Below are positions 1 to 53,805 of a stretch of DNA of 53,805 nucleotides, piece by piece. The notes under the pieces were generated by a model, which made no database searches, was not told the origin of the DNA, and saw only the letters and a program-made list of their open reading frames with translations. The stretch covers positions 1-53,805 of the forward strand of contig NZ_AMPG01000009.1 of assembly GCF_000299415.1 (NCBI RefSeq). Reading direction: 5' to 3'. The first letter of the stretch is position 1, and every line of letters starts with the position of its first letter. Made by a program: the position numbers and the translations under genes. Source of the stretch: Candidatus Microthrix parvicella Bio17-1 (GTDB lineage Bacteria > Actinomycetota > Acidimicrobiia > Acidimicrobiales > Microtrichaceae).

Positions 1-2
1 TC

Positions 3-1301
3 TCGCCGTCGGGCAAGGTCACCCGAGCACCAATGGCCCTGTTCTTGTGGCGCGCCGCCGGAGAACCCGCACCTATGGGAGCCCACGGGTTCACCGACAT
101 CCCACCCAACAGCTACTACGAGACCGCGGTCACCTGGCTCATCGAACAACACATCACCTCCGGCACCAGCCCAGGCAAATACTCACCATCAAACCCCGTC
201 ACCCGAGCACAAATGGCCACGTTCCTGTGGCGTTCGAATTGCCCGCCTGCACCACCAATTTCGGCGTTGGCCGTTGGCGGTAGCCATTCGTGCGCAATCA
301 AAGAAGATCGCACGGTGTCGTGTTCGGGGCGGAACACTTCCGGCCAACTCGGCAACGGAACCGCCAACCAGAGTCTGTCGCCGACACCAGTCACCGGACT
401 GGCGGACGTCACCACCATCAGCGCTGGGCTCCAAACATCATGTGCAGTGAAATCTGATGGCACCGCAGCTTGCTGGGGCTACAACGCCAGTGGGCAACTC
501 GGCGACGGAACCCTCACCCAGAGGTTGACACCAACACCAGTCGCTGAGCTGACCGACGTCACGGCCATCAGCGCCGGGACCGATCACTCGTGTGCGCTGA
601 GTCAGAGCGGCACCGTCTCCTGCTGGGGAGCAAACGGCAATGGGCAACTCGGCGACAATACCCTGGACGGCATCTCGACGCCGAAACCAGTCCCGGGACT
701 CTCCGATGTCACTGCTATCAGCGTTGGCGACCGCTTTTCGTGTGCGCTGACGTCTGGCGGCACTGTGTTCTGCTGGGGCTACAACGTATTTGGGCAACTC
801 GGTAACGGGACCACCGACCAGAAACTGACCCCAGCACCAGTGTCGGGGCTCTCCGGCGTCACTGCCATCAGCGCCGGGGCGCAACACGCTTGTGCGGTGA
901 AGTCTGACACGACCGCAGTCTGCTGGGGCGACAACAGCGGGAGACTCGGCAATGGCATCATCGATCGGTCGTCGACTCCAACGGCGGTCTCTGGTCTCGA
1001 CAACGTCAAGACCATCAGCGCCGGAGTCAAACAATCGTGTGCGGTGAAACTCGACGGGACCGCAGTCTGCTGGGGGAGCAACGCTTACGGCCAGGTGGGC
1101 GACGGCACCAACGAAGACCGGTTGACCCCCCAACCCGTCTCAGGACTCACACACGCCGACACCATCGGCACCGGTTCTTTTCACTCGTGTGCGCTGAAAC
1201 AAGATGATACTGCAGTCTGCTGGGGCGCAAACTACAACGGTCAGTTCGGTGACGGCACCAACACTTCTCGATTGACACCAACACCGGTGTTCAACGTCTA
1301 G
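3..1301 (+). CDS. SLH-like / RCC1-repeat surface protein, 3' part
   Basis: The reading frame is open from base 3, before the first in-frame ATG at 33, and the codons ahead of that ATG encode SPSGKVTRAPM. That matches the later SPSNPVTRAQMATFLWR, so the gene starts outside the window. The first ~75 residues are S-layer-homology-like units that usually hold a protein to the cell wall. Then come about seven RCC1-type units of ~50 residues, each with an HSCA(V/L)K core, a CWG motif and a GQLG(N/D)GT turn, predicting a beta-propeller. Each unit has two cysteines. Such proteins are usually exported and bind other surface molecules; the ligand cannot be told. The family call is firm, the role is inferred. 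A weak 12-bp hairpin (ACTGG-GG-CCAGT) lies about 20 bp after the stop. Confidence 0.85.
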   Translation, partial: SPSGKVTRAPMALFLWRAAGEPAPMGAHGFTDIPPNSYYETAVTWLIEQHITSGTSPGKYSPSNPVTRAQMATFLWRSNCPPAPPISALAVGGSHSCAIKEDRTVSCSGRNTSGQLGNGTANQSLSPTPVTGLADVTTISAGLQTSCAVKSDGTAACWGYNASGQLGDGTLTQRLTPTPVAELTDVTAISAGTDHSCALSQSGTVSCWGANGNGQLGDNTLDGISTPKPVPGLSDVTAISVGDRFSCALTSGGTVFCWGYNVFGQLGNGTTDQKLTPAPVSGLSGVTAISAGAQHACAVKSDTTAVCWGDNSGRLGNGIIDRSSTPTAVSGLDNVKTISAGVKQSCAVKLDGTAVCWGSNAYGQVGDGTNEDRLTPQPVSGLTHADTIGTGSFHSCALKQDDTAVCWGANYNGQFGDGTNTSRLTPTPVFNV

Positions 1302-1480
1302 CCCAAGTAGAACCGGGTAACGCCACTGGGGCCAGTCTCACATGGGCGCACCGATTGTTGAGCGCCATGCCTGATGAGCATGGGGGCCTGGGTTTGAGAC
1401 ACGTTGCGTGAGGACGGGGTCGTCCTCACCATCATGTCCACCCTAAGCGAAGGGGCAATCAGGACGAACCGACCGTTCTG

Positions 1481-2197
1481 GTGGTGAACGTCAATCGGAG
1501 GTCAGGCTTCAACACGAACTCGCCCTCCCCGCCGGCCGTCCCGACGGCCACACTCAAGGAATGCTCTTCTTTGCTGTTCGTGCTCGATCCCGAAGCCGCC
1601 GCCACCCGCGTCACCGATGGCGTCCAGCCCTGCCCAGCATCGGACTGCTCAGAATTCCTTCAACCCTGGGGCACCGCACGAACCCGACCGGTGCGACTTC
1701 TCGGTGGTGGCACCGACTCGGTGACCCCACGACGCGCACGCTGCCGTCAATGCGATCGCACCCACGTGTTCATCCCAGTCCGGGCGTTCCCCAGACGCAC
1801 CGACAGCATCGAGACCGTCTGGGCGGCCCTCGCCGCCGCCGCTCAGGGGCTGGGACACCGGAAGGTCGCCGAACAGGTCGGGGTGCCCGCCACAACGGTC
1901 AGAGGCTGGCTGCGTCGAGCACGGGCCAATAGCGACATCATCGCGAATCGAGCCAGAATCTTCCGGTCCGACCTGGAGCGCTACAAGCCCGATCATCTTC
2001 CAAAGTTCGACACGCCGCTGGCGTGCATGGTCCACACGGTCGCCGGTGCAGCATGCGCGTGGAAGCGGCGCTTCGGAACAGCCCCACCGGTGCCCGGCTT
2101 GACCGGCACCCTTCAGCAGATCGGGTCGTTCATCACCGGCGGCTGGCTGCTGATCGCGAACGTGCCCCTCTCAAAGCAGTGGTGGAGACCCGGCTGA
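1481..2197 (+). CDS. DUF6431-like transposon-associated HTH protein, probable remnant
   Basis: A 238-residue frame from GTG at 1481 (a TTG at 1571 is also possible). It has a Cys-rich front (CPASDC about residue 51, CRQCDRTHV about residue 89) and then a helix-turn-helix stretch, VAEQVGVPATTVRGWLRRAR. Proteins of this shape (DUF6431-like, from memory) are found with integrase-core transposases in actinobacteria and probably bind element DNA. No transposase partner follows; the sequence decays after about 2197. The last ~40 residues look unlike the family, so the 3' end may be rearranged. Likely the surviving part of a dead element. Nothing else is seen between 1302 and 1480. Confidence 0.55.
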   Translation: MVNVNRRSGFNTNSPSPPAVPTATLKECSSLLFVLDPEAAATRVTDGVQPCPASDCSEFLQPWGTARTRPVRLLGGGTDSVTPRRARCRQCDRTHVFIPVRAFPRRTDSIETVWAALAAAAQGLGHRKVAEQVGVPATTVRGWLRRARANSDIIANRARIFRSDLERYKPDHLPKFDTPLACMVHTVAGAACAWKRRFGTAPPVPGLTGTLQQIGSFITGGWLLIANVPLSKQWWRPG

Positions 2198-2494
2198 CAC
2201 CCATCCCGGTCTGCTTCGTCGCGCCCGAGAACCCGCCAACGACAGTTCCGATGAGGACGCACACCCCAAATCCATCCTCACCATGAGTGTCCAGCCCATC
2301 CTCATCCAAGCTGGCGGTCAACACCGATCAGTAGCGCCTAGCTCGTTGGTGAACGCAACCCTGGTATGGGCTACTCCTGCAGCGGGGTCTGGTGCTACAC
2401 GGGGCTTTCTGCCCCGGCGGGGCAGAAGCGTCGAGACTCTACCGAGCGCAGGCACCTGAGGCGTCTGTGGGCCGGTTGAGCGAGCGGCGCTCCC

Positions 2495-2671
2495 CCAGGC
2501 TGCGTTGGCGGGATCGTCTGACCACTCCGTGAACGCCGCCGCGTAGGAGTCGGTGAGCTCCGACGCCCGCAGCAGACGGACTGCACGCTGCACGACAGCG
2601 GAACGCGACGCGACTCGGTGGGTCTTGGCATAGTCGTCGAGAAACTCGACACCTAGTTGGCCCGTCAGGTG
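2495..2671 (-). pseudogene. MazE-like antitoxin remnant
   Basis: Inside a longer minus-strand frame (2839-2318), residues 57-115 read like the core of a short actinobacterial MazE-type antitoxin: a GVEFLDDYAKTHRVASRSA section, then VQRAVRLLRASEL, and a C-terminal toxin-binding segment with AAFTEWSDDPANAAW. The residues before and after are not antitoxin-like; the front is tRNA-fragment-derived sequence and the tail is GC-rich read-through. No start codon with a ribosome site fits the core, and no toxin gene is next to it. I read it as a decayed antitoxin left when an island at the adjacent att-like site was lost. Confidence 0.5.
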
Positions 2672-2820
2672 AAACGGCTGGGCGCATGATTGATGAGCGT
2701 TGCGTAGCTCAGGGAGCAAAAGTCGATCGCGGCCGGTTGGAGTACGCATCCGGGGATGTTCGAACGCTGATTGGGCCAGCGCACAACCACCTGGGCGAGA
2801 AACGCCCCTCGCGTGGCTTT

Positions 2821-2898
2821 CGCCCATCATTTTGCTCATCGTTGGAAGCCGAAGGTTGAGAGTTCAAATCTCTCCTGCCCTGCAAATCAGGTCCCTTA
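2821..2898 (+). repeat. att-like tRNA-Trp 3' fragment, copy 1 (inverted)
   Basis: Bases 2848-2898 reproduce the T arm, acceptor 3' side and first bases downstream of the tRNA-Trp gene at 51022-51094, in the opposite orientation. Next to it at 2821-2840, read on the minus strand, is ATGAGCAAAATGATGGGC, a variant of the paired ATGGGCAAA motif that accompanies the three other fragments. The anticodon-side sequence is missing, so this copy is partly deleted. Confidence 0.75.
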
Positions 2899-3164
2899 CG
2901 TGGCCTCACTTGGCTTAGTTGACGCTGCGGACTTCGCGTCCGCCTTGCAGGTTGCGGCATCTTGACGGGGCGACCGTTGTGCCCTCGCTGGTCACAGCGG
3001 AGCGCTGTAGCGGGGGAGATGGTAATGGCGCCAGGGGCCCACGGCGCGCACTCCGCCAGTCACGAGCAATACGGAACCCGATAGTGCGATGGGCATTCAA
3101 GCTCATGTGTCTCCGATCCTCTGAGGCAGGATCCTCGGCACCCACAGTCGAGCGAACGTGATGG

Positions 3165-3181
3165 TACGACAGCTTGTAGTA
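3165..3181. promoter_or_regulatory. BlaI-type operator upstream of the cupredoxin gene
   Basis: TACGACAGCTTGTAGTA is an inverted repeat of 7-3-7 layout. It lies 41 bp before the GTG of the cupredoxin gene and matches four other sites in the window (5099, 18194, 18289, 21113). TACA/TGTA half-sites are typical of BlaI/MecI/CopY-family repressors, and a blaI gene lies 1.8 kb away. Confidence 0.7.
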
Positions 3182-3222
3182 GTCTTGGGTGAGCCCTTCC
3201 CCCGATCATCTCTGGAGTATCC

Positions 3223-3711
3223 GTGCCCTTTTCCAAGACTGCTGTTCCCGTACTCGCAAGCGCCGTGCTGCTCTTCGCAGGCTGCTCGGACCAGGATGCG
3301 TCCGGCACGGACGGTCAGACATCGGAGTCGTTCGAGTTTGGTCAGCCTGCCAAGTCCCAGGAGTCCGACCGCGTGATTGAGATCGAAGCTAGCGATGACT
3401 TCCGCTTCGATCCGGAAGCCGTGGATGTCAAGAAGGGCGAGGTCATCACGTTCACCGTTAACAACGTTGGCGAGGTTCCACATGAATTCACCTTGGGACC
3501 CGCGGATGTACAGGACGAACATGCTGAGGAGATGGCGGAGATGGGAGACATGGAGATGGACGGCGACCCCAATGCCATCTCAATCGGTGCGGGCGAGACC
3601 AACAGCCTCACTTGGGAATTCACCGAAGCAGGCTCGCTGCTCTTCGGGTGCCACATCCCGGGCCACTATGAGGCAGGCATGGTCGGCGAAGTCGACGTGG
3701 CAGCGGACTAA
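3223..3711 (+). CDS. Cupredoxin-like copper lipoprotein
   Basis: A 162-residue secreted lipoprotein. The N-terminal signal ends in the lipobox LFAGC (Cys about residue 20). The mature part is a single cupredoxin fold with the full set of type 1 copper ligands: His in VPHEF, then Cys, His and Met in FGCHIPGHYEAGM. A Met/Glu/Asp-rich insert (EEMAEMGDMEMDGD) may be an extra metal-binding loop. Such proteins carry electrons or buffer copper outside the membrane. GTG is chosen because TGGAG lies 5 nt upstream. A BlaI-type operator lies just ahead, tying the gene to the convergent blaI pair. Confidence 0.85.
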   Translation: MPFSKTAVPVLASAVLLFAGCSDQDASGTDGQTSESFEFGQPAKSQESDRVIEIEASDDFRFDPEAVDVKKGEVITFTVNNVGEVPHEFTLGPADVQDEHAEEMAEMGDMEMDGDPNAISIGAGETNSLTWEFTEAGSLLFGCHIPGHYEAGMVGEVDVAAD

Positions 3712-3756
3712 CTCATCATCGCTGAGGCACCCGTGGTGGACGTCGGGTTGCTGTTC

Positions 3757-4641
3757 TCAGTCGAGTCCGCAGATGTGAAGGAGAAACGCCACGAGGTGGT
3801 GGAACTGGACGGTTGACCCGGCCACGCTGATGACCAGTCCGGCCATACCGAGTGACACCCAGGCGACCGTGGCTGCGGCGAATCCGGTGGGAGGGGCCAT
3901 GAGCGCCTCGACGCGCCCCCTCGCTCCCGACCCGTTGATGCCAAGCGCAGCGGGCCCCAAATCAGAGTCCGAGGCCGCAAGCGCCGCACGGGCCACCGCA
4001 CGTGCGACCAGGCGCCGGTCGCCGACCTCGTTCACGGCGTCCTCGTCTGCCCATCGCTCGGTCGCAAACCGAACCTGGCGGTTGAGCGGCGACAGAAGCG
4101 GTACTGCGGCGGCAGCGATATCGGCCACTTGCCGGAAGCGGTGGTGGTGGCGTCGCAGGTGCGAGTGCTCGTGTGCGTACAGCACGCGTCGCTCTGCGCT
4201 GTCGAGCGTGTTGAGCATGCCCTCTGAAACGATCACACGACCTGGTCGGCCTGGAACCGCGTAGGCCATCGGCGCACTCGATCGTGCGACGTCATCATGG
4301 GTCATCCGCAAGGTCGCTCGCCGGGCGCGAACGCGAGCCCTCACCGATACGGCGCTCGCTGCCAGGGCAGCCCATGCCCCAATACCCAGGGGAGCCGGTA
4401 CCCGGTCATGGGACGTGAACAACACGTGACACCACCCGATCGCTCCCGCCAGGCGTGGTTGTTCCGCCGCGTAGCCAGCCGCAAGAACGGTGAGGGCCCA
4501 CAGCACCGCCAGCGCTGCGCCGACCGAGAGCACCGTCAGGGTCCAGGTCGCCCAGTCGGGACGCAAACGTCGCTGCACCCACGCTGCTCCGGACGCTGCG
4601 ACCACCGCAACAATCATCGGCAGAACAAGACCGAACACCAT
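3757..4641 (-). CDS. M56-family (BlaR1/MecR1-like) membrane metallopeptidase
   Basis: A 294-residue membrane protein whose ATG overlaps the blaI stop (ATGA), so it is translationally coupled. Two or three hydrophobic segments precede the zinc-peptidase motif HEHSHLRRHHH (HExxH, about residue 157) and ADEDAVN (about residue 195); a last membrane segment lies near the C-terminus. It resembles the short BlaR1-type proteases next to BlaI in actinobacteria, which lack the large penicillin-binding sensor domain. I infer that it inactivates the repressor when a signal is sensed; the signal is unknown, and the gene context suggests copper or redox stress rather than a beta-lactam. Confidence 0.8.
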   Translation of the reverse strand: MVFGLVLPMIVAVVAASGAAWVQRRLRPDWATWTLTVLSVGAALAVLWALTVLAAGYAAEQPRLAGAIGWCHVLFTSHDRVPAPLGIGAWAALAASAVSVRARVRARRATLRMTHDDVARSSAPMAYAVPGRPGRVIVSEGMLNTLDSAERRVLYAHEHSHLRRHHHRFRQVADIAAAAVPLLSPLNRQVRFATERWADEDAVNEVGDRRLVARAVARAALAASDSDLGPAALGINGSGARGRVEALMAPPTGFAAATVAWVSLGMAGLVISVAGSTVQFHHLVAFLLHICGLD

Positions 4642-5000
4642 CAGTCGTCGAGCTCGGACAACATCGCTCGCAGCGCTTCGGTATCGGTCTTGGAGAGCTT
4701 GTCCACGAACTGGGTGAGCACTGCCGAGTGGTCGGGGGTTCGCTCCAGTTCACCACCCATGCGCTCAGCGAGGAACTCCGCCTTTGGAAGCGTCGGAGCG
4801 TAGGCGTAGGCACGCCCGATCCGCGATCGCGTGACCTGGCCCTTCTTCCACAACCGGGTGAGGATGGTCATCACCGTCGTGTAGGCGAGGTCACCGTCGA
4901 TGGCCGCCTGCACTTGTGCAGGGGTTAGGGCGTCACTGGATCGCCACAGCTCTTCCAACACGCTCGATTCGAGGGACCCCATCGGGCGCCGTTCCCCCAC
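4641..5000 (-). CDS. blaI: BlaI/MecI/CopY-family transcriptional repressor
   Basis: A 119-residue winged-helix repressor with the family signature LTPAQVQAAIDGDLAYTTVM followed by LTRLWKKGQVTR, and a C-terminal dimerisation helix. GTG at 5000 is preferred over ATG at 4982 because GAGGAGG lies 5 nt upstream. It is the first gene of the blaI-M56 pair. A 17-bp palindrome at 5099-5115 lies about 100 bp upstream and should be its autoregulatory site. The same palindrome occurs before four other transcription units, so it probably controls a small regulon. Confidence 0.88.
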   Translation of the reverse strand: MGERRPMGSLESSVLEELWRSSDALTPAQVQAAIDGDLAYTTVMTILTRLWKKGQVTRSRIGRAYAYAPTLPKAEFLAERMGGELERTPDHSAVLTQFVDKLSKTDTEALRAMLSELDD

Positions 5001-5098
5001 ATTCGCCTCCTCTGCGATCGCCTCAGCCTTACTCAAGACTCCACGCGAGGTAGTTCTCTGCGTGTGCCCAGATCTGCCAAGAGACGTTAACCTATTGC

Positions 5099-5115
5099 TA
5101 CGACATGACGTAGTA
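5099..5115. promoter_or_regulatory. BlaI-type operator upstream of blaI
   Basis: TACGACATGACGTAGTA, a 7-3-7 inverted repeat like the sites at 3165, 18194, 18289 and 21113. Probably negative autoregulation of blaI and the M56 gene. Confidence 0.7.
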
Positions 5116-6021
5116 ACCACCGGGATTTTGCTTACCGTCGGCCTTGCCGAGTTCACAAGCTGGGAATCCACCGGTTGATCCAGGTAGACGCGAACCACAA
5201 GCAGTACAAGAACGGCGGGAGGGCAACCAGGTACACGATCCACCTTCTTGAGCCCACCCCAAGGCCGATGACGCAGTCCACTAGCCACACGCCGAACGCG
5301 GCGCCTGACCAAGCCAGCGCCGGTGGAAAATTCGCCGGCTGCCACCCGAGTTCGTCAAGTGTCTCCTCGGGGCCAGCGGCCGACCGCGACGATGATCCGC
5401 TTGGCCGCCGAGTACTTCAGGTGACAGGCGGTCAACGTCAGCCGGTTGTCGCCAAAGTCCTCCAGCACCGACAAGTCAGACGGCGGAACAATCTAGTGGG
5501 CGGGCCCCTGCTCATCAGCCGGCACCAGTTCGTCGATGCGACGGAAAGGTGCGCCGTAGGTGACCCGGTGACCGGCGATGGATGCGTTGCCCTTCTGCCC
5601 GGGAAACGGCGTTCCCGGGTAGTGGCCGGGTCCCGCCTTCAGATCGTCCTTGTCGGTGCCCTCGATGAACAATTTGCGCATGTCGATGCCAGCCTGATTT
5701 TGGCTGGGCTTGAGGTGCATGACCCCGAGGCTTTCGCCTTCGGCGGGTTTGGGTAGCTTCTTCGAGTCGGCCGGATCGATATCACCCAGCGAGTCAGTGA
5801 TCTCGTCAAGCGTCTGCGGCTCATCATCGGTTTTCGGCTCGGCACCGGCGGAGGTGCTGCCAGAAGTGGCTCCGGGTGTGGTGGTGAGGGTTCGGCTGAG
5901 CTCGTCGGTGAGGTCGCCCTGGAGTTGCGATTCCTCCAGTTCGGTTCCCCAGAGCTTGAAGGACACGAACAAAAAGACGATGACTCCAACGGAAACCATC
6001 GTTTTGCCCAAGCCGGACAAG

Positions 6022-7973
6022 CCTGCGTTCCGCAGCTGATGGACTGGGCTAGGTGCCTGGATCCTTGTGTGGGCGCGGAAAAACGGCTCCCAGCGGTATG
6101 GCAGCCGTGTACCTAGGCGTTTTGGTGCCCTTGGGCCCGTTTCGGGCCGTGTGGGGGCCGGTTCAGGTGGTGGTAGGTGTGATGCTGGTGTAGGCGGCGG
6201 GTTCTTTGAGACCGACCGAGCCCAGGATTTTCTGTTGGGCGGGGGTGGTAGCGGTGCGTCGCTCGATAGTCCCGGCTGTGCCGGTGAACGTGCCGAGGTG
6301 CATCTGGTCGAGTTGGTGGCGGATGTTGGTCCACGTGTCGTTGGTGCGGGTCTCGACGATCCGGATGTGGAGCAGGGCGAGCCAGCACAAGATGACGTGG
6401 GCTCGGATGCGGTCTTCGAGCCGGTGGTAGACGGGCCGGAGGTCCAGGGTGGATTTCATGTCGCGCCAGCCTCGTTCGACTTCGAGGAGCTGTTTGTAGC
6501 CGAGCGCGATGTCCTCGACACTCAGCGACGGATCGGCGGTGCGTAACAGGTATTTCCCGTCAAGCTTCGCTTCGGCCTTGATGGCTGTCTTGTCGACACG
6601 CAACAGCCCGGTTTTGGTGGTGCGGAGGTAGCGGCGCACAGCTCCGGGAAGCCCTGTGGCCAGCTTTGTGCGTTCGTCGTGGGTTGCTTGGTCGGTCCCG
6701 TCGATCGCTGTTTGGAGGCGTCCAACGAGTTGGGTTCGGATCAGCTCGTCGCGTTCGGCTTGTTCGGGGTTGTGACAGATCACGAACCGGTCACGTGCCG
6801 CACCGTCGTCGATGATCACTTCCTTGACCCGCAGATTGCCGCGGATCTCGTGGTAGCGGCCCGGCCGGGCCAACACCAGGGCGGCTTCGGTGTTGCCCCT
6901 GATTTTCTCGCCGATGATGTAGTTCCCGCCGGCGCGTTGGAGATAACGGCGGTTCTCAGCAGAGGAGAACCCCCGGTCCGCAACCCAGATGACGTGCCCC
7001 AGGCGCCAGTCCGCGAGGTCGTCTTTGACCTCACGGATCAACGCCTGGTCGTTGGTGTTCCCAGCCCAGGACCACACCCGAATCGGGATACCTGTCCTTG
7101 TGACGGCCATCCCGATCACGACCTGGGGGAGATCGTCACGGTGGTCCTTCGATTTCCCCCACGTCCGGAACCCGACGGTCGCCCCATCAGCGGGTGTGTC
7201 GGCGGAGGGAGTCTCAAAGTAGGTGGAGGTCGTGTCGAAGAACAACAGGTCGACCTCAAGGTTCAACAGATCCGCGGTCGCCCAGTAGACCGACTCGGCG
7301 AGTTCGGTTTCGCATTCGAGAAGCCAGTCCATCGCCCGATAACACGCGTCCGAGCCCATGTCGTCGAGCCCGTCAACGTGGGTGCGTTCCCCAACCCACG
7401 ACGTCGCTGCAAGCTTCGACCCAGGGTCAACAGCCCGGTTCGCGACCAACGCGAACAGGACACGTTCCATCTTCGGGTCCAACCGGCGGCCTTTCAACAG
7501 GCGCCGTAGCGTTTTGTTGATGCCGAGCTGGGACCAGACCCCGTCGAGGACATAGTTGGCGCCCATTGGCCGTGACCCCACGAACACCAGCTCGTCGGTC
7601 CCCGACATCGCAAGGTTGTCGCCCGCAGGCAGCAACCGTGACAGCGAGTCGATCAGCCGACGAATCGCTTCGAGGTCGACGGTGTCGGCACGACCGAAGC
7701 TGTGGATCACCCTGGTGATCGACTGTCCAGCGACCGGGTCCCAGTCGTTGTGGGCCAACTGGAGGTACGCGACCTGGGTGCCATCGGCGCGTTTGCGTTT
7801 CACAGTCTTCACATACATGACGCCTAGGACTGTAGCTCACACGCCTGTAGTTTGATGGCCTTATGGCGTCAGGCGTGTACCTAGGCAAATTTTGCCTTGG
7901 CGAACCCAAAACCCTTTCGTATCAACGATTCCGGCCGGTCGGACACCTAGAAACCCCGAATAGCTGCGGAACC
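6022..7973 (-). mobile_element. IS1634-type element, copy 1 (complete)
   Basis: The element is about 1.95 kb. Both ends carry GTTCCGCAGCT followed about 10 bp later by CTAGGTG, in inverted orientation (6027-6053 and 7946-7972). CCGGACAAG occurs at 6013-6021 and 7974-7982 and can be a 9-bp target duplication; the exact outer bases are uncertain by a few nucleotides. A 5'-truncated second copy lies at 24810-25918 and shares the same terminal sequence. Confidence 0.8.
6163..7818 (-). CDS. IS1634-family DDE transposase
   Basis: A 551-residue full-length transposase of the IS4/IS1634 type. Visible catalytic motifs are FFDTTSTYFE (first Asp), VADRGFSSAENRRY (second Asp) and the Y-(2)-R-(3)-E-(6)-K-like segment LEVERGWRDMKSTL (Glu). 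The N-terminal MYVKTVKRKRADGTQVAYLQL is typical of the family. ATG at 7818 is the first plausible start. It appears intact, so this copy could still be mobile and could act on the deleted copy at 24.8-25.9 kb. Confidence 0.92.
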   Translation of the reverse strand: MYVKTVKRKRADGTQVAYLQLAHNDWDPVAGQSITRVIHSFGRADTVDLEAIRRLIDSLSRLLPAGDNLAMSGTDELVFVGSRPMGANYVLDGVWSQLGINKTLRRLLKGRRLDPKMERVLFALVANRAVDPGSKLAATSWVGERTHVDGLDDMGSDACYRAMDWLLECETELAESVYWATADLLNLEVDLLFFDTTSTYFETPSADTPADGATVGFRTWGKSKDHRDDLPQVVIGMAVTRTGIPIRVWSWAGNTNDQALIREVKDDLADWRLGHVIWVADRGFSSAENRRYLQRAGGNYIIGEKIRGNTEAALVLARPGRYHEIRGNLRVKEVIIDDGAARDRFVICHNPEQAERDELIRTQLVGRLQTAIDGTDQATHDERTKLATGLPGAVRRYLRTTKTGLLRVDKTAIKAEAKLDGKYLLRTADPSLSVEDIALGYKQLLEVERGWRDMKSTLDLRPVYHRLEDRIRAHVILCWLALLHIRIVETRTNDTWTNIRHQLDQMHLGTFTGTAGTIERRTATTPAQQKILGSVGLKEPAAYTSITPTTT

Positions 7974-8102
7974 CCGGACAAGAACCGTGCGAGCATCAGT
8001 CAATAACAAGGGTGGGTGACGCACTTGGTATGGCGGCCGAAGGCAGCCGGGAGCTGGGTGTCTTCGTGCATTACGCGGTTGTCGTCAATCACGGGGGACG
8101 TT

Positions 8103-8130
8103 ACCGAACCTTGCGATCGCAAGGTCGGTG
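8103..8130. terminator. Hairpin downstream of the M15-type gene
   Basis: A perfect palindrome CCTTGCGATCGCAAGG (8109-8124), extended imperfectly by ACCGA/TCGGT, lies about 20 bp after the stop of the minus-strand gene ending at 8144. There is no T-run, so it is a candidate intrinsic terminator of the weak actinobacterial kind. Between it and 7997 I see no gene. Confidence 0.45.
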
Positions 8131-8143
8131 TCACGACCCATCA

Positions 8144-9691
8144 TTAGCTCCCACTGGTACTCCAGTGCCACGGCTCGCCAGGCAGGTTGCGGAAGCCGTA
8201 TCTGGCCGCATTGGCCTTCAGCCAGTTGTAGCCCGGGCTGCCGTAGCGAAGTGCCGGGCCGCCAGCCGTGAAGTCGATCGCCAAACCCTTCTCGTGCTGC
8301 GACGATCCCGGACGGGCGGTCGGAGGCCTGCACGAGGAGGCTGGAGCCTCATACAGGGCATAGTTGGACGAACCGCAGTTGCTGCGGCGAACACGGATCT
8401 GGTCGGACGGGTCGCGGAACCCGCCGCCTCCGAAGTTGATGCCCGAGGCTCGTGCAGCTCCGAGCAGACTGGCGAGGTTGCCGGCGATTGATCGATGCAC
8501 CCGAATGCCGCCGACGCTGACGATGTTGCCACTTCCGGTGATGCCCACCGGCGCAGCTCCTCCGCCGCCCGATGGAGCCGGAGCCGAGGCCGGAGCTTTG
8601 GTCGGAGCCGGAGCTTTGGTCGGAGCCGGAGCTTTGGTCGGAGCCGGAGCTTTGGTCGGGGCTAGAGCAGGACCCGGTTTCGAGGCTTGTGCTTGTGCCT
8701 GCGCCCTGGCTTCCGCAGCTGCTTCTGCCTTGGCTTTCTGAGCCACTTCGGCCTCGTGTTCGTCGACCGCGGCCTGCAGGTCTGCCGCCTGCTTGAGTTT
8801 GGCCTGTTGAAGCGCGGCGAGCTTGGCTTCGCGTTCCTCCTCAGCCTTCTTCAGCTGCGCAGTCAGTGCCAACTGTTGCTCAACCAACTCCGACGACAGC
8901 TTCTCGTCCTGCACGGCCAAGCCTTCTGCCTCAGCGGAGGCCGACGCGATCCGGTTGGCTACGTCTTCCTGGAAGTCGAGCTGCTCGGCCTGCGCCGCCT
9001 GAAGCCTTCCCAACCGTGACGACACCTCGCCCCGCCGGTCCTCTTCCCGCTCCGTCGCGGACTTGGCGCTGGACCGAGCCGCACGGAGGTCTTCTTCGGT
9101 TGCCCGAAGATCCTCGATCTGGTTCCGATCGTTACCGGTCACCAAGTTGAGGTAGGTGCGGCGGGTCATCAGTTCGGCCGGTCCGGAACTGTTCGACGCG
9201 GCGCTCAAACTCTGGCCGGGCATAGTCACGAACGCTTTGGCGGCACGGTTTGCGAGACCGTCACGCAGTTTCCCCAGCTTGATCTCGGCATCGCCAACCC
9301 GGTTTTCAGCCTCCTCGGCCTGACGCTGCGAATCCTGCACGCCTTCCTGAGCCTGCAACAGCAGGTCTTGCTGGGAGCCGACGTTCTGGTTGAGGTCGGT
9401 GAGGGCAGCGGAGACCTTGGCGTCGTCAGCTTCGAGGACATTGATCTGCGAAGCCTTCGAGGCCCGCCGTGTTCGAACTCGCTCCCGCTCGTTTGCGAGG
9501 CGCTTTGCTTCCGATGCGGGATCGGCCCGGTCGGGTGCTGCACCGACCAAGCTGGCGGGAAGCGACACCGAGGCCACGCTGGCGACGAGAGCAACGGCTA
9601 CCGCCACCCACCCCGATCGCCACCGAGTTTTGACCGTCGGCGAATGCCGCCAAGCGAAGATCGGCTTCACGGGTGGGCTGAGGGAACGCAT
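8144..9691 (-). CDS. Secreted coiled-coil protein with C-terminal M15-type peptidase domain
   Basis: A 515-residue exported protein. The start is ATG 9691, with AAGAGGT upstream; the open frame extends further but that part looks non-coding. It has a signal/membrane segment (WVAVAVALVASVASVSLPASL), about 280 residues of Ala/Glu/Arg-rich coiled coil like the RipA/EnvC type, then four TKAPAP linker repeats. The last ~130 residues resemble D-Ala-D-Ala carboxypeptidases of the VanY/M15 group: GGGGFRDPSDQIRVRR, SQHEKGLAIDF (zinc His and Asp) and EPWHWS (zinc His). It should trim or split peptidoglycan cross-bridges, probably in division. The C-terminal domain is closely paralogous to the one encoded at 49239-50264. 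Confidence 0.85.
   Translation of the reverse strand: MRSLSPPVKPIFAWRHSPTVKTRWRSGWVAVAVALVASVASVSLPASLVGAAPDRADPASEAKRLANERERVRTRRASKASQINVLEADDAKVSAALTDLNQNVGSQQDLLLQAQEGVQDSQRQAEEAENRVGDAEIKLGKLRDGLANRAAKAFVTMPGQSLSAASNSSGPAELMTRRTYLNLVTGNDRNQIEDLRATEEDLRAARSSAKSATEREEDRRGEVSSRLGRLQAAQAEQLDFQEDVANRIASASAEAEGLAVQDEKLSSELVEQQLALTAQLKKAEEEREAKLAALQQAKLKQAADLQAAVDEHEAEVAQKAKAEAAAEARAQAQAQASKPGPALAPTKAPAPTKAPAPTKAPAPTKAPASAPAPSGGGGAAPVGITGSGNIVSVGGIRVHRSIAGNLASLLGAARASGINFGGGGFRDPSDQIRVRRSNCGSSNYALYEAPASSCRPPTARPGSSQHEKGLAIDFTAGGPALRYGSPGYNWLKANAARYGFRNLPGEPWHWSTSGS
8583..8656. repeat. 18-bp tandem repeat inside the M15-type gene
   Basis: Four near-perfect copies of GCCGGAGCTTTGGTCGGA encode the TKAPAP linker repeats. 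Copy number may vary between strains. Confidence 0.85.
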
Positions 9692-9940
9692 CACACCTCT
9701 TGGGGAAGTGAACGGGAGAGTCGGAGACAACCCCGGGACCTGAGGAGCGGTTAGGGCGCACCGCTGGGACTGCACGCAAGCGCGCGACGGAAATGTCGGT
9801 TTAGTTACGGTCTTGTAACGATAGCGCAGCGGGGGGTGGCTTGCAGGATCGGCTGACTCAGTTCTGCCCGGCGAGCCGCTTTCGGGAATCACCGGACACG
9901 AACATCAGGCCACGCGCTCCGTCCAGGAGTAGCTTGACTA

Positions 9941-9963
9941 ATACCCTATAGGGGTATAGGGTA
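9941..9963. promoter_or_regulatory. CsoR-type operator of the copper operon
   Basis: ATACCC-N5-GGGTAT (9941-9957) is a perfect inverted repeat, followed by a second GGGTA ending at 9963. This is the layout expected of CsoR/RcnR-family operators. It lies 34 bp upstream of the copZ ATG, and a csoR gene ends the operon at 16008. I infer copper-relieved repression of the whole copZ-to-csoR unit. Confidence 0.8.
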
Positions 9964-9997
9964 CCGCATCGACCCCCAAATGCAGGAGCAGATAGCG

Positions 9998-10213
9998 ATG
10001 GACACAACCACGTACCAGGTGACCGGAATGAGCTGTGGGCATTGCGAGGGTGCGGTCCGAGTCGAGGTGTCGGAGATCCCCGGTATCACCGATGTGAAGG
10101 TCAGCGCAGACACCGGCCACCTCACCGTGACGGCCGACGGGCCCGTCGACGACGCCGTCGTGATCGCTGCTGTCGAGGAGGCCGGGTACGAAGCCGTGCG
10201 GCAGCAGACATGA
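9998..10213 (+). CDS. copZ: CopZ-like copper chaperone (HMA domain)
   Basis: A 71-residue single HMA domain with the metal-binding loop GMSCGHC near the N-terminus and a ferredoxin-like pattern to the end. ATG 9998 is preferred to 9980 because GGAG lies 9 nt before it. It should carry Cu(I) in the cytoplasm and hand it to the ATPase two genes downstream. The stop overlaps the next ATG (ATGA). Confidence 0.9.
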   Translation: MDTTTYQVTGMSCGHCEGAVRVEVSEIPGITDVKVSADTGHLTVTADGPVDDAVVIAAVEEAGYEAVRQQT

Positions 10214-11184
10214 AGGCACCTGCCCGGCTCGGCCTCTACGGGTTGGGTCTCGTGATCGTGTTCATCGTGGCTGGATTCACGGCCAACGCGGTCGTCCCCG
10301 AGGAAACCGCACAGAACTGGGTTGATGAAACGGCGCAGGCCAACCAACACGGCGAAGGAAACATGACGGACGCCTCCGGGCAGGGAGGAACGTCATCCGT
10401 TGCACTCTCGCTGGGCCTCGGCGTCGCCAACGACGGATACCAGCTCACCGACCTGGTCGCCCCCGCCCAGATCGGTTCGGAAGGTCCGCTGTCACTCGTC
10501 ATCTCCGGACCCGATGGGCAACCGATGACGGACTTTCAGTCCGAGCACGAGAAGGAGCTGCACCTGATCGTTGTGCGCGCGGATGGGCAGCACTTCCGTC
10601 ATGTTCACCCCAAGATGAGTGTCGACGGCACCTGGTCGATCCCATGGCAGTGGGATGCGGCCGGAACGTACCGGGTGTTCACCGATTTCGTCCCCGCAGC
10701 GACGGGGGTCGACACGACGATTTCGAACTCGGTGCAGGTCGCCGGGGACTACGACCCGGTTCCGACCAAACCGGCCACAGCGACAAAGGTGGATGGCTTT
10801 GAGGTCGACGTGAAGGGTGACTTGGTTGCCGGTGAATCGACCAAGCTGACGATGACCGTCCGCCGCGGCGGCCAGCCGGTCACGGACCTGGAACCGTATC
10901 TCGGTGCATTTGGGCACTTGGTGGCCTTACGCGAAGGCGACCTGGCTTACCTGCACGGCCACCCCTCCGGGGAGGCTCCGCACGCTGTCGAATCGTCCGG
11001 GCCTGAGATCACCTTTGAGGTCAACGCCCCGACCCCGGGCCGATACCTGCTCTACCTGAACTTCCAAGTCGACGGACGGGTGCACACCGCCCCGCTGACG
11101 ATCGACGCCCGAACTGAAGACGACGAGCAGGACCGCAACGGCAGCGTTGAACCTGGCGATGACCACGGAGGCGATCATGAGTAG
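10210..11184 (+). CDS. Membrane-anchored protein of copper loci, function unknown
   Basis: A 324-residue protein with one N-terminal membrane helix ([23 protein letters not shown]) and a large extracytoplasmic part. That part appears to contain two beta-rich domains, each with a His-rich loop: [17 protein letters not shown] and [25 protein letters not shown]. The C-terminus is acidic and His-containing (GDDHGGDHE). Similar proteins sit between copZ and copA in other actinobacteria (from memory, unnamed). The paired histidines suggest periplasmic-side copper binding, which is inference. It is translationally coupled to copZ, and its last 8 bases overlap copA. Confidence 0.75.
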
Positions 11185-13504
11185 TGAGACGGCCACGACC
11201 ACGGCTGAGAACACCAGCGGCAGCGTGGAGTTACGGATAGGCGGCATGACCTGCGCGTCATGCGCAAACCGAATCGAGAAGAAGCTCAACCAACTCGACG
11301 GGATCACCGCCAGCGTCAACTACGCGACCGAGAAGGCCCACGTCACCGGGCCGGACGACCTCGACCCGCAGACCCTGATCGCAGAAGTGGAGAAGACCGG
11401 CTACACCGCCGTGCTCCCCTCCCCGCCGCAAAGCTCCAACTCCGAGGCTGAGGTCGAGTCTGCCGAGGACGCCGAACTGCGTTCCCTGCGTCAGCGGCTG
11501 ATTGGCGCAACGGTTCTGGCGGTGCCCGTGATCGCCATGGCAATGATCCCCGCCTTGCAGTTTGACTACTGGGGCTTTGCCTCGCTCGTGCTGGCCGCAC
11601 CGGTGGTGCTGTGGGCCGGATGGCCCTTCCACCAGGCGACGTGGATGAACCTGAAGCACGGTGCGGCCACGATGGACACGCTGATCTCCGTGGGCACCCT
11701 GTCCGCGATGTCGTGGTCGATCGTCGCCTTGTTCTTCGGCACCGCCGGACAGCCCGGGGTGGTACACCCGTTCGAATTCACGATCTCGCGCAGCGACGGG
11801 CTCGGCAACATCTATCTGGAGGTCGCCGCAGGGGTGATCACGTTCATCCTCATGGGTCGCTACTTCGAGAAGCGCTCCAAACGCACTGCCGGCGCAGCCC
11901 TTCGGGCCCTGTTGGAACTCGGCGCGAAGGAGGTGGCAATCCTGCGCGACGGCAAAGAACAGCAGGTGCCGATTGAGGAACTCTCTGTCGGGGACGAGTT
12001 CATAGTCCGACCCGGAGAGAAGATCGCCACCGACGGCACCGTCACCTCAGGCAACAGCGCGATCGATGCCTCCATGCTTACCGGCGAGTCCGTGCCGGTC
12101 GAGGTCGGCGAGGGAGATGCGGTCACCGGCGCCACCGTCAACGCCGGAGGGCGCTTGGTGGTGCGCGCCACCCGGGTCGGCTCGGACACCCAGCTGGCAC
12201 AGATGGCCCAGTTGGTCGAGGACGCCCAGTCCGGCAAGGCCGAGATCCAGCGCCTCGCCGACCGCGTGTCCGGCGTGTTCGTGCCGATCGCGATCGCGAT
12301 CGCCGTGGCCACCCTCGGGGCATGGATCGGGGCCGGGTTCCCCCTGTCCGCAGGCTTCACGGCCGCGGTGGCGGTGCTGATCATCGCCTGCCCCTGCGCC
12401 CTTGGCCTGGCAACACCGACGGCACTCCTCGTGGGCACCGGACGAGGCGCCCAGATGGGCGTGCTGATCAAGGGGCCAGAGGTGCTGGAATCGACCAAGC
12501 GCATCGACACGATCGTGCTCGACAAGACTGGCACCGTGACCACCGGACAAATGACGCTGACCGACGTCATCGTTGGATCCAGCACAGACCGGGCCGAACT
12601 GCTCCGTCTGGCTGGAGCGTTGGAGGATGCCTCCGAGCACCCCATCGCCCGGGCCATCGCCGCAGGGGCCACCGCCGAGGTCGGCGACCTGCCCACGCCA
12701 GAGTCATTCGAGAACATCGAAGGCAAGGGGGTGCAGGGAGCGGTCGAGGGACGAGCGGTGCTCGCCGGACGCGAGACGCTGCTGGCCGAGTGGTCCCAGC
12801 ACCTCGACGAGGATCTGCGGATGGCCAAGCAGGCCGCCGAGCAGCAGGGCAAGACCGCGATCTCTGTCGGCTGGGACGGACAGGCCCGGGGTGTTCTGGT
12901 GGTCTCCGACCAGGTCAAGCCCACTAGCGCCCAGGCGATCGAGCAGTTCAAGCATCTGGGGCTGACCCCGGTGCTGCTCACTGGTGACAACCAGGCCGTG
13001 GCCGAGCAGGTCGCCGCCGAGGTCGGCATCGAGCGGGTCATCGCCGAAGTGCTCCCCAAGGACAAGGTCGACGTCGTCGCCCGGCTCCAGGCCGAGGGCA
13101 AGGTCGTGGCGATGGTCGGCGACGGCGTCAACGACGCCCCGGCGCTCGCACAGGCGAACCTTGGCCTGGCGATGGGCACCGGCACCGATGTAGCGATCGA
13201 AGCCGCAGACATCACGCTGGTACGCGGCGACCTGCGAGCTGCGTCGGATGCGATCCGCCTCTCCCGCCGCACGCTTCGCACGATCAAAATGAACTTGTTC
13301 TGGGCCTTCGGTTATAACGCCGCGGCGATCCCGCTGGCCGCCTTTGGGCTGCTCAACCCGATGCTCGCCGGCGCAGCGATGGCGCTGTCGTCGGTGTTCG
13401 TCGTGTCCAACAGCCTCCGGCTGCGGACGTTCAAGACCCGCGCCGAGGATCCCGCACCAGCTCCGGCCAAGCCGGAACCGGCAATCAGAATGGGACCGCA
13501 ATGA
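11177..13504 (+). CDS. copA: Copper-exporting P1B-type ATPase CopA (CPC type)
   Basis: A 775-residue pump. It has an N-terminal HMA domain (GMTCASC), eight predicted membrane segments, the actuator motif TGES, the membrane CPC metal site ([15 protein letters not shown]), the phosphorylation site DKTGT, the SEHPIARAI nucleotide-binding His-Pro, and [10 protein letters not shown]. These are the marks of Cu(I) exporters driven by ATP. ATG 11177 is taken because upstream codons belong to the preceding gene. It overlaps both neighbours, which fits one operon under the CsoR-type operator. Confidence 0.94.
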
Positions 13505-15630
13505 TGAGCCACGAACACCCGGACAGCTCGCACACCGACGTGCTCGATCATTCCGACGAGCACGTCAAGACCGCTGACAGCGGCGAACACGGCGAACACG
13601 GCGAACACGGCGAACACGGCGAACACGGTCACAGTGATCACGTCGGGCAGTTCCGTCGTCTGTTTTGGATCATGTGTGTCTTCGCAGTCCCGGTGGTGGG
13701 GTTCAGCGAGATGTTCGCCGACCTGGTTGGCTATCAGTTGCCCGACGCCGCCTGGGTGTTGTGGGTTTCCCCTTTGCTGGGCACAGTCATGTACCTCTGG
13801 GGTGGCTCGCCCTTCCTGACCGGGGGTATCTCGGAGGTCCGCGCTCGCAAGCCGGGGATGATGCTGCTCATCAGCCTGGCGATCAGCGTGGCCTTCATCG
13901 CGTCGCTGGGAGCGAGCCTGCAACTGCTCGATTCGGAGTTGGAGTTTTGGTGGGAGCTCGCACTGTTGGTGGTCATCATGTTGCTGGGCCACTGGATCGA
14001 GATGCGTTCCTTGGCCCAAACCACCTCGGCCCTGGACTCGCTCGCCGCCCTGCTTCCTGATGAGGCGGAGAAGGTCGATGGAGACGAAGTGATCATCGTC
14101 TCACCTGCCGAACTGGCCGTCGGCGACGTGGTGATCGTCCGACCCGGAGCGTCGGTCCCGTCCGACGGCAAGATCGTCGAAGGTTCCGCCAGCATGGACG
14201 AATCGATGGTGACCGGCGAGTCCAAGACGGTCCGACGCGACGTGGGCGAGCACGTGGTTGCGGGGACGGTAGCGACCGATTCGGGCCTGCGGGTCGAGGT
14301 GACCGCGATCGGCGACGACACCGCATTGGCGGGCATCCAAAAGCTTGTCACCGATGCCCAAGCATCCACCTCCCGTGCCCAGCGCGTCGCAGATACCGCC
14401 GCTGCATGGCTGTTCTGGTTCGCCCTGGGCGCCGCCGCGATCACGGCCGTGGTCTGGTCGTTGTTGGGCATGCCGGACGACGCGGTGGTTCGGACCATCA
14501 CGGTGCTGGTCATCGCCTGCCCACACGCACTGGGTCTGGCGATCCCGCTGGTGGTGTCCATCGCCACCGAACGAGCCGCCCGTGGCGGGGTCCTGGTCAA
14601 GGACCGCCTTGCGTTGGAATCCATGCGCACCGTCGATGCGGTCCTCTTCGACAAGACCGGCACGCTGACCAAGGGCGAACCCACCGTCACCGGGATTGAG
14701 CCCATCGAGGGACGAACCGCAGACTCGGTCGTCATGCTGGCCGCAGCAGCCGAGGGCGACAGCGAGCACCCCCTCGCCAAAGCCATCGTTGGCGCCTCAC
14801 AGACCCGTGAGCTGGACCGGCCCGGCGCCACCGACTTTTCTTCCTCCCCGGCGGTCGGGGTCAAGGCAACGGTGAACGGTGTGGTCGTGGAGGTCGGGGG
14901 GCCGTACCTGCTCGAGCAGCACGCATTGAACGAACTGCCCATTGCCGATGAATGGCGCACCGAGGGCGCCATCATCCTCCACGTCCTCGCCGACAACACC
15001 GTGATCGGAGCGTTGCGCCTGGCCGATGAGGTCCGCCCCGAGTCCTACGACGCTGTCGCTGGCCTGCACGCAGCAGGCTCGCAGGTGGTGATGATCACCG
15101 GCGACGCCCAGTCGGTCGCCGACACGGTCGCCGCTGAACTGGGCATCGACCGCGTGTACGCCGGGGTTCGACCCGAGGACAAAGCTGCCAAGGTTGCCGA
15201 ACTGCAATCCGAGGGCCACAAAGTGGCGATGGTCGGTGACGGTGTCAACGACGCACCAGCCCTCGCCAGGGCCGATGTTGGCATCGCAATCGGTGCCGGT
15301 ACCGACGTCGCGATCGGATCGGCCGGGGTGATTCTGGCCAGCTCGGACCCGCGCTCGGTGCTCTCGGTCATCGACCTCTCCCGCTCCTCGTACCGCAAAA
15401 TGAAGCAAAACCTGTGGTGGGCCGCCGGCTACAACCTGATCTCGGTACCGCTGGCCGCTGGAGTGTTGGCGCCGGTCGGGTTTGTGCTCCCCATGAGCGT
15501 CGGCGCCATCCTCATGTCGGCATCTACCGTCGTGGTAGCGCTCAACGCCCAGTTGCTGCGCCGACTCGATCTGAGTCCTGCCCAAAGCGCCGCCAAGCTT
15601 CTCGACCGTCAATTGGTCGAACAGCCGTAG
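13501..15630 (+). CDS. copB: CopB-like P1B-type ATPase (CPH type) with His-rich N-terminus
   Basis: A 709-residue heavy-metal ATPase. Instead of an HMA domain it has a His-rich start ([11 protein letters not shown], then five GEH repeats and GHSDH). The membrane site is CPH ([13 protein letters not shown]), which marks the CopB/P1B-3 class linked to Cu(II) or Cu/Ag transport. [23 protein letters not shown] and [10 protein letters not shown] are all present, so it looks active. Its ATG overlaps the copA stop. Having CPC- and CPH-type pumps in one operon would cover both copper oxidation states, though the specificity is inferred. Confidence 0.9.
13582..13626. repeat. 9-bp tandem repeat encoding GEH
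   Basis: Five exact copies of GGCGAACAC inside copB encode (GEH)5, a probable metal-binding segment. An exact repeat of this kind is prone to slippage. Confidence 0.9.
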
Positions 15631-15678
15631 GCGGCAATCGCACGAATGACCCGCATCTCACCAGACAGGAGCAGTCGA

Positions 15679-16008
15679 ATGGCCAGCAGTACAGAATTGC
15701 CGCCAGCAGTGGAGGAGGCACAAGCACCCCGCGGCTACATCAGCGACAAGGACCGTTACCTCGCCCGGCTCAAGCGCATCGAAGGTCAGGCTCGCGGCAT
15801 CCACCGGATGATCGATGAGGACACCTACTGCATCGACATCCTCACCCAGATCAGCGCCCTGACCTCCGCCCTGCAGAACGTCGCCCTCGGCCTGGTGGAC
15901 GATCACCTCAAGCACTGCGTCGTCGACGCCGCCACGACCGGCGGGCCCGGGGCCGAGGACAAGCTGACCGAAGCATCGAAAGCGATCGCCCGACTCGTCA
16001 AGTCCTGA
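15679..16008 (+). CDS. csoR: CsoR-family copper-sensing repressor
   Basis: A 109-residue all-helical repressor of the DUF156/CsoR family. The Cu(I) ligands are in place: Cys in DEDTYCIDIL, and His and Cys in DDHLKHCVVDA (C-H-C pattern). The N-terminal LARLKRIEGQARGIHRMI is the DNA/tetramer face. ATG 15679 is chosen for AGGAG 8 nt upstream. It is the last gene of the copper operon and probably binds the 9941 operator until copper arrives. About 26 bp separate it from the convergent ccdA gene. Confidence 0.93.
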   Translation: MASSTELPPAVEEAQAPRGYISDKDRYLARLKRIEGQARGIHRMIDEDTYCIDILTQISALTSALQNVALGLVDDHLKHCVVDAATTGGPGAEDKLTEASKAIARLVKS

Positions 16009-16034
16009 CCCTGTCGATGGCGAAGAGATTGGCG

Positions 16035-16901
16035 CTATTGATTGTCGTCCGTTTTCTGGGTTACCCGGCGATCTGATGTGATCTGACCGACAGCGGTGAT
16101 CGTCGTCACGGCCACCAACACGATCATCCCGAGCCGCACCGCCCCGACGCTTTCGATGAACGTGATCACGTTGATCCGCCAGCGTTCCCCCGTGTCGATC
16201 ACCGCATCGGTCGAGAGGTCGCCGCTGTACACGGCGAGTTCCCATCGGGCGTACCAGATGGCGTAGAAGCCACTGAGGACCATCAGCGCTCCGCCGACGC
16301 GCGAGGCGTACTGGGAGAACCGGCGGAGTCGATGCCCCGGTTTGGGTCGGGCCAGGGCGGCCGATGCCGCGATGGCCAGGATGATGGTCCCCATGCCCAG
16401 CCCGTATGCGACGAAGGCGAGTAGGCCCCCAGCCAGGGACCGATCGAGCGCAACGGTGGTGATTGCCAGGAACGGTCCGATGGTGCAGGACAATGACGCC
16501 AAGGCATACACGATGCCGTAGCTGACCATAGCCATCGCACCACTACCGCTCGCGGCCCTCAGCGTGAAGCTGGGCATGGGCAATCGACGACCGGTCATGA
16601 CCGTGATGCCTGCCAAGACCAGGACTCCGCCGATCACCATCGTGACCCAGGGCAGTTGCCCACGGATCTGGTCGGCAAGCGAACGCAGGAGGACGCCCAG
16701 CACGACGAACACCAACACGAAACCGATCGTCACCGAAACCGCCGACCAGACAGCCCGGCGCAAGCGGCGCTCCAGCGGGCTGTCCACCTCGTCGCCGGCC
16801 ACGAACGAACCGACATAGGCCGGGAGCAGCGAGAACCCACATGGATTGATCGCGCCAACCATGCCGGCGGTCAGAGCGAGGATCAGGATGGAGGAACTCA
16901 C
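16035..16901 (-). CDS. ccdA: CcdA-like thiol-disulfide transporter
   Basis: A 288-residue polytopic membrane protein. The start is GTG 16901, overlapping the stop of the preceding gene (GTGA); the longer open frame upstream is not protein-like. The family features INPCGFSLLPAYVGSF (first Cys) and LASLSCTIGPFLAI (second Cys) are present in the two symmetric halves. CcdA moves reducing power across the membrane to exported thioredoxins. It is third in the tlpA / Lgt-like / ccdA unit, so its partner is likely the TlpA protein. There is extra sequence of about 60 residues after the usual fold, with one more membrane helix. Confidence 0.87.
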   Translation of the reverse strand: MSSSILILALTAGMVGAINPCGFSLLPAYVGSFVAGDEVDSPLERRLRRAVWSAVSVTIGFVLVFVVLGVLLRSLADQIRGQLPWVTMVIGGVLVLAGITVMTGRRLPMPSFTLRAASGSGAMAMVSYGIVYALASLSCTIGPFLAITTVALDRSLAGGLLAFVAYGLGMGTIILAIAASAALARPKPGHRLRRFSQYASRVGGALMVLSGFYAIWYARWELAVYSGDLSTDAVIDTGERWRINVITFIESVGAVRLGMIVLVAVTTITAVGQITSDRRVTQKTDDNQ

Positions 16902-17614
16902 GGTGTTGCTCGTTCGGTCGCACGGCGCGCACCGAGCATGAGCAACGCGCCGGTGGCTAGGCCAGCCACAATGGTGATCACGATCGACGTTCGATGCTGG
17001 CGAGAAAGCCCACCTCCCACTTTCGGGAGCCAGATCGACCCGATGCTCAGAATGAGGCCGATCAAAGCCACCGCAACCGACACGATCGCGCCCGATGGCC
17101 ATCCACGCTCGCCCAGCCACCGGACAAGCACGGCAGCCGCGATGGCTGACGCTCCCATCAGGATGCCGACGGGCAGCATGGGCGTGGAGAGCCCATCGGG
17201 TGTCAGCACCACCGGAGTCGGCGGCCCGTAGCAACCGTCCCGAAAGAGGCAAGCTGCCTCGTAGCCGCCGTAGGCCACCATGGCGACCGGTGCCAGGGCG
17301 GCGACGCGGGCAACTGGATGCACATTGGAACGGCGGGCGGACCAGGCAACCATCAGCGCAGCAGCGGCGACGGCCGGCCAGAACTCGACCCCGCTGCGAA
17401 TGACGATCATGTCCGAGATACTCCCGATGGCGCGTGGATCATCGAGTGCCAGCGTGCTCAGGCGCCCAACCACCAACCCAACGAACCCGGGGACCAACAG
17501 GACGTCGAGCGCGCTCACCGTCGAGTCGAATGTGTCGGGCGGGTGCACTCGCCAGGCGAACGACGATGCAGCCCAAGCAACGATGACGCTCATGAGGAGG
17601 CCGTAGTCGATCAC
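16898..17614 (-). CDS. Lgt-like integral membrane protein
   Basis: A 238-residue polytopic membrane protein with seven or so hydrophobic segments. The stretch CLFRDGCYGPPTPVVL resembles the CxxxGCCYG-PT segment of prolipoprotein diacylglyceryl transferases, but the full Lgt signature is not visible, so it may be a divergent homologue. Such Lgt-like genes occur beside tlpA and ccdA in actinobacteria. GTGA overlaps on both sides show tight translational coupling with tlpA and ccdA. Enzyme activity is not certain. Confidence 0.6.
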   Translation of the reverse strand: MIDYGLLMSVIVAWAASSFAWRVHPPDTFDSTVSALDVLLVPGFVGLVVGRLSTLALDDPRAIGSISDMIVIRSGVEFWPAVAAAALMVAWSARRSNVHPVARVAALAPVAMVAYGGYEAACLFRDGCYGPPTPVVLTPDGLSTPMLPVGILMGASAIAAAVLVRWLGERGWPSGAIVSVAVALIGLILSIGSIWLPKVGGGLSRQHRTSIVITIVAGLATGALLMLGARRATERATP

Positions 17615-18189
17615 TGGAGGGCATTCTCAATCACGGCAGCAAGACGTTGTTCCGAGATTCCACCCGTGACGGTGACCTGCAGACGGCCGTCGGCCCCGAA
17701 CACGTAGGTGGTCGGATACGCGGTGGCCGCGAGTTCGGCGCGGACCTTGCCGGTGGCGTCGAAGACGTTCGGATAGGTCAATCCGAAGTCGTCGAGAAAC
17801 TCCTGCGCGGCCTCCGGTGAGTCGTTGGACGCGACGCCGAGGATGACTACCCGATCGTCGTAGGTCTGGGCCGCCCGCTGAAGGAGTGGCATCTCGGTGC
17901 GGCATGGCGCGCACCAAGAAGCCCAGATGTTCACGATCACAGGGGTCCCAAGTTGCCCGACCAGCATCCCCTCGAACTCCTGCTCGCTGACCGCCAAGAT
18001 TTGGCCTTGAGCGGGCAACGGGAGCGGCCGTCCTGAGGCCTCGAAGTCCACCTTCGAGGGTTCGCGGAGGGCCGCGATCCCGACCACAACCGCCAGGGTG
18101 ATCATGGCAATCGGTGTCATCCATCGTCGGAGCCGCGACCGTGCTGGGCTCGAGGCTGGACGCTCATCCGACAGGTCAGACACCCCCAC
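17611..18189 (-). CDS. TlpA-like exported thioredoxin
   Basis: A 192-residue protein with an N-terminal anchor (MTPIAMITLAVVVGIAAL) and a thioredoxin-like domain holding WASWCAPCRTEMP and the cis-Pro segment TAYPTTYVF. It should reduce disulfides outside the membrane, for example in apocytochrome c or copper proteins, with electrons from CcdA. The first GTG is 4 nt downstream of a BlaI-type operator (18194-18210), so the transcript may be leaderless and the site would block initiation. First gene of the three-gene unit. Confidence 0.87.
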   Translation of the reverse strand: MGVSDLSDERPASSPARSRLRRWMTPIAMITLAVVVGIAALREPSKVDFEASGRPLPLPAQGQILAVSEQEFEGMLVGQLGTPVIVNIWASWCAPCRTEMPLLQRAAQTYDDRVVILGVASNDSPEAAQEFLDDFGLTYPNVFDATGKVRAELAATAYPTTYVFGADGRLQVTVTGGISEQRLAAVIENALQ

Positions 18190-18193
18190 AAAC

Positions 18194-18210
18194 TACTACA
18201 GGTCGTCGTA
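18194..18210. promoter_or_regulatory. BlaI-type operator upstream of tlpA
   Basis: TACTACAGGTCGTCGTA, 7-3-7 inverted repeat, touching the start of the minus-strand tlpA operon. Confidence 0.65.
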
Positions 18211-18288
18211 GCAGCGATCATCCACTCTCGAGGCCGGACGTCACAATTGGCCTTGCGGCACCGCCGTCAGGCGCGTCGACCGGAGAAC

Positions 18289-18305
18289 TACTACAACATG
18301 TCGTA
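18289..18305. promoter_or_regulatory. BlaI-type operator upstream of the small membrane gene
   Basis: TACTACAACATGTCGTA, 7-3-7 inverted repeat, 38 bp before the plus-strand gene at 18344. With the site at 18194 it frames a divergent promoter region, so both directions are probably co-controlled. Confidence 0.7.
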
Positions 18306-18343
18306 TACTCGCCCAGGAGTGGGACTGACTCGCAGGAGCACCA

Positions 18344-18682
18344 ATGCCCGACCCTCAAGAGCAAGACTGCACAACCATCCGGAAGCGACCAGAGACGCCG
18401 TCCGGCTCGAGTAATGCCGGGCCGGACCTTGAAGCGCTCGCCCGCTATTCGGCGAATAGGTCTGGTCTGGTTATCCGGCCAGGCTGGCATCGCATCGCAG
18501 GGTGGCTCGGGATTGGGCTTGGGCTCATCATCATGACGCTCAACGATGCCATGAGACTCGGCGACGACCTGAGGCTGTTGCCCTACGGCCACACGGAGGT
18601 GTACCTGCTCCTCGGCATCGCTGTCGCTGGCGCCTCGACTTGGTTTCTCGGGATGTTCGACCGGCAAACGGGCTACCGCTGA
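18344..18682 (+). CDS. Small membrane protein, function unknown
   Basis: A 112-residue protein with a charged N-terminus (about 50 residues) and two predicted membrane helices (WLGIGLGLIIMTLND and VYLLLGIAVAGASTWFLGMF). CAGGAG lies 5 nt before ATG and a BlaI-type operator lies just upstream, so I treat it as real. No known family is recognised. It precedes the permease gene by 118 bp and could share its transcript. Confidence 0.65.
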   Translation: MPDPQEQDCTTIRKRPETPSGSSNAGPDLEALARYSANRSGLVIRPGWHRIAGWLGIGLGLIIMTLNDAMRLGDDLRLLPYGHTEVYLLLGIAVAGASTWFLGMFDRQTGYR

Positions 18683-18800
18683 CCCTGGCGAGCGGCGGTG
18701 GGCTCGGCCAGTCGTTCTTGAGTCCATGCCCTCCCGTCGGACCATCCTTCCCAACAGGTGCCAGGGCGACGCTCTCAGAATCTGACGAACAAGAGGAACC

Positions 18801-20150
18801 ATGACGGGTCATGATGAAGGCAACAGCGATCGCCAGGCACCTGATGACGTTCCCGGCTCTCTGACGCTTTCAGGTGCCGTCGCGTTAGGCACCGGCGTGA
18901 TGATCGGCGCCGGGATCTTTGCTATCACTGGCCAGACAGCACAGCTGGCGGGCGACCTGTTTCCGCTGGCGTTTCTTGCCGCTGCCATGGTCGCTGCCGC
19001 GAGCGCCTACACCTACGTGAAACTGTCGAATGCCTTCCCGTCATCGGGCGGGGTCGCGATGTTCCTGCACGAGCAGTACGGACCGGGCACAACGACCGGT
19101 GTGTTCGCGATCTTCATGTACGTGTCGATGGTGATCAACGAGAGCTTGGTTGCCCGCACCTTCGGCACCTACGTGCTGCAGATCGTCGATCTTGAACCTG
19201 CAGGGTTCTGGGTGCCCACGCTCGCCGTGGGCCTCCTGGCGGTTGCTTTCGTCGTCAACATCGCAGGGAACGCCGCCATGCAGAGTACGCAACGCGTCAT
19301 GGCGGCGATCAAGATCGTTGGGTTGGGAGCCTTCGCCATTGCGGGACTCTGGTTTGCTGAGGCAGCGAACTTCACGAACGGTTCTGCTGCCCAGGTCGAC
19401 CCTTCCATCGAGGGGTTCCTTGCAGCGGTCGCGTTGGCCATCCTGGCGTACAAGGGGTTCACGACGATCACCAACAGCGGAGGTGAGATCAAGGACCCTC
19501 ACCGAAACACGGGCAGAGCAATCGTCATCGCCCTTGCGATCTGCGCCGTCGTCTACCTCGCCATCGCCGCAGCAGTAGCGGGCAATCTCACCGTGCCCGA
19601 GATCCTCAAAGCTGAGGACTTCTCACTGGCTGAAGCTGCTCGTCCTGCGTTCGGTCAGGCGGGCGTGTGGTTCACATCTGTCCTGGCCGTGGTGGCGACC
19701 GCCTCGGGTGTCATGGCGAGCGTGTTCGCAGCGTCGCGGATGCTCGCCATGTTGACCCGCATGACACAAGTGCCTCACCGTCACTTCGGGATGTCAGGAT
19801 CGGTCCGCATGCACACCACCGTGTACACCGTCGTCTTCGCTATGGCGCTCGCTGCAGCATTCGACCTTCGCCGCATCGCAGCCCTCGGAGCGATCTACTA
19901 CCTCCTGATGGACATCGCAATCCACTGGGGTCTCCTCCGCCGCCTCAAGGAGAAAATTGAATTCAACCCTGCGATCGTGATGGCTGCAATCGGACTCGAC
20001 GTGGTGCTGCTCAGCGCGTTCGTATGGGTCAAAGCATCCACCGACACCCTCGGCATCATCGTCGCCGTCATCGGCATCGTCGTGATCGTCGCTGGCGAGC
20101 GATTGTTCATGCGCTCTCACACGAGACCCGATGGCACGATGGCCATGTGA
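18801..20150 (+). CDS. APC-superfamily amino acid permease
   Basis: A 449-residue transporter with about twelve membrane segments. The opening LSGAVALGTGVMIGAGIFAITGQ is the APC unwound-helix motif for substrate binding, and KGFTTITNSGGEIKDPHRNTGRAI is the second family landmark. The substrate is probably an amino acid or related amine but cannot be named from sequence. Start ATG 18801 has AGAGGA upstream. It ends head-on with the broken hydrolase gene. Confidence 0.88.
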   Translation: MTGHDEGNSDRQAPDDVPGSLTLSGAVALGTGVMIGAGIFAITGQTAQLAGDLFPLAFLAAAMVAAASAYTYVKLSNAFPSSGGVAMFLHEQYGPGTTTGVFAIFMYVSMVINESLVARTFGTYVLQIVDLEPAGFWVPTLAVGLLAVAFVVNIAGNAAMQSTQRVMAAIKIVGLGAFAIAGLWFAEAANFTNGSAAQVDPSIEGFLAAVALAILAYKGFTTITNSGGEIKDPHRNTGRAIVIALAICAVVYLAIAAAVAGNLTVPEILKAEDFSLAEAARPAFGQAGVWFTSVLAVVATASGVMASVFAASRMLAMLTRMTQVPHRHFGMSGSVRMHTTVYTVVFAMALAAAFDLRRIAALGAIYYLLMDIAIHWGLLRRLKEKIEFNPAIVMAAIGLDVVLLSAFVWVKASTDTLGIIVAVIGIVVIVAGERLFMRSHTRPDGTMAM

Positions 20151-20971
20151 GCTGAACCGCATGGCCGCTGCCAAGGCCGCTGGTGGTCAGGCTCGGGATC
20201 TGGGTCAGGGAGCGTTCCGCAACTGCTCCAGGCACCGGCCGGCATGAGTCGTGGGTAGGTGCTGCCGCCCAACCGGCCAGCGTTCGGTGTCGGCAGTTCA
20301 ACTGGCAGGCCCACTCCGCTGCGCGGGTATTGCCGGCAAAGAGGCGAGCCATCGCTCCCATGGATGCAAGCTCAGCCTCGACGCCGGCAGCGTTCCAGCA
20401 CACCGGCGCGCCCCAGCCCACGATTCGACGGATCTGGCCGCCTCGCCGGGCAGCCCACCGGAGCGCAAGCGCACAGCCCATCGAGTGCGCACCCACAACC
20501 ACCGGTCGATCTCCCACACCCAACTCGTCCAACAGGTGGTCGAGGGCGTCGAGGTGACGCTCTGCGCTGAAGTCCCTCAGCGATTCGTCAAGCGAGCGCC
20601 CGAACCCGAGAAGGTCGGGAACAATGAGTGTGCCGTCGTTGGCCAGCGGGTCGAACTCGGCCCCAAACGTCGCCTGTGGCAACCAGCCCATGCAACAGCA
20701 CAAACGTGGTGTCACCAACTCCACCAGTTCGGGCGTACATGCCGTCGATAGTGCGGCCGCCCAGTTGAGGTGTGCTCCACCGGCGCACAACATCCGAGCG
20801 TCGGTGCCGCAAGGTCCACCAAAGCGGCCCCAAGGAGATGGGGACGGCTACCGCGACTCGATTCCTGGTGCCGACCGTCCCGCTTGGAGCTGCTGCCCCG
20901 CGGCCGTGCCACCACTGGCTAGGAAGCGGGCATCGCAACAGACGCAACACTTGAGGGTCGACACTCCGCAC
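20107..20971 (-). pseudogene. Alpha/beta-hydrolase gene with frameshifts
   Basis: Two overlapping minus-strand frames encode successive parts of one alpha/beta hydrolase. Frame one (from about 20971) runs through FVLLHGLVATGDVWG, which carries the oxyanion HG motif. A shift near 20660 continues in frame two with EFDPLANDGTLIVPDLLGFGRS and the nucleophile elbow VVGAHSMGCALALRW. A second change of frame near 20300 (RTLAGWAAA) loses the C-terminal part with the catalytic His. At least two frame changes mean an inactive gene, or sequencing error at two places. The substrate is unknown. Confidence 0.7.
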
Positions 20972-21112
20972 CCTTCAGCTTGCCTATGCCCGGTGACGAG
21001 CAGTAGCGACAGTGTGTCGCACAATGCCCCCTTTGCACCTGCCAGGCTGAACCGCATGCCCTGGCCGCCGACCCAACACAAATGCACGATCATGAGCCAA
21101 CCCTGCGCACGT

Positions 21113-21129
21113 TACGACATACTGTAGTA
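21113..21129. promoter_or_regulatory. BlaI-type operator upstream of the cytochrome c gene
   Basis: TACGACATACTGTAGTA, a 7-3-7 inverted repeat, 51 bp before the start taken for the cytochrome c gene. Confidence 0.7.
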
Positions 21130-21179
21130 ACGATGAGTTCTCAGCACGTCAGTTCACCCGCAGAGCCACCACCACCTTC

Positions 21180-21638
21180 ATGGGTCCGCTCATGCCGGTA
21201 GCACAAGGGAGGGGCGCCGACGGGCCATCATGGCTCTCGAGACGAGGAATGCCCAAGTGGTTGGGCGCAACCCTGCTTGGCGTTCCGTTCGTCGTAGCGC
21301 TCATTGCGTTGGGCTCATGTGGGTCAGACGGCGAGCCTGTGGTTGAACCGTCGTCTGCAGCCGCGAAATCCGGCGAGGCGGTCTACGCCAACTCGTGCGC
21401 TGCGTGCCACGGACTCGACCTCGAGGGCACCGACAAGGGCCCCTCCCACCTCTCGGTCGTGTACGAACCCGGGCACCACGGCGACGACGCGTTCCGATCG
21501 GCCATCGCCAACGGTGCGCCCCAACACCACTGGAACTTCGGCGATATGCCGCCCGTTGAAGGGCTCTCGGCTGGCCAGGTCGACGATGTCATTGCCTACA
21601 TCAGAGGCGAGCAGGAGCGGCGCGGCCTCCAAAACTAA
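21180..21638 (+). CDS. Exported c-type cytochrome, probable lipoprotein
   Basis: A 152-residue protein with a hydrophobic segment ending in a lipobox-like ALGSC, then one heme-c site CAACH and an axial Met in NFGDMPPVEGLS. The fold is that of small class I cytochromes c. ATG at 21180 or 21192 could be the start. It should carry electrons outside the membrane. The TlpA/CcdA operon, which can keep apocytochrome cysteines reduced, shares the same operator type, so joint control makes sense. The CopC-CopD fusion follows 79 bp later. Confidence 0.85.
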   Translation: MGPLMPVAQGRGADGPSWLSRRGMPKWLGATLLGVPFVVALIALGSCGSDGEPVVEPSSAAAKSGEAVYANSCAACHGLDLEGTDKGPSHLSVVYEPGHHGDDAFRSAIANGAPQHHWNFGDMPPVEGLSAGQVDDVIAYIRGEQERRGLQN

Positions 21639-21717
21639 GAAGCCATGTATCACGGCTTCGCCGATACACGACCAAACGACCCCAAGATCAACCCCCTTAC
21701 CCTCCCCCCCCGACCAC

Positions 21718-23115
21718 ATGAGATCACTCCACCGAGCAGCAGTCATCCTCGGCCTCCTAGTTGGGGCTGCGCTGATGTTCGCGGCACCAGCGGGCGCACA
21801 TACCGGGTTTGAATCGTCCGATCCTGCCGACGGCACCTCGCTTGGCGAACCGGTCGGAGAGGTCAACATCACGTTCTCCGGTCCGGCCGAGCCCGCCGGT
21901 GATGGCTTCCAGGTGTTGGACGGGTCGGGTGACGTTCGCGCACCCTCCTCGTCGACGAGCGAGCCAATGACAGAAACGACAGCGGCTCCCGCAGACGGCA
22001 CCACCGAACCGCCCACGCAGGCGGCCGACGAGGGCGAGGTGGCACAGTCCTCTCAGCTGGAGGGGTTCCTTGAATCCGAGGGTCAATCCACCACAGCGAC
22101 GCAACGGCTGGCCGACTTCGGCCGAATCGTCGGCGTGCTCGGCGTACTCATCGGGCTTGGGGCGTTGGCCTTTGCCGCATGGGTGCTTCGCGGCGAACGG
22201 ACCGACACTGCTCTCGTATTGAGCTGGGTGCGTCGGGGTGGCATTGCCATCACGTTGGGGGTGTTGATCGAGATCGCAGCCCAGGCCAATCTGGAGGCGG
22301 CAGGTGCGTGGGGCGACACGCTGACCGGTTCGAGCCTCGGCGCAGCGCTGACCAGCTCGTTCGGAATCGCCGCCCTCCTCCGGATCGCAGGCGGTGGAGC
22401 CTTGCTCATCGGAACCCGCATGATCACCACCCGAGCGCGGGACGGCGAGATGGGCTCCGTCCCAGTCGTCGGCCTGCAACGAGAGCTGGTGTCCGCTGGA
22501 ACCGATCAGGGTGCGCCACCCGATGCACCTCCAGCGCCGGTAGCGGCTTCGGCCGACCGTGTGTGGCAACCCGTGCCAGGATCGAGTGTTGCGCTGACCG
22601 GCGTAGCGCTCATTCTGATGGCGCACGTTTTTGCGGGCCACACGGTGACCGAGGGGTTCCGGCCGCTGACCGGGCTACTCGACATCGTCCACGTCGCAGC
22701 CGGGTCGGTCTGGGCCGGTGGCCTCGTGATGCTGATCGCCGTCAGTTGGAATCGCTACCAGGACGACCGAGACCTGCGCACCGAGGAACTCGCCATCCGG
22801 TTCTCGTTCGTAGCAGCGGTTGCACTGGCTGCGGTCACCATCGCTGGCGTGGTCGTAGCCGTCATCATCCTCGATTCGGTGTCGGAGTTGTCTTCCACGC
22901 CCTGGGGACGGCTGCTCGTAGCCAAAGTGCTGGTGGCAGGCGCCGCGATCTCGGCAGGTGCCTACAACCATCGTTTCCTCGTGTCCGAAATGACCGCCCA
23001 TCCAGGCGATGAGGGTCTCATCGCCTGCTTCAGGTCTGTTGTGGCCATCGAGCCAGCACTGCTCCTGATCGTGGGGATCGTCACAGCATTCCTGACCGGA
23101 GCATCGTCGTCATAG
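21718..23115 (+). CDS. CopC-CopD fusion copper protein
   Basis: A 466-residue protein. The signal peptide ends before AHTGFESSDPADGTSL, the start of a CopC-like copper-binding domain whose N-terminal His would be a ligand. That domain is short (about 65 residues), and a Thr/Glu/Ala-rich linker follows. The rest is a CopD-like membrane domain of about eight helices with the conserved ALILMAHVFAGHTV and LLDIVHVAAGSVWAGGLVML histidines. Such fusions are thought to take up copper for cuproenzymes. ATG 21718 starts the signal peptide; the longer frame upstream overlaps the cytochrome gene and is not coding. Confidence 0.82.
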   Translation: MRSLHRAAVILGLLVGAALMFAAPAGAHTGFESSDPADGTSLGEPVGEVNITFSGPAEPAGDGFQVLDGSGDVRAPSSSTSEPMTETTAAPADGTTEPPTQAADEGEVAQSSQLEGFLESEGQSTTATQRLADFGRIVGVLGVLIGLGALAFAAWVLRGERTDTALVLSWVRRGGIAITLGVLIEIAAQANLEAAGAWGDTLTGSSLGAALTSSFGIAALLRIAGGGALLIGTRMITTRARDGEMGSVPVVGLQRELVSAGTDQGAPPDAPPAPVAASADRVWQPVPGSSVALTGVALILMAHVFAGHTVTEGFRPLTGLLDIVHVAAGSVWAGGLVMLIAVSWNRYQDDRDLRTEELAIRFSFVAAVALAAVTIAGVVVAVIILDSVSELSSTPWGRLLVAKVLVAGAAISAGAYNHRFLVSEMTAHPGDEGLIACFRSVVAIEPALLLIVGIVTAFLTGASSS

Positions 23116-23221
23116 CCGCCATGCTCAGCCCCTCAACGCTGCACCACCATCGCCGACTCAAGAGCGACCGGAATCGGTACCGAAAGCGGATCTGGTCGAT
23201 CATCCACTATCGGAGGACACC

Positions 23222-23692
23222 ATGAGCCAGGCATCAGCACATGGGTCCAAGCCCAAAAACCGTTCACATCTTGGCGAGATGCGAGCCAGCCTCGGTACCA
23301 CCGACGCCAACCCTTGGATCACCCGCCTCTCACTCGCGGGCCTGATCACCGCAGCCCTCCTGGCGGTAGTCGGAGGTATGCCGTTCGACCTCCCGATGCC
23401 GACCCACGGGATCGGATTGGTGACGCCAACCTGTGGACTGACGCGCGGGTCAATCGCTCTCGTCAGAGGCGACGCAGCGCTGGCCTGGCGCTATAACCCT
23501 GTGAGCCTCGCCGTGATTGCCTTCGGCGCCTTTGGCTTGGCGCGGGCGACGGTCGGGATCACCACCAAACGCTGGCTCAACCTGTCGCTTCGCCTCACCA
23601 CGACAGCATGGATCGTTCTCGGTGTCTTGTTCGTCGCCCTGTGGGTCTACCAGCAGGGCAACGCTGACTTCGTGATGAACGCCCGTGGGTAA
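23222..23692 (+). CDS. DUF2752-family membrane protein
   Basis: A 156-residue membrane protein. The family signature CGLTRGSIALVRGDAALAWRYNPV lies between two hydrophobic segments, with another helix at the C-terminus. DUF2752 proteins have no agreed function. ATG 23222 has CGGAGG 6 nt upstream. It is the last intact gene of the copper/redox region, just before the IS-rich stretch. Confidence 0.75.
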   Translation: MSQASAHGSKPKNRSHLGEMRASLGTTDANPWITRLSLAGLITAALLAVVGGMPFDLPMPTHGIGLVTPTCGLTRGSIALVRGDAALAWRYNPVSLAVIAFGAFGLARATVGITTKRWLNLSLRLTTTAWIVLGVLFVALWVYQQGNADFVMNARG

Positions 23693-23704
23693 TCTCGCTC
23701 GGGA

Positions 23705-23872
23705 CTGCGATCAGCGTTAGGCCTGCCGTCGGCCGAGGACAGCGCGCCGCTGGACGAGCAACCCGCTGCACCAGCCAGGCCGACGCAACGCTACGGACTC
23801 TCCACGACCATTGAGACCCAGCGGCGCCTTCAGAACTATCAGGTCCTGTTCATCTTCGACCCACGTCGCTAA
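23705..23872 (+). pseudogene. Unrecognised coding remnant
   Basis: A frame without a good start reads SALGLPSAEDSAPLDEQ, then a Pro/Ala stretch, and ends ETQRRLQNYQVLFIFDPRR-stop. Composition is protein-like and the end is natural, but the front is missing. I do not recognise it; it may be the C-terminus of a gene cut when the IS3 remnant arrived. Confidence 0.3.
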
Positions 23873-23969
23873 ACCCCCACGCCGGTAACCACCAACCACT
23901 GTGCCGCCCTACGGTCGTTATGAGGGAGAATAGGTGTTGCCGGGAGAGACACTCCCAGGAGGAAGCATT

Positions 23970-24353
23970 ATGGCAACAGAATCGACTCGTGTTGATGTGA
24001 GGTCCCGCCGGTCGTGGCCGGTGGCAGAGAAGGAGAGGATTGTGGCGGCCTATCGGGCTGCTGACACCCCGACCGGGCGGGGTGAGGTGATGCGCCGTGA
24101 GGGTGTGTATCAGTCGTTGGTGTGGCGGTGGGGCCAACAGATCGACGCCGGCACGTTGGGCACCAAACGTCCTGGCCCGAAAGCGACGGGGAAGGACAAG
24201 GCGAAGATCCGGGTGCGGGAACTCGAAGCGCAGCTGGAGCGGGCCAAGGACCGGAACCGCACCCTCGAGGAGCTGGTGGTGACCCAGGGAAAATGCTTGG
24301 CGCTGCACGTCGACGTGAGTGTCCACGGCAGCGCGAACTCCCCGAAGTTCTAG
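23970..24353 (+). CDS. IS3-family OrfA
   Basis: A 127-residue helix-turn-helix protein with a trailing leucine-zipper-like helix (KIRVRELEAQLERAKDRNRTLEE). ATG 23970 has AGGAGG upstream. It is the DNA-binding partner of an OrfAB transposase; without the catalytic half it cannot move the element. Confidence 0.65.
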   Translation: MATESTRVDVRSRRSWPVAEKERIVAAYRAADTPTGRGEVMRREGVYQSLVWRWGQQIDAGTLGTKRPGPKATGKDKAKIRVRELEAQLERAKDRNRTLEELVVTQGKCLALHVDVSVHGSANSPKF

Positions 24354-24690
24354 TCACCAACATCGAAGGGTGGGCCGAGAGGGTCGGGGCCGAGTTGGCT
24401 GCGAAAGCGTTTGGTGTGGCCCCGAGAACGTGGCGTCACCACGCCCAGAAACAGCGGGGCGAACTGCCCGAGCGCCCATCGAGGGCGACCGGGAAACCCA
24501 GACGTCCGCACCCGGCGAAACTCACCGACGAGGAGGAACAGGAGGTGGTCGACACGTTGTGTTCGGAGGAGTTTGTGGATGTTGGTGTCGACGAGGTGTT
24601 CGTCACCATTCTCGATGACGGTATCTACTTGTGCTCACCGTCCACGATGCACCGGATCCTGAGGGATCGTGGCCTCAATGGGCAACGCCG
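24354..24690 (+). pseudogene. IS3-family OrfB, N-terminal remnant
   Basis: The frame following orfA encodes ERVGAELAAKAFGVAPRTW and then TILDDGIYLCSPSTMHRILR, the segment just ahead of the integrase core in many IS3-family OrfB proteins. Similarity stops near GQRRQG and no catalytic Asp or Glu motif follows. Truncated and inactive. Confidence 0.6.
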
Positions 24691-24789
24691 CCAAGGGAAC
24701 CCTGGGGTGCCCCGACACCCCGTACTCGTCGCAGTGTTCGATGATGAACGGATCGCGATACCCAGCTGACCACAACGATCCAACTGGAC

Positions 24790-25918
24790 GTGCCGAGAAG
24801 TCATCCTCCCCGTGATGATCTCCCACAGGTCGTGATCGGCATGGCCGTCACGAGGACGGGGATCCCGATCCGGGTGTGGTCCTGGGCCGGGAACACCAAC
24901 GACCAGGCGCTGATCCGTGAGGTCAAAGACGACCTCGCGGACTGGCGGTTGGGGCACGTCATCTGGGTCGCGGACCGGGGGTTCTCCTCTGCTGAGAACC
25001 GGCGTTACCTCCAACGCGCGGGCGGGAACTACATCATCGGCGAGAAAATCGGGGGGAACACCGAAGCCGCCCTGGTGCTCGCACGGCCTGGCCGTTACCA
25101 CGAGATCCGACACAACATGCGGGTCAAAGAAGTCGTCAGCGACGACGGTGCCGCAAGGGACCGGTTCGTGATCTGTCACAACCCCGAACAAGCCGAACGC
25201 AACGAGCTCATCCGAACCCAACTCGTTGACCGGCTCCAAGAAGCGATTGACGGGACCGACCAAGCGACCCACGACGAACGCACAAAGCTGGCCACAGGGC
25301 TTCCCGGCGCGGTCCGCCGCTACCTCCACACCACCAAAACCGGGCTGTTGCGTGTCGGCAAGACAGCGATCCGCAACGAAGCCAAGCTCGACGGGAAATA
25401 CCTGTTACGCACAGCGGATCCGTCGCTGAGCATCGAGGACATCGCGCTCGGTTACAAACAGCTCCTCGAAGCCGAACGGGGCTGGCGCGACATGAAATCC
25501 ACGTTGGACCTCCGGCCCGTCTACCACCGGCTCGAAGACCGCATCCGACCCCATGTCATCTTGTGCTGGCTCGCCCTCCTCCACATCCGGATCATCGAGA
25601 CCCGCACCAACCAAACGTGGACCAACATCCGCCACCAGCTCGACCAGATGCACCTCGGCACGTTCACCGGAGCTGCGGGCACCATTCGGCGGCGCACCAC
25701 AACCAGCACCGCCCAACAGAAGATCCTGGCAGCGGTCGGCCTCAAAGAACCCGCCGCCTACACCAGCATCACACCCAACACCCCCACCTGAACCAGCCCG
25801 AACCGGGCCCCCCAGGCACCAAACCGCCTAGTGACACGGCTCCCGCACCGCCCAGAGCCGTTTTTCCGCGCCCACACAGGGATCCAGGCATCTAGCCGAC
25901 CCAGTCAGCTGCGGAACC
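24790..25918 (+). mobile_element. IS1634-type element, copy 2 (5'-deleted), after an IS481-type end
   Basis: Bases 24790-24805 carry TGCCGAGAAGTCATCC, the end of the IS481-like elements seen at 26496 and 36204. From about 24810 to 25918 the sequence follows the IS1634-type element of 6022-7973, including its terminal GTTCCGCAGCT at 25908-25918. Roughly the first half is gone; the junction is a fusion of two elements. Confidence 0.75.
24810..25791 (+). pseudogene. IS1634-family transposase, N-terminally deleted
   Basis: The frame encodes the second half of the transposase at 6163-7818 with few changes: VVIGMAVTRTGIPIRVW, VADRGFSSAENRRY (Asp) and LEAERGWRDMKSTL (Glu). The N-terminal ~220 residues with the first catalytic Asp are missing, so it is not functional. 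Confidence 0.85.
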
Positions 25919-25934
25919 CAGGCATTAGGCCGAA

Positions 25935-26249
25935 TCAGAATCCGAGGAGGTCTGCTATCAATTCCCGGATCTGTTGCAGGGCGACTGGCCCAACATTCCT
26001 AGCCGTCTGCTCGACGACTCGGTCGACGCTGATAGTCGTCGGGAGGTGGGCTTGGGCAGCCCCGACCTCGGCGATTTCGACTTCGCTGAGCCAGCCTCGT
26101 TGGTTGGTCGTGCAGGGCACGACAAGAATCGCGTGTTGCCTGAACGCCAAGACGTCGTCAGACGTGACGACGATGGCTGGCCTGATGAAACCCGGCTCTC
26201 CTCGAGCGGGGGTCCCGAAGTCACAGCGGAGGACGTCACCTGCTCGCAT
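25935..26249 (-). CDS. MazF/PemK-family endoribonuclease toxin
   Basis: A 104-residue toxin. MRAGDVLRCDFGTPARGEPG and RPAIVVTSDDVL form the typical first strands and loop, and VVPCTTNQ is the conserved Thr-containing strand of MazF RNases. ATG 26249 lies inside the last codons of the antitoxin gene (14-nt overlap), the usual coupling order. It would cut mRNA at short sequences when the antitoxin is lost. The pair sits between two IS copies, 17 bp after an IS1634-type end. Confidence 0.83.
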   Translation of the reverse strand: MRAGDVLRCDFGTPARGEPGFIRPAIVVTSDDVLAFRQHAILVVPCTTNQRGWLSEVEIAEVGAAQAHLPTTISVDRVVEQTARNVGPVALQQIRELIADLLGF

Positions 26250-26457
26250 CGGCCACGTCGTTCGCAGAAGCATTGAGCACCGTTACGTCGTCGGCATCAG
26301 GTGGAGCGCTGGCGAGTTGGGCACCCATGAGTCGGCGCCGCTCACGCCGGATCAACCTGTTGAGCTGCGCATCCAAGGTGAGGCCGTCACGATCGGCGAG
26401 CTGCCGTAACGCATCGCGAGTGCTGGTGGACACTTTGATGGTAGTGGGCCGAATCAT
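26236..26457 (-). CDS. Ribbon-helix-helix antitoxin of the MazF pair
   Basis: A 73-residue protein: TIKVSTSTRDALRQLADRDG is a ribbon-helix-helix DNA-binding start, followed by a charged C-terminal tail that should wrap the toxin. First gene of the pair. TATACTGCCTAGTAT, an imperfect palindrome, runs into the ATG, so the mRNA may be leaderless and the site may serve autorepression. Confidence 0.75.
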   Translation of the reverse strand: MIRPTTIKVSTSTRDALRQLADRDGLTLDAQLNRLIRRERRRLMGAQLASAPPDADDVTVLNASANDVADASR

Positions 26458-26516
26458 ACTAGGCAGTATACCGGACGGTCCCTCCTGGGTTTGCGTGCCG
26501 AGAAGTCATCCGCCCT

Positions 26517-27485
26517 TTGATCCTGAGGATTCTAGGTGGTCCTCGAGGTCGGTATCGTCGACGTCTCGTGGACCTGCTTCCCTCGCTCGCACGCCTCGTT
26601 CTCACCAGAATCGGCTGGGTCTTCGCCAACGGCGACTCCCGAGACGCCGAGATCCTTGCACTCCGACACCAGATCCTCGTGCTGCAACGCCAGATCGACC
26701 ACCCGAGATTCATCGAAACCGACCGCACGATCCTTGCACTCCTGAGCAGCACCACCGATCGCACGCGCCGGGCGACGACGTTCCTGATCGTCCGGCCCGA
26801 AACAGTGCTTCGATGGCACCGACGACTCGTTGCACGGCACTGGACCCAACCGCCCACACCAAAGACGGGACGCCCACCGATCGACCCCGAACTCCGGCGT
26901 CTGGTCATCCGCCTCGCCAACCAGAATCCCAATTGGGGGTACCGGCGTATCCACGGGGAACTCGCACGGCTCGGACACAAACTCGCCGCGTCGACCGTCT
27001 GGAAGATCCTCCGCGCCGCCGGGATCGACCCGACACGCGACCGGACAGGCCCATCGTGGTCAGAGTTCATCCATTCACAGTGGAAAGCCGTTCTCGCGAC
27101 CGACTTCGCATGTGTCGACACCGCGCTGCTTCGCCGATTCCATGTTCTGTTCGTCATCGAGGTCGCCACTCGGCGGGTGCATTTGGCAGGGATCACCACC
27201 ACCCCGACCAGCTCCTGGACCACCCAAGCCGCCCGCAACCTGACGATGAAGCTCGACGATAATCATCCGTTCAGATTCCTGATCCGAGACGGTGCAGGAC
27301 AATTCACCCGATCCTTCGACGCAGTCCTCGCCGGATCCACAATCACCGCAATCAGAACACCGCCACGGTCACCTCAAGCCAACGCATACGCCGAACGGTG
27401 GGTGCGCACGCTCCGTCACGAACTCCTCGACCGCACCATCATCTGGAACGAACACCAGCTCCGGTCCCTGCTCGAGGAATGGTGA
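26517..27485 (+). pseudogene. IS481-like integrase-core transposase, cut by IS3
   Basis: The frame holds the whole catalytic core: ATDFACVDTALL (Asp), LIRDGAGQFTRSF (Asp) and SPQANAYAERWVRTLRH (Glu). It loses its last residues where the IS3 starts, at codon GAA/TAC of RSLLEEY. The missing end (EHYNNHRP-like) resumes at 28754. Copy B at 36204 gives the uninterrupted comparison. The protein made today would lack about 60 residues. Confidence 0.85.
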
Positions 27486-27521
27486 GCCCCGCGTTTCTCG
27501 GACAGTGATCTGTGGCAGCCC

Positions 27522-28400
27522 TTACGCTGCCCGTGTCTCGTCGCGATAGCTGTCATGCACTTCAACCGGTGTCCGGTAACCGATCCCCGAATGAAGCCTG
27601 GAACGATTATACCAAATCTCGATCCAATGCGCAATACCCGAAACAGCCTTTCTTCGTGTCGGGAACACTGTCCGATAAACGAACTCGTTCTTCAACGAAG
27701 CAAAAAACGATTCCGCCATAGCATTATCCCAACACACCCCGGTCTTACCCATCGACCCAACCATGTCATTTGATGCAAGGAACGCTTTGAACTCCTCAGA
27801 GGTGTACTGCGCCCCATGATCCGAATGAAAGATGGCATTCGACTGAATGCCACCAGCGTCGATCGCGGCCTGCAACGCGTCGATCACCAGACCGGTGCGC
27901 ATATGGTCGGCCATCGCGAACCCGACCACCATCTTCGAGAAACAATCGATCACCGTCGCCAAGTACACCCACCCTTCCCACGTGCGGATATAGGTGATAT
28001 CACCGACCAGCTTCACGCCCGGCTCCGCGGCGGTGAAGTCCCGGTCGACCAAGTCCGCCGTGCTCGGCGTGCCGTCAGGGTCGGTCGTTCGCCTGTATGG
28101 CCTGGGCTGACAGGCAACCATGTCACCCTCGACCATCACCCGACGGACCAGTTCAAGGCCGGCAGCGATCTTCTTGCGGCCCAGCTCGGCATGGACCCGA
28201 CGGTGCCCGTAGGTGCCATCGGATGCATCGAAGACCTTGCGGACATCGACCGCCAGTTCCTCGCGTCGTTCCGCGGTTGCTGACAGCGGACGTTTCCGCC
28301 AGTCGTAGTAGCCGGACTTCGACACGCCCGCCCACAAACACATCTTGGTGACCGGGTAGTTCGCCTTCTCGCCGTCGATGAACTCGTACTTCGAGATCAC
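27522..28400 (-). CDS. IS3-family OrfB transposase
   Basis: A 292-residue integrase-core protein with an HTH_21-like segment (YGHRRVHAELGR) and a DDE triad: VGDITYIRTWEG, FHSDHGAQYTSEEF, and DNAMAESFFASLKNE. GTG 28400 overlaps the orfA stop as GTGA, so the two appear coupled by stop-restart rather than by the frameshift used in many IS3 elements. It appears intact. Confidence 0.9.
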   Translation of the reverse strand: MISKYEFIDGEKANYPVTKMCLWAGVSKSGYYDWRKRPLSATAERREELAVDVRKVFDASDGTYGHRRVHAELGRKKIAAGLELVRRVMVEGDMVACQPRPYRRTTDPDGTPSTADLVDRDFTAAEPGVKLVGDITYIRTWEGWVYLATVIDCFSKMVVGFAMADHMRTGLVIDALQAAIDAGGIQSNAIFHSDHGAQYTSEEFKAFLASNDMVGSMGKTGVCWDNAMAESFFASLKNEFVYRTVFPTRRKAVSGIAHWIEIWYNRSRLHSGIGYRTPVEVHDSYRDETRAA

Positions 28401-28687
28401 CGATACTCCTGGGCGAAGAAGGACGCCGCTTTTCCCAAGAACTCGTTTTTCATTCGGAGTTCCCGGTTTTCGGCTTGGAGTTCGCGGAACTGGATACGTT
28501 CGGCTGGGGTCAAAGGGTCCTCCTCGATCGGGTGGGCATCACGGTACTTGTTGACCCACACACCGAGTGTGCCCGGGTTGATGTCCAACTCGTTGGCGAC
28601 CGTGGCGATCGGCCGGGAACCGTCGATCACCATTTTCACGGCCTCGGCCTTGAAAGTGTCAGAGTATTTTGTTCGTTTGCGTACCAT
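28397..28687 (-). CDS. IS3-family OrfA
   Basis: A 96-residue helix-turn-helix protein starting MVRKRTKYSDTFKAEAV, with an ANELDINPGTLGVWVNKY recognition part and a C-terminal coiled coil (RELQAENRELRMKNEFL). An earlier in-frame ATG at 28720 exists, but homologues begin near 28687. Confidence 0.85.
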   Translation of the reverse strand: MVRKRTKYSDTFKAEAVKMVIDGSRPIATVANELDINPGTLGVWVNKYRDAHPIEEDPLTPAERIQFRELQAENRELRMKNEFLGKAASFFAQEYR

Positions 28688-29044
28688 ATTGGATTCCTTT
28701 GTGTCAGTGGATGTTATCAATCACCCACTGTCCGAAATCCTCGGGGCACCCCAGAATACCTCGAGCACTACAACAACCATCGCCCCCACCAGGACTCCAC
28801 CAACGAGCACCCACCGACACCGCCGACGTCACCCCGATCGGCACAGACCAACCAATCCAACGTCACCCAACCTGCGCCGGACTCATCAACGAGTACCGAA
28901 CCGCAGCCTGAGCCGTTTCCCGGTCAACCAACAGCCACCGAAAACGCCAGCTTCAACGCGCCAACACACCAACCGCATCACCGCATCACCGCATCACTTC
29001 CAGGTCGCCGGAGAAGATGCCGGATGAATTCTCGGCATCAACAA

Positions 29045-29228
29045 GTCGCCCGTAGGGGACTTGCATTGCATGGCAGGAGAGATTTGAACTCTCAACCTTC
29101 GGTTTTGGAGACGCATAGAAACCCGCCGTGAAACCCCAAAAACCCTTCGAAACTGGGAAGTCCGACGGTTTCGATCGATTCAACCCCCTCATTGAGGGTT
29201 CCAACCATGGGCAAAACCATGGGCAAAC
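29045..29228 (-). repeat. att-like tRNA-Trp fragment, copy 2, with arm sequence
   Basis: Bases 29045-29111 repeat the downstream flank, acceptor 3' side, T arm and anticodon-loop side of the tRNA-Trp gene, in the tRNA's own orientation. A conserved arm follows, ending in the paired motif CATGGGCAAAACCATGGGC (about 29204-29224). The rest of the gap to 29444 shows no gene. Confidence 0.8.
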
Positions 29229-29444
29229 CGACCACCCCTCCGGACAGCGCGACCCGGCCGACAACCTGGGCCGGTCCCGGACATCTATCGCGACGCCAAG
29301 GACACCGCGTCACGCGCCCTTGATTGCGTGACTCCGAACCCCACCGGGTGCCCGAACTCATTCACTTCGATGCACCGCTGACGTTGACCGGCCTCAAGTC
29401 TCGGCCCGGCAGCTGACATCTGTCGCCACCCAGGCGCGGGTCGG

Positions 29445-29852
29445 CTACGGGACGAGTTCGAATGCGTCACAGTGGGCGGGGCGGACGACGGTGAAGTGGC
29501 GGCGGTCGAGGGTCGCTACACGGGTTTGGTCGAGCCGCTCGGCGATTGTGATGACACTGGCGTCGGTACCGCCGAGGGGAAGGTCGACGTACTTTTCGAC
29601 GAGATCGGCGACACGGTCCAGGTCGGCCCGGGTCAGCGACTCGATCACCACATCGCCCTGCGCGACAGATCGGAAGAACGCCGCTTCTGCTCTGGGCCCG
29701 AGTTGTCGTGCAATCAGGTACGCGGCCTCGGCGATGACGAGATGGCTCGTGACAAGTTGATCGGCCGTCTCAACGATTTCGACGCAGGCGATGTGGTCGG
29801 GGTCAGCGTCGTCCGCTGCGGCGAGAAGGACTCCGGTGTCAACAATGAGCAC
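29445..29852 (-). CDS. vapC: VapC-like PIN-domain RNase toxin
   Basis: A 135-residue PIN protein with its acidic cluster: Asp in MLIVDTGVLLA, Glu in VIAEAAYLI, Asp in GGTDASVITIAERL and Asp in ATLDRRHF. PIN toxins cut tRNA or rRNA. The start follows the antitoxin stop by 2 nt. It is the main cargo of the first short segment between att-like repeats (29.1-31.5 kb). Confidence 0.87.
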   Translation of the reverse strand: MLIVDTGVLLAAADDADPDHIACVEIVETADQLVTSHLVIAEAAYLIARQLGPRAEAAFFRSVAQGDVVIESLTRADLDRVADLVEKYVDLPLGGTDASVITIAERLDQTRVATLDRRHFTVVRPAHCDAFELVP

Positions 29853-29854
29853 GA

Positions 29855-30085
29855 TCAGTCGCGCCCGAACCCTTCGGCCAACATTTCGTCGGCGTCGCGT
29901 GCTCCGCGTCCCGACGTCGACGAGCCGATCCCCACGAACGCGAGTTTACGTCGGGGGGCCGCGGCCCCGTCGGGGAAGCTGGCAGCGATCTCGGCGATGA
30001 GTTGGTCAAGGGTGATCCCGCGGCGGTTCGATTCGGCTTGGAGGCGGGCCTGGGCCTCGGCGGGAAGATCAAGCGTCACGGTCAT
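29855..30085 (-). CDS. vapB: VapB-like antitoxin
   Basis: A 76-residue protein, MTVTLDLPAEAQARLQAESN, with a ribbon-helix-helix type start and a C-terminal part rich in Gly/Arg/Asp that would bind the PIN toxin. ATG 30085 follows GGGACC; ATG 30094 is also possible. It precedes vapC directly. The 185 bp before the next gene on the other side hold nothing recognised. Confidence 0.75.
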   Translation of the reverse strand: MTVTLDLPAEAQARLQAESNRRGITLDQLIAEIAASFPDGAAAPRRKLAFVGIGSSTSGRGARDADEMLAEGFGRD

Positions 30086-30300
30086 GGGTCCCATGTTAGA
30101 GCGCAACGGTGACACTCGAACAGGCCAACAGGATTGTCCTTGCGGCTAGGTGCCAGCAAGCGGGCCCTCATAGTTGGTCCACGACGAGCGGGTCGTCTCT
30201 CCAACTTGGACCAGCCGATGGGCTCGACTCAGTGGCCTCTACCCGGCCCTGGCCCACCTAAGGATCTTGCACGGGTTAGCGCCGCGTAGGATACGGGTCC

Positions 30301-30633
30301 ATGGGCTCAGAGCCGGTCGAGATTGAGGTACCGGAATTCGATTCAGCTGCCAGTGTGTTCCGGACTTGGGCAGGCCAGGGCGCACCCGTTCACCTCGTCT
30401 TCGGTCCCGACCCGATCCTGGCGGTGGACCTCCCTGGCCGACGCGGGTACCTCACAGATGAAATTTATTTCGCAGTGGCGTGGGTCGCCGAAGGAACTGA
30501 AGATCTGTTGCAGGCGCTGCGGGCCCAAGGCATCGATGCCATCCAGCGCTCTGAAAGGGGCGGAACCGAGGTGCACGAAGACTTGTTGGACATGTTAATG
30601 AGGAACGGCAACGTCCTGCGTTCCCAGCCATAG
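30301..30633 (+). CDS. Hypothetical protein, 110 residues
   Basis: A short soluble protein beginning MGSEPVEIEVPEFDSAASVF, with a sequence pattern of alternating strands and helices and no membrane segment or known motif. ATG is the first codon of the frame, and codon bias is typical of the region. Function unknown; it could be a small immunity-type or regulatory protein in the VapBC segment, but nothing shows this. Confidence 0.5.
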   Translation: MGSEPVEIEVPEFDSAASVFRTWAGQGAPVHLVFGPDPILAVDLPGRRGYLTDEIYFAVAWVAEGTEDLLQALRAQGIDAIQRSERGGTEVHEDLLDMLMRNGNVLRSQP

Positions 30634-30743
30634 CCGTTCGTAGTACCACGCAGATCCGGCTCCCGCGGCCATGCCAGTTGGCCGGACCCGGCCTGTTCAG
30701 GCCAGCGCAGGCCAACTGCGAGTCCCGTCCTCTTCCCCACGGA

Positions 30744-31064
30744 CTAGCAACGACTCTCCCAGCCAGCCGGCCGAAACGGACCACCGTCGACAGACGTCGC
30801 CACTCGGGCGTACGGATCAATGGTGTAGATGTCAACTACAAGCGGCCTTCCGGCCGTGATTGTGTGAAGGACGCGGCGGCACCCCGGTGGCACTACTGGG
30901 TTGGGTGGCGACGAGGTGCCAACCACTGTCGTGGTCGGCTGGATGTCGGCGGGAATCGCGGACCTTGAGCCACATCCTGCAACCAGCGCGACCAGGCATG
31001 AATAGACCAACACCGACTTGATGGTCCTACTCGTGCCAGGCGAAGGACCCTTGAGCCAAGTCAC
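30744..31064 (-). CDS. Small lipoprotein, function unknown
   Basis: About 106 residues from GTG 31064 (ATG 31109 is possible). A hydrophobic stretch VLVYSCLVALVAGC ends in a lipobox (VAGC). The mature part is Pro/Thr-rich with a short strand pattern (PLVVDIYTIDPYARVATSV) and stops soon after, so it may be truncated. No family recognised. Confidence 0.45.
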   Translation of the reverse strand: MTWLKGPSPGTSRTIKSVLVYSCLVALVAGCGSRSAIPADIQPTTTVVGTSSPPNPVVPPGCRRVLHTITAGRPLVVDIYTIDPYARVATSVDGGPFRPAGWESRC

Positions 31065-31253
31065 GGGCCACCTCCCGAACGTCCAACTCGGCCGGACCCA
31101 CAGTGGCATCTTCTGCCGGTGCATCCGGCGGCTGCCGCGCCGACCGCTGCGGTCCCATGACGCCATCTCCGAGCGCCGAGTCCCCGGTGGTGGATGCCGT
31201 ACCCACCCAGCACTTCCGTGTTGGAAGCCTCGCTGTGCCTGTGCGTGTGCGCG

Positions 31254-31410
31254 CCTGAGAGAAGTCATCCGCCCTTTGATCCTGAGGATTCTAGGGTCCC
31301 CTTCGAGATCGGCATCGTCGACGTCTCGTGGACCTGCTTCTCTCGCTCGCACGCCTCCGCGATCACACGAATCGGCTGGGTCTTTCAACCGGTGACTCCC
31401 GAGATGCTAG
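31254..31410 (+). mobile_element. IS481-like left-end fragment (copy C)
   Basis: The sequence follows the first ~155 bp of copies A and B, from AGAAGTCATCCGCCC through the start of the transposase (LVDLLLSLARL-like codons), then breaks off where the att flank repeat begins. Confidence 0.75.
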
Positions 31411-31413
31411 CAA

Positions 31414-31712
31414 GCACTAGCGGAAATCGAACATCCATCAAACTCCTTGCCCATGGAAAAGCCCCTCAGAACTGCTACCAAATGCAGTTCAAGGACGAAA
31501 TTCAACACTCGCAAAATCGGCTACATCCCAGTCCCCCGTAGGGGACTTGGCCTTGCAGGGCAGGAGAGATTTGAACTCTCAACCTTCGGTTTTGGAGAGG
31601 GCTGAAAACCCGCCCACAAGCCCCAAAAACCCTTCGAGACCGCGAATCGCGAGAGATTCGAGCCGTTTCGACCCCCATTGTGCGGTTCCAATGATGGGCA
31701 AAATGATGGGCA
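31414..31712 (-). repeat. att-like tRNA-Trp fragment, copy 3, with long flanks
   Basis: The tRNA-derived core is at 31531-31598. About 115 bp before it and 110 bp after it are shared with copy 4 (33613-33914), giving ~300-bp direct repeats on either side of the Phd/RelE segment. The arm ends with ATGATGGGCAAAATGATGGG. No gene lies between here and 31924. Confidence 0.82.
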
Positions 31713-31924
31713 GGATCGCGACGCCGTCGACAGCGTTCGCCCAATCGCGGAATCACCCGAGAGCCCCGCAACGGCTCCCGCAAGAAACCCGGCTCGACGG
31801 GGCGCCCCGCTTGTCGCGTCGCCCGGCGCAGTGCCCTCGGCTGCGTCGGACCTCCCTACGCATCGCCGAGGGCAGGGCTGAACCGGGCGCACGCAGCGGC
31901 CGACCCGGTTCCCGTGATTCGGGC

Positions 31925-32200
31925 CTACTGGGGTCGGTATACGTCGCTCCGGTGCTGGACCGTTGCGACTCTGACCTGGCGTTCCTGTTCATCGATCTCA
32001 TAGACGACCCGGAAGTCGCCGCGGCGGGCACTATAGGAACCCTCCAAGTCGAACCGGAGCGGCTTCCCGACCCGATACGGATTCTCCGAGAGGCCGCCGT
32101 GGACGAACTCCACACACGCAACTACGACCTTCTCTGGGAGCCGGTTGAGTGATCGCCTGGCCCGAGGCGACCACACGACTTCGAACCGCTCCTCGCTCAT
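31925..32200 (-). CDS. RelE/ParE-family toxin
   Basis: A 91-residue toxin with the family pattern FEVVWSPRARRSLNRLPEKV, GKPLRFDLEGSYSARRGDFRVVYEID and a C-terminal VQHRSDVY. The RelE-type arginines and C-terminal Tyr/His are kept, favouring an mRNA interferase over a gyrase poison, but this is inferred. ATG overlaps the antitoxin stop (ATGA). Single cargo pair of the 31.6-33.7 kb segment. Confidence 0.87.
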   Translation of the reverse strand: MSEERFEVVWSPRARRSLNRLPEKVVVACVEFVHGGLSENPYRVGKPLRFDLEGSYSARRGDFRVVYEIDEQERQVRVATVQHRSDVYRPQ

Positions 32201-32481
32201 TCAGCCCTGACCTGCGCAAGAACCTCGTCACGGGTGAGAACCTCACCCTTACCTCCCGCAAGCTCAGCTCGACCCTCGCTGATCTCGTCCATCAGTTGGC
32301 GGTCGCTCAGGATCTCAAGAGTCTCTTCGAGGGACTCAAGGTCTTCGACACTCAACATCACGACCGCAGGCCTGCCGTGCTTCGTCACAACCACCCGGCC
32401 ATGCTCTCGTTCGAGCCCCTCCACTACCTCCGAAAGCCGATTCTTGACGTCCGCCAAGGCGAGATGTTCCTGAGCCGTCAT
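32197..32481 (-). CDS. Phd/YefM-family antitoxin
   Basis: About 94 residues from ATG 32481 (ATG 32487 possible): ALADVKNRLSEVVEGLEREHGRVVVTKHGRPAVVMLSVEDLES in the Phd pattern, with a C-terminal toxin-binding tail. It neutralises the RelE-like partner and should repress the pair through the palindrome that covers its start codon. Confidence 0.85.
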   Translation of the reverse strand: MTAQEHLALADVKNRLSEVVEGLEREHGRVVVTKHGRPAVVMLSVEDLESLEETLEILSDRQLMDEISEGRAELAGGKGEVLTRDEVLAQVRAE

Positions 32482-32498
32482 GGCCATAAGTATGGCCA
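32481..32498. promoter_or_regulatory. Palindromic operator over the Phd start codon
   Basis: TGGCCATAAGTATGGCCA is a perfect 8-2-8 palindrome including the start codon region. Its place suggests autorepression and a leaderless or very short-leader mRNA. Confidence 0.65.
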
Positions 32499-32623
32499 GA
32501 ATACTGGTCGGCGTCAACCCAAGGTCCTGACGCCTGGCCAGACGGAAGTGCAGGCCCGGCCTCGCTTACACACAGAACTCGACAGTCCCTGGGCGGTCGC
32601 GCTCATGTAGCCTCCCAACCATC

Positions 32624-33181
32624 GTGCGACGGAAGCTCGGTAGGCCGGTTCAACTGGGCACACCTCGGAAGCTGAGTGCCCTTGTCTGTTCGTGTGGGCT
32701 CTTACTCCTGCTGGTGGCCTTCGCCTGCGGCACCGATGAGCAAGTGGAGAGGGATGCGGAACGCCTGAAGAATTTCCGCGTGTGGGACTGGGTGATAGCG
32801 GGGAATTCGCCCGACAGGGTTACGAGCAGCCGGAACTCTGCATTGGGCCGGGAAGGGGCCAACCTCATTGGCACCGGCTATTGGACACTTCCTCGGAGTA
32901 CGGACCCAGTCGAGGTGCTACAGGAGTTTCAGAATGAGGGAGTTGAGTTGACGTTTGTTTCGTGCGAGCCGCTCAATATGGGCTTTGGAGGGACCATGGA
33001 GGGTTTCGACACTGATCTAGGATTCTCGGGTGAGCTACGTGACGATTCTCTGTTCATACAAATCGAACTTCCGCGAGAGGTCGATCGCGTGCCAGCCGGT
33101 GCCTACAAGCAGGATCTGGTCGACGGACCCGCTGAGTGCCGGGCGGAGTTGGAAGTCAACTCGAATCTCGGACCGAGCTGA
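32624..33181 (+). CDS. Putative exported lipoprotein, function unknown
   Basis: A 185-residue protein from GTG 32624. A hydrophobic segment (ALVCSCGLLLLLVAFAC) ends near a cysteine that could be lipidated, though the box is not ideal. The mature part has one further pair of cysteines (FVSCEPLN and AECRAEL) that may form a disulfide. No known family. It lies in the Phd/RelE segment between att-like repeats. A hairpin follows at 33244. Confidence 0.5.
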   Translation: MRRKLGRPVQLGTPRKLSALVCSCGLLLLLVAFACGTDEQVERDAERLKNFRVWDWVIAGNSPDRVTSSRNSALGREGANLIGTGYWTLPRSTDPVEVLQEFQNEGVELTFVSCEPLNMGFGGTMEGFDTDLGFSGELRDDSLFIQIELPREVDRVPAGAYKQDLVDGPAECRAELEVNSNLGPS

Positions 33182-33243
33182 GAGAGTCCGATTTTCGCCA
33201 TGCGTGACGTAGCTCTGACAGCACCAGCAGTATCTGAGGGTGA

Positions 33244-33268
33244 GTCCCATCATTAAGTGTGATGGGAC
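33244..33268. terminator. Strong hairpin after the lipoprotein gene
   Basis: Perfect 9-bp stem GTCCCATCA / TGATGGGAC with a 7-nt loop, about 60 bp after the stop at 33181. No T-run follows. Between here and 33612 I see no gene. Confidence 0.5.
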
Positions 33269-33612
33269 ACGTGGGCTATCGGGAGGGGCTACCCGCCCTC
33301 CCAGGCGAGTTCACGCCCCGGAGAGCGCCCCGATGAACACGTCGTCATCAAACCGGTTCCGGTTCGTCTCCCATCGGCTTGCCTTTCCCCCTTGGTCTGC
33401 CTGTCATGATGACCGCCCAACCCAAGGATCAGGTCGCCATCAATCAACTTACGAATCAGGCCCGAGGGGCATGCTCCGGGTAGGGGGAGTCCCGTCGAGT
33501 GGTGAGCTTCGATGCGCGATCGAGGGCTGGCTGGCCGCTCCAAGGGCCCGCTCAGGCGTGAGAGGACCCCACGGAGTGGTCCGCGCTAGCCGTCCAGATT
33601 GCGCTGACGAGT

Positions 33613-33914
33613 GAGCGCTAGCGGAAATCGGACGTCCACCGAATTCCTTGCCCATCAAAGAACCCTTCAAATTTGATAGGCAAGAGGGTTTCGGAGCACA
33701 ATTCCAAATCGCCGAATCGCCTACATCCCAGTCGCCCGTAGGGGACTTGACTTGCAGGGCAGGAGAGATTTGAACTCTCAACCTTCGGTTTTGGAGAGGG
33801 CTGAAAACCCGCCCACAACCCCCGGAAATCCTTCGAAACCCCGAATCGCGTGGAATTTGAGCGGTTTCGACCCCCTTTGTGCGGGTCGAATGATGGGCAA
33901 AATGATGGGCAAAA
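33613..33914 (-). repeat. att-like tRNA-Trp fragment, copy 4, with long flanks
   Basis: Core at 33731-33797, differing from the copy at the intact tRNA (50999-51064) at about one base before diverging in the anticodon stem. Long flanks match copy 3. The arm ends with ATGATGGGCAAAATGATGGG. This is the left boundary of the 17-kb segment. Confidence 0.85.
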
Positions 33915-34107
33915 CTGTGGACGCTGCGGTGGCGGTGGCGGGCTCCGCTGTGCCCACCGCGAAAGCTCATTCACTCATCCCGCCGTCGCCCGAACCTGGC
34001 CGAGCTGCAACTCTTCCTCGGCGATCTTCGGCCAGCTCGATACGACCGTTGCGTCACTCAACACCGTCGGCGTTGGCGCCGACCGGCCACGCATACACAC
34101 AGCGTGC

Positions 34108-34228
34108 AACAGTCCCTTCCCCGGTCATCCAGCACCACCCCGGACGCCAGCTTCAACGCGTTCCACGACGCGATCAGCATTGCCGCATCAGTTCCAGGTC
34201 GCCGCAAAAAGCACCGAATGACTTCTCG
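34108..34228 (+). mobile_element. IS481-like right-end fragment (copy D)
   Basis: The sequence matches the last ~120 bp of copies A and B (ACGCCAGCTTCAACGCG, TTCCAGGTCGCCG) and ends with GAATGACTTCTCG. The body of the element is gone. Confidence 0.65.
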
Positions 34229-34325
34229 ACACGAACAAGTCTGAGGCCAGTTGCGGGGTGTTTGCAGCGGTGATCAAGCCCGGAGCGTGATCTCGTGTCG
34301 CGGCCGTGGCTGGTAGAGTCAAATC

Positions 34326-35084
34326 ATGACAACCGGCCAGAGCAGCGGCAAACCATGTAGCAAAAAGCCGGATGTCGCTCTCTTGGACTTTGATGGCACG
34401 CTTCGCTCGGGCATCGCCATCTTGGATTTCACTGCTCAGCTCATACAGACGTTTGACCTCTCTTCTGTCTATACAAAGATTCAACGCTCAGTCGCCCTAT
34501 ACCAAGATGGTCAGCTCGGATACGATCAACTGACGGTCGATCTACCACGACTCTATGCTGAGGCTTTACGCGGACTCGCCGTTGACGATGTAAAGAATCA
34601 GGCCGATGCATTCGTGGCCAGCGATCCGATTGCGAGAGAGAAAGACTCATTCGCGCGTGAACTGACCAAGATGTTGGGTGCCGCAGGACTAGGAATTTTC
34701 GTGATTTCTGGCGCACCAGCCGTCGTACTTGAAGCGTTCAGTGGAGTGTTGAGATTCAGTGAATATTACGGCGTTGAAGTAGGGGTGGATGGCTCGAACT
34801 ACGATGGCCGCCTCATGCTGAATCCGGCCACTCGATCGGCCAAAACTCTGCTAGTCAACCAGCTGGCCGACCGTTGCGTCCCTCGGTTTGGCGCTGGCGA
34901 CTCTGATGCTGATGCGCCACTACTCGCGTCATCACCGTTGGGCATAGTAGTCGGTATGGAAGCCAAGATTTCGGCCAGCTACGAGACCCTGCGGCTTGCG
35001 GAGCAGGGGAGTTGGTCCGCAAGCGACCGCGGGCGGTTAGAACGACTGCTCAAGTTGGTCCTGGGTGGTTCTCTTGGGCGCTGA
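34326..35084 (+). CDS. HAD-superfamily (subclass IB-like) hydrolase
   Basis: A 252-residue phosphohydrolase. The motifs are clear: DVALLDFDGTLRSG (nucleophile and acid Asp), FVISGAPAVVLEAF (motif II Ser), a Lys at RSAKTLLV, and FGAGDSDADAPLL (motif IV Asp pair). The all-helical cap between motifs I and II fits the SerB-like IB group, acting on a small phosphorylated substrate. First gene of an overlapping trio with a membrane-anchored protein and a HIT protein. Base composition is lower in GC than the copper region, suggesting separate origin. Confidence 0.8.
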   Translation: MTTGQSSGKPCSKKPDVALLDFDGTLRSGIAILDFTAQLIQTFDLSSVYTKIQRSVALYQDGQLGYDQLTVDLPRLYAEALRGLAVDDVKNQADAFVASDPIAREKDSFARELTKMLGAAGLGIFVISGAPAVVLEAFSGVLRFSEYYGVEVGVDGSNYDGRLMLNPATRSAKTLLVNQLADRCVPRFGAGDSDADAPLLASSPLGIVVGMEAKISASYETLRLAEQGSWSASDRGRLERLLKLVLGGSLGR

Positions 35085-35619
35085 GAACGTCGTACAGATC
35101 CTAGCCGGGGCGGTCGTGGGTGCTGCCCTACAACCGGCCGCGTCTGACTTCTGGGGATGGCTTAGGTCCCGCAAACACGCGATGGCTGGTGTCTGGTGGC
35201 AGATCATCCCAAGTGAGCATGGCCGACCGGCGCGCCTTGACCGGGTCGTGGTACGCAGAGGCTCCGGAGTTCAGCTAGTAGGCAGGATCTCGAGGGTCCA
35301 CCCGACTGAGGAAACAGGCAAGCACTGGTGGTTCAATGGTCATCAAGGTGGGAAGGATCTCGCACTGGCATTCGGGCCGCGCAAGGCGCACCCAGACCAG
35401 TCGAGCTTCGGGTCCATTGCCCTGCACGCAGTGCCAATAGCGAGTGGGCGAGAGTGGGTCGGAGCGTACTATCGGCCGGGATCTGATCTTGGGCGCGACC
35501 GGATCGACGCGCCCAACTTGGAGGCGATACCAATCCTTTGGACTAGATCGAAGAAGCAGCCTCCAGACTGGCTGGATATGGCCGATAGGATCACTACTCT
35601 TGGAGACGAGAGTACATAA
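35065..35619 (+). CDS. Membrane-anchored beta-rich protein of unknown function
   Basis: A 184-residue protein from GTG 35065 (TTG 35074 possible), overlapping the HAD gene by 20 nt. One N-terminal hydrophobic segment (VVQILAGAVVGAALQPAASDFWGWL) is followed by a domain predicted as mostly strands: AGVWWQIIP, RLDRVVVRRGSGVQLVGRI, KHWWFNGHQGGKDLALAF, SFGSIALHAVP, WVGAYYRPG, and AIPILWTR. This G-x-W plus repeated-strand pattern suggests a small beta-barrel. The layout, membrane anchor plus barrel, is reminiscent of some anti-phage effectors such as Cap15, but I see no residue-level match. It shares one base with the HIT start. Confidence 0.65.
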   Translation: MVLLGAENVVQILAGAVVGAALQPAASDFWGWLRSRKHAMAGVWWQIIPSEHGRPARLDRVVVRRGSGVQLVGRISRVHPTEETGKHWWFNGHQGGKDLALAFGPRKAHPDQSSFGSIALHAVPIASGREWVGAYYRPGSDLGRDRIDAPNLEAIPILWTRSKKQPPDWLDMADRITTLGDEST

Positions 35620-36044
35620 TGGCAGCCGAACCAGATCCCTACTGTGATCTCATACTGGCAGGCAAGGCGCCGGTGGACGTTGTTCTTGAGGGCCATGAAT
35701 TGCTTTCCTTCCATCACCCGAGTCCATCGTTCGCTCCAGTGCAGGTTATGATCATACCCAAGAGGCACATTCTGTCTCTGGCCGACCTAGCGGTGAATGA
35801 GACGTCGCTGTGTGAAGAACTGCTGCGGACTCTCGCCATGCTGGCAGCCAGGGTCGAAGAGGAGCATGGCCAGGCTCGAGTTGTCACGAATCTGGGAGGT
35901 CTTCAGCGTTCCCGCCACATGCATTGGCACATCATCGCTCAAGCTGAGAGGGTCGAGCCTCCGGAGCAACCCCGAAACGAAACAGAACGATTGTGGCGGG
36001 AATACTGGCGCTATCGAGAATGGGTCGACTCGCCGCGCGAATAG
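35619..36044 (+). CDS. HIT-family nucleotide hydrolase/transferase
   Basis: A 141-residue HIT protein with QVMIIPKRHILSLADL and the catalytic triad HMHWHIIA (HxHxHxx). HIT proteins hydrolyse or transfer nucleotidyl groups (AMP-lysine, dinucleoside polyphosphates, adenylylated intermediates). The ATG shares a base with the previous stop (TAATG). As the third member of the trio it would process a nucleotide-linked substrate, perhaps the one the HAD enzyme also acts on. Confidence 0.85.
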   Translation: MAAEPDPYCDLILAGKAPVDVVLEGHELLSFHHPSPSFAPVQVMIIPKRHILSLADLAVNETSLCEELLRTLAMLAARVEEEHGQARVVTNLGGLQRSRHMHWHIIAQAERVEPPEQPRNETERLWREYWRYREWVDSPRE

Positions 36045-36203
36045 CGATTGGCCGCACGGTTGCCAGTTTAGGGCCTGGAAGTAGTTGACTGGCGAGCGAG
36101 GGCGTGACCGGGGGCTACCTGCTTGAGGGGTCACCGGTTCGACACCGGCGGGCACCGCGCGTCCTACGCCGGGCTCGCCCCCGTGAACCGGCAATCCTGA
36201 TGG

Positions 36204-37458
36204 TGCCGAGAAGTCATCCGGCCAGTGTTCCTGAGGGTTTCGGGCCGAAGTCGAGACCGGTATCGCCGACGACTCGTGGACCTGCTTCCATCGCTCGCAC
36301 GCCTCGTTCTCACCCGAATCGGCTGGGTCTTCGCCAGCGGCGACTCCCGAGACGCGGATCCTTGCGCTCCGCCACCACGTCTTCGTGTTGCAACGCCAGA
36401 TCGACCGGCCAAGGTTCAACGAAACCGACCGCACGATCCTTGCCCTCCTCAGCAGCACGATGGATCGGACGCGCCGGGCGGCGACGTTCCTGATTGTCCG
36501 ACCCGAAACCGTGCTGCGATGGCATCGTCGACTTGTCGCACGGCACTGGACCCAACCGCCCACACCCAAACGCGGACGCCCACCGATCGACCCCGACCTG
36601 AGACGTCTGATCATCGGCCTCGCCAACGAAAATCCCGACTGGGGGTACCGGCGTATCCACGGGGAACTCGCACGGCTCGGTCACAACTCGCCGCGTCGAC
36701 CGTCTGGAAGGTTCTCCGTGCCGCTGGCATTGACCCGACACGCGACCGAACCGGGCCGTCGTGGTCGGAGTTCATCCATTCACAGTCGAAAACAATTCTG
36801 GCTACCGACTTCGCTTGTGTCGACACCGCGCTGCTTCGCCGATTCCACGTTCTGTTCGTCATCGAGGTCGCCACACGGCGTGTGCACTTGGCAGGGATCA
36901 CCCCCAACCCCACCGGCTCCTGGGCCACCCAAGCCGCCCGCAACCTGACGATGAAGCTCGGCGATCGTCACCCGTTCCGATTCTTGATTCGCGATGGTGC
37001 TGGCCAGTTCACCCGATCCTTCGACGCAGTCCTCGGCGGCTCCGGAATCACCGCAATCAGAACACCGCCGCGGTCACCTCAAGCCAACGCGTTGGCCGAA
37101 CGATGGGTGCGCACGCTCCGTCACGAATTCCTCGACCGAACCATCATCTGGAACGAGCGACAGCTCCGATCCCTGCTCGAGGAATACGTCGAGCACTACA
37201 ACAGCCATCGCCCGCACCGAGGACTCCACCAACGGGCACCCAACGACACCGGACGTCACCCCGATCGGCATAGACCAACCGATCGAACGTCACCCCACCT
37301 GCGCCGGGCTGATCAACGAATACCGAACCGCCGCCTGAACCGCTCCCTGGTCAAGCAGCAACACCCCAAGCGCCGGCTTCAACGTGCCCGCCAACACCAG
37401 CAGCATCACCGAATCAGGCAGAAAGGCCGGCGAATAGGGACCGGACGACTTCTCGAAG
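36204..37458 (+). mobile_element. IS481-like element copy B
   Basis: Left end TGCCGAGAAGTCATCC (36204-36219) and right end GGACGACTTCTCG (37443-37455), about 1255 bp. It is uninterrupted and served as the reference for reconstructing copy A. The stretch 36045-36203 has no gene, only a GC-rich region with a tRNA-like T-arm sequence. Confidence 0.75.
36225..37428 (+). pseudogene. IS481-like transposase with two frameshifts
   Basis: Compared with copy A, the frame changes near 36355 (SRDA / ILALRHH) and again near 36690 (LARLGHN / LAASTVW). The catalytic segments ATDFACVDTALL, LIRDGAGQFTRSF and SPQANALAERW are intact in the last frame. The element end carries the HYNSHRPHRGLHQRAPND tail missing from copy A. 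Inactive unless frameshifting occurs at both sites. Confidence 0.8.
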
Positions 37459-37538
37459 CCTCTTTGTGTCAAGGGGTTCTTTCGGGGTGATGGTGGGCGC
37501 GTTCGGTGGGGTCCCTGGCGGAGGTGCCGGGGTCGGTC

Positions 37539-38690
37539 CTATCGTGATTGTCGGGTCCGGGAAGTGACTTGTCCGAAGCGCCGGTGTTCAGGATTCAAGC
37601 CGGCCACGCTGGATTGCAGAGTCGTTCCTGGTTGTCCTCCCGGACCCACCTGCCGTTCAGCTCGCGGCTGCCCGTTTCGCGTCGGCGACGAGGTGGCTGT
37701 AGACCCGATCAGAGATCCGTCGTTTTTCAACGAGCGGGTCGCTTCCTTGTTGGATCTACCTTCGGCGATTTTGCGGTCGTAGAACACTCGGCCTTCGTCT
37801 CCGGAGCGGATCTGAACGACAGCGGCGATGTGGATCGCGAAGTTGAGCTGCCGGTTCCCCCGCGGGTTGAGCCGGTGACGGACCTTGCCGCCCGAAGACG
37901 CTTCGATCGGCGCTGTCGCGTTGTAGGTCGCGAAGTGTGCCCGGGTCGGGAACCGGCCGATGTTCCCGGTGTAGCCGATGATCGTCGCCGCGCAGATCGG
38001 GCCGATCCCGACGATGTCACACAAGGTGGTTCCCGACGTGACGACGGCCGTCTCGATCCGTTGCTTTGATGGCTTCAACAACAGGTCGAGGCGCGCCACG
38101 TCGTCGAGGAGTTCACCGGCGATCAGCACCCGGGAACGTGCCACCTCGTCGGTCACTTCGACCCTCTTGAGGAGCTCGATCGCCTTCTGTGGTGTGGCTT
38201 TTGGCCCGATCCCGCCCGCTGACAGTTCGGTCGTCAGAGCTGAGAGCCGAACGATCAGCTTGGCTCGGAGCTGCGCTGTGTCGCGGTGGCGTTTCACCAA
38301 CAGGCGCAACACCTGGGCGTGATCATCTGTGGTGACCCGACAGAGCCGGTCCGACCGCATCGCTGCGATCGCGACCGAGCGGGCGTCGTTGGGGTCGTTC
38401 TTCTGGGAACGTCCCGATCCCAACACCCTCACCCTCGAGGCCAGCAGCGGTGGCACGTCAAACACGGTCTCCCCAGCGGCGACAAGCTGTTGGGCCAACA
38501 GATAGCCGAGTCCGCGGGCGGACTCGACCGCCCACTCCGGGCCGTCGAACTGTCCCGCCCAGGAACGCAACCGCGTCGTCTGTGCTTTCGAGGCTCGCAG
38601 GGTGAACTCGTCGAGGACCCGTTCGTCGCCGTCGATCGCGACCGCTGTGTGGGTCGCTTTGTGAGGATCGATTCCGATCATGATGGTCAT
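37539..38690 (-). CDS. IS110-family DEDD recombinase, frameshifted C-terminus
   Basis: A 383-residue recombinase with the RuvC-like DEDD residues (IGIDPHKATHTAVAID, AVESARGLGYLL, KNDPNDARSVAIAA) and the C-terminal Transposase_20 part (DIVGIGPICAATIIGYTG, NATAPIEASSGGKVRHRLNPRGNRQLN) with its serine. After NKEATRSLK the frame goes to unrelated residues. One frame over the DNA encodes RRISDRVYSHLVADAKRAA, the usual end, so a base was gained or lost in the A-run at about 37725. IS110 recombinases are guided by a bridge RNA from the non-coding end. Activity of this copy is uncertain. Confidence 0.85.
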   Translation of the reverse strand: MTIMIGIDPHKATHTAVAIDGDERVLDEFTLRASKAQTTRLRSWAGQFDGPEWAVESARGLGYLLAQQLVAAGETVFDVPPLLASRVRVLGSGRSQKNDPNDARSVAIAAMRSDRLCRVTTDDHAQVLRLLVKRHRDTAQLRAKLIVRLSALTTELSAGGIGPKATPQKAIELLKRVEVTDEVARSRVLIAGELLDDVARLDLLLKPSKQRIETAVVTSGTTLCDIVGIGPICAATIIGYTGNIGRFPTRAHFATYNATAPIEASSGGKVRHRLNPRGNRQLNFAIHIAAVVQIRSGDEGRVFYDRKIAEGRSNKEATRSLKNDGSLIGSTATSSPTRNGQPRAERQVGPGGQPGTTLQSSVAGLNPEHRRFGQVTSRTRQSR

Positions 38691-39154
38691 GGTGATGTCG
38701 CCTTCCGGTCAATGGGTGGGGACCGTGGCGGGCATTCCTGATTCGGGTTCGATGTGCTCTCGCCTCTTTCGAGCCACGCCACAGCAAGAGAATCCGGCCG
38801 GCAGACAGTTCGAAAAGAAGCCAGCCTCAACCGAGGCGGCAGGCACTAACCGAGCCAGCCGACCGGACCCTCACAACGCTACGGAAACACCGCAACGTCC
38901 ACCAGCAGTGTTAATCAGGCACCAACAGGAGGAGGCCCATCCGTTCACAACCTCGCCGACCTACCTGCCCGCTGGTTGCGGGCCGAACTTGCAAGCTACC
39001 GGGCACCATCGAGCCGCCCAATGTCGACGAGGAAGACTGGTTCGGCGGCAGCGGCGTCGGCTTGAGTCAGCTTCCGGTTCACCACAAGCCAATACGGGCC
39101 TTGGCAGATCAAAGTGTCCGCTGCCGTGATCTATCCTTCTCCAGCTGCCGATGC
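38691..39154. other. Non-coding stretch: IS110 left end and operon tail
   Basis: No convincing gene. The part next to the IS110 gene start (38691 to roughly 38960) is where an IS110-group bridge RNA would be encoded. The part nearer 39154 is the sequence after the unknown membrane gene. I could not fix the IS110 boundary by eye. Confidence 0.4.
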
Positions 39155-39820
39155 TCAGTCGGGTACATCCAACAAGCATGCGCGATACGAAGCTATCGAT
39201 CCAGCGATGATCAACGTTGAAAGGCCCAGGCAAACAGTGGGAAGTCCTGCGGACTCTCGAGATTCGAACGAGTTCAGAGTGCAGACGAACCAAGCGGCCG
39301 CAAGCGCGAGGGCGCGGAGGAGGCCCTGAATGCGTTCTAACGTTGCCGCAATCGCGTCTCGCGGTCTCTGGTCATATCCCATCTCCGAATGAAGATCCAT
39401 CCACCGCGCGAAGGCAAACTGCGAATCGCTGTCACAGCCTGTCAGCAGCACCGCAACTGGGTTACGACCACCGTCACCCGACGAGAATCCCGACTCAGCA
39501 GTCGCAATCTTGGCAATAGAAGCCCAGTTAGACAATGAAGCCAGTTTGGAAACCCACGCCGCTATTCCGGAAGAGAACGCTAGGGGGTACCAGAGCTCTA
39601 CCCAACCCGATACGTCGCTACTCAAATTCAGTTCTGAGAACTCGCTGAAGTCGCCTGCCACCACGACAGCGCTGCCGAGGACGAGCAGGACGAGTGTACG
39701 TCCTGCCCACCTTGCGCGTGGCGTCAACTCATCGAGCTTAGCAAAACAGATCCCACTCACATCACCTGAGCTCAGCCCTCCCCGACGCAACTCCTCAAAT
39801 ATCCGGTCAGCTCTAGACAT
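39155..39820 (-). CDS. Four-helix membrane protein, last gene of the type ISP operon
   Basis: A 221-residue protein with a short cytosolic-type N-terminus (MSRADRIFEELRRGGLS) and four hydrophobic segments: TLVLLVLGSAVVVAGDF, YPLAFSSGIAAWVSKL, LLRALALAAAWFVCTL, and GLSTLIIAGSIASYRA. Between helices two and three is a polar domain of about 60 residues (GCDSDSQFAFARWMDLHSEM). ATG is 9 nt after the stop of the gene before. No family recognised. GC content is low for the window. It belongs to the operon that begins with the type ISP enzyme at 48780, now interrupted twice. Confidence 0.65.
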   Translation of the reverse strand: MSRADRIFEELRRGGLSSGDVSGICFAKLDELTPRARWAGRTLVLLVLGSAVVVAGDFSEFSELNLSSDVSGWVELWYPLAFSSGIAAWVSKLASLSNWASIAKIATAESGFSSGDGGRNPVAVLLTGCDSDSQFAFARWMDLHSEMGYDQRPRDAIAATLERIQGLLRALALAAAWFVCTLNSFESRESAGLPTVCLGLSTLIIAGSIASYRACLLDVPD

Positions 39821-39829
39821 GGTCGAACC

Positions 39830-40549
39830 TCACGAGTCGTCATCGTCGTGCGGCCTGGTCGTCGGCGACAACGCCAGCGGCGTATGCGGCAGAGCGAGCA
39901 CCTGCTCGGTCCTATCCAACGATTGCGCATGCAACCATCCCGCCGCAGCCGAGTCTCGGATGTCCGTCCTTACGACAGTCGCCTGTTGGGTGATTGCGAT
40001 GGCCATCTTCCGAGGTTCGGTCCCAACGACGCGGTCGATGTCCTTGCGGCCCGCCAACGCCTCGTTGATTCGATAGACTCCAAGCCCCCATTCAGGCGGA
40101 CATCCCTCAACTTCACAGTTCAAACCCACTCCCGGCCCATCATAGAACTCAACAGCGCTAGGCCTTTCGCGATCGTCCATGCTCACTAAGACGACCGCGG
40201 CATTGTCTATGCCCAAAATAGCACTAGTTTGAGCAGGCAATTCCCCAAATGCTGACTTCAGGACTTTGACGAGTTCGCTCCATAGCACCCACTTGGCTTC
40301 TCCTTTCCAACGCTCCGGAAATCGGCCCAGAAACACGGAGAAGTAGCTCCCAGGCTGCTCCGAAACAACGCGAGTTAGATGCACCCCCACGCTGCTGAGA
40401 CAATCACGTAGGAGTAGAACTGCGTCCTCTTGGACTTGCATGTTTGCACTCGAAAGGACGTCGATCAGGACCATGTGCTCGCCTGGCCTCGCTCGGCGAG
40501 CTCTCGGCAGCCATCCAACCATGGAATCCTCGTCCTCAGGGTCCGCCAT
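39830..40549 (-). CDS. Hypothetical protein, third gene of the type ISP operon
   Basis: A 239-residue soluble protein from ATG 40549; the longer frame upstream belongs to the ISAzo13 element. It begins MADPEDEDSMVGWLPRARRA, has a mixed helix/strand body (EHMVLIDVLSSANMQVQEDAVLLLRDC, SYFSVFLGRFPERWKG, AILGIDNAAVVLVSMDDRE), and ends in a run of Asp. No motif I know. Removing the ISAzo13 element and one CGC places this ATG 4 nt after the stop of the upstream membrane gene, so the two were consecutive operon genes. Confidence 0.6.
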   Translation of the reverse strand: MADPEDEDSMVGWLPRARRARPGEHMVLIDVLSSANMQVQEDAVLLLRDCLSSVGVHLTRVVSEQPGSYFSVFLGRFPERWKGEAKWVLWSELVKVLKSAFGELPAQTSAILGIDNAAVVLVSMDDRERPSAVEFYDGPGVGLNCEVEGCPPEWGLGVYRINEALAGRKDIDRVVGTEPRKMAIAITQQATVVRTDIRDSAAAGWLHAQSLDRTEQVLALPHTPLALSPTTRPHDDDDS

Positions 40550-40563
40550 GAGATTAGACGCGC

Positions 40564-41797
40564 GGTGTAGTTTGGGCGTGTGGAGATCACCGATGAGGCG
40601 TTGAAGGACTGTTTGGGGGCGGTTCTGCCGCATCTGGATGAGCGGCAGCGTCGCTTGTGTGCGGGTGCTGTGGCAGAGATGGTCGGTCGTGGCGGGCGCA
40701 CGAAGGTCGCCAAGTTGACTGGTATGTCCCGTTCGACGGTGATCAAGGGAGCAAACGAGATCGTGGCCGGCGCGGAGGTGAGCGACTGGGTCCGCGAAGA
40801 GGGCGCTGGTGACAAACCCGCGATCGAGAAACAGCCCGGCTTGTGGGAAGCGATCGAGGAGTTGGTGTCGCCAACGACACGGGGTCATCCGATGTCGGCG
40901 TTGCGGTGGACCCTGAAGTCGACCTACGAACTGTCCCGAGAGGTCAAAGCTCAGGGGTTCGTTGCGTCAGCAGAGCTGGTCCGGCGCCTGTTGGCCCAGA
41001 ACGGCTATTCGTTGCAGGCCCCATCGAAGCAGGCCGAAGGGTCAACGAACCCCGACCGGGACGGCCAGTTCCACTATCTGGGTGGCCTCGTCGACGCGTT
41101 CTTGGACTCGGGTGATCCGGTGCTGTCGGTGGACACCAAGAAGAAGGAACTGTTGGGCAACAAGTCCAACGGTGGCACCGAATATCAGCCCAAAGGCGAA
41201 CCGGTCCGGACCGACGTCCACGACTTCCCCGACCCGGCCTTGGGCAAAGCAATCCCCTACGGGGTCTACGACGTTGCGAACAACGAAGGTTGGGTATCGG
41301 TCGGTGACACAGCCGACACCTCCGAGTTCGCCGTTGCGGCGATTGAGAAGTGGTGGGACACCCTCGGCAAACACAAGTTCCCCAACGCGACCCGACTGTT
41401 GATCACCGCCGATTGTGGCGGGTCGAACGGGTACCGGGTCCGAGCTTGGAAATGGCATCTCGCCCGACTCGCCGAACGAACGGGCCTGGACATCACGGTG
41501 TGTCACTACCCGCCCGGCACCTCGAAATGGAACAAGATCGAGCATCGGATGTTCAGTTTCATCACGATCAACTGGCGAGGCCGCCCTCTCACCAACATCC
41601 GCACCGTCGTCGAGCTGATCTCAGCGACGACCACCCAAGGCGGGCTCACCATCCAGGCCGCCTACGACGCCCACGTCTACCCCAAAGGCGTCAAGATCAC
41701 CGACGCTCAGTTCAACGCAATACCGATCACCAAACATGACTGGCACGGCGACTGGAACTACACGATTAGCCACACACCCCAAACGTCCAACTAAACC
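40564..41797 (+). mobile_element. ISAzo13-family element
   Basis: The ends read GGTGTAGTTTGGGCGT and, inward from the other side, GGTTTAGTTGGACGT. It is 1234 bp, flanked by CGC at 40561-40563 and 41798-41800 (3-bp duplication). It landed in the last two codons of the 179-residue membrane-protein gene; the new sequence happens to preserve the same ending, Arg-Val-stop. Confidence 0.78.
40580..41794 (+). CDS. ISAzo13-family transposase
   Basis: A 404-residue transposase from GTG 40580. N-terminal helix-turn-helix (AKLTGMSRSTVIKGANEI), then a DDE-type core: VLSVDTKKKELLGN (Asp), LLITADCGGSNGYR (Asp) and SKWNKIEHRMFS (Glu). The order VDTKKKE...DCGGSN...KWNKIEHR is characteristic of the ISAzo13 group. 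Appears intact. Confidence 0.9.
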   Translation: MEITDEALKDCLGAVLPHLDERQRRLCAGAVAEMVGRGGRTKVAKLTGMSRSTVIKGANEIVAGAEVSDWVREEGAGDKPAIEKQPGLWEAIEELVSPTTRGHPMSALRWTLKSTYELSREVKAQGFVASAELVRRLLAQNGYSLQAPSKQAEGSTNPDRDGQFHYLGGLVDAFLDSGDPVLSVDTKKKELLGNKSNGGTEYQPKGEPVRTDVHDFPDPALGKAIPYGVYDVANNEGWVSVGDTADTSEFAVAAIEKWWDTLGKHKFPNATRLLITADCGGSNGYRVRAWKWHLARLAERTGLDITVCHYPPGTSKWNKIEHRMFSFITINWRGRPLTNIRTVVELISATTTQGGLTIQAAYDAHVYPKGVKITDAQFNAIPITKHDWHGDWNYTISHTPQTSN

Positions 41798-42330
41798 CGC
41801 GGCGGGCCCTCAGTATGGTCCAGGTGGAACCCGAGCAACGCGGCAAAGCTGGATTCAGTCGACCGGGGAAGCAAGAGTAGACTCACCACAATTACAGCCC
41901 CAGCCAGAAGGATCGCTCCGAAGGCAACCGATGCTTGGCTGAAATTATACAGGTAAGGCAACCTAACTCGACCCTCTTCCGCATATATGTGTACAGTTAC
42001 CCCTGCGAGAATCGCTGGAAGAAGGTAGGGAAGAAGGCCTCGGAGAAACCTCCTTAATGATCTTCTTGCGATCGAGGAAGATCTCCGCAGCAAGTCGTAG
42101 GTCGAACTAACTTGCGCAGATTCGTCGTCTTGACTAGCTGTTTGGCAAACCAAGAACGCTATGGATGTGGCCAGTCCAAAGGCCACGGTGACGGGAGCCA
42201 AGTTGGGCGCCCCAGCAAAGGCCGTTGAAGCCACAAGCCAGAAAGCCAACGCTGCAGCGCTTCCAGCGATCCCGGCCATGGCAGCCCGGAGGCGCACTGA
42301 AATCATTCTTGATTTTCTGGCTGGAGTCAT
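41791..42330 (-). CDS. Membrane protein coupled to the type ISP enzyme gene
   Basis: A 179-residue protein with about four membrane segments (IAGSAAALAFWLVASTAFAG, APVTVAFGLATSIAFLVC, GLLPYLLPAILAGVTVHI, AFGAILLAGAVIVVSLLLL) and a basic middle loop (RRSSSIARRSLRRFLRG). Its ATG overlaps the restriction enzyme stop as ATGA, so both are made from one transcript. No family recognised. The last codons were rewritten by the ISAzo13 insertion, but the protein end is unchanged. A membrane protein translationally coupled to a type ISP enzyme is not something I know to be described. Confidence 0.7.
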   Translation of the reverse strand: MTPARKSRMISVRLRAAMAGIAGSAAALAFWLVASTAFAGAPNLAPVTVAFGLATSIAFLVCQTASQDDESAQVSSTYDLLRRSSSIARRSLRRFLRGLLPYLLPAILAGVTVHIYAEEGRVRLPYLYNFSQASVAFGAILLAGAVIVVSLLLLPRSTESSFAALLGFHLDHTEGPPRV

Positions 42331-44759
42331 GAGGTTCGACCTAGTTGTGATGATGCGGGAAAAAGGGAAGGTAAGGATTCGATGACGTCGAGAGTTTGGA
42401 GTGAGAGGGTGATGACGCGGCCGATGAGGTCGAGGATGTATCGGGGGTCGTCATGTTCGTCGGCCCAGTCGTTGGGGTCGTTGACGATGCCGGAGGCCTT
42501 GTCGGTCTTGATGTAGTAGCGATCGATGATCCAGTCGACGCCGCTGCGGGTTCCGAGCTTGTAGTCGTGGGCTCGTTCGGGGATGCCGGTCAGAGTGAGG
42601 TGCGGGTTGTAGATCAGCTGGGTGCGGTCCGGGACCTTCTTGCCAGTCTTGGGGTCAGTCACCTTGGGGTAACGCATCTTCTTGTCGCCGACGCGGAGGA
42701 CCGACGGGTCGGTGGTGGGGTCGGCGCCGTGTTGCCACTGCTCTTCGAGCGGGTAGGGCTCGACGGTTTCGTAGCCGATGTGGAGTCCCATGAGTGCTGC
42801 GCCAGCGTCTCGGTAGGCGTCGAAGGAGGCCCGGTTGCCGGGCAGCGGAACGCGGGGTGCTTCCTTCTTGAGGTTCGATTCGTACCGCTCCCGGAACTCT
42901 GGCGAGTGGAGGGCGCCGTAGACGAAGTGGAAAACGTCGTCGTCGTCGATGTCGGGCCCAAGGGTTACTTGGAAGCGGCGGACGGCATCGGGGTTGAGGT
43001 TGGAGACCTTCCTCCAGCCGGACTCGCCGCCAAAGAGACTGTCAGCGTCGTCAGGCTCCTCGTACCGCCAACGGGCCAAGAACGATGTCGCGTCAGAGCC
43101 GATCAGATGGAGACAAGGGATCGTGTCCGTGGCTGTGACGCCAAATGGGGATTTTGAACCCTGCGTGACAATGCTGATTCCCCGGTTCGTCGCCTCTGGC
43201 GTGGGGTAGAGCTTCGGTAGCTGGTAGGTGTCGTTGTTGACGGTTCTATCGAACGCGACACGCTGCTTTAGGAACGGCCGATACAGGCTGGTGCGGAGCA
43301 TGTCGTCGGTCAGTTCGTATCGCTGGCCTTTCGCCATGCGAGCGAAATCACCTCGGTCCCAGCTGTGTTTCGTGTCATCTCGGTCGGCGAACGCGGCGGC
43401 CCCCTCCTTGGTGTCGGCCACCCCCTCAGTCGCCACGGCACGGAGGTAGTCGCCAACCTGAGAGTTGTAGTGGCTGATCATGCGCTCGACGTTGGCCGAG
43501 AGTTTCGATTGAGAGGAGTTGTAAACCCACGCGTCCCTCGCTGTGACGAGACCGAGTGTCTTGGTGTGGAAGATGCCGCCAACTCCCGCTAGCGGGATGT
43601 GCATGTCGTATGTGGCATCACGCTGGTTGATCCAGTCGCCGGAGGAATTCGGCTGGACTGAGTCCCAAAGGAGGTTGGCAACGGTGGCACGTTTGACCAG
43701 TTCAAGCTTGGCCTGCCGGTTGAGGTAGTCGCCGATGTCGTGATAGTGGATTTGTGCGCCGCCGGTGGGGGGTGATCCCGGTTGGCGGATAAGGAGGGTG
43801 ATGGCCACGGTGTTGCGGCTTCCCGATCCGAACACCTTCCCGCCTTCGCGTCGTGATTGTTCGCCGGACGTTCGTTGGTTGCCGCGTAGGTTGTAGATGT
43901 AGATGTGGTGGAATTCGTCGGCGAGGGTGAGGCGGATCCCATCGCCTGAGTTGGAATCAATCCAGCCGCCGTTGGAGACGAAGCCGACGATTCCGCCGTC
44001 GGGGGAGGCTTGGATGCGGTTGGATGCCCAACGGATGGCACGGATATACGAGTCGTAGAGCTTGGACTTCAACGTCGCTGAAGATCGCTCGGCGTACGTC
44101 GATGCGATCGATGCATCGAGGGTGGGATAGTCGAGGTTCTGATTGTCGTCATTCTGGGACGTCTGCCCGACGGAGTACGGCGGGTTGCCGACGATCACTC
44201 TGATGTCGAGCGTCTTCTGTTTGTCGGCCCGGGCGTTGTTGCGGGGGAAGAACAGTTCGTCCATTGGGTCCCCTGCTTCGGAGAGCTGGAACGTGTCGGT
44301 GAGCACGATCCCATCGAACGGCATGTACGCGTTGCCTTGAGCGAGGGCGTTGTAGGTGGTCTCAATGTTGATTGCTGCGATGTAGTACGCGAACAGGACG
44401 ATCTCGTTGGCGTGGAGCTCCTCCCGGTACTTGCGGTCGAGGTCTTCGGGTTGTATCAGGCCGGAGTCGAGCAAACGGGAGATGAAGGTGCCGGTCCCTG
44501 TAAACGGGTCGAGAACGTGCACGCCTTCGTCAGAGATGGTGGTTCCGTCGAAGTGCTTGACGAGGAGATCGTTGACGGAGCGGTTGATGAAGTCGACGAT
44601 CTCGACAGGGGTGTAGACGATACCGAGTGCTTGGACAGTCTTAGCCTGGATCCACCGGTGGGGTTTGCGTGTGACATGAGTTGAATGTTCCTCAACGCGA
44701 CAAGTGCCCCCTTGGGGTGGGAAACTTCGAGTGTTCAAAGCACAAAGATTTCCACGCAC
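42327..44759 (-). pseudogene. Type ISP restriction-modification enzyme, C-terminal half (methyltransferase and TRD)
   Basis: The open frame covers the second half of a single-chain type ISP enzyme. Sequence from KTVQALGIVYTPVEIVDFINRS onward is native; the first ~40 residues come from the IS1380 element. The N6-adenine methyltransferase has motif I VLDPFTGTGTFISRLL and motif IV VIVGNPPYSVGQ. The last ~450 residues should be the target recognition part. The frame joins exactly to the N-terminal half (46255-48780) when the IS and one CTTAG are removed: KALPK-TVQALG. A start inside the IS end could still give a free methyltransferase. Confidence 0.85.
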
Positions 44760-46254
44760 GAGGAGGCACTGCCGGTGAGCAGTCTGGTCTATGGCAACGG
44801 TCCGATCAAGATCGACTTTGACGATCCGAAACTGTCTGGTGATGGCGGGCTGATGTTGGTCTCAGCCATGTTCGAACGGTTGGGTGTCGCCGAGACCGCA
44901 CAGCGGTGGGTGAACGTCCAAGGGGATGGGTCGGCGAACGTCGGACCGAAGCTGGAAACGCTGGTCGCCACGATGATCGCGGGTGGTTCCCACATCGACC
45001 ACGCCAACCGGCTCCGCGCTGGTGCTACCAACCAGCTGTTGGCTCATCACACGTATGCGCCGTCCACGTTGGGCACGTGGCTTCGGTGTTTCGACAAAGT
45101 GTCGGTCACCCAGCTCGATCTGCTCGCGGGTGAGTTGTTCGTCCGGGCGTGGAACGCCGGGCTGGCCCCGTGGCGTCACGGCACCGTCGTCGTCGATTTC
45201 GACTCGACGATCGCCCGGGTGTTCTCCTCCGCGAAGGAAGGCGCCGCCTACGGCTACACCAAAGAGTTGGGCTATCACCCGCTGGTCGCCACGATCGCCG
45301 ACACCGGGGAGATCGTCGCGTGTGGGAACCGTGACGGCAACGCCCACACCGCTGCCGGTTCGCGTCGGATGTTGTCGATCGTTGTTGGTCGGCTTCGGCG
45401 GGCGGGGCACGTCGGACCGATCGAGATCCGGGCCGATTCGGGGTTCTGGTCCGAGAAGTTGATCGACCGGTGTGTTCACCTGAATGTCGGGTATTCGGTG
45501 ACGGTGAAACGAACTTCGCGGATGTGGGACCTGATCAACACGGTTCCCGAGGACCGTTGGGAGCCAATCGTCTATCCGGCCGGTGTTGCCCAGGTCGCCC
45601 AGATCTTCGATGACAAGTGGGGGCGGATCATCTGCCGTCGGGTCCGTAACACCGCCGACGGTGCGCTCTTTGATACGTGGGAACACCACGCGTTCATCAC
45701 CTCGAACGGGCTCCCAACCGTCGAGGCCGACGCCTACCATCGTGCCCACGCGATCGTGGAGTTGAACATCCGTGATCTCAAAGCCGCTGGGCTCGCCCAC
45801 ATCCCGTCGGCAGACCGTCACGCCAACGCCGCGTGGGTGATCTGCGCGGGGATCGCCCACAACATCGCCCGCTGGGCGACCAACTTCGACACCGACGGGT
45901 TCCCGGTCCGACAACGCACCACCCTCGCCACGATCCGGCACCTGTACATCGCGTTCGCGGTCCGGGTGTGTCGCCCACAAGGCAAACCGAGGATCTCCGG
46001 ACCTCTCGACTGGCCCGCAGCCGAATGGATCCAAGCATGCAACTCCTCGATCGCGGCCATGCCCCGCTGGTCGGGATAGCTCCCACCCTGGCGGCCCCGA
46101 ACCCGCCATACAACACCGACCGTCCGGACACACCCCACCCTGCCACGATCCTGGTTTCGGCGCGCCCCGAACCACAGAAACCACACCAAACCATGAATGG
46201 GCGTCAGTCAAACGTCACAATCCGCGACTGTTATCAAACACCGGTGGATCCAGG
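44645..46254 (+). mobile_element. IS1380-family element, 5-bp target duplication
   Basis: Perfect 16-bp inverted ends CCTGGATCCACCGGTG (44645-44660 and 46239-46254), flanked by CTTAG on both sides (44640-44644, 46255-46259). It is 1610 bp, inserted into the coding sequence of the type ISP enzyme. Confidence 0.92.
44775..46079 (+). CDS. IS1380-family transposase
   Basis: A 434-residue transposase starting VSSLVYGNGPIKIDFDDPKL at GTG 44775, chosen for AGGAGG 9 nt upstream; the frame is open further back. DDE residues are in VVDFDSTIARVFS (Asp), IRADSGFWSEKL (Asp) and HAIVELNIRDLKAAGL (Glu), typical of IS1380. No damage seen, so it may still be mobile. Confidence 0.9.
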   Translation: MSSLVYGNGPIKIDFDDPKLSGDGGLMLVSAMFERLGVAETAQRWVNVQGDGSANVGPKLETLVATMIAGGSHIDHANRLRAGATNQLLAHHTYAPSTLGTWLRCFDKVSVTQLDLLAGELFVRAWNAGLAPWRHGTVVVDFDSTIARVFSSAKEGAAYGYTKELGYHPLVATIADTGEIVACGNRDGNAHTAAGSRRMLSIVVGRLRRAGHVGPIEIRADSGFWSEKLIDRCVHLNVGYSVTVKRTSRMWDLINTVPEDRWEPIVYPAGVAQVAQIFDDKWGRIICRRVRNTADGALFDTWEHHAFITSNGLPTVEADAYHRAHAIVELNIRDLKAAGLAHIPSADRHANAAWVICAGIAHNIARWATNFDTDGFPVRQRTTLATIRHLYIAFAVRVCRPQGKPRISGPLDWPAAEWIQACNSSIAAMPRWSG

Positions 46255-48780
46255 CTTAGGGAGGGCCTTGCGGAAGAACTGTTCGTAGAGCTCGGTGATG
46301 ACGCGTTGGCGGCCGTCGGCGGTGTCGATCCCGCCGATGAGCATGCGGATGTGTTCGTAGAACCCTTCGAGCGCTGCGGTTTCGGCAGCGAGGTTGGCGT
46401 CATCGAGGGTGGCGATCATGGTGTCCATCACTTGGGACACGGGGTTGGCGGCGGTGAACTGGTCGTGGCCGAAGAGCGCTTCGAACACTGGCCGGGTGAT
46501 GAGGTGCTGGGAGAGCATCCCGATGGCGTCTTCGCGGGTGACGGCATCGTTGAGGTTGTTCTGGAGGGCGGCGAGGAACTCGTCGAACCGGGCGACAGCC
46601 TCGGGGTTTTGGTCGGGATGGGCAAGGAGTCCGCGGATGCGAGTCTCCTGGGCTGCGGCGATCTTGGCGATGTCGTCGGCCCAGTTGGCCATGTACTTGC
46701 GGTTGCCGACCTTCTCCACGATCCGGGCGTAGAGGGCGTCGTGCCACTCGTGAAGGTCCGGGAGTTCGAGCTGGGTGCCTTTGGCTGATTCGGTGGTCTT
46801 GAGCTTGTCGCCGGGGTTGGCAGGATCGTCGCCGCCGTTGCCGAGACCGATCCCGATCACCCGGATCTTCGATGACGTCTTGTTGATGTCGATCTTGTTG
46901 ATCTCGGCTTCGAGGCGCTCGTCGTGGGACCGGAGCGCTTGGAGGACCTGCCAGACCACCTTGTAGCTCTTCTGATCGCGAAGGGCGTCCTCGGGCGCGA
47001 CACCGGCCGGGATCCCGACCGGCAAGATCACATACCCAAAGTCCTTGCCCTCTGCGAGGCGCATCACCCTGCCGACCGCCTGAACGACGTCGACGATGCT
47101 CTTCCGGGCCTGGAGGAACAGCACCGCGTCCAACGCTGGTACATCGACCCCTTCGGTGAGGCACCGGGCGTTCGACAGCACTCGACAAACGCCCTGGCCC
47201 GGTGGTTCCTCCAACCAGGCAATCGCTTCGGACCGGACCTTCACGTTGGTCTTGCCGTCAACGTGCTGGGCTTCGACCTTCACTGCGTTGCGGTGCTTGC
47301 GGTCCTCGAACACCTCGTTGGCAATCTCGGGGAACGCATCGGTGAACGCCTTCGACTGCTTGATGGTCGACGAGAACGCGACCGCCCTCCTCATCGGAAC
47401 GTCGTCGTCATCGAACTGCGGTCCGCGTTTGGACAGGCCATGCCAACAGCCCACGATCCGCGACACATCGTCCAAGCCGAGCTCACCGTCGGTCTTGGCG
47501 AGCTGGCGTTGGAACGCCGACGACACGGCGTCCTCATTGACCGCCAACACGATGACCTTGTAGTCACACAACAGGCCTTGAGCGACCGCTTCGCCAAAAG
47601 CGAGTTCGTGAAAGATCGGCCCGAACGTCGACACGTCGTCCATCGACGCCACCAACACGTCGCCCTCGGCCGCCTTGGCCTTGGCCTGGTCCCCATACAC
47701 CCGGGGTGTTGCGGTCATATACAGCCGCTTAGCGGCGTTCACGTACTCATTGAAATGGACCTTGGTAAACGTCGACTGGTCGTCGATGTCGGAGAAGGCG
47801 CCGGTGGTGCGGTGGGCTTCGTCGCAGATCACCAGATCGAACTGACCGATCCCGTCCTCCTGGGCCTGGGTGATCACATCAATCGACTGGTAGGTGGAGA
47901 ACACCACCGTCATGTTGCTGTCAGTAGCCCGCGCATTGACCGCGTCCAAGAGCGCCTGGGTGTTCGTGGACGCCGGGATCGACAGGTCGTTGGCCGACAT
48001 GTCCTCGTCGCTGCGCCGTTTTCCTGCGTGGGCGTCCGAGCAAACGGCGAACGTCGCCAGCGACACCTCAGCGTTGCTCGCCCACGCCTTCACTGACTGC
48101 GACAGCAGGTTGATCGACGGCACCAGGAACAGCACCGAGCCCCCGACACCCACCTGCTTCTCGGCCAAGCGAAGCGATGTGAGGGTCTTGCCGGTGCCGC
48201 ACGCCATGATTAGCTGCCCGCGATCCGCCGTCTCCAGCCCCGCCGTCACGTCGTCGATCGCGTCAACCTGGTGAGGGCGGAGCTTCAGCGGATCCTGAAG
48301 CGCCAACTCGGCTGGCTTCTCGATCCTGAACGAGTTCCAATCGAGAGCAGACTCCTCAAAGTCGGCCACCCGCCACATCGTCGTGTCCTTGGCGTGGCTA
48401 TCGAGGTTGACCTCCACCTTGGGGGACTCCGCCCCGGCCGTGGACACGATCATCCCCGAAGTGAACTCGGGCCGACCCAACATCCCTACAAACGTCGCAA
48501 CGTTCGGCCACGACAACGACGCCGTCGGTGCATAAAACTTGCACTGGATCGCCACCAAATCCCCGGTGCCCCGCTCACGAGCCACCAAATCGATCCCAGT
48601 GTCGGCCGCCCCAGCACGGCCAGGCCAGTCCATCCACGACCACACCGCATCGAACCGCTCCGCCCACACCGGATCAGTCTGAAAATACGCCTCGCAAAAC
48701 TCCTCGAACCGGCGACCCTTCGCGGCCTGCGACTTCGCCGCCCCCTCGAACTCCTCCAACAACTGCCGGAACGTCGTCAC
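46234..48780 (-). pseudogene. Type ISP restriction-modification enzyme, N-terminal half (nuclease and helicase)
   Basis: 848 residues from GTG 48780 (GGAG upstream). It opens with an Mrr-like PD-(D/E)xK nuclease: RRFEEFCEAYF, then DTGIDLVARERGTGDLVAIQCKFY (Asp and Gln-x-Lys). A superfamily 2 helicase follows: Walker A MACGTGKTLTS, DEAH-type ICDEAHRTTG, MTATPR, and QAVGRVMRLAEG. The alpha-helical coupler comes after. The native frame ends at 46255 in YEQFFRKALPK, and the IS adds PGSTGV-stop. Joined to the downstream half it makes a 1612-residue protein, matching LlaBIII/LlaGI-type enzymes (about 1580). Those move along DNA and cut unmodified phage DNA in one polypeptide. Cleavage should be lost, or at least uncoupled from site recognition. 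Confidence 0.87.
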
Positions 48781-49238
48781 CCAGCATCTCCAACCCCTCG
48801 GGAACCTACCTGCGAGGGTAGTTCGGACGAGCGGGTCAGCCGCCACCTCAGCTCGGTGAGCTGACCCTGAGGGAGCTGGATACCCCTCCTGCGGAGCGAG
48901 CGGCGGTCCTGGTCAGCTCAATTCGTCGTCAGCGAGTACGACCCGCCGTATCGGAGGAAAAGGCACATCTACGCTCGTAAGTGACACCGAGATTTCTCTC
49001 CTCCGGAAAGAGGCTGCATCCCAGTCGGGCTGCCCGAGCTGAGAGTTCTTGTACGGTTTGAGCAAGGCTTCAAGCACCCCCTTGAAGCCAGGCGGGACTA
49101 GCCACCTCGCTAGAGCCTCACCATCAGGCGGGCTTCTGGTTCCGCCGGGTCGCCTGCGCTGATGGTGGGGCTCGCTCCGCCCATTCCGGAACCGTCTCTC
49201 GCCGACCAATCCCACTGCGCGGCGGTAGCGCGTTGGCG
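48781..49238. other. Intergenic stretch before the cell-wall hydrolase gene
   Basis: Divergent spacer between the type ISP gene and the plus-strand hydrolase gene. A minus-strand frame (49335-48913) has a protein-like end (ALLKPYKNSQLGQPDWDA, then VLADDELS-stop) and could be a gene remnant, but no family is recognised. I see no repeat or RNA gene here. Confidence 0.3.
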
Positions 49239-50264
49239 ATGAAGATCCTCGGAGCGTTGATGGCCGCAATCCTTCTTGGTGGTGGAGCGATGATGGGAAT
49301 GGGCTACTCGCACCAACAGCAAGCGGCGGCCGCATCCATCGGCGGGGTGTCGTGTGTCTTGCCGCCCGGCCAGGGTCTTCCTGCTGTCGGACCGTGGCCA
49401 GACACGCTCAACCCCGTCCATGTCGCCCAGGTGGCCGCCGCCGCTGGTTTCACCGGTGAGGACCTCACGCTGGCGGTCGCTATCGCTTCAGCCGAGAGCA
49501 GCCACCGACCGCACTTGACCAACCAGAACACCGACTCCCATCGCAGCGTCGACTACGGGCTCTGGCAGATCAACGGCTACTACCACCCCGACAAGATGGC
49601 GATGGGCGACTGGGGCAACCCGTGGGACAACGCCAAGATGGCCAACGCCGTCTGGTCCGAGGCGGGCGGATCGTGGAAGCCGTGGGTCACCTTCAACAAG
49701 GGCCGTCATCAGCCGTTCATGGCAACTGCGTCCGCGGCGGCGACGCTCCTGACCAAGCTCGGGACCGATGCCGGTACATGCATCCCCGGCCCGGCTGGTG
49801 AGGGTGGCGCCGCCTCCCCCGGCGGCCCCGCAGCTTGTGCGGCCGTGTCGGGTGCCGTCCCTGCAAGTCAGACCGTTCCTGTTCGACACCGTCGAGGCAC
49901 GACCACCGTCCACCGGTGTATTTCCCCTCACGTCGCAGCGCTGTTCGCAGCGGCCCAGGCGGCTGGACTCCCGCTTGGCGGAGGTGGATACCGCGACCCT
50001 CAAGGTCAGATCAGAACCAGGCGCAACAACTGCGGGCCCTCGAGCTACGACATCTACGAGAAGCCGTCGACCGCCTGTCGGCCGCCCACGGCCAAGCCCG
50101 GGACCTCGATGCACGAACGGGGGCTGGCGATCGACTTCACCTGCGGCGGCCAGACGGTCCGACTTGGCGACCAATGCTCCCGTTGGCTGCTCGCGAACAG
50201 CAAACGGTTCGGACTCACGAACTGGCCTCAGGAATCCTGGCACTACAGCTCGAACGGCCACTGA
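49239..50264 (+). CDS. Lytic transglycosylase-like plus M15-type peptidoglycan hydrolase
   Basis: A 341-residue exported protein from ATG 49239 with a hydrophobic lead (ILGALMAAILLGGGAMMGMGY). Residues about 60-180 form a lysozyme-like domain: AIASAESSHRP (catalytic Glu) and DYGLWQING. After a Gly/Pro linker comes an M15-type domain: GGGGYRDPQGQIRTRR, SMHERGLAIDFTCGG and ESWHYSSNGH. Such bifunctional enzymes open the wall for conjugative transfer apparatus or phage entry. The M15 part is close to the coiled-coil protein at 8144-9691. As no other transfer gene is seen, it may be left from a conjugative element. Confidence 0.8.
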   Translation: MKILGALMAAILLGGGAMMGMGYSHQQQAAAASIGGVSCVLPPGQGLPAVGPWPDTLNPVHVAQVAAAAGFTGEDLTLAVAIASAESSHRPHLTNQNTDSHRSVDYGLWQINGYYHPDKMAMGDWGNPWDNAKMANAVWSEAGGSWKPWVTFNKGRHQPFMATASAAATLLTKLGTDAGTCIPGPAGEGGAASPGGPAACAAVSGAVPASQTVPVRHRRGTTTVHRCISPHVAALFAAAQAAGLPLGGGGYRDPQGQIRTRRNNCGPSSYDIYEKPSTACRPPTAKPGTSMHERGLAIDFTCGGQTVRLGDQCSRWLLANSKRFGLTNWPQESWHYSSNGH

Positions 50265-50269
50265 TCCAC

Positions 50270-50791
50270 GTGGCGATCCAGCCTTCGATGCTCCCCCGCT
50301 CCACCTACGGTTCTTCCTTGCGGACGGTCATCGAGCCGGACGGTTGGCAACGCCTCCGGCGTGCAGCGGGACGAACGACTGGAGGGTCGTGCGCATGGTG
50401 TGGCGAGGTGACGATCGCCCGTAGGTGGCGGACCTGGGAAACCCATGAGATGTGGTCGTTCGACGTGGCCACCAAGCGCCAGGTGCTCACCGCCATCGTC
50501 GCTTTGTGCCGCACCTGCCACCTCACCCAGCACGTCGGCTACGCACGCCGTGAAGGGCTGGAGGACGACATCGTCGCCAGGACCATGGAACTCAACGGAT
50601 GGTCCGTTGCTGAGACCGCGCGGGCGATCGCTCAAGCCGAGCACCTCGCATCACGACGCGGACGGACCGCATGGGACCTGGACCTCACCCGGTGGCGGAA
50701 CCACATCGAGCTGCCGGACTGGCCCGAGCTGTTCATCCCGGCCGACGCTCGACGGGCAGCGGTGGTACGCACCATCACCGGCACGCCCTGA
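50270..50791 (+). CDS. HNH-like zinc-finger protein
   Basis: A 173-residue protein beginning 5 nt after the hydrolase stop (GTG 50270, ATG 50288 possible). It has a zinc-type pattern CAWCGE ... TWETHEMWSFD ... LCRTCHLTQHVGY, as in HNH nuclease-like proteins (two CxxC pairs with nearby histidines). The C-terminal part is helical. Probably a DNA-binding or nuclease protein from the mobile segment; activity is not certain because the full catalytic HNH is not obvious. Confidence 0.6.
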   Translation: MAIQPSMLPRSTYGSSLRTVIEPDGWQRLRRAAGRTTGGSCAWCGEVTIARRWRTWETHEMWSFDVATKRQVLTAIVALCRTCHLTQHVGYARREGLEDDIVARTMELNGWSVAETARAIAQAEHLASRRGRTAWDLDLTRWRNHIELPDWPELFIPADARRAAVVRTITGTP

Positions 50792-50820
50792 GCGTCACTC
50801 CCTCCCGTTACTCTGCGCCC

Positions 50821-51312
50821 ATGGACACTGCTCAGCTGATCCAGTCGGTGAGGGACGGCGACTACCCGCAGGTCGCCACCGCCGTCGCGATTCCGGCCGG
50901 GCACCGGGCACTCACCGTCACGCCCGGAGTCGTGTGGTGGCGCTACGGCGCTGGGTGGGACCAGGGAGAGAACATTGAGGTCACCACAACCAGCCATGAC
51001 GCCCGTAGGGAACTTGACTTGCAGGGCAGGAGAGATTTGAACTCTCAACCTTCGGTTTTGGAGACCGGTGCTCTGCCAATTGAGCTACTGCCCTTCGCAA
51101 CACCCGAAGGTGTTGGTGAACCCGCAAGCCTACCGGAGGCGGCTACCCGACCGGAAGCTGAATGCTCGATCCGCCAGCCGGCAGCACCATTCAGCGTGGG
51201 AGGACAGGTTCAGGCCGAGGCCGCTGCGGGCCGCGACCGGCGCGACCGAGCGGCGATCAACACGCCCCCTGTGAGGCCGGCGGCCGTAGCTGCAACGATT
51301 CCCCCGACGTAG
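50821..51312 (+). CDS. Short gene running into the attachment site
   Basis: From ATG 50821 about 60 residues look protein-like (MDTAQLIQSVRDGDYPQV, HRALTVTPGVVWWRYGAGWD). Past 50999 the frame is simply the antisense of the tRNA-Trp gene (LQGRRDLNSQPSVLE) and of the anti-sigma gene. The native end was therefore probably lost at the recombination point. Function unknown; it marks the right edge of the island. Confidence 0.35.
   Translation: MDTAQLIQSVRDGDYPQVATAVAIPAGHRALTVTPGVVWWRYGAGWDQGENIEVTTTSHDARRELDLQGRRDLNSQPSVLETGALPIELLPFATPEGVGEPASLPEAATRPEAECSIRQPAAPFSVGGQVQAEAAAGRDRRDRAAINTPPVRPAAVAATIPPT
50999..51064 (-). repeat. att-like core at the intact tRNA-Trp (copy 5)
   Basis: The 3' part of the tRNA plus about 23 bp downstream, shared with 33731-33797 (about one mismatch), 31531-31598 and 29045-29111, and in part with 2848-2898 in reverse. 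The shared block ends in the anticodon loop, a usual crossover place for tyrosine integrases that use tRNA genes. Confidence 0.85.
51022..51094 (-). tRNA. trnW: tRNA-Trp (anticodon CCA)
   Basis: A 73-nt cloverleaf: acceptor AGGGCAG/CTGCCCT, D arm GCTC...GAGC, anticodon loop CTCCAAA (CCA), T arm GAGAG-TTCAAAT-CTCTC, discriminator G, no encoded CCA. One C-A mismatch lies at the base of the anticodon stem. It lies on the same strand as the sigma and rpmG genes. Its 3' half is the repeated sequence of the array. Confidence 0.95.
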
Positions 51313-51578
51313 GCCACCCGGCGGCGGTTGATCAACGACCGAATGGCCTGGTGTTCGCCAACCTCACCGACAGCGGCCAGCAGTTCTGGCAATGCACCCG
51401 GCGCCGGCTCAATCACCTCGGTTCGCAACGAGTGCATGGCCCGGAGCAGCTTCCGATACTGCACCAGTTCTGCTTGACACCGAAGGCACGTCTCCACATG
51501 GGCGCGATGCGCCGCCTTCAGTCCGTCGGTGCCATCCACTGCCTGCGGCAACGAATCGGCGATGTCCTCACAGATCAC
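51210..51578 (-). CDS. Zinc-finger anti-sigma factor with one membrane helix
   Basis: About 122 residues from GTG 51578, which overlaps the end of the sigma gene by 11 nt. Near the N-terminus is HRAHVETCLRCQAEL, the H-x3-C-x2-C motif of zinc-binding anti-sigma domains. A single membrane helix (YVGGIVAATAAGLTGGVLIAA) is near the C-terminus. It should hold the partner sigma factor inactive at the membrane until a signal arrives. Confidence 0.83.
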   Translation of the reverse strand: MICEDIADSLPQAVDGTDGLKAAHRAHVETCLRCQAELVQYRKLLRAMHSLRTEVIEPAPGALPELLAAVGEVGEHQAIRSLINRRRVAYVGGIVAATAAGLTGGVLIAARSRRSRPAAASA

Positions 51579-52317
51579 GGCTGCCCACCACAATGTCGGG
51601 CAACAGCTGGTCGCGCAGCTGATGTCGGGCTCGGTGTAGCCGCACCTTGGACGCCGAGACCGAAATGCCGAGCTGATCGGCGATGTCCTCGTGGGTCAGG
51701 TCGTAGATATCGCGCAAAACCACCACCGCCCGGAGCTTGGGCGCCAACGTGCCCAGCGCCTCGTCCAGACGGGCCCGCAGTTCGGTGCTCTCCGCCCTGC
51801 CAACCGGATCGCGGCTGGGCTCGGCGTCCGTTGGTTCCGGCTGATCGTCCAGGGCATCGTGGCGATGCCGGGAACGCTTCTTCAGGTGGGTCGATGCACA
51901 GTTGGCCGTGATGCGGTACATCCAGGTGGAAAACTTGGCGTCGCCCCGAAACTTGCCGATGCTGCGGTACCCGCGCAGGTAGGCCTCCTGTGCGACATCG
52001 AGGGCATCGTCCTCCGACCTGCACAGGCGCAACGCAAGGGTGAATACATCCCGGTAGGTGGCGGCCACCAGCGATTGGAAGGCTTCGCGGTCCCCGGCTT
52101 GTGCCGCCTCGACCCATGCCGACATCTGTTTGTCGCCCGCCGGGCCGTCGGGCACGGCGTTCAGAATGCGTGCCAGCGGCGGCACTGTTGAGTAGAGGTC
52201 GGGTGGGGTCGATGTGAGTTCGACCGAGACGGCCCCGTCAACGTTACGCAGCGGCTGAATCCGGGACGCGCCATGGCGGGACGCTGGGCGTCCGGCCATG
52301 GGTACATTCTCGGTCAT
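51568..52317 (-). CDS. ECF-family RNA polymerase sigma factor
   Basis: A 249-residue sigma-70 family protein. Region 2 (FQSLVAATYRDVFTLALRL, DALDVAQEAYLRGYRSI, FSTWMYRITANCASTHLKK) and region 4 (LDEALGTLAPKLRAVVVLRD, YDLTHEDIADQLGISVSASKVRLHRAR) are complete. The N-terminus (about 60 residues before region 2) is longer than usual, so the true start may be internal. Co-transcribed with the anti-sigma gene. Its stimulus is unknown. Confidence 0.88.
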   Translation of the reverse strand: MTENVPMAGRPASRHGASRIQPLRNVDGAVSVELTSTPPDLYSTVPPLARILNAVPDGPAGDKQMSAWVEAAQAGDREAFQSLVAATYRDVFTLALRLCRSEDDALDVAQEAYLRGYRSIGKFRGDAKFSTWMYRITANCASTHLKKRSRHRHDALDDQPEPTDAEPSRDPVGRAESTELRARLDEALGTLAPKLRAVVVLRDIYDLTHEDIADQLGISVSASKVRLHRARHQLRDQLLPDIVVGSRDL

Positions 52318-52333
52318 ACAGCCGACGCTGGGG

Positions 52334-52495
52334 TCAGCGAGTCTCGCGGTGCACGGTGTGCTTGCGGTCCCACGGGCAGAACTTGGAGAGTTCCAAGCGT
52401 TCCCGGGTGTTCACCTTGGACTTCACCGTGGTGTAGTTGCGACGCTTGCACTCGGTGCATTCCATCGTCGCCTTGATGCGCTTGTCAGATGCCAT
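52334..52495 (-). CDS. rpmG: Ribosomal protein L33
   Basis: A 53-residue L33 protein: [40 protein letters not shown], and [13 protein letters not shown]. The zinc-binding CTEC is present, while the second pair is reduced to a single Cys (KFCPWD). It lies 9 bp after tuf on the same strand, as in other actinobacteria where rpmG, tRNA-Trp, secE and nusG follow. Here the sigma pair separates it from tRNA-Trp. Confidence 0.93.
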
Positions 52496-52504
52496 AACCA
52501 ACCC

Positions 52505-53692
52505 TCACTTGATGATCTTGGTGACTCGGCCCGCACCAACCGTACGACCACCCTCACGAATCGCGAACCGCAAACCCTCTTCCATCGCGATCGGCGCAAT
52601 CAACTCCACCGTCATCGACGTGTTATCCCCAGGCATCACCATCTCCTTATCCGCCGGCAACGTCACCGTCCCCGTCACATCCGTCGTCCGGAAATAAAAC
52701 TGCGGCGAATACGCCGAGAAAAACGGCTTATGCCGACCACCCTCATCCTTGGTCAACACATACACCTGACCCTCAAAATCCGTATGCGGAGTAATCGACC
52801 CCGGAGCAGCCAACACCTGCCCACGCTGCACCTCATCCTTCTCCACACCACGCAACAACGCACCAATATTGTCCCCAGCCTGACCCTCATCCAACAACTT
52901 ACGGAACATCTCCACACCCGTACACGTCGTCTTCTGCGTCGGCTTCAAACCAACAATCTCAATCGCATCACCAGTATGAACAGCACCCTGCTCAATCTTC
53001 CCCGTCACCACCGTCCCACGACCAGTAATCGAGAACACATCCTCAATCGGCATCAAAAACGGACGATCCAAATCACGCTCAGGCTGCGGAATATACGCAT
53101 CCACCTGCGCCATCAACTCCATCACCTGATCCTGAGCAGCCTCATCACCCTCAAGCGCCTTCAACGCCGACACCGGCACCACCGGAATATCATCACCCGG
53201 GAACTCAAACTCGCTCAGAAGCTCACGAACCTCAAGCTCCACCAACTCCAACAACTCCTCATCATCAACCATGTCAACCTTGTTCAACGCCACAACAATC
53301 GACGGAACACCCACCTGACGAGCCAACAACACATGCTCACGAGTCTGCGGCATCGGACCATCAGCCGCCGACACCACCAAAATCGCGCCATCCACCTGCG
53401 CCGCACCCGTAATCATGTTCTTAATATAATCCGCGTGACCAGGCATATCCACATGCGCATAATGCCGGTTCTCAGTCAAATACTCCACATGCGACACATT
53501 GATCGTGATCCCACGCTCACGCTCCTCCGGAGCCTTATCAATATTGTCGTACGCAGTCGCCTCGTTCCCCTCCACCCGATCAGCCAACGTCTTCGAAATC
53601 GCCGCAGTCAACGTCGTCTTACCATGGTCAATATGACCCATCGTCCCCACATTCATATGAGGCTTGTTCCGCTCGAACTTCTCCTTGGCCAT
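52505..53692 (-). CDS. tuf: Elongation factor Tu
   Basis: A 395-residue EF-Tu, full length. GTP-binding motifs are complete: [27 protein letters not shown] and [11 protein letters not shown] 53692 has AAGGAG upstream. It brings aminoacyl-tRNA to the ribosome. Codon use is very biased, as expected for a highly expressed gene, and unlike the IS-rich region. Confidence 0.98.
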
Positions 53693-53710
53693 GAGTGTTG
53701 CTCCTTGTCA

Positions 53711-53805
53711 GGTGGGGGTGATTGTGGTGGGGGTGATTGTGGTGGGGGTGATTGTGGTGGGGGTGATTGTGGTGGGGGTGATTGTGGTGGGGGTGATTGT
53801 GGTGG
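53711..53805. repeat. 15-bp tandem repeat upstream of tuf
   Basis: At least six exact copies of GGTGGGGGTGATTGT, running off the window end. They lie 18 bp upstream of the EF-Tu start, in the leader or the spacer to the preceding gene. On the tuf strand this is C-rich (ACAATCACCCCCACC). Confidence 0.95.

Follow-up and report, generated by a model that had tools for sequence, protein, structure and literature searches.

A type ISP restriction enzyme gene split by a recent insertion and its three orphan neighbours in Candidatus Microthrix parvicella Bio17-1

Organization of the locus

The window, i.e., the whole stretch of 53,805 nucleotides analysed here (contig NZ_AMPG01000009.1 of Candidatus Microthrix parvicella Bio17-1), harbors a type ISP restriction enzyme gene in two pieces, three orphan genes and two insertion sequences (IS) between positions 39155 and 48780. 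The enzyme belongs to a known class and is decayed here, and the genes next to it are orphans. Its features are as follows:

39155-39820, minus strand: orphan gene 3, 221 aa, probable membrane protein
39830-40549, minus strand: orphan gene 2, 239 aa, predicted soluble protein, low-confidence ferredoxin-like model
40564-41797, plus strand: ISAzo13-type element (most likely ends), transposase 40580-41794 (Pfam DDE_Tnp_ISAZ013, 1.6e-130), CGC duplication
41794-42330, minus strand: orphan gene 1, 179 aa, four predicted membrane helices, original stop codon beyond the IS
42327-44639, minus strand: type ISP enzyme, C half, methyltransferase and specificity domain (Pfam, junction alignment)
44640-44644: target duplication CTTAG, left copy
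44645-46254, plus strand: IS1380-type element, 1610 bp, transposase 44685-46079 on the plus strand (Pfam DDE_Tnp_1_4, 2.3e-37)
46255-46259: target duplication CTTAG, right copy
46261-48780, minus strand: type ISP enzyme, N half, 840 aa, GTG start, Mrr-type nuclease, SF2 helicase-like ATPase and coupler (Pfam, PADLOC)

The name IS1380 is taken from a preliminary description of this DNA and presumably applies to the element at 44645-46254. An IS110-family transposase (37539-38690, Pfam) and an integrase-type transposase ORF recognised by eye (36225-37490) are located just past the orphan genes, which marks the region as rich in transposable elements.

Restoration of the type ISP enzyme gene

The N half matches the Pfam families ISP_coupler (4.5e-42), Mrr_cat_2 (1.1e-33), ResIII (8.6e-27) and Helicase_C as well as REase_MTase_IIG and REase_MTase_I in PADLOC. 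The C half matches Type_ISP_C (1e-88), and its match to the methyltransferase family Eco57I (5.6e-5) lies with 23.7 bits just under the Pfam cut-off of 25.3. Omission of the IS1380-type element and one CTTAG copy yields a 1612-aa ORF that starts with GTG, reads KALPK-TVQALG across the junction and contains the complete type ISP domain set in order (nuclease, helicase, coupler, methyltransferase, specificity). The junction was compared at the protein level with 82 related loci, namely, the best 80 of 196 relatives from a genome scan for the enzyme and two others. It is covered by the alignment in 81 of them and free of gaps within 12 residues on either side in all 81. This agreement confirms the in-frame fusion to 1612 residues that the preliminary description had proposed, and documents that 46261-48780 and 42327-44639 are two halves of one type ISP gene.

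The insertion site of the IS1380-type element corresponds to the boundary between coupler and methyltransferase. The inverted ends of the element are CCTGGATCCACCGGTG, and a second copy of 1610 bp with 100% identity is present at C2:946617-948226, flanked on both sides by GTGAA. The identical copy with its own 5-bp duplication fixes the ends of the element and the length of the duplication well, and it indicates that the insertion happened recently. Judged from these features, the insertion is precise and recent. Here an IS with an identical copy elsewhere in the genome has cleanly and recently interrupted a type ISP gene at the border of two domains.

PMC4666363 presents type ISP enzymes as single polypeptides, in agreement with what the preliminary description states for LlaGI and LlaBIII. 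The restored enzyme shares with these two the Mrr nuclease, SF2 ATPase, coupler, methyltransferase and specificity domain in the same order (PMC4666363); the locus differs from them in the IS-split state of the enzyme and in the three orphan genes that follow in operon-like spacing. In the present state the enzyme chain consists of two pieces, which are most likely inactive, and restriction has most likely been lost. An in-frame GTG for the C half is present inside the IS; both halves could still be produced and form a split but working enzyme.

Other Type_ISP_C loci of relatives align only weakly and partially with the enzyme (about 23-38% identity; L168 does not align) and were left out of the set of relatives; they contain no match to the accessory genes at E <= 1. 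The only locus of the same family that resembles the C-terminal part of the enzyme (L007, 41%) has an enzyme gene cut by the contig start, and it lacks a downstream partner because the next gene is convergent. Elsewhere, the genome has two decayed remnants of N-terminal regions from related type ISP genes (identity of about 69% and 55-57%):

L159 10377-10681 (C1:858376-858680): decayed N-terminal fragment 1, beside a recombinase-like ORF
L160 6686-7045 (C7): decayed N-terminal fragment 2, beside a 292-aa ORF

The 292-aa ORF has by eye the look of a SLATT-type membrane protein, and no Pfam family matches it at E <= 0.001.

Placement of the ISAzo13-type element

The ISAzo13-type element is located at the stop of the 179-aa gene. 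Its flank is GC-rich, so that several placements of the ends are possible. Three of the six candidates lead to one and the same empty site with 1237 bases removed, two remove 1239 bases and one removes 1235. Removal of 1239 bases would extend the 179-aa gene to 208 aa, overlapping the second gene. Both inverted ends start in register at GG only with the placement 40564-41797; the ungapped end identity of this placement is 12/20 versus 13/20 for two others. With these ends and one CGC copy, the 179-aa gene ends in PPRV* and the successive gene spacings are -4, +4 and +9 nt. The excision with CGC that places the 239-residue gene 4 nt behind the membrane gene could be reproduced, and the spacing given in the preliminary description (ATGA overlap, 4 nt, 9 nt) holds for this placement; other placements shift the first stop. 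Restored junction and spacing together support its view of two IS insertions in an operon-like gene order. Elsewhere in the genome, only one ISAzo13-type copy was found, which is partial and 88% identical.

The three orphan genes

The ATGA of the 179-aa gene overlaps the stop codon of the ISP gene, the ATG of the 239-aa gene follows 4 nt after the 179-aa gene, and the ATG of the 221-aa gene 9 nt after the 239-aa gene. A hydropathy script predicts four membrane helices in the 179-aa and three in the 221-aa protein, to which a fourth can be added by eye, and both products are probably located in the membrane. The two proteins show no homology to each other. For each orphan ORF, its own frame has the highest score of the six, by a small margin for the 179-aa ORF (-0.230 versus -0.275). 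In shuffled sequences, the open length of the 179-aa gene was reached in 2/2000 cases and those of the 239- and 221-aa ORFs in 15/2000 and 30/2000; the lengths of the latter two are thus only moderately unusual. The codon use of the orphan genes is unlike that of the enzyme gene (GC3 of 0.55-0.64 versus 0.78-0.84), and they could be unrelated recent arrivals.

An exact 12-bp inverted repeat, TGAGGTTCGACC, is present at 39821-39832 (minus strand) and 42330-42341 (plus strand), directly preceding the start codons of the 221-aa and the 179-aa gene. If located on a single mRNA, the copies could base-pair with each other across the two start sites. The pair may have arisen by chance, since its 11-mer GAGGTTCGACC has 11 genomic occurrences, compared with 10 for the backward control.

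Searches for homologues of the orphan proteins

Pfam contained no match to the 239- and 221-aa proteins up to E 1 and only untrusted ones to the 179-aa protein (0.18 and 0.21), and none of the three proteins matched NCBIfam up to E 5. The 239-aa protein reached only Csx16 in PADLOC (0.026 and 0.048) and only values of 0.073 and 0.18 in PHROGs, which we do not trust. Orphan-protein matches were absent from plasmids (searches at E 0.01 and E 0.1) and phages (E 0.1), relatives were absent from viral contigs, and the PDB sequences contained no match to the 239- and 221-aa proteins. The scans of 84,980 genomes use exact 8-residue patterns, which detect close relatives only, and were run with the enzyme and the 239-aa protein as queries; for the latter, the sole orphan query, no such relative was found. 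With the same query, 98 related genomes from outside the genus contained no trustworthy homologue. Searches of 396 genomes of the phylum each, including the own one, returned weak matches at E 0.001-0.01: 11 belong to the 179-aa protein, and the 239- and 221-aa proteins have three each. Of the 17 matches, two were inspected; they lie in the frames of an epimerase-like and a PurL-like protein, as judged by eye, and were taken as noise.

For the best 80 of the 196 relatives of the enzyme gene, the flanks were searched over up to 10 kb, or less where contigs were small. They contained no orphan-protein match at E < 0.3, and the best foreign value was E 0.33. In L029, a match to the 239-aa protein (E 0.69) runs antisense to a frame of 492 residues and was discarded. 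Within the libraries and collections searched, the three orphan genes have no trustworthy homologue.

The motif order of the 239-aa protein resembles, by eye, that of class III cyclases. Pycsar has membrane effectors, and a Pycsar-like cyclic-nucleotide set could be imagined here: the 239-aa protein would be a degenerate class III cyclase and the two membrane proteins its effectors. The likeness is a soluble protein beside membrane proteins; the difference from Pycsar, a system of pyrimidine cyclase and receptor protein (PMC11224242), is that the tests for cyclase homology of the 239-aa protein gave no match. A profile comparison with 25 cyclase domains gave a probability of 0.7% (E 0.086) over 22 columns that are out of register with the motifs. 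The cyclase HMM scored -1.4 bits, a value reached by 144 of the 344 shuffles that were scored (500 made), and the unrelated 179-aa protein scored -1.1 with the same HMM. Structure models made without an alignment are of poor quality (pLDDT of 39.5 for the 239-aa and 39.9 for the 221-aa protein), too poor for a judgement on the fold of the 239-aa protein. Its model suggests a ferredoxin-like core, and the tied rows of VIA-align (Z 7.2-7.3) include human soluble adenylyl cyclase; but the rows of that low-confidence model are mostly common ferredoxin-like arrangements, headed by designed ferredoxin folds (Z 9.6), and Foldseek found no PDB match for it at E <= 0.001. The cyclase reading found no support in the profile comparison or in the HMM measured against shuffles, and we regard it as very improbable.

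Genes downstream of related type ISP enzymes

The comparative analysis comprised those 80 of the 82 given loci in which the enzyme stop is present and followed by at least 600 bases. A same-strand ORF starts -40 to +60 nt from the enzyme stop in 38/80 loci, and 33 of these 38 ORFs have at least 100 aa and are longer than any opposite-strand ORF. The Pfam scan covered 29 of the 33 partners; L040, L043, L044 and L050, look-alikes of L039 and L033, were left out. At E <= 0.001, 15/29 have a match, the one in L087 under its cut-off, and 14/29 have none. The genes close behind related type ISP enzymes are varied: among the families matched are Piwi, DNA_processg_A, OGG, GmrSD, AAA_13, AAA_15, SIR2_2 and YobI-ATPase, and further HNH, PIF1, NA37 (twice), DUF6883 and an ISL3 transposase.

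The count of 33/80 looked persuasive for a partner slot behind type ISP genes, an idea that was removed by the control. A tight downstream partner is present behind 35/81 type ISP ORFs and behind 140/376 control ORFs of the same loci (Fisher p = 0.32); the comparison identifies enzyme ORFs slightly differently, hence 35/81 instead of 33/80. Type ISP ORFs are thus not enriched in tight partners relative to control ORFs. In 5 of at most 82 loci (L048, L053, L057, L087, L100), the downstream chain includes a gene with at least two predicted membrane helices. Both counts together give no sign of a general membrane module associated with type ISP genes. The wider point is that tight neighbours downstream of a restriction gene are on their own no evidence of a functional module.

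Since 37% of the control ORFs have a tight partner, the position of the orphan genes is weak evidence of a defence role. Such a role is possible, the two lines of evidence that suggest it being position and predicted membrane helices; as a single instance, the locus lends it no statistical support. The orphan genes could instead be chance neighbours, i.e., three young or fast-evolving genes behind the enzyme gene that are unrelated to defence. This alternative is in accordance with the lack of a trustworthy homologue in the searches made, with a codon use unlike that of the adjoining genes and with the 140/376 control ORFs that have a tight partner by the same rule. Against it, the tandem order with its overlap and very short gaps suggests co-expression. 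We regard this alternative as unlikely.

Interpretation and comparison with known systems

The preferred reading, to which we assign a probability of about 70%, is that of a recently broken type ISP enzyme followed by a lineage-restricted cassette that is most likely cargo of a defence locus. The original locus would have encoded a complete single-chain enzyme (nuclease-translocase-coupler-methyltransferase-specificity domain) with the three lineage-restricted genes behind it, probably in the same transcription unit. The IS1380-type insertion at the coupler-methyltransferase border has split the enzyme, and the ISAzo13-type element has inserted at the end of the 179-aa gene. In the cassette, a predicted soluble protein is framed by two probable membrane proteins, a composition that purely by analogy makes a membrane-acting second line of defence its likeliest job. 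This second line need not depend on the enzyme. The three orphan genes are candidates for new defence proteins.

A closer tie between cassette and enzyme is conceivable. PrrC guards EcoPrrI by tRNA cleavage. In analogy to this pair, the three genes could represent a dedicated guardian that senses inhibition of the enzyme by phages and then damages the membrane. The ATGA overlap, the 4- and 9-nt spacing and the two probable membrane proteins are compatible with it, and PMC12707154 describes PrrC and PARIS as second layers of defence and hypothesises toxin-like accessory genes of restriction systems. The locus shares with PrrC/EcoPrrI and PARIS the idea of a second layer tied to a restriction locus; the difference is that no sequence relation was found. 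The preliminary description saw the three genes as partners of the enzyme in a backup or abortive module, to be checked by their recurrence downstream of type ISP genes. This proposal found no support: none of the 80 related loci carries a homologue of any orphan gene, so that the repeated linkage to a restriction system typical of a guardian is missing, close partners are not enriched, and membrane-gene chains are as rare as reported above. A guardian or abortive role of the orphan genes is possible by analogy, but the dedicated guardian appears quite improbable. Improbable, too, is the specific scenario of an own three-gene membrane module that kills or halts the cell once the type ISP enzyme is disabled and that is now being dismantled by the two IS. 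The literature matches listed include no type ISP operon with membrane genes, which does not prove that none has been described.

Two of the partner genes at related loci are worth recording in their own right. In a Tannerella MAG, an AAA_13 ATPase (L068 2432-4666, E 2.2e-176) is located 11 nt behind the type ISP gene. AAA_13 is presumably the family that holds PrrC and RloC, and this ATPase may be a more concrete guardian candidate for a type ISP enzyme. In a Bacteroidota MAG, the start of a gene for a Piwi-domain protein (L030 12277-14292, E 1.4e-9) overlaps the end of the type ISP gene by 4 nt.
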